This document shows positions 1 to 33,078 of a DNA stretch of 33,078 nt, in pieces. Numbering within the stretch: position 1 is the stretch's first letter; each line of letters opens with the position of its first letter. Source of the DNA: a virus; IMG/VR virus record IMGVR_UViG_3300001472_000065, positions 1,758-34,835 of that record; one strand, 5' to 3'. The notes beneath the pieces are model-generated. The model made no database searches. It was not told the DNA's origin and saw only the letters and a list, made by a program, of their open reading frames with translations. The position numbers and the translations under genes are program-made.

Positions 1-650
1 CCTGTTTCAGTATTAGAACTAAACATGGCTCCTACGATGTCTTGTACTTGTTCACTTGATAAACCAGAGTCAGCTGCAAATACTAAATCAGACCCATCTG
101 ATTTTAATACTAAACCATTTGACCCAAGTGCAAGTGATGAAGGATTACCTGAAGCATCTCCTACGAGTATAGCACCTCTTGCCAAACTTGCCATTTTTGC
201 TGTTGTGACTGCGTCATCAGCTATCTTTGCTGTTGATACGCTCGAATCCGCTAATTTTGGTGTGGTTACATTTGCATTTAGTATCTTTGCGGTAGTAACT
301 GCATCACTGGCTATATCGCCTGCTGCTATTGTTCCATCAAGTATTTGGTCTGATGTAATTTGTCCATCGTCTATATGTTTAGTAAGAATACTATTTTGTG
401 CTATCTTTGTGCTGTCAATCGCATTATCTGCTATATTACCAGTTGCAATAGTATTAGCTGCTAGTTCTCTACTAGTGATTCCATTCTCAGCAATCTTTAC
501 ACCTGTTACAGCATTATCTGCTATCTGCAAAGTAGTTACTGCATTAGTTGCTATTTCACTTGACCCTACTGAATTAGCAGCAATAGTAGCCGCATTAACT
601 GCATTCCCAGCTGGGAAAGTATCTTGTGGTCTCTTACCTATATATGCCAT
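1..650 (-). CDS. Tail fibre protein with decapeptide repeats (partial)
   Basis: Starts MAYIGKRPQDTFPAGNAV and is open to the left edge (216 codons seen). Residues 23-152 consist of thirteen consecutive ten-residue repeats of the form [IL]A.NAVTT.K (for example IADNAVTGVK, IASDAVTTAK, LADSSVSTAK), a regular beta-helical or triple-stranded shaft. After them comes ARGAILVGDASGNPSSLALG, then LKSDGSDLVFAADSG, a unit often seen in marine phage fibres. Likely a trimeric fibre that contacts the host. Coupled to the gene before it by TAATG. Confidence 0.87.
   Translation of the reverse strand, partial: MAYIGKRPQDTFPAGNAVNAATIAANSVGSSEIATNAVTTLQIADNAVTGVKIAENGITSRELAANTIATGNIADNAIDSTKIAQNSILTKHIDDGQITSDQILDGTIAAGDIASDAVTTAKILNANVTTPKLADSSVSTAKIADDAVTTAKMASLARGAILVGDASGNPSSLALGSNGLVLKSDGSDLVFAADSGLSSEQVQDIVGAMFSSNTET
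195..584 (-). repeat. Thirteen 30-base coding repeats (decapeptide shaft)
   Basis: The DNA has a 30-base period that encodes the ten-residue repeats of the partial fibre gene. Copies are strongly diverged at nucleotide level but keep Ile/Leu at position 1 and a hydrophobic residue (mostly Val/Ile) near position 6, so selection is on the protein, unlike the fresh repeats in the hub gene. Confidence 0.8.
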
Positions 651-985
651 TATGATTGCTCCATGACTGATACGATTGTATCTACTGAACTGGCTGTGTC
701 TGATACAACTTTAATTATATCTCCTGTTTCTAGTACTAGTTTTTGGTCTCCGCCTACAGCGACAAGTGCTCCACCTTCAAATACTTCTGCATTCTTTACT
801 ATGAAAAAGTGTGCGCTTCCTGAACTATCGAATACTCTTATACTTACTTTTATTGGGCTAGTACTTGTTACGTTTGCACAAGTAAGTCCTATTACAGTAG
901 TTGTAGTTGCACCCGGTACAGTATATACCGAAGCTTCAGATGTACCAGTAGCTGCTGCGGCAGCGTTTTTAAATGTATTTGCCAT
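650..985 (-). CDS. Beta-rich appendage protein, 111 aa
   Basis: Strand-rich protein: ASVYTVPGATTTTVIGLTCANV, IKVSIRVFDSSGSAHFFIVKNAEVFEGGALV, GDQKLVLETGDIIKVVSD and a final DTIVSVMEQS. I recognise this pattern (tvP..tt.vvigl...N, vk.a.vf.Ggal, qKlvLe.GD) from phage fibre operons, without a defined function. AGGA lies seven bases before the ATG. It sits between two fibre genes, so a role in the same appendage is likely. Stop and next start overlap (TAATG). Confidence 0.75.
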   Translation of the reverse strand: MANTFKNAAAAATGTSEASVYTVPGATTTTVIGLTCANVTSTSPIKVSIRVFDSSGSAHFFIVKNAEVFEGGALVAVGGDQKLVLETGDIIKVVSDTASSVDTIVSVMEQS

Positions 986-989
986 ATTA

Positions 990-1181
990 TTATCCTAGTG
1001 CTATTGCGAGTGCGATAACATCATCTTCGATAGCTTGTGCTACTATATCATTATTTGTTTTTCGAAGATATATCTTTCCGTCTACTGCGCTTATTGCGAG
1101 TTCTCCAACAGCTATATCACTCGTAGAGGGTGCTGTTGTATTTGTTACGTTTCTTTTTAATTTAATTGTTTGGTCTGCCAT
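990..1181 (-). CDS. Small fibre-type protein, 63 aa, related to the start of the 439-aa fibre
   Basis: Reads TIKLKRNVTNTTAPSTSDIAVGELAIS then GKIYLRKTNNDIVAQ and an Ile/Ala-rich end. Its KxKR...TAPS...GELA.S core matches the first 35 residues of the neighbouring 439-residue fibre, so it is probably a stand-alone copy of the same docking domain, with the KIYLR hairpin that usually follows. It may be a fibre adaptor. Starts at a TAATG junction and ends four bases before the next ATG. Confidence 0.75.
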   Translation of the reverse strand: MADQTIKLKRNVTNTTAPSTSDIAVGELAISAVDGKIYLRKTNNDIVAQAIEDDVIALAIALG

Positions 1182-2500
1182 TAGCTATATGTTCCACCGT
1201 CTATACTTTGCATTACAAAGCCAGAGCCTGTTGATACTAATATTTGTCCTGTTGACCCATGAGAAGTTAAACCTGTACCACCATATACTGTAGAGATAGG
1301 AGTACCATTCCAAGTACCTGAAGTAATTGTTCCTGTTGCTGTTAGATTTGTTAAACTATCAATTGCAGCTTCAAGTGTTGCTTCCGTTGTATTATCTATA
1401 ACATCAATATTTTGTAGTGTTAAAGTTCCAGAACTATCTGAGAAAGGAACTGAAGAACCAACTTTTATACCTGTATTTCCTGTTTCTATATTTGCTTTTA
1501 ATGTACCAATACTACCACTAAATACATTGCTTGTATCTGTAGCGTCTGGAATAAATGCAAACTTGTTGTCAGATTCATCAAATCCCATGAAAGCACTTTT
1601 AGCTGCTCCACCGGCATTGTACTTCATCTTAATACCACGGTCTAGGTTATCATCACTTCCATCTGCTCCAATCTCAAAGATTGGATCTGCTATTGCAACA
1701 GTAGTTGAATTAACAGTAGTAGTAGTACCACTTACAGTTAAGTTACCTGTAACTGTTAAATTATCACTAACTGTTACTTCTGAAGTAGTATGTCCAAGGG
1801 TTACTGGAACGCCTGAAACATTTGCTCCAATCTTAATTCCACCTGTAGTATCACTAGTGTCAATTGTGACGTCATCACTTGCATCAACATCAAAAGTAGT
1901 AGCATTTAAATCTATTGCTCCATCAACTGTGAGCGAGCCGTCTATATCTGTATTGTCTAAGTTTGTGACTCCATTGATATCAATGTTGCCTTCTATATCT
2001 AAACTATGTGCGGCTATCTCTCCTGTTAAAGTAACATTTCTAAAGTTTGTTACATCTCTATTTGCATCTACAACTACACCTTTACTGGCTACTACTGTAC
2101 CTGCTGTAGAACCATCTAATAGATTGAGTTCTGCTGCTGTAGATGTAATACCATCTAATGCTGAGTTTATTTCTGCTGCTGTTGCTGTGACTAGAGTGTC
2201 TGAGCCTGATGTACCTAAGTATAGTGCTGATGTTCTTAACTCTGAAGTCGATTTATTTGCGTCTACAATTATAACCGAACTTGCTGTAGTTGTACCATGA
2301 GCATGGTCCATTAGATTGCTAAAGTAATTACCGCCTATTACTGTTACTGCGTTTGAGTTTGCTGGGTCACCAATGAATAACCTTTGACCCATGTTGCTTT
2401 GTGTGCCGCTTCCCCCTGAGAAAGCTAACTCACCAGCGTTTAAAGAACTTGGTGCGGTACTACCTGTCGTTCTTTTAATTTTAATTATATTTACTGCCAT
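1181..2500 (-). CDS. Tail fibre protein with beta-repeat shaft, 439 aa
   Basis: Starts with IIKIKRTTGSTAPSSLNAGELAFSG, a docking-type domain also seen in the next gene. A long shaft of short beta repeats follows (DIEGNIDINGVTNLDNTDIDG, SLTVDGAIDLNATTFDVD, NLTVTGNLTVSGTTTTVNS), then a conserved globular segment with DPIFEIGADGSDDNLDRGIKMKY, SAFMGFDESDNKFAFIPDATD and a Gly/Thr end (VYGGTGLTSHGSTGQIL). This architecture is common in marine phage fibres. AGGA lies seven bases before the ATG. Probably trimeric and involved in host contact; the receptor is unknown. TAATG with the next gene. Confidence 0.86.
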   Translation of the reverse strand: MAVNIIKIKRTTGSTAPSSLNAGELAFSGGSGTQSNMGQRLFIGDPANSNAVTVIGGNYFSNLMDHAHGTTTASSVIIVDANKSTSELRTSALYLGTSGSDTLVTATAAEINSALDGITSTAAELNLLDGSTAGTVVASKGVVVDANRDVTNFRNVTLTGEIAAHSLDIEGNIDINGVTNLDNTDIDGSLTVDGAIDLNATTFDVDASDDVTIDTSDTTGGIKIGANVSGVPVTLGHTTSEVTVSDNLTVTGNLTVSGTTTTVNSTTVAIADPIFEIGADGSDDNLDRGIKMKYNAGGAAKSAFMGFDESDNKFAFIPDATDTSNVFSGSIGTLKANIETGNTGIKVGSSVPFSDSSGTLTLQNIDVIDNTTEATLEAAIDSLTNLTATGTITSGTWNGTPISTVYGGTGLTSHGSTGQILVSTGSGFVMQSIDGGTYS

Positions 2501-2509
2501 GTTGTTATC

Positions 2510-2911
2510 CTAGAATGAGCCACCGTCTAAGGTAAAGCTCGTGGGAGATGATCCCCCTGCTGAGGCAATTGTGTGCCATTCAAATCCACCTGATACTTGT
2601 CTGTATACAAATAATTCTTCACTTGAAGTGTTATACCACAAATCTCCTTCTTGTAAGTTATCTCCTGAAGGGGTTGCGGATTGTCTAAAAAATTGGTCTG
2701 CTAAATCTGCTAGTGCGTCCTGTACATTTCCACCTGGCAATGAGCCATGCTGTGTGTAAGTTACATCTGCAGCTAGTCCTAAAGCTGTTATTAAGTCTGT
2801 ACTTGTTGTAACTGTAATCGGATTATCACTTTGGTTTAGTGTTACTTCTGTATTACTCTCGTTAACTGTTACATACGTTGGAGTTTCTGTTACGGTTACT
2901 TGTATAGCCAT
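2510..2911 (-). CDS. Tail-fibre-associated protein, 133 aa
   Basis: The first third is Thr/Val/Asn-rich beta sequence (VTVTETPTYVTVNESNTEV); the middle is a short helix (VQDALADLADQFFRQ) and the last part holds GDLWYNTSSEELFVYRQVSGGFEWHTIAS, a small beta unit (GDlWyn....elyvy....W) very common in phage fibre and appendage proteins. The C-terminus LDGGSF is followed eight bases later by the next gene. Probably a fibre or fibre-docking subunit. Translationally coupled to the gene before it. Confidence 0.78.
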   Translation of the reverse strand: MAIQVTVTETPTYVTVNESNTEVTLNQSDNPITVTTSTDLITALGLAADVTYTQHGSLPGGNVQDALADLADQFFRQSATPSGDNLQEGDLWYNTSSEELFVYRQVSGGFEWHTIASAGGSSPTSFTLDGGSF

Positions 2912-3246
2912 TATCTTGTTACTTGTGGTGTAAGCGTTACCTTACCCTGTAGTATTCTTGTTACTGCACCTGAAGATGCGGTTATCTCCACATCATATAC
3001 ATATATGCCTTCTTCAATTGCTCCTGTAGCCGACGACGTCATAGATAAAGTTACCTGACCTGCACTCGCGTTGGTTATCGATGCGGTAATTGTACCCACC
3101 ACCGTACTTGAATCGTGGCTTGAACGAAACTGCGAAGCAGCCGAGTACCCAGACAAGTTCATGACTGAATCGTTTTCCTTAAGGGTAAGCAACCTTGTAA
3201 AAGTCGCTCCTTGCTCTATCGTGAAATTATAGGTTCCTGCTGCCAT
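2911..3246 (-). CDS. Beta-rich tail/fibre-associated protein, 111 aa
   Basis: A small beta-sandwich-like protein: GTYNFTIEQGATFTRLLTLKE, MNLSGYSAASQFRSS, GQVTLSMTSSATGAIEEGIYVYDVEI, and RILQGKVTLTPQVTR. I recognise this layout (dLtGy.a..qir, G.YvYDv, rll.G.v...p.vTR) from many phage fibre operons, where it resembles N-terminal domains of baseplate upper or fibre proteins. It is the first gene of the operon read from P2. Stop and next start overlap (TAATG). Confidence 0.78.
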   Translation of the reverse strand: MAAGTYNFTIEQGATFTRLLTLKENDSVMNLSGYSAASQFRSSHDSSTVVGTITASITNASAGQVTLSMTSSATGAIEEGIYVYDVEITASSGAVTRILQGKVTLTPQVTR

Positions 3247-3270
3247 TTTATTATTTTCTCCATGTTTATA

Positions 3271-3299
3271 ATTATACCAAAAATTAAGGTAAGTGTCAA
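3271..3299 (-). promoter_or_regulatory. Consensus sigma70 promoter (P2) before the tail-fibre operon
   Basis: On the minus strand a perfect TTGACA (3299-3294) and perfect TATAAT (3276-3271) are 17 bases apart, with TGG immediately before TATAAT as an extended -10. The 16-base block AATTTTTGGTATAATT is identical to P1. The predicted start is near 3264. GGAG stands 11 bases before the ATG of the 111-residue protein. The promoter gap (3247-3359) holds no gene. Confidence 0.88.
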
Positions 3300-3307
3300 G
3301 AAATATT

Positions 3308-3329
3308 TTCTAGGTGGGGTATGCTAGAA
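3308..3329 (-). other. Short inverted repeat upstream of promoter P2
   Basis: TTCTAG and CTAGAA (six pairs) are separated by ten bases, CATACCCCAC, between the GNAT stop and the -35 box of P2. On the minus strand it is followed by AAATATTTCTT rather than a clean T-run, so it could be a weak terminator for the hub-GNAT transcript or an operator for P2. The stem is short, so chance cannot be excluded. Confidence 0.3.
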
Positions 3330-3359
3330 GTATTATTTTAAGTATTTGTCCTCCGCTAT

Positions 3360-4016
3360 CTAGATGCTAGAATATGTCCAAGTTATGTCCTTCCAAGTAC
3401 TGTCATTTGCTTTGTACTGTTCATATTGAGCAATAGTTCCACTATTTTTAACTAAATTATCTTCGTTTATATTAAATGTAGGAGGATTAGCTACTGTAGC
3501 TGTTGCTGTTGCTGATATATCAAATCCAGCAGCAGAATATTTAGTTCTTTCTGCACTCATAGCATTTGAGTTGACAGGATTTGATGCCATAAACCAACTA
3601 TAAGCTGAAGTTACTTCAACTCTTTGGCACATAGCTAAGTTAAACATAGATAATGCTTTCCAATATCCTTGTCCTCTATGACTTGGGTGAGTTATTCCAA
3701 ACTTTAAGTAACATTCATTTACTACTTCAAAAACATAAGTTTGATAACATACGGGAGTTCCATCAGCTTTTTCTAGTATCATAGACCATACTATGCACTT
3801 TTCTTCAAAATCAACATCTCCTGACTTTATTAGTGCTTCTGTTCCATACCCTTCGTTTCTTTCCATATGCGCACTAAATCTATTCATTCTTTCTGTATAT
3901 GTTTGCACTCCTTGAGGAAAATCTTTCCAAGATTCCATATAAAAATTAAAGTCAGACTCTTTCATAGGTCTTAACTTCATACTATTACTTGCTGTTATTA
4001 CTGTATTACACGCCAT
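3360..4016 (-). CDS. GNAT-family acetyltransferase-like protein, 218 aa
   Basis: Contains MKLRPMKESDFNFYMESW near the start, a typical GNAT opening, and FGITHPSHRGQGYWKALSMF, which matches the acetyl-CoA pyrophosphate-binding motif (R-x-x-G-x-G/A type). These fit an N-acyltransferase acting on an unknown substrate. The predicted protein has 12 extra residues (MACNTVITASNS) before that opening; the start at 4016 is kept because it overlaps the hub stop as TAATG, but an ATG at 3980 is possible. It is the last gene before promoter P2. A tail-associated or host-modifying role is open; the C-terminal 60 residues (Thr/Ala-rich, TWKDITWTYSSI) are unlike standard GNATs. Confidence 0.75.
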   Translation of the reverse strand: MACNTVITASNSMKLRPMKESDFNFYMESWKDFPQGVQTYTERMNRFSAHMERNEGYGTEALIKSGDVDFEEKCIVWSMILEKADGTPVCYQTYVFEVVNECYLKFGITHPSHRGQGYWKALSMFNLAMCQRVEVTSAYSWFMASNPVNSNAMSAERTKYSAAGFDISATATATVANPPTFNINEDNLVKNSGTIAQYEQYKANDSTWKDITWTYSSI

Positions 4017-7000
4017 TACGGTTTTGCTCCATTGTGGACTAACATTTTATTTACATAATAAGTATGAGTGTTGTCCACAGTAATCCACCATACTTCTTGT
4101 TCTTCATCTATTTTATTTATTATATCTACTGTACCATTTGTTGTTTTGTCACCTATTTCTAATTCTGCTGGTTCCAAATCAATAACGTGATTTAATAGTT
4201 TGCACTCTTTATAATATTCTCCTGGGTCTATACAAGCCCAGCCCTTATCTTCTACCCATATAGGGTGTCCTGGGGTAAGTCCTAATTCTTGATTAATATA
4301 GTAATAAGAGTCTACTTTTATTGACCCCTTGTTTAAAACTTTTGCTAATTCTTTATTCTCAGTTAATACGTATTCTTCTATTTCGAGGTCTTGTATTTGT
4401 TTTTCTTTCCCACCAAGAAGTGCCACTTTAGTTCCAGATATAAAGCAACCACCACCGCCACCGCCACTTCCTCCTGAGCCAAAGTTAAGTACAGATACTG
4501 TTGCAGTACAAGTTATAGTTTTTGAAGATGCAGTATGTGTTACTGTTATTACTTTGTTTGCTGCTGCACTTCCAAAACTTGAAGAAGTAAATGCATCATT
4601 TCCACTACCAGTGTTAGTTAGTGCAAAAGAGTTAATATTAGACCCTGACCTTGTAAAAGTATAGTTACATGAAAATGTTCCTAATGTTGGGTGAGTTATA
4701 GATATTTCTCCTGTTGCATTAAAAGAAGAAAAACTACTTCCATTATTATATGAAATAAAACTACAAAGTCCCCCTGATGTAAAACTCATGTCACCAAAGT
4801 TGAGTGCACTTACTAATACTCCACCAGCATTTGTAACTAAAGTGCCAGTAATTCCTGTTAAGAATCCTGAATCATTTGTTAAGTCTGATACAGCTGCTGG
4901 TATTGTAGGTAAGCTACTTAAGCTACTATAAGCTCCATCGAATGTAGTAAAGCCTGCCCCGTTTGTTAATTGATTAGTATTAGTTGGTATTGTAGGTTTG
5001 TTACTTAAACTATTAAAGTTTCCATCAAAAAGAGTTGGCAAACTACTTAAGCTACTATAAGCTCCATCGAATGTAGTAAAGCCTGCTCCGTTTGTTAATT
5101 GATTAGTATTAGTTGGTATAGTTGGCAAACTACTTAAGCTACTATAAGCTCCATCGAATGTAGTAAAGCCTGCTCCGTTTGTTAATTGATTAGTATTAGT
5201 TGGTATAGTTGGTTTGTTACTTAAATTATTAAAGTTTCCATCGAATGTAGTAAAACCTGAATCATTTGTTAAGTCTGATACATTACTAGGTATAGTCAGT
5301 TGATCATTTCTAATTCCTGTTGGATAACTAGCATTATCAAATACAGTACCACCAATTTTAAATTGAAGTCGATTATTAGCATCGTCCCAATTTAGTGCAA
5401 AATCTTCTCTTCTTCTATCAATTATATCTCCAAAAAATTCAGGAACTCCAAAAGTTATTGTTTGAGTTCCACCATGAGTTGCTTCTGTAACTTTAAAGTC
5501 TAGTATTGTATATGGGAATGTTCCTCTTGAGTTGCTCCACCCACTTGCTAATCCAGAAAGAAGTGTGGTGGTAAAACTATAACTTACCCCACTTGTAGTT
5601 GGTGCTGATTGAGCACTTGTAGTACTCGCATCGTAATATATAAAACCTTTTGCACTTCTTTGTGATTTTGGGCTTCTTATAAGTCCTGGGTCTGACCATT
5701 CACTTTCTGGTATATCATCAGTTGCAGTATTTGCTGCAGCTGTTGCTGAACATGACCATATATAATTACTATCTGAGGCTGCTGGAACTGCATTTACTGA
5801 CCAGCCATCTAGCTCACTAGAACTATCCGTGAAAGCTTTGTTTGCAAAGTTCCATGTTAAAGTAGTATTGGGGTGTGCAGGAGCACTGCTTGATGTTGTT
5901 AATTTATAAAGTATTATTGTTGCACTATTTATACCTGCAGAACCTGTATCTCCTGTAATTTTTTCTGGTGCAGACCAACTATATGTATTACCACTAGTAT
6001 TATAAATAAAAGTACCTACACTTTGCCATACAGGATTTGAACCTGAAGGTATAGTCGATGACCACCCACTAGGAGGATTTGCTGCTTGCGTGCTTGGAGT
6101 AGCAGGTTGATTTACACTTCTTTGAAATATTTTTGGACTTAAATCAAAGAAAGGACTGTAAAGAGCAGCAGTAGGCCAAGTTACTGTATTAGTTGTTCCA
6201 CTTCCTGTAACGGCTACTTCTGATTCATATATTGCCTGTAAAAAATTAAATGTAGGTCTAGTAGTACTCCAACCACTTGGAATACTTGTTAATGCTCCAG
6301 TATCAAAATTATAATTAGAAGTACCAGTAATAGTTGGTAGTGCTAATAAATAACTTTGTTGTTTGTATATTGCTACTAAAGCTACGCTATCTCCTGCAGA
6401 ACCGTCTGTTCCATCTTCTACAAATTTTGCAGGTGCTGACCACTCAGAAGCTGCTATAGTATCTGTATTTCCTATGCCAGCAGCTGAAGCTGCACAAATG
6501 TATAAAGGATTTCCATCACTTGCTACAGGTGTTTTAGACCAACTATTTGCTAACGAGCCTGTTGTTATTAGTCCTGATACTAAACTTACAGTGACTGCAC
6601 CTGGCCCTGCTGATGATATATTAATTCCACTTAGATCGCTTGCAGACCTTTTGTATGCATATACTAATGCTGTTTTTGTTCCTGGGTCACCAACTGCTCC
6701 AAATGAAGCAAATAATTTAATAGCTGCCCACTCGCTTTGAGGTATTATATCTGTTGCTGCTCCGGCTGCTCCAATAGCTGTTGCTTGTGTTACCCATAAA
6801 TATTGATTGGAAGAACTAACTCCAGGATTAGTAGTAGACCAACCATTTGCAGTAGTAAAACTCACACTTCCATCAGAGAATGTTACAGTTGTGTTTCCTT
6901 CTGGTAATCCGTTATTTGAACCTACGCTTGTTGGAGCGCTAGCATTATTGTTTTGTTTGTATAAAAATATAGTTGAGTTATTTGTGCCATCTACTCCGTC

Positions 7001-10000
7001 TTGTCCCTGCGCTAATACTACAGCTGTTGACCATTCATTAGCTGCAATAGTATCTGTTGAACCATTACCTGCAGCTGTCGCTGCACAGACATATAAAGGG
7101 TTTGTACCTGTAGGGATTGTTTTTGACCAACCATTTGCTAAGCTTCCTGTTGTTATTGTTCCTGAAGTTGTTCCTGTTAAAGAAACAGTTACTGCACCTG
7201 GATTACTTGTTAGTGTACTTGCAGACCTTTGATATGCATACACAATAGCATTTGCCTGTCCTGCGGCTCCTGTTACAGAAGCACCATCTGTCCCTGCTTT
7301 TGCTTTTGATATAGTATAAGTTTTAGTAATAGTTACATCATTTTGATTATCTATTCCACCTACTAAACTTCCTTCTACTTCGCAAGAAAATACTGCTGTT
7401 CCTGTGTCTGCGGACATACTGCTTACAGTATATACACCAGTAGATGAGTTTATACTTACATCTACACCAGTTTCAGAAGATACACTAAATGCTGTTTTTG
7501 CATTGCTTGTTATATCTGTATTACCATAAAATACTTTGAATGTTCCACCTGCTCCTGTAAAATTAGAAACTGTTCCAGTACTAGAAGCAGTTACTGTATG
7601 TGCTTCATTAGTAAGTATTCCTGTTACTGTGCTTTGTCCATCTTGTACTGCAAAAATAGATACAGTATCTTGTGCTAAAACTGTTCCATTATTTGCTCCT
7701 TGTCTTGCTTTTACAAGTACTTTTATTGGAGTATCTGTTGGTCCTGGCTCATCAGAATCTGCTAGTGTAAATGTTGATGTTGTTGTATTTTGTTTTGTTG
7801 TTGCTCCTACAATAAACTCATAGAAGATAGTTCCTTCCATTCCTTGAGTATCTGTAGTAAAAGTTATTGAACTACTTTCATCTCCTACAACGCTATAGTC
7901 TATGACATGGCTGCTTGGAAGTAATTTAATACTTGTAGCTCCTGCGCTTATTGATAAAGATATACCTTGTACACCACCTGTTGCACTTGCAGGAAAATAG
8001 TTTCCTCGTACTACATCTTTTCTATTTCCAGTTACTGCTGATACAACTCTTCTATGCCTTACCCAGAAGTATAATGTTTCTGCTGCTGCAGAAGTATGTG
8101 TGTACCCAGTTGCATTATCAACAGTTGCTAGTAATACTGCTGCTGTTCTATCTTGTGCTGTATGATAAAATATTTCAGTAGAATCTGAGCCTTCTATAAA
8201 GTCCTCTGCATTTGCCCACGCAAGTACTATTGACCCATTTTTATTATTAGTTGCAGTAAGACTTAAAGGTGCTCCTGGTGCCTTACCATCAAAGTCAGGT
8301 GCGGCTTCTGATACTATTTTTAATTTCCTTTGTTTTGTTATAGAATAAATGCTATCATCATACTCTCGGCATTTTACCGAAACACTACAATTTGCCTTAA
8401 AGTTAAGGTTCTGGATTCTAAACAATTTACTAGACCACCCAAATGCTTCGTAGCTTAATGCAATAACTTGTCCAGCTCTTAGTAATAAACCTCTTGGTCC
8501 AATATCAAAACTTACCTCTTTTGAGAAACGAGTATGTACTAATTCTTTTTCTGTTCCAATTCTAGCATTATAATAATTAGTTATACCTGTGTAAGGAAAA
8601 GTTCCGGTTTTTATTACTCCTCTATCTGCCTCTAAAAAAGTTGAGTTAAAGAAAGTTACTGCCCTACTACCATAGTTATTTTGAGGGTCAGATATACTTG
8701 CTTTAATTGTATTCTTTCCTGTTTTCTGAGAATTATCAACTACTTTTAGATTTCCTATAATATCTTTTTCTTCTATATAAAATGCATTTACATTTTCTTG
8801 AGAAGAGTTTAAAGACACTGTAGGAGTTGTTTCTTGAGTTTCTACAGATAATACGTACTTACCATTTTCATAAGATAGTATACCATTAAAGTGAGAAAGC
8901 AAAGCATTAGTATTTGCAAAGACTGATTTAGAAGTATCTAATATAAAATTAGTTTGGTGTCTTGTTACTTCTGCTTGGTGATTTCGTTCCCAACCTACGT
9001 ATCTCCAATACTTTACAAAGTCAGAATCATATAGTGAATACTCTAAGGGGTGTCCTTTATTTAAAGACATTGCTATAGTGCTTGGTCCACTACCAGATAA
9101 CTTATTAATATTTAAGGAGCTTATAGCCTCTAAACTTAAAACAGTGCCTGAAGTATGTGTAGGCACAGTAGCTGGAGGATTAGTTATAGTTCCTGTAGCT
9201 CTATAAAAGTTTCCTGCTTCTGTAAATACAATATCTCCTGGACTTAATAATGTTCTAGTAGCATATTCTTTTGCAAACTTATTTATAACATCAGTAAAAG
9301 TTACTATAGGATTACCTACAGAATCTGTTCCAACAGATAATACTTTTCCAGAAGCTACATGAGCATTACTATTGTTTGGGTTTACTAATTGATAAATATC
9401 TCCTACTGTTACTCCAGAAGTACTCGTAACTTTCATTTCTACGTCTGAACGAGTATCACAAAGTAAAGCAGATTCTAAGAAAGAACTTAAATCTATTTCG
9501 CTTAATTTTAAACCTTTACCATACCTACTTACAGTTAAGTAGTCAAGAGTTTGCATAGTAGGATTAATCGAGGCTCTTCTGTCGCTTCCTTTTCCATCTA
9601 TCTTAAATTTATGACTTGGTAAACAAGGAGTAAAAAATGGAGTATCTAAGGTTATTATGTCTGTTCCAGTACTGAAAGCCTCTATTTCCCTAAACTCTCC
9701 AGTAGTTAGATTTGTTAGTATTGCTCCTCTTTGTGTAAAAGTGTTTGTGTGACCAAAAGAACTAGTAACACTATGTGTTTGTTGCAATTCATTTTGTGTA
9801 GCACTTTCAACAGCAGAAACTCCTGTAAAATCTAAATCATAAGCATTTAAAAGCTTAATTGACTGATTAAAAGTAACACCAGTATAATTTGTATTTGAAA
9901 AAGTTAAAATATTATCACTACCACTAGTACTCCATGTTCCTTCTAATAATCCATATTTTAATCCTTTGATTCCATCATTTGTGTTATCACTATCATCATA

Positions 10001-12574
10001 CCAAGCTGGGTCATGGAACTGTACAAAAGTTTTGCCATTAGTATCTCCTAATTTTGTTTTTTCTGCATTATCTATACTTGAAAATTGTAGTTCTCCACTT
10101 CCATTTACACCTGCAGTAGCTGCTACTGTGTGGTCTGGAAATGAAATATTGTCTGATTCTTTAACTACTGCATGATTCCATGTTACCATGTGCCAGTACT
10201 GATTAGAGTCATTTTTTAATCTTAATCTTGTTCTTGCAGGAGTACCATCTGTAAATAGAAGACTAGGAGCTTTATCTAATCTGAATTTTTGAAAAGATAC
10301 AGCTCTATTACTTGTAAACAAGTAAGAGTCCATTATTTTAAATTTACCGCTTGTAAAGTTACCCGTAGTATCTGTGGTCCAATTAGACCCATCTGTACTA
10401 TACTGAACTGTTACTAAGTCACCTTCTGAAAAGTTGGCTGCATTATCACTACCACCTAAAGCCGCATCTGGTATATAAGTATGGTCATAGTTAAAACATT
10501 CCATGACTTTACCTTTCATTACATATTCAATTTCAGGAATATTTGTACTATCTGCGTCTATTTCAAACTTAAAAGCTGAGTATGCGGTGTCTAATAATCT
10601 ATGATTAACACTCCAATAAGGTAAATTTCCATCATAGTAATTATTTTGTCTTTTATACCCACCTAAATCTGCTACTGCAGTAGCTGACCCACTTACTGTA
10701 ACTGTAGGAGCGCTAGTATATCCGCTGCCATTATCATCAATTCTTATGTATCTAACTTTTCCGGCATCATCAGTAGCATCAGTTCCTAAAACAGCTGTTG
10801 CTTGTGCTCCTGAACCACCGCCGCCGCTAAAAGATACAGAAGGTGCGCTATTTCCATAACCACTGCCTGCATTAATAACTCTGACTCCTAATACTCTGCT
10901 ATTTGAAATAGCAGGTTCTAATAACATTCCTGCTGCTCTTTGATTTGGTCTGCCTGATAAAAAATGAAGAGATATAGAATATGGGTGAGTTATACTCCAA
11001 GTTTCATCGTGTCCAAGTCCTTCTGCTGATTTAGTACTTAGAGCTGGAGAAATGCCTCCTTGTATAGCTATAGCATTATTGAGTGGTCCTAAAGCAACTA
11101 ATCGTTCTTGATTTGTATTAGTTATTGCTACGTCTGCTAAATCTGCTTTTGATAATGTATTTTGAGGGTCTGTTGAAGCATTACCAGCATATCTTTCACC
11201 ACTCATAGTATTCCCATGAGACATATTACCATAACATTGAAGTTGAGTATTGTCTTTATCAGAACCACCACTTACACTTCTAATATCAAAATCATTATCA
11301 TCAGTACACATTAAAGGAACATCATCTATATAAAGATTAAAGAGTCCATGTACTTCTCCTTCACAAATGGCGTCTGCTGTATAAATTATTTTTGCATTAT
11401 TGTTTAAGGTATCTGCAAATATTGGATTACCATTTATTCTTTGAACTCCATAAACAATAGGTAAATGTTTTCCTTGTAAATGAACATTTAAATCTACTTC
11501 ATGTTGGACATCTGTTTGGTATTCTTCTTGCCAATACTTTTTTTGTCCAGTAAGGCCTGCAATACCTCCTCTTTTTTTAGATTTCATTCTAAAACGAGTT
11601 TCTTGAGTTTGATAATTTGCTATCGCTGAAAGTGAAGTTTCTGAATGTAAGAATCCTAAGTCAGCTGCGTATTCTCTTCTGTGTGCTGATTCTGGTTGAG
11701 GAGCTCCCCTAGCGTCTAGAGCTCTATGAGTTTCATCAGTTGTCATTCTACCCTGAATAGAAGCAAAATCTCCCCAATGACTTGTAAGTGTCCAGTTTAC
11801 TTTACTTCCTGTTAAAGCTTCATTGATATCAACAGAAGCTATTATTCCTTTGAATACTGTGACTGTTGCATTTCCTATAATGGCTCCAGTCTCTGGTTCT
11901 ATAAATATCTTATCTATAGTTACTTCTCTATTGACAAAGTCTGGGCTAGAAGCTATTACTCCTGCTACACTAGTTACTCTGTCTCGAGTGATACCTTTTA
12001 GTTCTTCTGAATCGAGTTCTATTGTGAAGCTAGTTGAAGATACTGCTGCTAGTGTGGAATCGTCGTCGTCAGTACCTGTTCTTGAAAATTTTATGACAGT
12101 ATTGTTTGTTGTAAAAGAATTAATTACAAAAGTTTTAGTAGTACTACTATAAGTAACTTTTATTTGGTCACCCTCTCGGAAACCTTCTTCTACAAAGTCT
12201 AATATTTCTCCATTGTGTGTTGTTGAGGAAGGAGTGAATGTTCCTTCTGAGCCCGAAACAGTTATAGCACCATTCAAAGTTATTTTAGCAGATATATTTT
12301 CTCCTGCTAAAGTTAACTTCATGGAGGTTGCTCTGGCTTGTGTAGTTTCGGAGTATGTTCCAATAGATAAAATTCTATTGGCTCTATAAGTATTACCACC
12401 ATAAACTATATCTGTTGCTCCATCTGTATAGTACGCATACCTATTAGTGTTTGTTCTATAAGCACTATCTAATGAGTCAAAAGGTCTCTCGAACTTTATT
12501 AAGTGCGCATAAACAAAATCGTCATTAGAGACGAGTGCCGTTTTAATACTGGAATTGATATTTCTTTCTGTCAT
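4016..12574 (-). CDS. Giant tail hub/tip attachment protein with C-terminal Hint domain
   Basis: A 2852-residue protein at the tail tip. Residues 1-350 resemble a hub start (YGGNTYRANRILSIG); from about 366 it is gpJ-like (HLPIVYGVQRINGNPIF, AICEGEVHGLFNLYIDD). An inserted pair of Gly-Ser-Gly-Tyr repeats (about 555-635) and more hub sequence follow, to CREYDDSIY near 1402. Then a fibronectin III domain (about 1433-1525), Ig-like strands (about 1648-1765), and seven degenerate 60-100 residue beta modules with GWS and EWS motifs (about 1770-2380). Near-identical 29-residue repeats follow (2454-2555), then a Gly-rich linker. Residues 2710-2848 form a Hint domain: Cys2710 (GCFISGTKV), LTPGHPIW, and VHN2848, with GAKP left after it. 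Receptor binding and self-processing are inferred. Confidence 0.92.
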   Translation of the reverse strand: MTERNINSSIKTALVSNDDFVYAHLIKFERPFDSLDSAYRTNTNRYAYYTDGATDIVYGGNTYRANRILSIGTYSETTQARATSMKLTLAGENISAKITLNGAITVSGSEGTFTPSSTTHNGEILDFVEEGFREGDQIKVTYSSTTKTFVINSFTTNNTVIKFSRTGTDDDDSTLAAVSSTSFTIELDSEELKGITRDRVTSVAGVIASSPDFVNREVTIDKIFIEPETGAIIGNATVTVFKGIIASVDINEALTGSKVNWTLTSHWGDFASIQGRMTTDETHRALDARGAPQPESAHRREYAADLGFLHSETSLSAIANYQTQETRFRMKSKKRGGIAGLTGQKKYWQEEYQTDVQHEVDLNVHLQGKHLPIVYGVQRINGNPIFADTLNNNAKIIYTADAICEGEVHGLFNLYIDDVPLMCTDDNDFDIRSVSGGSDKDNTQLQCYGNMSHGNTMSGERYAGNASTDPQNTLSKADLADVAITNTNQERLVALGPLNNAIAIQGGISPALSTKSAEGLGHDETWSITHPYSISLHFLSGRPNQRAAGMLLEPAISNSRVLGVRVINAGSGYGNSAPSVSFSGGGGSGAQATAVLGTDATDDAGKVRYIRIDDNGSGYTSAPTVTVSGSATAVADLGGYKRQNNYYDGNLPYWSVNHRLLDTAYSAFKFEIDADSTNIPEIEYVMKGKVMECFNYDHTYIPDAALGGSDNAANFSEGDLVTVQYSTDGSNWTTDTTGNFTSGKFKIMDSYLFTSNRAVSFQKFRLDKAPSLLFTDGTPARTRLRLKNDSNQYWHMVTWNHAVVKESDNISFPDHTVAATAGVNGSGELQFSSIDNAEKTKLGDTNGKTFVQFHDPAWYDDSDNTNDGIKGLKYGLLEGTWSTSGSDNILTFSNTNYTGVTFNQSIKLLNAYDLDFTGVSAVESATQNELQQTHSVTSSFGHTNTFTQRGAILTNLTTGEFREIEAFSTGTDIITLDTPFFTPCLPSHKFKIDGKGSDRRASINPTMQTLDYLTVSRYGKGLKLSEIDLSSFLESALLCDTRSDVEMKVTSTSGVTVGDIYQLVNPNNSNAHVASGKVLSVGTDSVGNPIVTFTDVINKFAKEYATRTLLSPGDIVFTEAGNFYRATGTITNPPATVPTHTSGTVLSLEAISSLNINKLSGSGPSTIAMSLNKGHPLEYSLYDSDFVKYWRYVGWERNHQAEVTRHQTNFILDTSKSVFANTNALLSHFNGILSYENGKYVLSVETQETTPTVSLNSSQENVNAFYIEEKDIIGNLKVVDNSQKTGKNTIKASISDPQNNYGSRAVTFFNSTFLEADRGVIKTGTFPYTGITNYYNARIGTEKELVHTRFSKEVSFDIGPRGLLLRAGQVIALSYEAFGWSSKLFRIQNLNFKANCSVSVKCREYDDSIYSITKQRKLKIVSEAAPDFDGKAPGAPLSLTATNNKNGSIVLAWANAEDFIEGSDSTEIFYHTAQDRTAAVLLATVDNATGYTHTSAAAETLYFWVRHRRVVSAVTGNRKDVVRGNYFPASATGGVQGISLSISAGATSIKLLPSSHVIDYSVVGDESSSITFTTDTQGMEGTIFYEFIVGATTKQNTTTSTFTLADSDEPGPTDTPIKVLVKARQGANNGTVLAQDTVSIFAVQDGQSTVTGILTNEAHTVTASSTGTVSNFTGAGGTFKVFYGNTDITSNAKTAFSVSSETGVDVSINSSTGVYTVSSMSADTGTAVFSCEVEGSLVGGIDNQNDVTITKTYTISKAKAGTDGASVTGAAGQANAIVYAYQRSASTLTSNPGAVTVSLTGTTSGTITTGSLANGWSKTIPTGTNPLYVCAATAAGNGSTDTIAANEWSTAVVLAQGQDGVDGTNNSTIFLYKQNNNASAPTSVGSNNGLPEGNTTVTFSDGSVSFTTANGWSTTNPGVSSSNQYLWVTQATAIGAAGAATDIIPQSEWAAIKLFASFGAVGDPGTKTALVYAYKRSASDLSGINISSAGPGAVTVSLVSGLITTGSLANSWSKTPVASDGNPLYICAASAAGIGNTDTIAASEWSAPAKFVEDGTDGSAGDSVALVAIYKQQSYLLALPTITGTSNYNFDTGALTSIPSGWSTTRPTFNFLQAIYESEVAVTGSGTTNTVTWPTAALYSPFFDLSPKIFQRSVNQPATPSTQAANPPSGWSSTIPSGSNPVWQSVGTFIYNTSGNTYSWSAPEKITGDTGSAGINSATIILYKLTTSSSAPAHPNTTLTWNFANKAFTDSSSELDGWSVNAVPAASDSNYIWSCSATAAANTATDDIPESEWSDPGLIRSPKSQRSAKGFIYYDASTTSAQSAPTTSGVSYSFTTTLLSGLASGWSNSRGTFPYTILDFKVTEATHGGTQTITFGVPEFFGDIIDRRREDFALNWDDANNRLQFKIGGTVFDNASYPTGIRNDQLTIPSNVSDLTNDSGFTTFDGNFNNLSNKPTIPTNTNQLTNGAGFTTFDGAYSSLSSLPTIPTNTNQLTNGAGFTTFDGAYSSLSSLPTLFDGNFNSLSNKPTIPTNTNQLTNGAGFTTFDGAYSSLSSLPTIPAAVSDLTNDSGFLTGITGTLVTNAGGVLVSALNFGDMSFTSGGLCSFISYNNGSSFSSFNATGEISITHPTLGTFSCNYTFTRSGSNINSFALTNTGSGNDAFTSSSFGSAAANKVITVTHTASSKTITCTATVSVLNFGSGGSGGGGGGCFISGTKVALLGGKEKQIQDLEIEEYVLTENKELAKVLNKGSIKVDSYYYINQELGLTPGHPIWVEDKGWACIDPGEYYKECKLLNHVIDLEPAELEIGDKTTNGTVDIINKIDEEQEVWWITVDNTHTYYVNKMLVHNGAKP
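4912..5214 (-). repeat. 87-bp in-frame tandem repeats in the hub gene
   Basis: Three copies of an 87-base (29-codon) unit start at 4912, 5041 and 5128 in plus coordinates; the latter two are adjacent and identical over about 85 bases, while the first is separated by a 42-base half unit. Each encodes a repeat with NQLTNGAGFTTFDGAYSSL, and more diverged VSDLTNDSGF copies flank both sides (about 4869-5280). The near-identity at DNA level indicates recent duplication by slippage or recombination. Confidence 0.88.
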
Positions 12575-12575
12575 A

Positions 12576-13277
12576 TTATGGTTGTGCTTCTTCTAGGTTT
12601 AGTGAAAATTGATATAAATTGTTTGTTTGTAATTTATACTCCATAACATCTGAAGTAAGCATTACTCTGAAAGTAGGAGTATAGTCTAATGTGGAATTAT
12701 TAGAAACGCTTTTTTCTATCGAAGGAGTTACGTAGTATACTCTGTGAGATGAATCTGTAGGTTGATTTCCTGTTAAGTAATCTGTACTAGTAAGTACACG
12801 AGTTACTTGGTAAACTTTTTTATGATTAGAGTTATCAGAGTCTGTGAAGTTAAACATATCTCCAGGTCTTAAACTGCCTGATGAAACTCCATCTACCATA
12901 AAATTAGTTGCTCCTGCAGTTATATCTCCATCTACTGCTATTGTGCTTGTTACTGTGCTTCTTGGTGCATTGTATTGAGGAAGTACTATTTCAAAAGGTT
13001 TTAATCTTCCTCTTCTTTCCTGTAAAAAAGCATACACAGGTTCAAACTCGTCACGAGTCATAGGATTGTAAGTTATTGCTATTTTCCAATTATGTCCTGC
13101 AATAGCACGAGTAGTTACTCTTCCGCTATTTGTTCTACTGATTGCAACTGGCTGATTCGATGTAAATTGCACACTAGCAAAACCAGGCCCGGCTGTTCCT
13201 GAACCTCCTTTACCTGTTTCTTCTATAGAGTAGTTAGGGTCTGGTAATCTATTTGAAAAAGAACTAAATGCTGCCAT
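12576..13277 (-). CDS. Distal-tail-position protein (Dit-like), 233 aa
   Basis: Lies directly between the tape measure and the giant hub protein, where the distal tail protein sits in siphophages. ITYNPMTRDEFEPVYAFLQE and GRLKPFEIVLPQYN resemble the minor tail/DUF2460-like pattern (a helix then an FxxxLP strand). It then contains a beta insertion (about 110-180: TIAVDGDITAGATNFMVDG, GDMFNF) before YTPTFRVMLTSD and a final strand NLYQFSLNLEE. The fold assignment is by pattern and order only. Coupled to the tape measure by TAATG; one base separates it from the hub gene. Confidence 0.75.
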   Translation of the reverse strand: MAAFSSFSNRLPDPNYSIEETGKGGSGTAGPGFASVQFTSNQPVAISRTNSGRVTTRAIAGHNWKIAITYNPMTRDEFEPVYAFLQERRGRLKPFEIVLPQYNAPRSTVTSTIAVDGDITAGATNFMVDGVSSGSLRPGDMFNFTDSDNSNHKKVYQVTRVLTSTDYLTGNQPTDSSHRVYYVTPSIEKSVSNNSTLDYTPTFRVMLTSDVMEYKLQTNNLYQFSLNLEEAQP

Positions 13278-16200
13278 TAGTATCCACTCCCTGAACCACC
13301 CATTGATTGTGTATCAACTTGCTCTAAGAAATATTCTCCTGTATCATTTGCCGCTTCTCTAATCATTTCTATGATATTCCCTCTTTGCTCTACTAGTAGC
13401 TCTTGTACGCCTGACGCATCTACTGCATTTATGTTGAAGTTTATATTTTGTTGTCCTTTATTTAATTCATTATTTGGAATTACATCTACTTTTGGAGAGG
13501 TTGGTTTTATTACTTCTGGACCTTGTTCTCCTACTAGTATTCCTTCTCCACCTGTGAAGTATCCTTTCTTACCATATGCTCCACCTGTTGGTGTAAAGTT
13601 ATTTGCACCTGAACCATAACCTCTTTGACCTCTTAAGTATGCTAATTCTCCTGCGCTTCCTCCTCTTGATACATCTACTTTATTGTCTCTTTTGCCCATT
13701 GATACTTTTTGTACTTGAGGTTTATCAACACTTGAAGCTCCACCAGAATAAGATGTTTTTGCAATAACAGCTAACTGGGCTGCACCAAGTGCTGCGATGA
13801 CAGCTGTTTGAGCTGCTGCTATACCTGGGGAGAAGAATGGGTCTTTTACACCTGACCATACACCCATAATACCTGCTGCAGTATTTGCAACAGTTACAGC
13901 CATTTGCATTTTTTTGTTTTGGTCAAATGCTTTTCTCTTCATAGCTTCTTTTTTAGCTTCCATAGCTTTAATTTTGCCTAAACTTTCTTTTGACTTGCCA
14001 TCTCTATTCTTTTCTGATTGTATTTGTTTATCCATTTCGGATATTTGTACTTGTGAATTTTGTTGCATTATTTGACCAATAGCTGTTAAAGTTGAAGCTA
14101 CTGCTGCGGCTACTGCTGCTCCTCTTTCCATTGAATTTGCTGCTTTATCTCCAGTTCTTGCAAATACTTCTCCAACATTACCCCAAGCATCTGATATTAC
14201 CATAGCTCCTTGTGCGACTAAAGCTACTAGTTCTCCTTCTGGCCCTAGTTTTTTGAGTTCTTCTGACATAGTTGTAATAGTGTCTCTTACTCCTGCTAGT
14301 TGTAATCCTTTTGCTAGTTTTTCTTTATCCTCTTTGGTACCCATTGCATTACCATCAACATCTTTCTTATCTAAAGCTGCTATTCCTTCTTGTATGGCTT
14401 CTCTTTGAGCCAGTATTCCATTTACTAATCCTGTGCCAAAAGCTTTACTTACGCTGCCTTCTAAATCAACGAGAAGAACATCTTTTGCTGATTTAATTAT
14501 TGTTTTTAGAGCTTTTTGTTGTAGTCCTGTTGCGTCAGTTACATTCTTTTTTAAATCCTTAACGTCAATGCCTTTTAGTTTACCTTCTTCTTTCAATACA
14601 TCAATTCTTGCAAGTAGAATAGCTTCTTCTACTGCTAGTAGTGACTTTTTAATTTGCGCTTCAAGTACTACAAATTCAAATTTTCTATTAGCAGCTTCTA
14701 ATTCTACTCTGGCCGCTTCTGCTGGATTTAATGATGCAGTTCCTCTAGTACGAATAGCATTTGCTTTTAATTCGGCATCTAAAGCTTTTTGACTAGCATC
14801 TGATAATTCTTTTTGTGCTGCTATTTTTACTTTTAATGCTTCTAGTCCTTCTTTTTCTATCCTGGATTCTTCTGTTTTTACTGCTACTTTTTTCTCTATT
14901 CTTTTTATTTCTTCTTCGTCAAAGAATGCTTGAGCTTGACTAAATTCATTTGCAGAGATTCCAAACCCCTGCATAATTTCTGCTCTTTTAAGTTGATCTT
15001 TTTCACCATCTAATAGCTTTCTTAAAGTAGCTAGTTCTTCTTTTTTTGTTCCAAAACTTATTAAAGACACATTAGTAGTTGCTTCTTGAACTTTTAAATT
15101 TTCTTTTGCAATATCTGTAATAGCTTGTTGCCTTTTTGTATTTACACCTAAGCCGCCTCTAGTAAGTTTTTGGTAACGTTTTTCTAAAGAAGTTAGTCTG
15201 GCAATTTCTGCTTTTGATGTAATTATTAGTCCTTGGTACTCTCTTAGTTCTTCTGCTGCCTCTTTAAATGCTGTTTTTGCAGCATCTCCTGATTTATCTA
15301 TTAGAGTCATTACACCGTCTACTTCTGTAAATAAAGTATTAAATAACTGTCCAAATGCATTATCTGAATCTGCAAACTTTTTGAAAAATTCTTCCACCTT
15401 TGTATTATCTAGCTCATCATCATCTAGAATAGTTTGGAACCCTGCTGACATTTGATCAAAACTACTTAATATATCATCAACTTTTGTTTTTGGCATAAAT
15501 GTTTGTTGAAATTTACCAACAGATTCTTGAGCACCTGTAATAGCTGATACTAATACCTCATATGCTTTTGCATTTTTTTGTGTAATTCTTATATCTTCTT
15601 CTGCTAATATTAGTCCTTTTTGTGTGTCTATGTTTAAATTTTTTCTTATTTTATCAGCGAGTGTTTGTGCTTCAAATTCGTCTCGCACTGCGGATATAAA
15701 TCTTCGTGCATTGACATCAAGAGTTAAATATGTTTCTTTTTGTGCGTTTGTTAGCTTACCATTATTTCTTAAAGAAGCTTCTAATTCATTTAGTACAGCT
15801 GATGTATCTCTATATCCTTTATTATTATCTTCGAAACTTTCCTTTAGTAGTTTTCTACTCTTAACCTGCTGTTGTTCAAATCCTTGTACTTTTTGAACCG
15901 CTTCAATGTATTTATCAGCTCCGCTTATACTATCAGAATATAAATTTGTTAAAATCTCACTTCCTTCTCTTGCTGCTCCTTCTATTAATTTTTTTGTACC
16001 TTCTTGAATTGCTTTGTTTCTATCTGCCGTACTAGCAAAGAATGAGTCATATCTTCCTGAAAGAGTGAATAATCCTTTTAGAAAATCTCCTGTATTTGTA
16101 AAAGCGTTTGCTGTTCTTGATACATCTTGAAACTTTTCTTCAATACTTAGTAGAGACTCTCCAATTTCCATTGATGATTTATTAAAAGCTACCTGAGCTT

Positions 16201-18016
16201 TTGTTACTTCTAAGTAAGATAATTTATTTTCGTGAATTATATCAGTTTGCGTTTTAAATCTTTCAGAAGCATTTTCTAATAAATCATTCTGTCTTTCTAT
16301 AGCTTCTGAAAATGCTTTTGTTTCTTTTCTTCCAAATCCCATAGCTTTACCAATAGCTATTAATATTGGGGATAAAAGAGTAAATATCATCATGATAGGT
16401 CCCAATTTCATCATAAGGTTATTAAAAGCAATACCAGTAGCTGAAACACCACCTTTTAAACCAATAAGAGCTTTTTCTGATAAACTATATTTATCAACTA
16501 ATTTTCCTTTTACAGTTTCTTGCTCTTTAAATATTTCTGTCATCTGGCCAAAGCCTTCTCTTACTCCCTGAGTTTCCATTGTTCCTGCTATATCAGCAAC
16601 AGCTCCAGATACTCTTGCTTGAGAGTCTAATTTGTTTTGTCTTCTATCAGCAAGGGTTCCTGGTTTTATACCTTTTCTTTTTTCATTTTCAATTTGTTTT
16701 AGTCTTTCTTCTAATTTTACTTCATCTTTAAGAAATGCTAATTCTTGTTTTATTAGACTTAAATTTTTTCCTTTTGCTTTTGCTTGTGCTTTTTCAAGTA
16801 CATTTATTCTTTCTTGGACTTTTTCTGCTCTTTTCTTTGTTCCTAGTTTTGCTTTATCAAGTGCAGTTGTACTTGCACCTGGTTGTGAACTTCTTGACAC
16901 AAATCTTTTTTGATCTTGTTGTTGTTGTTTTAAAGTTTTCCTTGTAGCTTTTAATCTTTGTTCTTCTTCGCTAAGTGCTCTATTTGTTCCATGTCTGAGA
17001 CTGTCTGTGTATTCTTTTGCTGCTTCAGCTCTTTCTTGTGCTAACTCAGCTGTGTTTTTTGTCATAATTCCTAGAGCTGGAACCGCTTTCTTTAATAGTA
17101 CGAATACTAATGCCCCGAATACTGCTTGTAATAATATTTTTGATTCTGCTAAAAAGCCAAGTAAAGGGCCTAACATAGAGTTAACTACTGTGAGCCCTCC
17201 TTGCGCAATATCTCCTAGAGCTGCTCCAAGTCTTACATAAGGATCGGGTTTTATTTCTTCTGCGTATTGTTGAAACTTACGCTGCCCTTGTTCTAGTATC
17301 TCATTTAAAAATGCTTGTCGTCTTTCTACTTGTGTTAGTGCTGAAACAACTTTACCGTTGTTTCTAGCGTATTTTTGTGCTGCTTCATCTACACGAACAA
17401 ATAGTCCAATTTCGTCTAGGATTTCTGGCTCGAGTTTGATTGCACCACGGAATATTCTATCCATAGCATCGGGTAAGTTTCTTCCTAATGAAATAGCTGC
17501 TCCTTTTGCAACTTGAGTTAATCCTTCAATCTCTTTTGTGCTTAGACCAGCACTAGAAGCAAGAGATACCTGTCTGAAAGATTGAGCTAAATCTACCGCA
17601 AATCCAGAAGCTTCCTGTAGCTCTTTTGATAAGTTTTTAATATAAGTACCACCTGTAGTACTTAGTATTTCCATAGATTCTATTAAAGTATCTACTTGAG
17701 ATGCTCTTGATAGTACCCCAAAAGCAGCTGTCAAAGCAAAAACGTTAGCAGCTAAAAGAGCGTATGCTCTAACAAGTCCACCTGCTCCGCCGCCGTCTGT
17801 TGCTTGTTGTAGTTTTGAAAAGTTTTTAGTAGTATTAGCAGTCTGTATTACCCCTTGTTTTTGACGAGTATAAGCATCTTTTTGAGTTTTGTTATATTTC
17901 TCGGTACTTTTTGAAGCTTTATCAGTATTTTGACTGACTTTTTTAGCTCCATCAGAAACCTTTTTAAGATTTCCCGCTCCGTCAAGGGTAATAGTTAATT
18001 TAATATCTTGTGCCAT
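13277..18016 (-). CDS. Tail tape measure protein
   Basis: A 1579-residue tape measure that fixes tail length and is ejected with DNA. The usual rule of about 0.15 nm per residue predicts a tail near 235 nm (inference). It opens with DIKLTITLDGAGNLKK, and has hydrophobic segments near 82-103 (YALLAANVFALTAAFGVL), 285-318, 535-560 (IMMIFTLLSPILIAIGKAMG) and 1365-1425, separated by long Lys/Glu/Gln-rich coiled coils. SAGLSTKEIEGLTQVAKGAA (about 160-180) is typical of TP901-type tape measures, and the C-terminal GILVGEQGPEVIKP is a common tape-measure ending motif. No lysozyme or peptidase domain was noticed. Its stop overlaps the next ATG (TAATG). Confidence 0.93.
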   Translation of the reverse strand: MAQDIKLTITLDGAGNLKKVSDGAKKVSQNTDKASKSTEKYNKTQKDAYTRQKQGVIQTANTTKNFSKLQQATDGGGAGGLVRAYALLAANVFALTAAFGVLSRASQVDTLIESMEILSTTGGTYIKNLSKELQEASGFAVDLAQSFRQVSLASSAGLSTKEIEGLTQVAKGAAISLGRNLPDAMDRIFRGAIKLEPEILDEIGLFVRVDEAAQKYARNNGKVVSALTQVERRQAFLNEILEQGQRKFQQYAEEIKPDPYVRLGAALGDIAQGGLTVVNSMLGPLLGFLAESKILLQAVFGALVFVLLKKAVPALGIMTKNTAELAQERAEAAKEYTDSLRHGTNRALSEEEQRLKATRKTLKQQQQDQKRFVSRSSQPGASTTALDKAKLGTKKRAEKVQERINVLEKAQAKAKGKNLSLIKQELAFLKDEVKLEERLKQIENEKRKGIKPGTLADRRQNKLDSQARVSGAVADIAGTMETQGVREGFGQMTEIFKEQETVKGKLVDKYSLSEKALIGLKGGVSATGIAFNNLMMKLGPIMMIFTLLSPILIAIGKAMGFGRKETKAFSEAIERQNDLLENASERFKTQTDIIHENKLSYLEVTKAQVAFNKSSMEIGESLLSIEEKFQDVSRTANAFTNTGDFLKGLFTLSGRYDSFFASTADRNKAIQEGTKKLIEGAAREGSEILTNLYSDSISGADKYIEAVQKVQGFEQQQVKSRKLLKESFEDNNKGYRDTSAVLNELEASLRNNGKLTNAQKETYLTLDVNARRFISAVRDEFEAQTLADKIRKNLNIDTQKGLILAEEDIRITQKNAKAYEVLVSAITGAQESVGKFQQTFMPKTKVDDILSSFDQMSAGFQTILDDDELDNTKVEEFFKKFADSDNAFGQLFNTLFTEVDGVMTLIDKSGDAAKTAFKEAAEELREYQGLIITSKAEIARLTSLEKRYQKLTRGGLGVNTKRQQAITDIAKENLKVQEATTNVSLISFGTKKEELATLRKLLDGEKDQLKRAEIMQGFGISANEFSQAQAFFDEEEIKRIEKKVAVKTEESRIEKEGLEALKVKIAAQKELSDASQKALDAELKANAIRTRGTASLNPAEAARVELEAANRKFEFVVLEAQIKKSLLAVEEAILLARIDVLKEEGKLKGIDVKDLKKNVTDATGLQQKALKTIIKSAKDVLLVDLEGSVSKAFGTGLVNGILAQREAIQEGIAALDKKDVDGNAMGTKEDKEKLAKGLQLAGVRDTITTMSEELKKLGPEGELVALVAQGAMVISDAWGNVGEVFARTGDKAANSMERGAAVAAAVASTLTAIGQIMQQNSQVQISEMDKQIQSEKNRDGKSKESLGKIKAMEAKKEAMKRKAFDQNKKMQMAVTVANTAAGIMGVWSGVKDPFFSPGIAAAQTAVIAALGAAQLAVIAKTSYSGGASSVDKPQVQKVSMGKRDNKVDVSRGGSAGELAYLRGQRGYGSGANNFTPTGGAYGKKGYFTGGEGILVGEQGPEVIKPTSPKVDVIPNNELNKGQQNINFNINAVDASGVQELLVEQRGNIIEMIREAANDTGEYFLEQVDTQSMGGSGSGY

Positions 18017-18343
18017 TTACTTTTTCTTTATCTTATCATACTCAGCTTTTATTTTACGCTGAGACTCGGTTACATTATGTGCATCTAAGTGCAACAGTAA
18101 CTCAAATATCCAATCTTTTTCTGGTTCGGTTTCTAGTTCATTTTGTAAGTACAAAAAATTTAGTAGAGTATAATCTTTTCCTATAAATCCTATTTCTGGA
18201 TAAATATTATCTCCTAAAGAATGATAAATATTTATTGCAATATGAACGCTGTCTGGGAAATCTTCCAATTCTGGAGGGCATCTTTCCCAGTCTATTTCTT
18301 CGCCCGTTTGTTCGACCATACGTAAGTATTGGTCTTTAGTCAT
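18017..18343 (-). CDS. Second tail assembly chaperone (gpT-like)
   Basis: A 108-residue protein reading TKDQYLRMVEQTGEEIDWERCPPELEDFPDSV, then AINIYHSLGDNIYPEIGFIGKDYTLLNFLY and a helical, Lys-rich end. This family regularly lies between the gpG-like chaperone and the tape measure in siphophages and is often made as a frameshift extension of the former. The ATG at 18343 is nine bases after the first chaperone's stop and lacks a good Shine-Dalgarno, and the frame stays open upstream into that gene. Its TAA is directly followed by the tape measure ATG. Confidence 0.82.
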   Translation of the reverse strand: MTKDQYLRMVEQTGEEIDWERCPPELEDFPDSVHIAINIYHSLGDNIYPEIGFIGKDYTLLNFLYLQNELETEPEKDWIFELLLHLDAHNVTESQRKIKAEYDKIKKK

Positions 18344-18353
18344 GCCTACTGCA

Positions 18354-18803
18354 TCATTCCTCAGATACAGCGTTAGCTTGTCCTTTATTATCTTTTTGCT
18401 GTCTTGAACGAAAGTTTTCTAAGTCAAAGACTACCTCATTGAGCCAGTTATCAAATTCTCCTGAATTTTCTACTAAAATCAAAGCATTATCTACTGTATA
18501 AGCCATTTCTGATTCTAGGTCTTGACCTTCTAGATTAACCAGTATAAGGTCTTCTAGATATTTTAATTTCAAACCTTTCCAACCTTTTACAGTTGCTTGT
18601 GAAAATTCTTTGACGAATTTATCATCGTCCATTACCTCTTCAAAGGCTCTTGTTTTTCTGTTAAATTTATTACTTGTACACTTTTTTCTTAAGCTAAGTA
18701 ATTCTTTTCGGGATAAGTTCGCTAGTTCGACTTCAAAATTGTCGAGTCCTGGAAACTCAACCCATGCGGTCTTTATATCGACCAATAGATTTTTTAGTTC
18801 CAT
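18354..18803 (-). CDS. Tail assembly chaperone (gpG-like)
   Basis: A 149-residue protein directly upstream of the second chaperone and the tape measure. Motifs TAWVEFPGLDNFEVELANLSRKEL, KFNRKTRAFEEVMDDDKFVKEF and TVKGWKGLKLKYL are those of the tape-measure-binding chaperone family known from many siphophages. It would coat the tape measure during tail assembly and not remain in the virion. AGGAG is about ten bases before the ATG. Codon 136-138 (CAA AAA GAT) contains a five-A run where ribosomes could shift into the downstream frame, making a gpGT-type fusion. Confidence 0.85.
   Translation of the reverse strand: MELKNLLVDIKTAWVEFPGLDNFEVELANLSRKELLSLRKKCTSNKFNRKTRAFEEVMDDDKFVKEFSQATVKGWKGLKLKYLEDLILVNLEGQDLESEMAYTVDNALILVENSGEFDNWLNEVVFDLENFRSRQQKDNKGQANAVSEE
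18392..18398 (-). other. Candidate programmed frameshift site (gpG to gpGT)
   Basis: The minus strand reads CAAAAAG here, in codons CAA AAA G. The downstream chaperone frame is open back to a TAG about 25 bases before this run, so a -2 (or +1) shift on the A-run joins gpG to the 108-codon gene through its ATG. A -1 shift would hit TAA within two codons. After a -2 slip, the lysine tRNA re-pairs perfectly (AAA then AAG). The own ATG of the second gene has no well-spaced ribosome binding site, which favours the fusion. Confidence 0.5.
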
Positions 18804-18816
18804 ATTTTATATTCTC

Positions 18817-19731
18817 CTATGAATATTGTGTGATGATATTTGGTACAGTAGTACTATTATCTAAATTTCTAAAATCATAACTTTGTGCAAACGTTTCTCC
18901 TGTTTCCATTCTAGCTGTAAAGGTAGCTGGATTAAGATTTAGTTGCAAAAATGGAGTTGCATTTGCAGCATCTCCAACTCGTATTGCTTTTATAGTAATA
19001 TTACTAGTAGTACTAAAATCATCAAATTGTGTTATATTGTTATCAGTTTGGTATTGTCGAACTGCTCCCGAAATAGTTCGATTGTTTACCGTATAATTAG
19101 AGGGTCTCATAATATTACTAGCATTAGTAACATTTAAGCTTTTTTGAAGAGTACTATAAGCAGTCCAATCTATTTCATTTTCTATAGTAAGAGTTGTAGA
19201 TATAATATTATTCATATCTAAACTATCTATAGAAACTACTGGATATACTAATAGAGGTGTTCTTGTTGCTGATTCCGTGACAAGATTGCCTGGAATAGTA
19301 GAAGATTCATCTCCAACTCGTTCTAATTTTGTTCCTTCTCCTTGCAGTTGTAAAGTGAATTGATTTCTTGGGTTTATATCAAAACTTCCACTTGTAATAA
19401 CTGCATTCGTTAATTTAAAGACTGCACTTCCTGTTTCTACATACATGTCAAATGATGTTAGTTGATTACTATTTAATTCTGATAGTAAGTCTACGACAGG
19501 ACTTTCATCTTTCTCTACTGTTAAAGGAACATTAAAACTAAAATCCGCTGGATTTGCTTTTGTGATTGTTGCTCCCTCGAACATTTTTGATTGATTGTGC
19601 AAAGTCTTTACTGAGTACGAATCTTGCGCAAATGTTTGAGAAAAAGATATGGCGGTACTCGTATGTATTCTATACTTATTACCGCCATACACTATGTATA
19701 GTTTACTCTCACGAAGAAAACTATATGACAT
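18817..19731 (-). CDS. Minor tail protein, 304 aa
   Basis: A beta-rich protein between the tube and chaperone genes. SYSFLRESKLYIVYGGNKYRI opens the sequence and FKLTNAVITSGSFDINPRNQFTLQL resembles a tube-domain strand pair, so it may be a tube-related protein (for example an end cap or second tube protein). The rest is Thr/Asn-rich with repeated beta-like stretches. A GTG start 22 codons upstream would overlap the tube gene; the ATG at 19731, four bases after that gene's stop, is preferred although its ribosome binding site is weak. I do not recognise a named family. Confidence 0.72.
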   Translation of the reverse strand: MSYSFLRESKLYIVYGGNKYRIHTSTAISFSQTFAQDSYSVKTLHNQSKMFEGATITKANPADFSFNVPLTVEKDESPVVDLLSELNSNQLTSFDMYVETGSAVFKLTNAVITSGSFDINPRNQFTLQLQGEGTKLERVGDESSTIPGNLVTESATRTPLLVYPVVSIDSLDMNNIISTTLTIENEIDWTAYSTLQKSLNVTNASNIMRPSNYTVNNRTISGAVRQYQTDNNITQFDDFSTTSNITIKAIRVGDAANATPFLQLNLNPATFTARMETGETFAQSYDFRNLDNSTTVPNIITQYS

Positions 19732-19735
19732 TTTA

Positions 19736-21373
19736 CTAGGCGTCCATTGCTCTAGTACCCGAAGCTTCGTATCCGCTTTGAGTATGAGTTGTTGCACCTA
19801 AGTATTTAACTTCCATTTCATTACCTGTTAAGAGGTCTGAACCATGAGCTGCGAACTCTACTGAAGTTGAGATAAGGTCTGCTACTTCAATAGTTGGTAC
19901 AGTTAAATGGCATCTTGGCATATTAAATTCAACACCTGGTGCTGTAAAGTCATCTGCCTCCATACCTTCATTATCTGTATCAACAGTTCCTGCTACACCC
20001 ATAAATAACCTCATGTCAAATACGTTTGTAACTAAGTCTGTCGCGTTAGCTAAGTCAGTTAAAAGTTGGTTTGAACCATTGGATTTTGTGTCAAGGTACA
20101 TGGTTAAAGAACCACTAATTACCCTAGCACCTGTAAATGAACCAATTGGTTTATCTACTATACCGATAGTTTCTGGTGTTACATATGTAACATTATTTGC
20201 TACAGTTATAGACCCACCAGTGATGTTAATATCATAAGTTCTATTGTCTAAACCGTTTGAAGCTGAGCCACCACCTTGTGCATCTGCATCTAAGTATAAA
20301 CTTGAAAGTTTATTTCTTAAATAATCAGCGTCACTTGGACCAGTAGTATCTACAAAGTTAAAAGTCTCAGTGTGAGTATCTGTATTACCACTTGTTGGTG
20401 TTGCTGCTGAAGTTCCCTGAATTATAAATTTAGAAGGATCTTCTATTGCTTCTTCCACTTGGTCAATTGTTGTTGCGTTTCCTGACCAAGTAATTTGTGC
20501 TATTCCATCGATTGAAAAATCGATTTCAGCTTGGTTAACCTGTGCGTCGTTTAACCTGTACGTTGTATTTTCGAGTGCGAAATACAAATTAAGTTTCATA
20601 AGTTCATGAACATCTGATTGGTCAAATTTACATAATGAACCGAATTGAGCTCCAGTACTAATTTCTACAGCAGCACCTGCGGTGTCTGATGCATTTGGTA
20701 GTCCTGTTCCTGCTAATGCAGCCCATAGTATGTTTTCGACACAGTCAAAACTTCCATCTGCTCTGAAGCTTGCTGCTCCATGTTTAAATGGTCGTACATA
20801 AGTACCGAATGACCATTCTGCAGGTGGTAAAGAATCGTTGAATCTTTTGTTTCCTCTGTTAGGTGCTGCACCTGCTTCTGATATAGTAACATCAGTTGAA
20901 TCACTTCCTTGTGAGAAGCTGTATCCATCTAATACACCTATTCTAAAACAGTTTGCGTCTACTTCATTACCTTTGAATTTTCCACTACCAGCTCTTGAGC
21001 CATCTGCTGTTGTTGTTGCTGCGATAGTATCGACAGTTACAACTAATCCAGAAGCTCCAGAGTTATTAGTACCAGCATAGTTTTCTACTGCTGTTTCAGT
21101 AGCAGTTTCCGATGCTGCGAACGCTGCTCCTCTGAAGTTATTTGGAACATTAATACTACCTACTGGGCCAGTTGAACCGCCTCCAGTAATAGATGCTACA
21201 ATACACTTAAAGTTTGTACCGCTACCACTAGTTGTTCCTAGTGTTACGATATCACCTACAGCATATCCTGTTCCTGGTGTACTAACATGACAGGTTTTTA
21301 CGCCCCCAGTTGCACCAACTCCATTTACAGAGCTTACAAATACTTTGGTATTTCTCGAGAGATTTAAAGCCAT
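19736..21373 (-). CDS. Major tail (tube) protein with inserted N-terminal domain
   Basis: A 545-residue tube subunit, larger than the usual 200-350. It begins with the family-like ALNLSRNTKVFVSSV, is then interrupted by a Gly/Thr/Ser-rich insertion (about residues 20-130) containing STPGTGYAVGDIVTLG, and resumes at FRIGVLDGYSFSQ. The rest has tube-like features: FGTYVRPFKHG, LNLYFALENTTYRLNDAQVNQAEIDFSIDGIAQITWSG, and RVISGSLTMYLD. GGAG lies six bases before the ATG, consistent with high expression. Identified from composition, these motifs and order before the chaperones and tape measure. Confidence 0.85.
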   Translation of the reverse strand: MALNLSRNTKVFVSSVNGVGATGGVKTCHVSTPGTGYAVGDIVTLGTTSGSGTNFKCIVASITGGGSTGPVGSINVPNNFRGAAFAASETATETAVENYAGTNNSGASGLVVTVDTIAATTTADGSRAGSGKFKGNEVDANCFRIGVLDGYSFSQGSDSTDVTISEAGAAPNRGNKRFNDSLPPAEWSFGTYVRPFKHGAASFRADGSFDCVENILWAALAGTGLPNASDTAGAAVEISTGAQFGSLCKFDQSDVHELMKLNLYFALENTTYRLNDAQVNQAEIDFSIDGIAQITWSGNATTIDQVEEAIEDPSKFIIQGTSAATPTSGNTDTHTETFNFVDTTGPSDADYLRNKLSSLYLDADAQGGGSASNGLDNRTYDINITGGSITVANNVTYVTPETIGIVDKPIGSFTGARVISGSLTMYLDTKSNGSNQLLTDLANATDLVTNVFDMRLFMGVAGTVDTDNEGMEADDFTAPGVEFNMPRCHLTVPTIEVADLISTSVEFAAHGSDLLTGNEMEVKYLGATTHTQSGYEASGTRAMDA

Positions 21374-21439
21374 TGCTTTCTCCTATTTTTTTACTTTGAA
21401 AGTACGTAGCTAGATGTTTATCAGCTTTTGTAATTTCTA

Positions 21440-21892
21440 TTAATACCTACACAATACAGTCATTTGTCCAATTCCGAGAGGAGCTAAAACTCCTTCATCT
21501 GTTGTTAACGCCTGTAAAGTTAAGGAAGTCGTTGTTAAGTTTGGACTTACAGTATCGTCGTAAATCAAAACATCATTATCGTCTACCACTCTTTCAATGT
21601 CTTCCATTAATCGAGCTAAGACCTCTTGCGGGTCTTCTTGGTCTTCGACATAAACTCTTACGTCTAAAGTCAAGAATCTCCACTTAAACTCGCCAGGTTG
21701 ATACTCTCTAGTTTCATCGCCAGGTACCACGCATAATTTTGGGTACTCCTGTATTTCATCTAAAAATACCATTCCTGAGTGAGCATTATTAAATACATTT
21801 GAATTAAAAGGGTGATTCCCATCAATTAATTGTAATTTTTCTACTAAAGCATCAACTATTCTTTTTCTTGCTGTTCTATACGTTGATGCCAC
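21440..21892 (-). CDS. Tail terminator protein, 150 aa, GTG start
   Basis: A protein that probably caps the tail tube and joins it to the head. It shows the fold pattern of gpU/DUF3168-like tail terminators: an N-terminal helix (TARKRIVDALVEKLQ), EIQEYPKLCVVPGDE, then beta strands KWRFLTLDVRVYVED followed by a helix (PQEVLARLMEDIERVVDD). Order between neck and tube genes supports the call. The start is GTG at 21892: AGGAG lies six bases upstream and the GTG overlaps the preceding TAG by one base. A gap of 66 bases to the tube gene contains only a 13-base palindrome (TACTTTCAAAGTA) and its ribosome binding site. Confidence 0.8.
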   Translation of the reverse strand: MASTYRTARKRIVDALVEKLQLIDGNHPFNSNVFNNAHSGMVFLDEIQEYPKLCVVPGDETREYQPGEFKWRFLTLDVRVYVEDQEDPQEVLARLMEDIERVVDDNDVLIYDDTVSPNLTTTSLTLQALTTDEGVLAPLGIGQMTVLCRY

Positions 21893-23373
21893 TATTGTCT
21901 CCTAAGTTGTACGAATTTTTCTTGTGCTATTTCCATAGCTAAGTTTCTTATACTTGTTTTTATTAAATCTCTTGGGTCATATCTATCTCCACCCCATCTT
22001 CCGTGATTTTCAAAAGTTCCGTACACCCCTCTTTGTCCACTTCTTGGAGGTGTTCCACCTCCTGTTTTCATATAAGTATAATCACCTGTTAAACCTGTAG
22101 GTGCTTGTCTTATAGTTAAAAGTTGAGGACTATTTGAAAATGTTCCTGACCTATTTATCAGTCCTCCGCCACCCATATTTCTTCTAACTTCTGCGGGCAA
22201 TCTTTTATTAATTGCTCCTTGTAATGCTTTCAATGACATTACATTTTCTCTATTACCTTTTTCTACTGCTGCTGTTGCTGCACCTCTTGCTTTTGTCGTA
22301 GCCCTACTATTTAGTTTATTAATTCGTGGTGCTTTTCTTGCTTTCTTTTTATTTGCTGCTGCTTTTCTTTTTGTAAGAGACTTAGATGGAGATGTTGTTC
22401 CTTTTGTAATTATTTCTGCAATTTGTCTTTCTATTTCGTCTTTTATAGGTTTAGAACCTTTTATTTTTCCAAAATCTATACCTTTAGTTGCTTTTGCAAA
22501 ATCACTATCTGTAATAGTACCAGCTTTTAATAAGTCTTGACTCCACCTACCTAAATCTCCTTCTTTTTCTCCAAGTAAACTATTTATTTCTGCTGATGTA
22601 ATTTCTAGTTCCATTTTGCCTTGACCAGACATTACATTAACATGATTTTTCTTTATAATATCATATTGAGCTTGGTCAAGTTTATCTACAAAATCTTGAG
22701 TTATACTATTAATAGTATCTACATCTGCATCAATATCTGTTTTTCTAGATAGTGCTAATGATATAATATACATTTGCCTAAAGTCTTCTATTACTGATGG
22801 TAATAGATTGCTTAGTCTTCCTTTTAAGTCTGCTAGTGCTTCTCTATTAACTGTTCCTGTTTGTGTTTTTCTTCCTTCTTTTGAATCTGCTTTATATGAT
22901 GCTACAGATTCTCCTCTTTCATTTGAAATTTGTCCAGCATATACTAAAGCATTCTTTCCATCTTTCTGTCCAAATTCTAATGCAGGGTCTTCTTGAATAT
23001 CCAATAACCCTTCATATAATAATCTTAACTGTGACGAAATATTACTATATTCTTTATGATGAGGGTGCATACCTGCTTTATATTTATTATTCCATTTATT
23101 AAATTCAGAAGAGTATTTATAAAAAGGAGTACTATTATCTGGTGTATATACTTTGTTTAAAATTTTATGTAATTCTTCAGCTTTAGCTGTTCCTTTATCC
23201 AAAGTATCATAGTAATCGTTATAGCCTTTAGTAGATATATTATAATTTTTATATATCAAATCTTTCATTATACCAACCCTAGTTCTAGGGAATTTTAATA
23301 ATGTATCAATAGCTTTTTGTAAACCTACATCTCTACCAACTTTTCTAGTGCTTCTTGTCTTTTTTATAGTCAT
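21892..23373 (-). CDS. Neck or minor virion protein, 493 aa
   Basis: Residues 1-325 are charged and mostly helical (for example HKILNKVYTPDNSTPFYKY, LPSVIEDFRQMYIISLALSRK) without a motif I recognise. Residues about 330-375 are very basic (LTKRKAAANKKKARKAPR). The C-terminal part holds INKRLPAEVRRNMGGGGLINRSGTFSNS, TYMKTGG and YDPRDLIKTSIRNLAMEIAQ, which resembles a C-terminal motif (LP..V..NM..P.L.NRTGRF) that I know from proteins between connector and tail-terminator genes in marine phages. It occupies the place of head-closure/gp10-like genes but is several times longer. It starts at a TAATG junction, and its TAG overlaps a GTG start. Confidence 0.75.
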   Translation of the reverse strand: MTIKKTRSTRKVGRDVGLQKAIDTLLKFPRTRVGIMKDLIYKNYNISTKGYNDYYDTLDKGTAKAEELHKILNKVYTPDNSTPFYKYSSEFNKWNNKYKAGMHPHHKEYSNISSQLRLLYEGLLDIQEDPALEFGQKDGKNALVYAGQISNERGESVASYKADSKEGRKTQTGTVNREALADLKGRLSNLLPSVIEDFRQMYIISLALSRKTDIDADVDTINSITQDFVDKLDQAQYDIIKKNHVNVMSGQGKMELEITSAEINSLLGEKEGDLGRWSQDLLKAGTITDSDFAKATKGIDFGKIKGSKPIKDEIERQIAEIITKGTTSPSKSLTKRKAAANKKKARKAPRINKLNSRATTKARGAATAAVEKGNRENVMSLKALQGAINKRLPAEVRRNMGGGGLINRSGTFSNSPQLLTIRQAPTGLTGDYTYMKTGGGTPPRSGQRGVYGTFENHGRWGGDRYDPRDLIKTSIRNLAMEIAQEKFVQLRRQ

Positions 23374-23984
23374 TAGCTATATATTTTATACATATCAAGT
23401 ACACGCTTGATATGGTCTGGAAATCCTATATTGTTTCTTAGACTTGTTGATATTGGATTTTCTATTGAAGCTCCTGCTATCGACATTCTTTCTTTTCTTT
23501 CATCTTTCATGTAGTACTTGATTAAATCAAATATTGCAAGTTTTAAATCTTCAGGAGTACTTGTGTATCCTGCTCTGTATACAACCTTTACAGCTTTCAT
23601 TCCTCTAGGAAATGATTTAGTTCCTGTAGATGTTGTTCGTACAATACTATCAGAATCCATGTCTATGATGTATTCATATTTACCACTACTGTCAGAGTTT
23701 TCTGTGATTAGTGTAACATATGCACCTGCTTGGTCTTGTCTTTCTTGTACTTGTGATACTGATATAAGTGGTGATTCTGCTAATATGATTCTATCAACAT
23801 GGTTATCACTTATATTAAAGTATTCTGTTTTATCAGTTGACGCGTAATCTATTATAGTAGTACCACAATATGTTTTTACGAGTTGGCTAACATTATCAAT
23901 AACTGTATTAAGACGGGCGTCATTTTGAACGCCTTGCAATCCTGCAAAGTCTTTGAACTGTTGTAATGTAACTAAATCTGCCAT
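23373..23984 (-). CDS. Head-tail connector (adaptor) protein, gp6-like
   Basis: A 203-residue adaptor that docks under the portal ring and links head and neck. It begins VTLQQFKDFAGLQ, then DARLNTVIDNVSQLVKTYCG, the helical start typical of the gp6/Phage_connect family, and later shows ILAESPLISVSQV, FPRGMKAVKVVYRAGY and PEDLKLAIFDLIKYYMKDER, all characteristic of this family. Its place directly after the capsid gene fits. The ATG follows the terminator T-run and no good ribosome binding site is visible. Its stop overlaps the next start (TAATG). Confidence 0.88.
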   Translation of the reverse strand: MADLVTLQQFKDFAGLQGVQNDARLNTVIDNVSQLVKTYCGTTIIDYASTDKTEYFNISDNHVDRIILAESPLISVSQVQERQDQAGAYVTLITENSDSSGKYEYIIDMDSDSIVRTTSTGTKSFPRGMKAVKVVYRAGYTSTPEDLKLAIFDLIKYYMKDERKERMSIAGASIENPISTSLRNNIGFPDHIKRVLDMYKIYS

Positions 23985-23992
23985 AATATTAT

Positions 23993-24025
23993 AAAAAAGT
24001 CTTGTGGGAGACGAGCTCCCACAAG
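23993..24025 (-). terminator. Intrinsic terminator after the major capsid gene
   Basis: A perfect 10-bp stem, CTTGTGGGAG pairing with CTCCCACAAG, with a five-base loop (24001-24025), followed on the minus strand by AC and six T residues (23998-23993). It lies 12 bases after the capsid stop and directly before the connector ATG at 23984. No promoter is seen between it and the connector gene, so the tail genes must be expressed by read-through, making it an attenuator that raises capsid over tail transcripts. Confidence 0.9.
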
Positions 24026-24037
24026 ATAAGTAAGCTA

Positions 24038-26101
24038 TTAACTAGCTTTGTATTGTAAAGCGTGAACTGAAGTTGCACCCGCAATCATATCGGTAAACCC
24101 GATTCTTTGCGAAGCTACTAGAACTCTTCTTTGATTTGCTACTTCGTAGTCGGACTCAATAGTAACACCTCTTAATCTAGGCATTACATAGTTCTTGGTG
24201 TACACTGCACAACCATAGAACTTAGAAGTTGCTGGAGTTTTAAACTCGTCACAAACGATTACTTTAGAACCAAAGACTTCACCAATTTCACCATTAAGCT
24301 TAGTTGCCATGTTGCCAACTAGGTTGACATCTTGGAATTCAGCATCGGATAGCAAGTTGAAGTACTCAGTAGAGTTAACAATATACATTACATCTCTAGG
24401 GTTAATACCATATTTACCCATTTTCTTTCTAGCATTTAACAATGTAGCTGCTGTTAAAGATTCAGATGCGAATGCAGTTGCTGACTGAGATACGTGAGAA
24501 CCACTTGAGTTAGCTGCAACCGCTAAAGCGATTAAGCCGTCAAAAGCTGCTTGTGATGTACCATATACACCATCAGCATGGTCACCTACTAAGATAGCAT
24601 TCTCAATACCTCTTGCATGTGATCTAACGATAGACTCTCTAATTAAAGGAAGTATCGGTAGAATTGCGTCTTCTTCAGTTTCATTACCTAAGTAAGATTG
24701 TGAAATAAGTTTTTTGGTTGAAAGAGTTCTTTCTGTTAAATCAACACCACTATATGTTCCGTCATAAGTGTCGCCTCTTTCCTCTAAGTTACCATGTGGT
24801 GAAGACCCAGAAGCTACTTGGTTAGAAGTAAATTCTGCATATCCAGCATCAGGCATGATAGGAATGATTTGAGTTGCTGATTGCATTGGGATTTCTCTAA
24901 ATAGAGGAGCCAATACTAACTCTAATTGAATATCTCTTTCAATGTTTGTTGATACTGTTTGTTCAAAATCAGCTGATGAAACGCCAACACCTGAATGGGC
25001 ATTAACTTTTTCCATAGTTTCATTTGCAAGCTTAGTATTCCAGCCTTTACCAGTAGCAAGACCCATAACCCAAGCGTCATCAATGTCGCTTTGGAAGGCT
25101 TTCTGCCAGTCGTTGTTTTGTCTATCGCCAAAATGTCTTTTGGATTCACGCATAGCGTTAATCTCATCTTTCTTGTCGGATAGTTCAGTTTTAAGTTCAT
25201 TAACAACAGATTCTAAGTCTCCTTGTCTTTCAGAAACGCGTTTTTCAACGTCATTTACGAGCTGTTCAGCTCCTGTAAGACCAGCAGTTACTATTGTTTT
25301 AACTTTTTCTTGCTCAGCTTCTTTTTTAGCTAGTTCTGCACTTTCTGCAGTAGCTTTCTCTTCGGCTTCGCTTAACTCTTTTGCTTTTTGTTCTGCTTGT
25401 TGCATTGCGATTTTAGCAGCAGTTGATTTTGCCACCTCTTCCGCGAACGCTTTTAAGTCTAACTCAGCATTTGGAGTAGTTTTTTCTGTAGACATATGTC
25501 TCTCCTGTTGAGTGGTTTTACCCACGGCTTGTGGCGCATCAATTTCGTCAGTTTTTACTGCTTCCATCTCATGAGCCTGTTTTACGTCATTTGTAAATTC
25601 AGCTTTCCATTCATCGTATTCTGATTGAGAATCGAATGATTTCGCAATCGAAAACATTGCTGTCTGGTTGCAAGGTACACTTACAACAGACACTTCGAAT
25701 AGCTCAGCGTCCTTTATTTTATATCCGTCGGTTTCCTTTAGATAATCTGCGTCCTTGACTCGGAAACCCACGGAAAATGCTCCAAGTACGCCATCTTTTA
25801 TAAGATCTTTTACATCGCCTGCAGACTTAGAGATTCTAGCTCCAAGTTCGAGGCCTTTGTCGTTTACTTCTAATGAAGTAGCACGACCTATTGGTCTGTT
25901 ATAGTCATGGTTAAAAAGAATTATTGGATTACCTTTAAAGTTTTCCAATCCACCATTTTTAGTCCATGCGTCATGGTCAATACAATCACCCGCTCTATCT
26001 GATGCGTTAGTGCTAGCATATCCTTTGATATTCACACTTCCATCATCATCTTCGCCTAATGTTTTAAATGTTGATGACCAATGAAAAATTTTATCTGACA
26101 T
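24038..26101 (-). CDS. Fused prohead protease - scaffold - HK97-type major capsid protein
   Basis: A 687-residue polyprotein. Residues about 1-165 are an HK97 prohead protease: NHDYNRPIGR (His65), GAFSVGF (Ser110) and ELFEVSVVSVP (Glu136) give the serine protease residues. Residues about 205-320 are a Glu/Lys/Ala-rich coiled coil matching a scaffolding (delta) domain. Residues about 330-687 are the capsid fold, with ILPLIRESIVRSHARGIENAILVG, the AATLLNARKKMGKYG helix and IVNSTEYFNLL. The protease would cleave the scaffold from the assembled shell. An in-frame ATG at 25495 (residue 203) with a strong ribosome binding site could yield a 485-residue scaffold-capsid product without the protease. 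It follows the 85-aa gene with two bases between and is followed by a terminator. Confidence 0.94.
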   Translation of the reverse strand: MSDKIFHWSSTFKTLGEDDDGSVNIKGYASTNASDRAGDCIDHDAWTKNGGLENFKGNPIILFNHDYNRPIGRATSLEVNDKGLELGARISKSAGDVKDLIKDGVLGAFSVGFRVKDADYLKETDGYKIKDAELFEVSVVSVPCNQTAMFSIAKSFDSQSEYDEWKAEFTNDVKQAHEMEAVKTDEIDAPQAVGKTTQQERHMSTEKTTPNAELDLKAFAEEVAKSTAAKIAMQQAEQKAKELSEAEEKATAESAELAKKEAEQEKVKTIVTAGLTGAEQLVNDVEKRVSERQGDLESVVNELKTELSDKKDEINAMRESKRHFGDRQNNDWQKAFQSDIDDAWVMGLATGKGWNTKLANETMEKVNAHSGVGVSSADFEQTVSTNIERDIQLELVLAPLFREIPMQSATQIIPIMPDAGYAEFTSNQVASGSSPHGNLEERGDTYDGTYSGVDLTERTLSTKKLISQSYLGNETEEDAILPILPLIRESIVRSHARGIENAILVGDHADGVYGTSQAAFDGLIALAVAANSSGSHVSQSATAFASESLTAATLLNARKKMGKYGINPRDVMYIVNSTEYFNLLSDAEFQDVNLVGNMATKLNGEIGEVFGSKVIVCDEFKTPATSKFYGCAVYTKNYVMPRLRGVTIESDYEVANQRRVLVASQRIGFTDMIAGATSVHALQYKAS
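25495..25506 (-). promoter_or_regulatory. Internal Shine-Dalgarno and in-frame ATG inside the protease-capsid gene
   Basis: AGGAGA (25506-25501) stands five bases before an in-frame ATG whose first base is 25495. The codon is Met203, exactly at the border between the protease and the scaffold coiled coil. This is among the best ribosome binding sites in the window and clearly better than the AAAGG nine bases before the full-length start at 26101, which supports separate high-level production of the capsid part. Confidence 0.7.
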
Positions 26102-26103
26102 AA

Positions 26104-26361
26104 CTACTTACCTTTCTTCACAGCTTTTTTAAGAGCTGGCTTGGCCTTTGGTTTAGGGGCTGGCTTTGGAGCTTCAACAACTACTGTTGCCTTTTTTGCT
26201 TCAACCATTTGTATCATTCTTGCCCATGAGCCAAAAGCTCTTTTTGCAACCATAAAACGCATTGGAGCGTCATCTGCTGCTTTATACTCATCAATAGAAA
26301 GAACCTTTCCTTTCTTATCAAAGTATTCCATTAATACTTTTAGTACTTGTGGTCTATTCAT
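26104..26361 (-). CDS. 85-aa protein with FGSW motif and Lys/Pro/Ala tail
   Basis: Residues 1-50 form a small helical unit (LKVLMEYFDKKGKVLSIDEYK, then RAFGSWARMIQMVEA); the SIDEYK...FGSW layout resembles the short repeats found next to HNH and homing nucleases, though only one copy is seen. From about residue 60 the protein becomes APKPAPKPKAKPALKKAVKKGK, a histone-H1-like basic tail. A GTG codon 12 codons upstream extends the frame, but the ATG at 26361 has AGGA about nine bases before it and overlaps the portal end by eight bases. Position between portal and protease-capsid gene suggests a head-related role; function unknown. Confidence 0.75.
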   Translation of the reverse strand: MNRPQVLKVLMEYFDKKGKVLSIDEYKAADDAPMRFMVAKRAFGSWARMIQMVEAKKATVVVEAPKPAPKPKAKPALKKAVKKGK

Positions 26362-27565
26362 TGTTTTCTTCCTCTGTTTCTTCAGGTGGTCTACCACCTT
26401 CCTCTGGGTTAGTTGCGCTACCTGCTATATTTGCTGGTACTCTCAATTCATCATGTCCATCAATTGGTTCCATGTTCATTGCGTCTCTGACCTCGTTAGG
26501 TGTCATAATACCTGTGTTTACTAAAGTAGCATAGTATGCTGCTTGGTCTCTAAGTTCTGGTTGTAGTGCTGGAACTCCATGTACATCTTCAACAAGTTTA
26601 AACCCAAAGAACCTTTCACAAGCATAACCAATTTTTCTAACAATAGGTAGTATAGTTTCTAAGTAATACAATCTATGGTTAGGTCTAATGTTTGCATTGT
26701 TTCCACCATCTAATAAAATTGGTGGTACACCCATTGCTTCTAAAATTATTTTTTCATTAGCAGCGATTGAAGGTTGAAAGTCTAGTTCTTTAAAGTTTAC
26801 TTTAGTTAAACTATCTACTTCTAAACCGCCATCTAATATAAGAGGTCTTTTTCCTCCATTTTTAGGATTATATCTAGTAGCCCAAGCCTGTAACATTCTT
26901 TCTTTAATTCTGTCAGAAAGAGTATTAGGACTTTTTAGTACTAATCCTGGAACTGCTCCATTTTTGAAGAAGTTATCTTGAAACTTTCTCATACTATCCA
27001 TTAAATACATAGTTCTATAAGCTGGTTTCAATCTAGGTACACCCCTGTATATTGATTTGAATGAGTTTTCCTTAATATGTATTATTTCATAAGGGGTGTA
27101 GTCTATATGACCATCATATACATACTTGCTAATATAGGTCTTTGTATCAGATTCTATAGTAACGTTATTTGCAGGTAAATGATAGAGATGGGCACCATCA
27201 TAATATATAAAGATGTTTCCATCAATCAGTAAATCAATAATAAGATTTCTCTTAAAAGTATTGATATCCTGAAAAGGGTTTGGTTCTCTATTTAGTAATA
27301 AGTCTACACGACTTCTACGAACATTTTGAACCATAGGCGTTAACCCATTAATTTTGTCTCCTACCTCGAAAGGTATGTCAGCACTATCGTCAACAATCAT
27401 GTTGACAGCCCTGTTAACTACTTCTAGTTCTTCGTAAGCTGAGCGATAATTATCTTTCTTCTCACGAGTATCTATTGACATTCCTTCTTCTAGGCCAATA
27501 AAAGATTGAGCAGGATTTAACTTCTCTTCTCTTTCTATACCCAAAAATCTATCATACCATGCCAT
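26354..27565 (-). CDS. HK97-type portal protein
   Basis: A 403-residue portal protein, forming the dodecameric ring at the capsid vertex through which DNA passes and to which the terminase and tail attach. The sequence follows the HK97-like family: an N-terminal clip/wing start (AWYDRFLG), VVNRAVNMIVDDSADIPFEV, LLNREPNPFQDINTFKRNLI, NIFIYYDGAHLYHLPANNV, a central helix with FKNGAVPGLVL, and the late motif EAMGVPPILLDGG followed by the long helix through YYLETILPIVRKI. The C-terminus is acidic (PEEGGRPPEETEEENNE). Length is typical. It begins inside the HNH gene and its end overlaps the next gene by eight bases. Confidence 0.94.
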   Translation of the reverse strand: MAWYDRFLGIEREEKLNPAQSFIGLEEGMSIDTREKKDNYRSAYEELEVVNRAVNMIVDDSADIPFEVGDKINGLTPMVQNVRRSRVDLLLNREPNPFQDINTFKRNLIIDLLIDGNIFIYYDGAHLYHLPANNVTIESDTKTYISKYVYDGHIDYTPYEIIHIKENSFKSIYRGVPRLKPAYRTMYLMDSMRKFQDNFFKNGAVPGLVLKSPNTLSDRIKERMLQAWATRYNPKNGGKRPLILDGGLEVDSLTKVNFKELDFQPSIAANEKIILEAMGVPPILLDGGNNANIRPNHRLYYLETILPIVRKIGYACERFFGFKLVEDVHGVPALQPELRDQAAYYATLVNTGIMTPNEVRDAMNMEPIDGHDELRVPANIAGSATNPEEGGRPPEETEEENNE

Positions 27566-27923
27566 ATTTGTCTCTCTGTATCTTCACCCATCGTTTTTGT
27601 TTCATTGCTGATTCTAGTTTTGGTCTTTTACCATAAATGCTATGCAGTCTTATGTGATGGGTTTTACATAGTGTTGCAGCTTCGTCATAAACTTCGGTGA
27701 GGTGTTCCTCAATAAATTGTTCCCGCAGATTCATTATTTCATCGGCTGAGGTAATCGTAATTTTGTTACTCTTCAACCATTTGTGTAATAGCTCAGTCAT
27801 TCCGAAGAAGTGGTGAAACTCTAAATTATCTGTTTCTCCACAAATAAAGCACTGGGTGTCTTTCTTATATCCTGATTTGGCTTTATCTCTAACGTACTTG
27901 ACTAAATCTCTTTTTAAATCCAT
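27552..27923 (-). CDS. HNH-family endonuclease, packaging-associated type
   Basis: A 123-residue protein with CFICG (Cys25, Cys28), LEFHHFFG (His37, His38) and LCKTHHIRLHSIYG (Cys86, His89, His90, His94), the zinc-binding and catalytic pattern of HNH nucleases. Between them lies a helical segment (MTELLHKWLKS, IMNLREQF). HNH proteins next to terminase and portal genes are known, in several cohesive-end phages, to be needed with the terminase for genome cutting and packaging, so it is more likely a packaging partner than a homing nuclease. It is the first gene after promoter P1 and overlaps the portal gene by 14 bases. Confidence 0.88.
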   Translation of the reverse strand: MDLKRDLVKYVRDKAKSGYKKDTQCFICGETDNLEFHHFFGMTELLHKWLKSNKITITSADEIMNLREQFIEEHLTEVYDEAATLCKTHHIRLHSIYGKRPKLESAMKQKRWVKIQRDKYGMV

Positions 27924-27941
27924 AAATTCCTATTAGTTAAA

Positions 27942-27970
27942 ATTATACCAAAAATTCACCTTCTTGTCAA
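27942..27970 (-). promoter_or_regulatory. Consensus sigma70 promoter (P1) before the HNH-portal-capsid operon
   Basis: On the minus strand TTGACA (27970-27965) and TATAAT (27947-27942) are both perfect and separated by 17 bases. TGG directly before TATAAT provides an extended -10 element. An A-rich run (CCAAAAAATAAATG) lies just upstream and may act as an UP element. The expected start of transcription is near 27935, giving a leader of about a dozen bases before the HNH ATG, with AGGA four bases before it. The block AATTTTTGGTATAATT is repeated exactly at promoter P2. Confidence 0.88.
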
Positions 27971-27994
27971 CATTTATTTTTTGGTAGGTCATAG

Positions 27995-29296
27995 TTAAAA
28001 AGTATGTGCTGATGTCTCAAAGGTATAAAGTGCATAACGTAAAGCATCTGACATATGAGATGCCATATTGTGTTTAGGTTTTTCTTTGATTAAGTTAGGG
28101 TTAGGGTCCCACTGGTATTGGTCAACTGCTGATAATGATTGTTGACATCTTTGGTCTATAATGAGAAGGTCATTGTCGATAATTCCTGCTGCGTGTCCTA
28201 TTCCATCTAGAACTGATTTTTTCGCATTAATAGTAGATATATCATAATTTTGCGCTAGGTCAAATCTAGTTTGTTGCGCTGCTGAATCAATATAAATCCA
28301 GTCAATATTATATTTATCTATCATTCTGCGTATTTCTACTGCATGCTGTTCAGTAGTTCTTTCGGCGTCCATGTACTCGTCTACTAGATAATATTTTTGT
28401 TCGTCCCAATCATATGCTATAACACATAAAGCTGTTGGGTCTTTGTATCCTACGTCTAGCCCCGCAAACACATCCATTTTGCTAGTATCTAACTGACTTA
28501 GGTCTGCAACACATTCTTCGAAGTTAAAGTTCCAAACTTGTCCTTCGTATGTGTTAAAGTCAGCGAGATACTCTTGAGCAAACTCTGCTTGAGACATTGC
28601 TTTTTTAGCTTCAACTATGTCTTGTTCACTAAACCTTGGGTTTTCGTGATAAGTTGCTTTTATTGATGCCCAGTCCTGAAATTCTTCACTGAATCCTCTA
28701 TGCCAAAACTCAGCAAACCAATTATTTCTTCCCCTTGGCGTTGAAATAAATACAGCTTTACTGTTTTCTTTGTCTAGAGTAGGACGTAGTGCTACATTAA
28801 AAGCATCTTTTCCATCTGCTAATGCTGCCTCGTCAAAGATGATTAAATCATAAGACCTACCTACGGCAGAGTCTACTTGATTAACCGAACCCATTCTTAT
28901 AGTAGAACCATTAGATAGTTCTATAACTTTATCTTTTGCATTATCTCTTACCACCTCTAAATCAAAGTGCTTAATAAGCTGTCTTTGTAAATCAAAAGAG
29001 ATTTGCGATAAAGAGTAGTTCGGTGACATAATTAATATGTTAGAGCCCGGCACGAGAGACACAAGCTGTCCAATTACATTTGTGATATAAGTTTTGCCCT
29101 GTCGCCTAGAAATGGCGGCACACACGAATCTATACTTTGGGTTATTGACTGCATTTATAAGTGCAGTCTGTGATGAGTTAGGCTCTATGCCTAACAAATT
29201 CATATATTCAGATATAGGTAGTTTGATAAATCTGTCTGAGGCTGTAAATTCCATTAGTTCAGAACTTACAATATCTGTTCTACTTACATCTAGCAT
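27995..29296 (-). CDS. terL: Terminase large subunit
   Basis: A 433-residue DNA packaging motor: the N-terminal ATPase translocates DNA into the prohead and the C-terminal nuclease cuts the genome concatemer. Visible motifs: a Walker A variant SRRQGKT (63-69), Walker B DLIIFDEAA (150-158, Asp155/Glu156), a coupling-type STPRG (185-189), and an RNase H-like nuclease with GLDVGYKDP (Asp281), YIDSAAQQT (Asp337) and HMSDALRYA (Asp417). Length is usual for the Terminase_6-type family. It starts one base after the preceding stop. The stop is followed by a 71-base gap holding a promoter. Confidence 0.95.
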   Translation of the reverse strand: MLDVSRTDIVSSELMEFTASDRFIKLPISEYMNLLGIEPNSSQTALINAVNNPKYRFVCAAISRRQGKTYITNVIGQLVSLVPGSNILIMSPNYSLSQISFDLQRQLIKHFDLEVVRDNAKDKVIELSNGSTIRMGSVNQVDSAVGRSYDLIIFDEAALADGKDAFNVALRPTLDKENSKAVFISTPRGRNNWFAEFWHRGFSEEFQDWASIKATYHENPRFSEQDIVEAKKAMSQAEFAQEYLADFNTYEGQVWNFNFEECVADLSQLDTSKMDVFAGLDVGYKDPTALCVIAYDWDEQKYYLVDEYMDAERTTEQHAVEIRRMIDKYNIDWIYIDSAAQQTRFDLAQNYDISTINAKKSVLDGIGHAAGIIDNDLLIIDQRCQQSLSAVDQYQWDPNPNLIKEKPKHNMASHMSDALRYALYTFETSAHTF

Positions 29297-29297
29297 A

Positions 29298-29531
29298 TTA
29301 GTGAATTGTTGTTTTTTGTTTAATAATTTCCGTTAAGCCTAGTATACTATCATCTTCAAATAGTAAGTTTTTATCACATATACTTAATAAGTATAAGTAA
29401 CCTAGACATAAATCAGTCATGGTTTGATCTGCGTGCGATAACTTACCTCTTTGTTCTGCTTTCTTTTGCAAAACATTAAGAGTGATTGTGCAAGTTTCTG
29501 CTACATCATCTAACCAGACGCTATCCTTCAT
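29298..29531 (-). CDS. Unknown 77-aa protein in the small-terminase position
   Basis: A mostly helical protein: VWLDDVAETCTITLNVLQKKAEQRGKL, then HADQTMTDLCLGYLYLLSICDKNLLF, then an acidic-hydrophobic end. No helix-turn-helix or nuclease motif is evident. It lies immediately upstream of the large terminase gene (one base between its TAA and the terminase ATG), the usual place of the small terminase subunit, but it is shorter than typical ones and I cannot confirm homology. Coupled to the previous gene by TAATG. Confidence 0.7.
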   Translation of the reverse strand: MKDSVWLDDVAETCTITLNVLQKKAEQRGKLSHADQTMTDLCLGYLYLLSICDKNLLFEDDSILGLTEIIKQKTTIH

Positions 29532-29785
29532 TATGGCGTTACCACACCTACAGCTAATACTTCGGCATGTGCTGCAAATATTTTTTCTTCTCTCTTCTTA
29601 CGAACGAATGTTACTTCTCCCGCTATAAGAGTAAAAGTAGCTACTACGTTATTAGATGAATCTGTTACACTAACTAGTCTATTAGTGCTTCCAGTATTAA
29701 CTAATCTCACATCATCGGCTTCACCGAAGTTGCTAGACGCACCTGCGGTTGTACCACATGCGGCTTCTGAACCAAGTAATCTCAT
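29531..29785 (-). CDS. Small beta-rich protein, probable virion component, 84 aa
   Basis: After a small-residue N-terminus (SEAACGTTAGASSNFGE) the sequence alternates hydrophobic and polar residues like a small beta barrel: VRLVNTGSTNRLVSV, NVVATFTLIAGEVTFVRKK, then KIFAAHAEVLAVGV. I recall similar 80-90 residue proteins next to phage terminase or head genes but cannot name a function; a head decoration or completion role is possible. A strong GGAG lies six bases before the ATG, stronger than most neighbours, consistent with a structural protein made in quantity. Stop overlaps the next ATG (TAATG). Confidence 0.7.
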   Translation of the reverse strand: MRLLGSEAACGTTAGASSNFGEADDVRLVNTGSTNRLVSVTDSSNNVVATFTLIAGEVTFVRKKREEKIFAAHAEVLAVGVVTP

Positions 29786-29926
29786 TTACTTCTCCTGTTT
29801 TTTCTTTGCTTTTTGTTTAGCTTTTAACATTGCGTCATGAATATCAACGTCTCCGTCCATATCTGCATCTTTGCCATTTATTATGTTCCAAACTTTTAAA
29901 GCTGTTTCTTTAATTTTCTTTACCAT
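29786..29926 (-). CDS. 46-aa protein with dockerin/EF-hand-like calcium loop
   Basis: Residues 20-31 read DADMDGDVDIHD: acidic residues at loop positions 1, 3, 5, 7, 9 and 12, Gly at 6 and a hydrophobic Val at 8, the pattern of an EF-hand or single dockerin calcium loop (position 12 is Asp, as in dockerins). It is flanked by a helix (KETALKVWNIING) and a Lys-rich helix (LKAKQKAKKKQEK). The ATG overlaps the preceding stop by seven bases; the TAA is directly followed by the next ATG. AGGAG near its own end serves the next gene. Calcium binding is inferred from the motif only. Confidence 0.7.
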   Translation of the reverse strand: MVKKIKETALKVWNIINGKDADMDGDVDIHDAMLKAKQKAKKKQEK

Positions 29927-30237
29927 TTTACCTTGTTTGCCCAGTAAGCGGCTGACATCTTACCTTTTGCTATATTTCTTGCGTGCCTTGCTTTGAAAGA
30001 CTTACGCTTCATTTTCATTCTACGGGATTCGCCAGCCTTAGGTTTACCCGCCGTTTTGGCTCCTTTTTGTCCAAAACGAATTGTTTTGATTCTAGCTCCA
30101 ACTTTTGCCACAACAATGTGTGACTTAGTTCTGTGTCCAGGCGTACGCTTTGGTTTGTTGAATCCTCGTACGCCTGCTCTTTTTAATCTAGAATCACGTT
30201 TACTTTTTACCTTTGTAGGTCTTCTTCTTCTTACCAT
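29920..30237 (-). CDS. Highly basic conserved small protein, 105 aa
   Basis: About 38 of 105 residues are Arg or Lys. The sequence has the recognisable core KRTPGHRTKSHIVVAK, IKTIRFGQKGAKTAGKPKAGES, and the ending FKARHARNIAKGKMSAAYWANKVKW. I recognise this core as strongly conserved in an uncharacterised protein family of marine phages; I would not assign a function. AGGA lies seven bases before the ATG. It begins inside the previous lysine-rich gene and its stop overlaps the next start by seven bases. A role in DNA binding or as an internal virion protein is plausible from charge and from proximity to the terminase, but unproven. Confidence 0.82.
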   Translation of the reverse strand: MVRRRRPTKVKSKRDSRLKRAGVRGFNKPKRTPGHRTKSHIVVAKVGARIKTIRFGQKGAKTAGKPKAGESRRMKMKRKSFKARHARNIAKGKMSAAYWANKVKW

Positions 30238-30331
30238 TTTTCATTCCTTTTTTCTTTTTTCCCTTGCCTTTCTTAAGAATTGCTTTTTGTAATGCCTTTG
30301 GTAATTTTCTTTGTTTTGCTGATAGAGCCAT
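30200..30331 (-). CDS. Tiny lysine-rich protein, 43 aa
   Basis: Starts MALSAKQRKLPKALQKAILKK and continues in a near-pure Lys/Gly tail (KGKGKKKKGMKNGKKKK). Supported as a real gene by a strong Shine-Dalgarno sequence, GGAG, five bases before the ATG, and by filling exactly the space after the preceding stop. Its 3' end overlaps the next gene by 38 bases in another frame. The first 20 residues may form an amphipathic helix and the tail would neutralise nucleic acid. Function unknown. Confidence 0.7.
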   Translation of the reverse strand: MALSAKQRKLPKALQKAILKKGKGKKKKGMKNGKKKKTYKGKK

Positions 30332-30332
30332 C

Positions 30333-30620
30333 TTATCTCCTTCTGCGACGAACGGTTTTACGTCCTCGCCTTGCGAAAGTTTTTACATTTGTTGGTTTTC
30401 CGCCTACACCTTGTTTTACTTTTCTTTTTCTTCTTACTGCTGACCTAATTTGAGATTTACTCATTCTTGCTGCTTTTGCAGCTGGTACGCATTTAGGATA
30501 TTTCTTTCGACCTGTCTTGGCTTTGTTTCTTCCACATTTATGGTATCCGCCTCCTTTCTTAGGTCTTCCAATATCTACCCACTTTTGCCCAAACCATTTA
30601 GTAAGTCCTCCAGTAGCCAT
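30333..30620 (-). CDS. Basic protein with KWVDI/CGR motif, 95 aa
   Basis: The N-terminal half holds LTKWFGQKWVDIG, KKGGGYHKCGR and YPKCVPAAKAARMSKSQ, a motif set (W..KWVDI, CGR, YPKC.P) shared by a family of uncharacterised small proteins in phages and large eukaryotic viruses; I believe it is a Pfam DUF family but cannot confirm the number. Two cysteines (29 and 44) could form a metal or disulfide site. The C-terminal half is a positively charged tail ending in GRKTVRRRRR. Translationally coupled to the gene before it (TAATG). A nucleic-acid-binding virion role is an inference from composition. Confidence 0.8.
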   Translation of the reverse strand: MATGGLTKWFGQKWVDIGRPKKGGGYHKCGRNKAKTGRKKYPKCVPAAKAARMSKSQIRSAVRRKRKVKQGVGGKPTNVKTFARRGRKTVRRRRR

Positions 30621-30772
30621 TATTTACCCACCTTACGCATAGCAGCTTTATGAGATGCAGTAAAACTTTTACCTTTTCTCATTTGAGCTCTCATAAACGA
30701 CATATGTTTCTTAGTATGGTGACTAGAATGTTTTCGTAAAGTAGCTTGTTGTTTTTTGGTAAGTTTTTTCAT
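30620..30772 (-). CDS. Small His/Lys-rich protein, 50 aa
   Basis: Reads MKKLTKKQQATLRKHSSHHTKKH, then MSFMRAQMRKGKSFTASHKAAM and a basic end. A GTG start 13 codons upstream lies inside the preceding gene; the ATG at 30772, 13 bases after that gene's stop, gives the natural MKKLTKKQ beginning. This is a compact helical, strongly basic protein without acidic residues in its first half. I have seen very similar short proteins in marine phage late regions but know no function. Its stop overlaps the next start as TAATG. Confidence 0.75.
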   Translation of the reverse strand: MKKLTKKQQATLRKHSSHHTKKHMSFMRAQMRKGKSFTASHKAAMRKVGK

Positions 30773-30785
30773 ACTTGTTCTTTTT

Positions 30786-30971
30786 TTAACCACGACGATA
30801 CTTACCTCCACGCTTCTTGTAAGTTCTTACTAACCAAGCATTTGCGTAAGCACTGGGATAAACGGCGAACTTTCGTCTGGCCGCCGTTTTTACCCTTGCA
30901 TACAATTTCTTGTTAGTAGGAACATTACGCTTTTTGGCGCTTGCTCTTCGTCTTCTACGTCTAACAGCCAT
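30786..30971 (-). CDS. Small Arg/Lys-rich protein, 61 aa
   Basis: Starts MAVRRRRRRASAKKR, then a more ordinary domain with PTNKKLYARVKTAARRKF and a conserved-looking SAYANAWLVRTYKKRGG end. I recognise the SAYANAW...YKKRGG signature as recurring in phages and giant viruses beside other small basic proteins, with no assigned function that I can name with certainty. Starts 11 bases inside the previous gene, with GAGG four bases before the ATG. The polyarginine start suggests nucleic acid binding or packaging into the virion with DNA; this is inference. Confidence 0.75.
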   Translation of the reverse strand: MAVRRRRRRASAKKRNVPTNKKLYARVKTAARRKFAVYPSAYANAWLVRTYKKRGGKYRRG

Positions 30972-31041
30972 GATGCCTCATGCCCTTCTTCTTTTTGCCA
31001 CCTTTTTTCTTTTTCTTCTTTTTTCCACTGTGGTAAGGCAT
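30961..31041 (-). CDS. Tiny lysine-rich protein, 26 aa
   Basis: Reads MPYHSG, then 11 lysines in 13 residues interrupted by GG, then GMRHHGC. Judged a real gene because its ATG overlaps the preceding stop as TAATG and its stop overlaps the start of the next basic gene by 11 bases. A longer frame through the same bases exists in another phase but has no such junctions. Such a polycation would bind DNA or RNA; likely part of the basic-protein cluster that follows. Function unknown. Confidence 0.6.
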   Translation of the reverse strand: MPYHSGKKKKKKKGGKKKKGMRHHGC

Positions 31042-31223
31042 TATTTTTCTTCCATGTAACAAGTCCATACACCATATATAAGACCTGCCCATGCTAATGC
31101 TTTAGCTAAACCACCTGTTAAAATGACTACCAAACAACCTGCACAAATAACAGCTCCGTCCCATGAAGTTCTTTCAGAGACTCTAGCTTTTAACCATGCC
31201 ATTCCTTTTTTCATCATATCCAT
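31041..31223 (-). CDS. Small membrane protein, holin candidate, 60 aa
   Basis: A basic N-terminal helix (MKKGMAWLKARVSERTSW) precedes a long hydrophobic region (about 24-55: VICAGCLVVILTGG then LAKALAWAGLIYGVW) that can be read as two membrane segments separated by a Gly-Gly turn, with a charged MEEK end. Size, topology and proximity to the spanins fit a small class II holin, which would perforate the inner membrane at lysis; this is a positional inference. The start at 31223 is supported by GGAG seven bases upstream. It overlaps the Cys-rich gene by 41 bases and its TAA overlaps the next ATG (TAATG). Confidence 0.75.
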   Translation of the reverse strand: MDMMKKGMAWLKARVSERTSWDGAVICAGCLVVILTGGLAKALAWAGLIYGVWTCYMEEK

Positions 31224-31371
31224 TCATACTCTCCCATTTTCCGAGAGGACACTTAGTCCTTCTCAACTTTGCCTTTAAAGGTATAAAACATTTGCATGCT
31301 TTACAAATCTTTAAAGAAGTGTAGTACTCACAAGTACTACAAATAATGAGCCTACTTGTCGCTTGGCTCAT
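31183..31371 (-). CDS. Cys-rich mini-protein, zinc-ribbon-like, 62 aa
   Basis: Contains CSTC (Cys11, Cys14), CKACKC (Cys23, 26, 28) and CPLGKW (Cys41), spaced as in small two-knuckle metal-binding proteins. I recall similar short proteins with a terminal CP-GKW motif in marine phages near structural or lysis genes, but no function is established that I can name. Begins inside the end of the o-spanin gene (20-base overlap); no clear ribosome binding site, so coupling is likely. Its C-terminal 13 codons overlap the start of the next gene. Confidence 0.7.
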   Translation of the reverse strand: MSQATSRLIICSTCEYYTSLKICKACKCFIPLKAKLRRTKCPLGKWESMNGYDEKRNGMVKS

Positions 31372-31747
31372 CTTTTGGCGGCATAGTAACTTCTCTATAG
31401 TATACTACGACGTCCTTAAGTTCTGTGATATACCTTTTGAGTTCTTGCATATTATATGCCATCACTTCATAATCTGGTATAGTCATTGCAAGAAAAACCA
31501 GTTCTCCTTCTTGCTCTTCTATTCTGGCTAACTGGTCTTCCCAGTTATCAGGGTTGACCACAATCCAAGTTGGGTCTTTTAAATCGATTTCTCGCGGCAT
31601 CACTGGTTGAACTATTGTTCTATCTAGTGGTTTTGCTGTAATCTCTATCTGTTTAGTTGGAATTAGGCTGCAACTGCAAACCATCATCAAGATTATCAAC
31701 GGTGTCGCTAAGTTTCTCGATTTCTTCCATAATGTGTTTTGTTCCAT
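31352..31747 (-). CDS. Outer-membrane lipoprotein spanin (o-spanin, Rz1-like)
   Basis: A 131-residue lipoprotein. The signal peptide (KKSRNLATPLIILMMVCSC) has a basic start, a hydrophobic core and a lipobox that best fits V-C-S-C with the second cysteine lipidated. The mature part has a Pro-rich stretch (about 35-50) and a helical segment from about residue 65 onward that could pair with the i-spanin coiled coil. The ATG at 31747 is chosen over an upstream TTG because AAGGA lies 9-10 bases before it. The gene starts inside the i-spanin gene in another frame, the classic partly embedded Rz/Rz1 layout, though the lipoprotein is longer than lambda Rz1. The pair implies a Gram-negative host. Confidence 0.82.
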   Translation of the reverse strand: MEQNTLWKKSRNLATPLIILMMVCSCSLIPTKQIEITAKPLDRTIVQPVMPREIDLKDPTWIVVNPDNWEDQLARIEEQEGELVFLAMTIPDYEVMAYNMQELKRYITELKDVVVYYREVTMPPKDEPSDK

Positions 31748-32048
31748 TATTGATTTTCCTTTCCATTTCGACTGGGTCTGCAATTATTTTTGCTGCCAGT
31801 TCATAATTTTGTATAAATTGAGTGTATCTGTTCAACTCTCTTTGTGCTGCTTGGCTTTTAAGACTCATCTCTTGAAGTTGTCCTGCCTGTAAAGCAAAGT
31901 CAGATTGTAAAGTAGCTATTGCTTCTTCCTGTGTAGCCACTGCACCTTCTAACGCTAAGTTATTTTGTGCTAATGTTTGATTTTCTGTATAGAGGTAGTA
32001 ACTTCCTAGTCCTAAAACTAGTATTATACCTATAAGTAATTGATTCAT
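31653..32048 (-). CDS. Inner-membrane spanin (i-spanin, Rz-like)
   Basis: A 131-residue protein with an uncleaved N-terminal membrane anchor (about residues 4-20, LLIGIILVLGLGSYYLY) and a long periplasmic coiled-coil region (about 21-125) rich in Gln, Glu, Ala and Leu, the layout of Rz-type spanins. It would sit in the inner membrane and, with the o-spanin, fuse the inner and outer membranes at the last step of lysis. The identification rests on topology plus the overlapping downstream lipoprotein gene, since spanins share little sequence. Its ATG overlaps the previous stop (ATGA). About 95 bases of its 3' end are shared with the start of the o-spanin in another frame. Confidence 0.8.
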   Translation of the reverse strand: MNQLLIGIILVLGLGSYYLYTENQTLAQNNLALEGAVATQEEAIATLQSDFALQAGQLQEMSLKSQAAQRELNRYTQFIQNYELAAKIIADPVEMERKINNGTKHIMEEIEKLSDTVDNLDDGLQLQPNSN

Positions 32049-32293
32049 AGTTCTTGTATCCTGTAGTTGAGGCCTTCTGCCCCTCTTATTTCAACTATAT
32101 CGCCTTCTTGAGTCTTAAATCTTAAAAAATTAGGTTGTTTTTTATAAAATTTTCTAACTATAAACTCTTGGTCGTCTGAATCACCCCAAGTTGCGTTATA
32201 ACTTACTTTTAAAGTATAGTAAGTAATAAACCAAGCGGTTAACCAGTACCAAAATTTTATAAGTTTTTCTAGTATTTTCTTAAGAGTTGCCAC
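32045..32293 (-). CDS. Small membrane protein of unknown function, 82 aa, GTG start
   Basis: Begins with a basic amphipathic segment (LKKILEKLIK) followed by one strongly hydrophobic aromatic membrane segment (about residues 14-31, FWYWLTAWFITYYTLKV), then a charged soluble domain with RKFYKKQPNFLRFKT and a GDIVEIRGAEGLNYRI end. The codon at the start is GTG; there is no ATG anywhere in the frame, so a GTG (or another non-ATG) start is required. It overlaps the preceding gene by 14 bases and its stop overlaps the i-spanin ATG (ATGA). Position next to the spanins makes a lysis role possible, but the long polar tail is unlike a classical holin. Confidence 0.65.
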   Translation of the reverse strand: MATLKKILEKLIKFWYWLTAWFITYYTLKVSYNATWGDSDDQEFIVRKFYKKQPNFLRFKTQEGDIVEIRGAEGLNYRIQEL

Positions 32294-32489
32294 TGACTTT
32301 TTCTAGACCTATTTCAGCTAACTCCTTAGTCATATATCCGCACTCTCCACCTTTCCATTTGAAAAACCACATTTTGTCTTTTTCAAATATCATACCATCT
32401 TCCATACTTTCTGGTTTTGCCATAGTACTTGGTTTTGGTGCTTCCATTTCTGTTGGTTTCATATCTTTTTTTGAATAGTCATCTATCAT
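32280..32489 (-). CDS. Small unknown protein, 69 aa
   Basis: Unrecognised. The first half is acidic/basic mixed and rich in Met, Pro and Lys (EMEAPKPSTMAKPESMEDG), likely disordered; the second half is a compact-looking segment with aromatic residues (KMWFFKWKGGECGYMT) and a short helix (KELAEIGLEKV). Starts at an ATG that overlaps the iscU stop by four bases (ATGA), so it is probably translated by coupling to iscU. Its end overlaps the next frame by 14 bases. No signal peptide or membrane segment. Confidence 0.7.
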   Translation of the reverse strand: MIDDYSKKDMKPTEMEAPKPSTMAKPESMEDGMIFEKDKMWFFKWKGGECGYMTKELAEIGLEKVSGNS

Positions 32490-32911
32490 ATTGGGCCTCC
32501 GTTGTGTTGCCTCTTTGCTTTTTTATCTTCCCATTGCTCTATTGCACTAGTAATAGCTCCTTCTGCTAATACTGAGCAATGCAATTTGATTGGAGGAAGT
32601 TCTAGAGCATCTGCGATGTCTCTATCTTTTATTAATTTTGCTTCTGTTACTGTTTTTCCTTTTAACATTTCTACAAACATTGTAGAGGAAGCGATTGCTG
32701 AACCGCAACCATAAGTCTTAAACTTAACATCTAGTATTCTATCGTTATCGTCTAGCTTTAGGTCTAGTTTCATTACGTCACCACAGGCAGGTGCTCCCAC
32801 CATGCCTGTAGCAACCATTGGGTCTTTAGGATCAAACCTACCGACCGAGTGTGCAGCTGGATTGTTCAAAACATCTTCGAATCTTTGAACTACTTTCTGC
32901 GAATATGCCAT
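32486..32911 (-). CDS. iscU: IscU-type iron-sulfur cluster assembly scaffold protein
   Basis: A 141-residue full-length IscU-like scaffold on which [2Fe-2S] clusters are built before transfer to apo-proteins; it would act in the host cytoplasm with host cysteine desulfurase and chaperones. Seen: the start MAYSQKVV, GAPACGD (Cys43, Asp45), KTYGCGSAIAS (Cys69), and LPPIKLHCS (His111, Cys112), so all three cluster cysteines and the aspartate are present; LPPIK (105-109) matches the LPPVK loop that the HscA-type chaperone binds in the family. An in-frame start 29 codons upstream exists, but the ATG at 32911 matches the family start exactly and overlaps the previous stop as TAATG. Its stop overlaps the next ATG (ATGA). 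The C-terminus adds a short QHNGGPI tail. No iscS, iscA or hscA gene is in the window, so it presumably borrows the host machinery. Confidence 0.95.
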   Translation of the reverse strand: MAYSQKVVQRFEDVLNNPAAHSVGRFDPKDPMVATGMVGAPACGDVMKLDLKLDDNDRILDVKFKTYGCGSAIASSTMFVEMLKGKTVTEAKLIKDRDIADALELPPIKLHCSVLAEGAITSAIEQWEDKKAKRQHNGGPI

Positions 32912-33078
32912 TAAAAATGTCTGGATACTGTTAGAGAAGACATGTCCATGAACTGACCTTGTCTTGCTTCTTCCATCACCATCATTCCTACTGTCCAATC
33001 ATTCCAAGATTTTGAAATCATTAAACCTGCGTAGTCAGTATCTCTATCCCACATTCCATACTCTAGAGAAACGTCTGC
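32911..33078 (-). CDS. C-terminal end of an unrecognised gene (partial)
   Basis: The last 55 codons of a gene that enters from the right edge. The visible part ends in LTVSRHF followed by TAA and contains an aromatic and acidic first half (SLEYGMWDRDTDYAG) and a Met-rich stretch (VGMMVMEEA). I do not recognise the family. It is judged real because the frame is open to the edge, shares codon style with its neighbours, and its TAA overlaps the iscU ATG by one base (TAATG), the junction used throughout this window. Its function cannot be stated from the piece seen. Confidence 0.6.
   Translation of the reverse strand, partial: ADVSLEYGMWDRDTDYAGLMISKSWNDWTVGMMVMEEARQGQFMDMSSLTVSRHF

Follow-up and report, generated by a model that had tools for sequence, protein, structure and literature searches.

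A Hint domain at the end of the tail hub protein of a T5-like phage: a candidate autoprocessing element of the tail tip

What purpose does a Hint domain, the fold of inteins and of the Hedgehog C-terminal domain, serve as the last part of a phage tail hub? The question is raised by a 33,078-nucleotide stretch of viral DNA (hereafter the window), taken from a linear virus record of 34.8 kb. Positions 4016–12574 of its minus strand encode a tail hub or central fibre protein of 2852 residues, a fusion of a T5-like hub with a long fibre on its C-terminal side (PHROG 31, central tail fiber J, 9.8e-25; tblastn identity of about 32% to the hubs of T5-like Demerecviridae). Translation of the window gives a C-terminus reading GSGGSGGGGGG-CFISGTKV...LTPGHPIW...NTHTYYVNKMLVHN-GAKP-stop. 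An Ig-like beta domain (residues ~2591–2698; 4481–4804, minus strand), which is conserved together with the Hint domain in the alignments of relatives and whose strands are visible in the structural model, stands directly before the Gly-rich linker GSGGSGGGGGG (residues 2699–2709; 4448–4480, minus strand), and the Gly at -1 is invariant among relatives. The Hint domain itself, of the type A BIL-like kind according to Pfam, the alignment of relatives, the fold search and dN/dS, spans residues 2710–2848 (4031–4447, minus strand). It opens with Cys2710 (4445–4447), the predicted nucleophile of an N-S acyl shift, carries the block B TxxH motif as TPGH (4265–4276, with Thr2767 at 4274–4276 and His2770 at 4265–4267) and the block F His in NTHTYY, and closes with His2847-Asn2848 (4031–4036), the predicted site of Asn cyclisation. 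The Cys, the Thr, both motif His residues and the terminal His-Asn are invariant in type A relatives. The tail GAKP (4019–4030), with Lys2851 at 4022–4024, completes the protein, the end of the domain and its tail reading HTYYVNKMLVHN-GAKP. With its terminal His-Asn and Gly2849 at +1, the VHN-G ending is that of type A BILs.

An intact Hint domain thus ends the tail hub of the window, as the sequence-only reading had proposed; residues, relatives and the fold matches of the model all bear this out, and the letters and residue numbering given there were correct on re-translation. It had placed the domain at 4016–4447. The end of that span stands and its start does not, because a span beginning at 4016 also covers the stop codon and the four residues behind the domain. 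The profile comparison suggested at that point did match Hint families, with Intein_splicing (3.6e-6), Vint (2.4e-4) and Hom_end_hint (3.5e-4) recovered from the isolated 144 residues, but every Pfam score lies under the curated cut-off (27.3 bits against 35.8 for Intein_splicing, 21.4 against 27 for Vint), so that the evidence from this single sequence is suggestive only. Since two relatives, L155 and L156, pass the Vint cut-off (and L156 that of PT-HINT too), the low scores are read as divergence and not as missing homology. A toxin PT-HINT was rejected as an identity, GAKP alone and no toxin domain being found behind the Hint. The AXH domain (ataxin-1/HBP1) also matches the region weakly (4019–4450; Pfam 1.5e-5, under cut-off), and the motif CF.(K)GT is common to HBP1 and the window Hint.

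Neither a tblastn search of the Hint against named phages (no match at E 0.01) nor a single-sequence scan of viral contigs gave any match. An alignment-based scan of the same kind of contigs detected 12 with the Hint, at 47–60% identity, and a second scan added one more (L160). In all 13 the Hint is the very end of the protein, complete hubs measuring 2461–3068 residues, and Cys1, TxxH and VHN are kept wherever the region is complete. Judging from these alignments, a resemblance due to chance is ruled out, the catalytic residues being retained in every complete copy. Behind VHN the relatives carry GAKP, GAKE, GGKE... or SK[D/E/Q/N]; the +1 residue is therefore mixed within the family, with VHN-G in the window, L125 and L128 and VHN-SK in several others. 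The dN/dS of the Hint (0.11–0.30) shows purifying selection and is mostly below that of the preceding Ig-like domain.

An AlphaFold model of the Ig-like and Hint region, built from 26 relatives, reached a pLDDT of about 90 across the Hint. When this model was searched against the PDB, 35 structures matched at E ≤ 0.001, led by BIL and intein structures. The top match was BIL2 of Tetrahymena BUBL1 (6y75, E 2.4e-9), and the C. thermocellum BIL (2lwy, 3.3e-7), many inteins and the Hedgehog C-terminal (Hog) domain (1at0, 5.6e-4) matched as well. As modelled, the domain has the horseshoe fold of Hint proteins.

By anchoring on the GNAT-fold gene behind the hub, the Ig-like domain and a 112-residue gene, we found other endings of the hub region. 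Type B hubs (L155, L156 and L161) bear tandem Hints arranged as GVGG-Hint1-VHN-GGGGGGG(Y)K-Hint2, and that of L156 has lambda-K/I-like neighbours. Type C hubs (L187, L206, L163 and the identical L162) possess the shorter Hint2 alone, lacking HN. Type D is a separate lineage, with a different poly-Gly Hint on lambda-J-type hubs (L209, by Pfam); two of its members, L211 and L230, have Ser instead of Cys1, an acidic, Asp/Glu-rich linker instead of the Gly linker and the tail Lys shifted to +1. Given the Ser1 of these two and the missing terminal HN of type C hubs, the full set of reactions is not universal. L208 offers a natural Hint-less partner, being 70% identical to L209 over 2038 alignment columns and ending where L209 runs on into Ig-like domain, poly-Gly and Hint; on this comparison the Hint is a C-terminal add-on to the hub. 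The short second Hint (L155:3023–3346, L206, L163) reads C...TNDHP...TVGGKY, occurs alone or behind Hint1 without His-Asn, and shows one Lys immediately before its Cys and another in penultimate position.

Upstream of the hub, also on the minus strand, lie an adjoining pb9-like distal tail protein (12576–13277; PF21425 at 7.8e-9, over cut-off; PHROG 1302) and the tape measure protein (13277–18016; PHROG 3779, 4e-81), which, together with a p140-type tube, make the upstream genes T5-like. The N-part of the hub and the capsid share some 32–37% identity with Demerecviridae. A single 687-residue ORF at 24038–26101, apparently a fusion, matches two proteins of T5-like phages, the major capsid protein and the head maturation protease. 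The phage is T5-like and, because of the company kept by the cassette described below, probably of marine origin. The order tape measure, Dit, hub and a homologous N-part are shared with the pb3 hub and pb4 central fibre of T5, which bears a receptor-binding protein at its tail tip (PMC10038345). In contrast to a T5-like Vibrio phage, whose hub of ~955 residues is separate from its straight-fibre gene, the window has a single 2852-residue chain with a Hint. As hub and fibre form one long chain here, the Hint should sit at the presumably trimeric tip.

Downstream of the hub, on the same strand, comes a GNAT-fold protein of 218 residues (3360–4016), assigned from its model, fold search and synteny, whose start overlaps the hub stop. 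Its model matches SpeG and Rv0802c at E ~1e-7, and its putative acetyl-CoA P-loop (R/Q-x-x-G-x-G/A) reads RGQGYW in the window, RGTGYA in L155 and RGNKYW in L125, where the CoA loop is degenerate. It is followed by proteins assigned from PHROG matches and synteny: a fibre-assembly-like protein of 111 residues (2911–3246; PHROG 1084/3304, L-shaped tail fiber protein assembly), a tail-fibre-like one of 133 (2510–2911; PHROG 21412), a fibre-like structural one of 439 (1181–2500; PHROG 15769/697) and a further one of 111 (650–985; PHROG 1276). All relatives that reach this region show the same order of genes behind the hub (GNAT-fold, then 112, 126–136, at least 511, 69 and 110 residues, then a long fibre). 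With the 112-residue gene as anchor, the GNAT-fold gene directly follows all 16 type A, B and C Hint hubs and occurs in none of 49 anchored Hint-less loci, some of which end before the hub; type D hubs have none. Taken together, gene order and co-occurrence suggest that the Hint is part of an exchangeable host-recognition cassette, with the Ig-like domain, the Gly linker, the GNAT-fold gene and the fibre genes. The cassette occurs on both T5-like and lambda-J-like hubs, which means that tip modules move between unrelated phages; host-recognition modules common to distant phages, and removable chaperone domains on fibres, have been described (PMC10579305).

The sequence-only reading had passed over the tail as only GAKP; the tail is as given there, but its lysine had been overlooked. 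We scanned viral contigs with the pattern GGG-CF..GT, which leaves the tail outside the pattern and demands GGG before CF, so the frequency of the Gly linker is no finding. The scan yielded 62 Hint representatives, 44 of which end in HN or a near variant, and the Hint stands at the extreme end of unrelated phage proteins: among the 39 with a closed C-terminus, 25 have at most 14 residues behind HN. Their +1 residue is mostly Lys or Gly. Lys was present in every one of 48 distinct short-tail Hints (42 distinct strings) and in 12 of 12 clusters at 45% identity, against an expected fraction of 0.31–0.32 in the C-termini of 676 other long ORFs from the same loci. The product over the 12 clusters is 1.5e-7 taking the shortest tail per cluster and 2.8e-6 taking the longest, values that serve as guides because related sequences are not independent. 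Glu is mildly increased in the short tails, Arg slightly depleted, and no other residue is enriched comparably. In tails of 3–14 residues the Lys ranges from +1 to +14, and it is the one thing that these tails, unrelated in other respects, have in common. Counting all distinct HN Hints, 69 of 70 carry Lys within +14, the sole exception having an intein-like Ser at +1. An origin of the lysine in Shine-Dalgarno sequences or A-rich gene ends was considered; the C-termini of other ORFs from the same loci served as the control, and L209, which has no close downstream gene, also has the Lys.

As a negative control we used a block-F/G pattern scan, whose 117 sequences are nearly all canonical phage inteins; 113 have Cys, Ser or Thr at +1, and just 29 have Lys within +1..+9. 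Phage inteins with a VHN ending carry one of these three residues at +1 and mostly lack a Lys close by. In bacterial HN-Hints, Lys lies within +1..+4 in 20 of 21 with a preceding Gly-Gly and in 5 of 15 without it (Fisher 1e-4). This contrast between Hint classes is, at the level of sequence comparison, the firm part of the lysine result. In one bacterial alpha-2-macroglobulin (L141:7505–12610; Pfam), a Gly-Gly-Hint-HN-(D/E/AE)KG is found between the bait-region and A2M domains, and the same insertion was recognised by similar sequence in bacterial genomes (L236–L281).

According to the reading that we favour, and consider fairly probable, the Hint of the window is an active self-processing domain like those of type A BILs, a part of the exchangeable cassette that sits at the hub tip and removes itself after translation. 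The phage would probably trim or cap its own tail tip in this way. The invariant catalytic residues of type A hubs, the dN/dS values and the BIL and intein structures at the top of the fold search argue for it, as do the C-terminal placement, the +1 residue (mostly Lys or Gly, unlike inteins), the add-on seen between L208 and L209, the constant Lys and the joint travel with the cassette. The chemistry, read from the conserved residues, the fold and the lysine rule, would run in three steps. An N-S acyl shift at Gly2709-Cys2710 would give a poly-Gly thioester of the hub; water or an amine, most simply that of Lys2851, would resolve it; and cyclisation of Asn2848 would part the Hint from the tail. 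The predicted product is a hub with a poly-Gly end, either free or isopeptide-linked to the tail peptide, while the 15-kDa Hint is shed. Cys, His-Asn and Lys, conserved together, fit such a takeover of the thioester with departure of the Hint after Asn cyclisation. By analogy with the removable intramolecular chaperones of other fibres, a likely role would be one-time maturation of the trimeric tip.

The absence of an ordinary +1 nucleophile had been recognised from the sequence, and the conserved residues are consistent with N-terminal cleavage that would probably leave the hub with a poly-Gly end. N-terminal cleavage alone is hard to square with the conserved terminal His-Asn, which makes a role for the C-terminal step probable as well. 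Splicing had been judged unlikely with Gly at +1. The Gly is there, but ligation may still occur, because type A BILs, which form a thioester at Cys1, cyclise Asn and can ligate via a free amine, are able to splice to a small extent even when a +1 nucleophile is missing (PMC4031507).

Among known systems, type A BILs such as that of C. thermocellum share the Hint fold, the terminal His-Asn, the lack of a +1 nucleophile and of an endonuclease, and a place in variable, non-conserved proteins (PMC7765530, PMC4031507); the window Hint differs in that it follows a Gly linker right at the end of a phage hub, has a conserved tail Lys and is tied to a tip cassette. BIL2 of Tetrahymena BUBL1 (6y75/6tmm), besides being the top structural match, has a Gly-Gly N-flank and a C-extein Lys (GGGGGG-C and GAK in the window), but it lies between ubiquitin-like domains with a folded C-extein as acceptor, whereas the window family has a tail of 3–14 residues and a predicted chemistry. 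Hog shares the C-terminal Hint and the N-S acyl shift predicted here; the window Hint keeps HN, has four residues behind it and lacks a sterol-recognition region. Canonical phage inteins have the same fold and motifs and are inserted in a conserved site; a canonical class 1 intein was rejected, given Gly2849 in place of a +1 Cys, Ser or Thr and the C-terminal add-on. The chaperones of fibres and spikes (T5 L-shaped fibre, K1F) are likewise removable C-terminal domains on fibre proteins, but unrelated in fold and chemistry, so chaperone action is an analogy; a Pfam search of the hub gave no Peptidase_S74 match.

One could argue that the second step occurs without hydrolysis, the hub poly-Gly thioester passing to the side chain of the tail Lys, on its own or a neighbouring chain, and Asn cyclisation freeing the Hint. 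We regard this capping or ligation as a serious, if less probable, version. It would explain why His-Asn and Lys are retained although four residues follow, and the closest fold, BIL2, is reported to join its thioester to a C-extein lysine as an isopeptide (PMC8616854, PMC9200820). The presence of Lys in all short tails and clusters, with Arg slightly depleted, its near-constancy in Hints preceded by Gly-Gly, bacterial ones included, and its scarcity behind canonical inteins point the same way. Against this, the position of the Lys is variable, the sequences are related, and the Lys could act as a base or a charge or belong to a favoured G/K-rich insertion site. More tentatively still, Gly-Gly-Hint-His-Asn-Lys may be a distinct class, present in phage tail tips and in bacterial proteins such as alpha-2-macroglobulins, in which Lys replaces the +1 nucleophile of inteins and a self-sufficient, ATP-free mechanism links a poly-Gly carboxyl end to a Lys side chain by an isopeptide bond, maturing virion tips or fixing them covalently.

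It seems unlikely that the thioester is passed in trans to a different amine, on the virion or in the host, perhaps with help from the GNAT-fold protein, leaving the hub covalently joined to a hypothetical acceptor. The strict association of that gene with type A, B and C hubs and its confirmed fold speak for this idea, but type D Hint hubs do without it, the P-loop of L125 is degenerate, and neighbouring genes of one module are co-inherited. We find it similarly improbable that the Hint is a degenerate or selfish mini-intein, useless to the phage and parked in a tolerant Gly-rich place. It is small and without endonuclease, and tandem Hints or Hints embedded in G/K-rich sequence do exist (L103, L028, L155); purifying selection, the retention of His-Asn and Lys, strict linkage to the tip cassette, C-terminal placement and the lack of the +1 nucleophile that allows clean escape of an intein stand against it. 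Finally, a domain that retains the Hint fold for a structural, chaperone or receptor-binding task, without processing, would suit the presumed tip location and the relatives with Ser1 or without HN, but has little probability, as the window family keeps all catalytic positions while many other residues vary.

In open papers, with the BIL literature covered in its open part, we found no Hint domain in a phage tail hub and no covalent Hint self-processing at a tail tip. The Hint itself belongs to a known superfamily; new are its tail-tip place, its cassette and the signature lysine, with priority less certain in the case of the lysine rule. If the favoured autoprocessing reading is true, siphophages would have a further route of maturing their host-recognition end, beside removal of S74-type chaperones. 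For an abundant class of Hints that lacked an assigned acceptor, the lysine rule yields a definite chemical prediction, and it offers candidates for tools that would ligate proteins at lysine without ATP.

Hints also occur in other arrangements in phage proteins. One of 613 residues (L103) contains three in tandem (from residues 36, 166 and 304) separated by KG/KGGGG, and L005, L099 and L109 have two each. In two hubs of lambda-J-like appearance the Hint is near the N-terminus, within a Gly/Lys-rich stretch (L028, from residue 18; L024, from residue 30). A large class of phage proteins of ~480–630 residues (L010, L075, L118 and others) ends in a poly-Gly Hint-like segment that lacks the terminal His-Asn (FTDYFE...).
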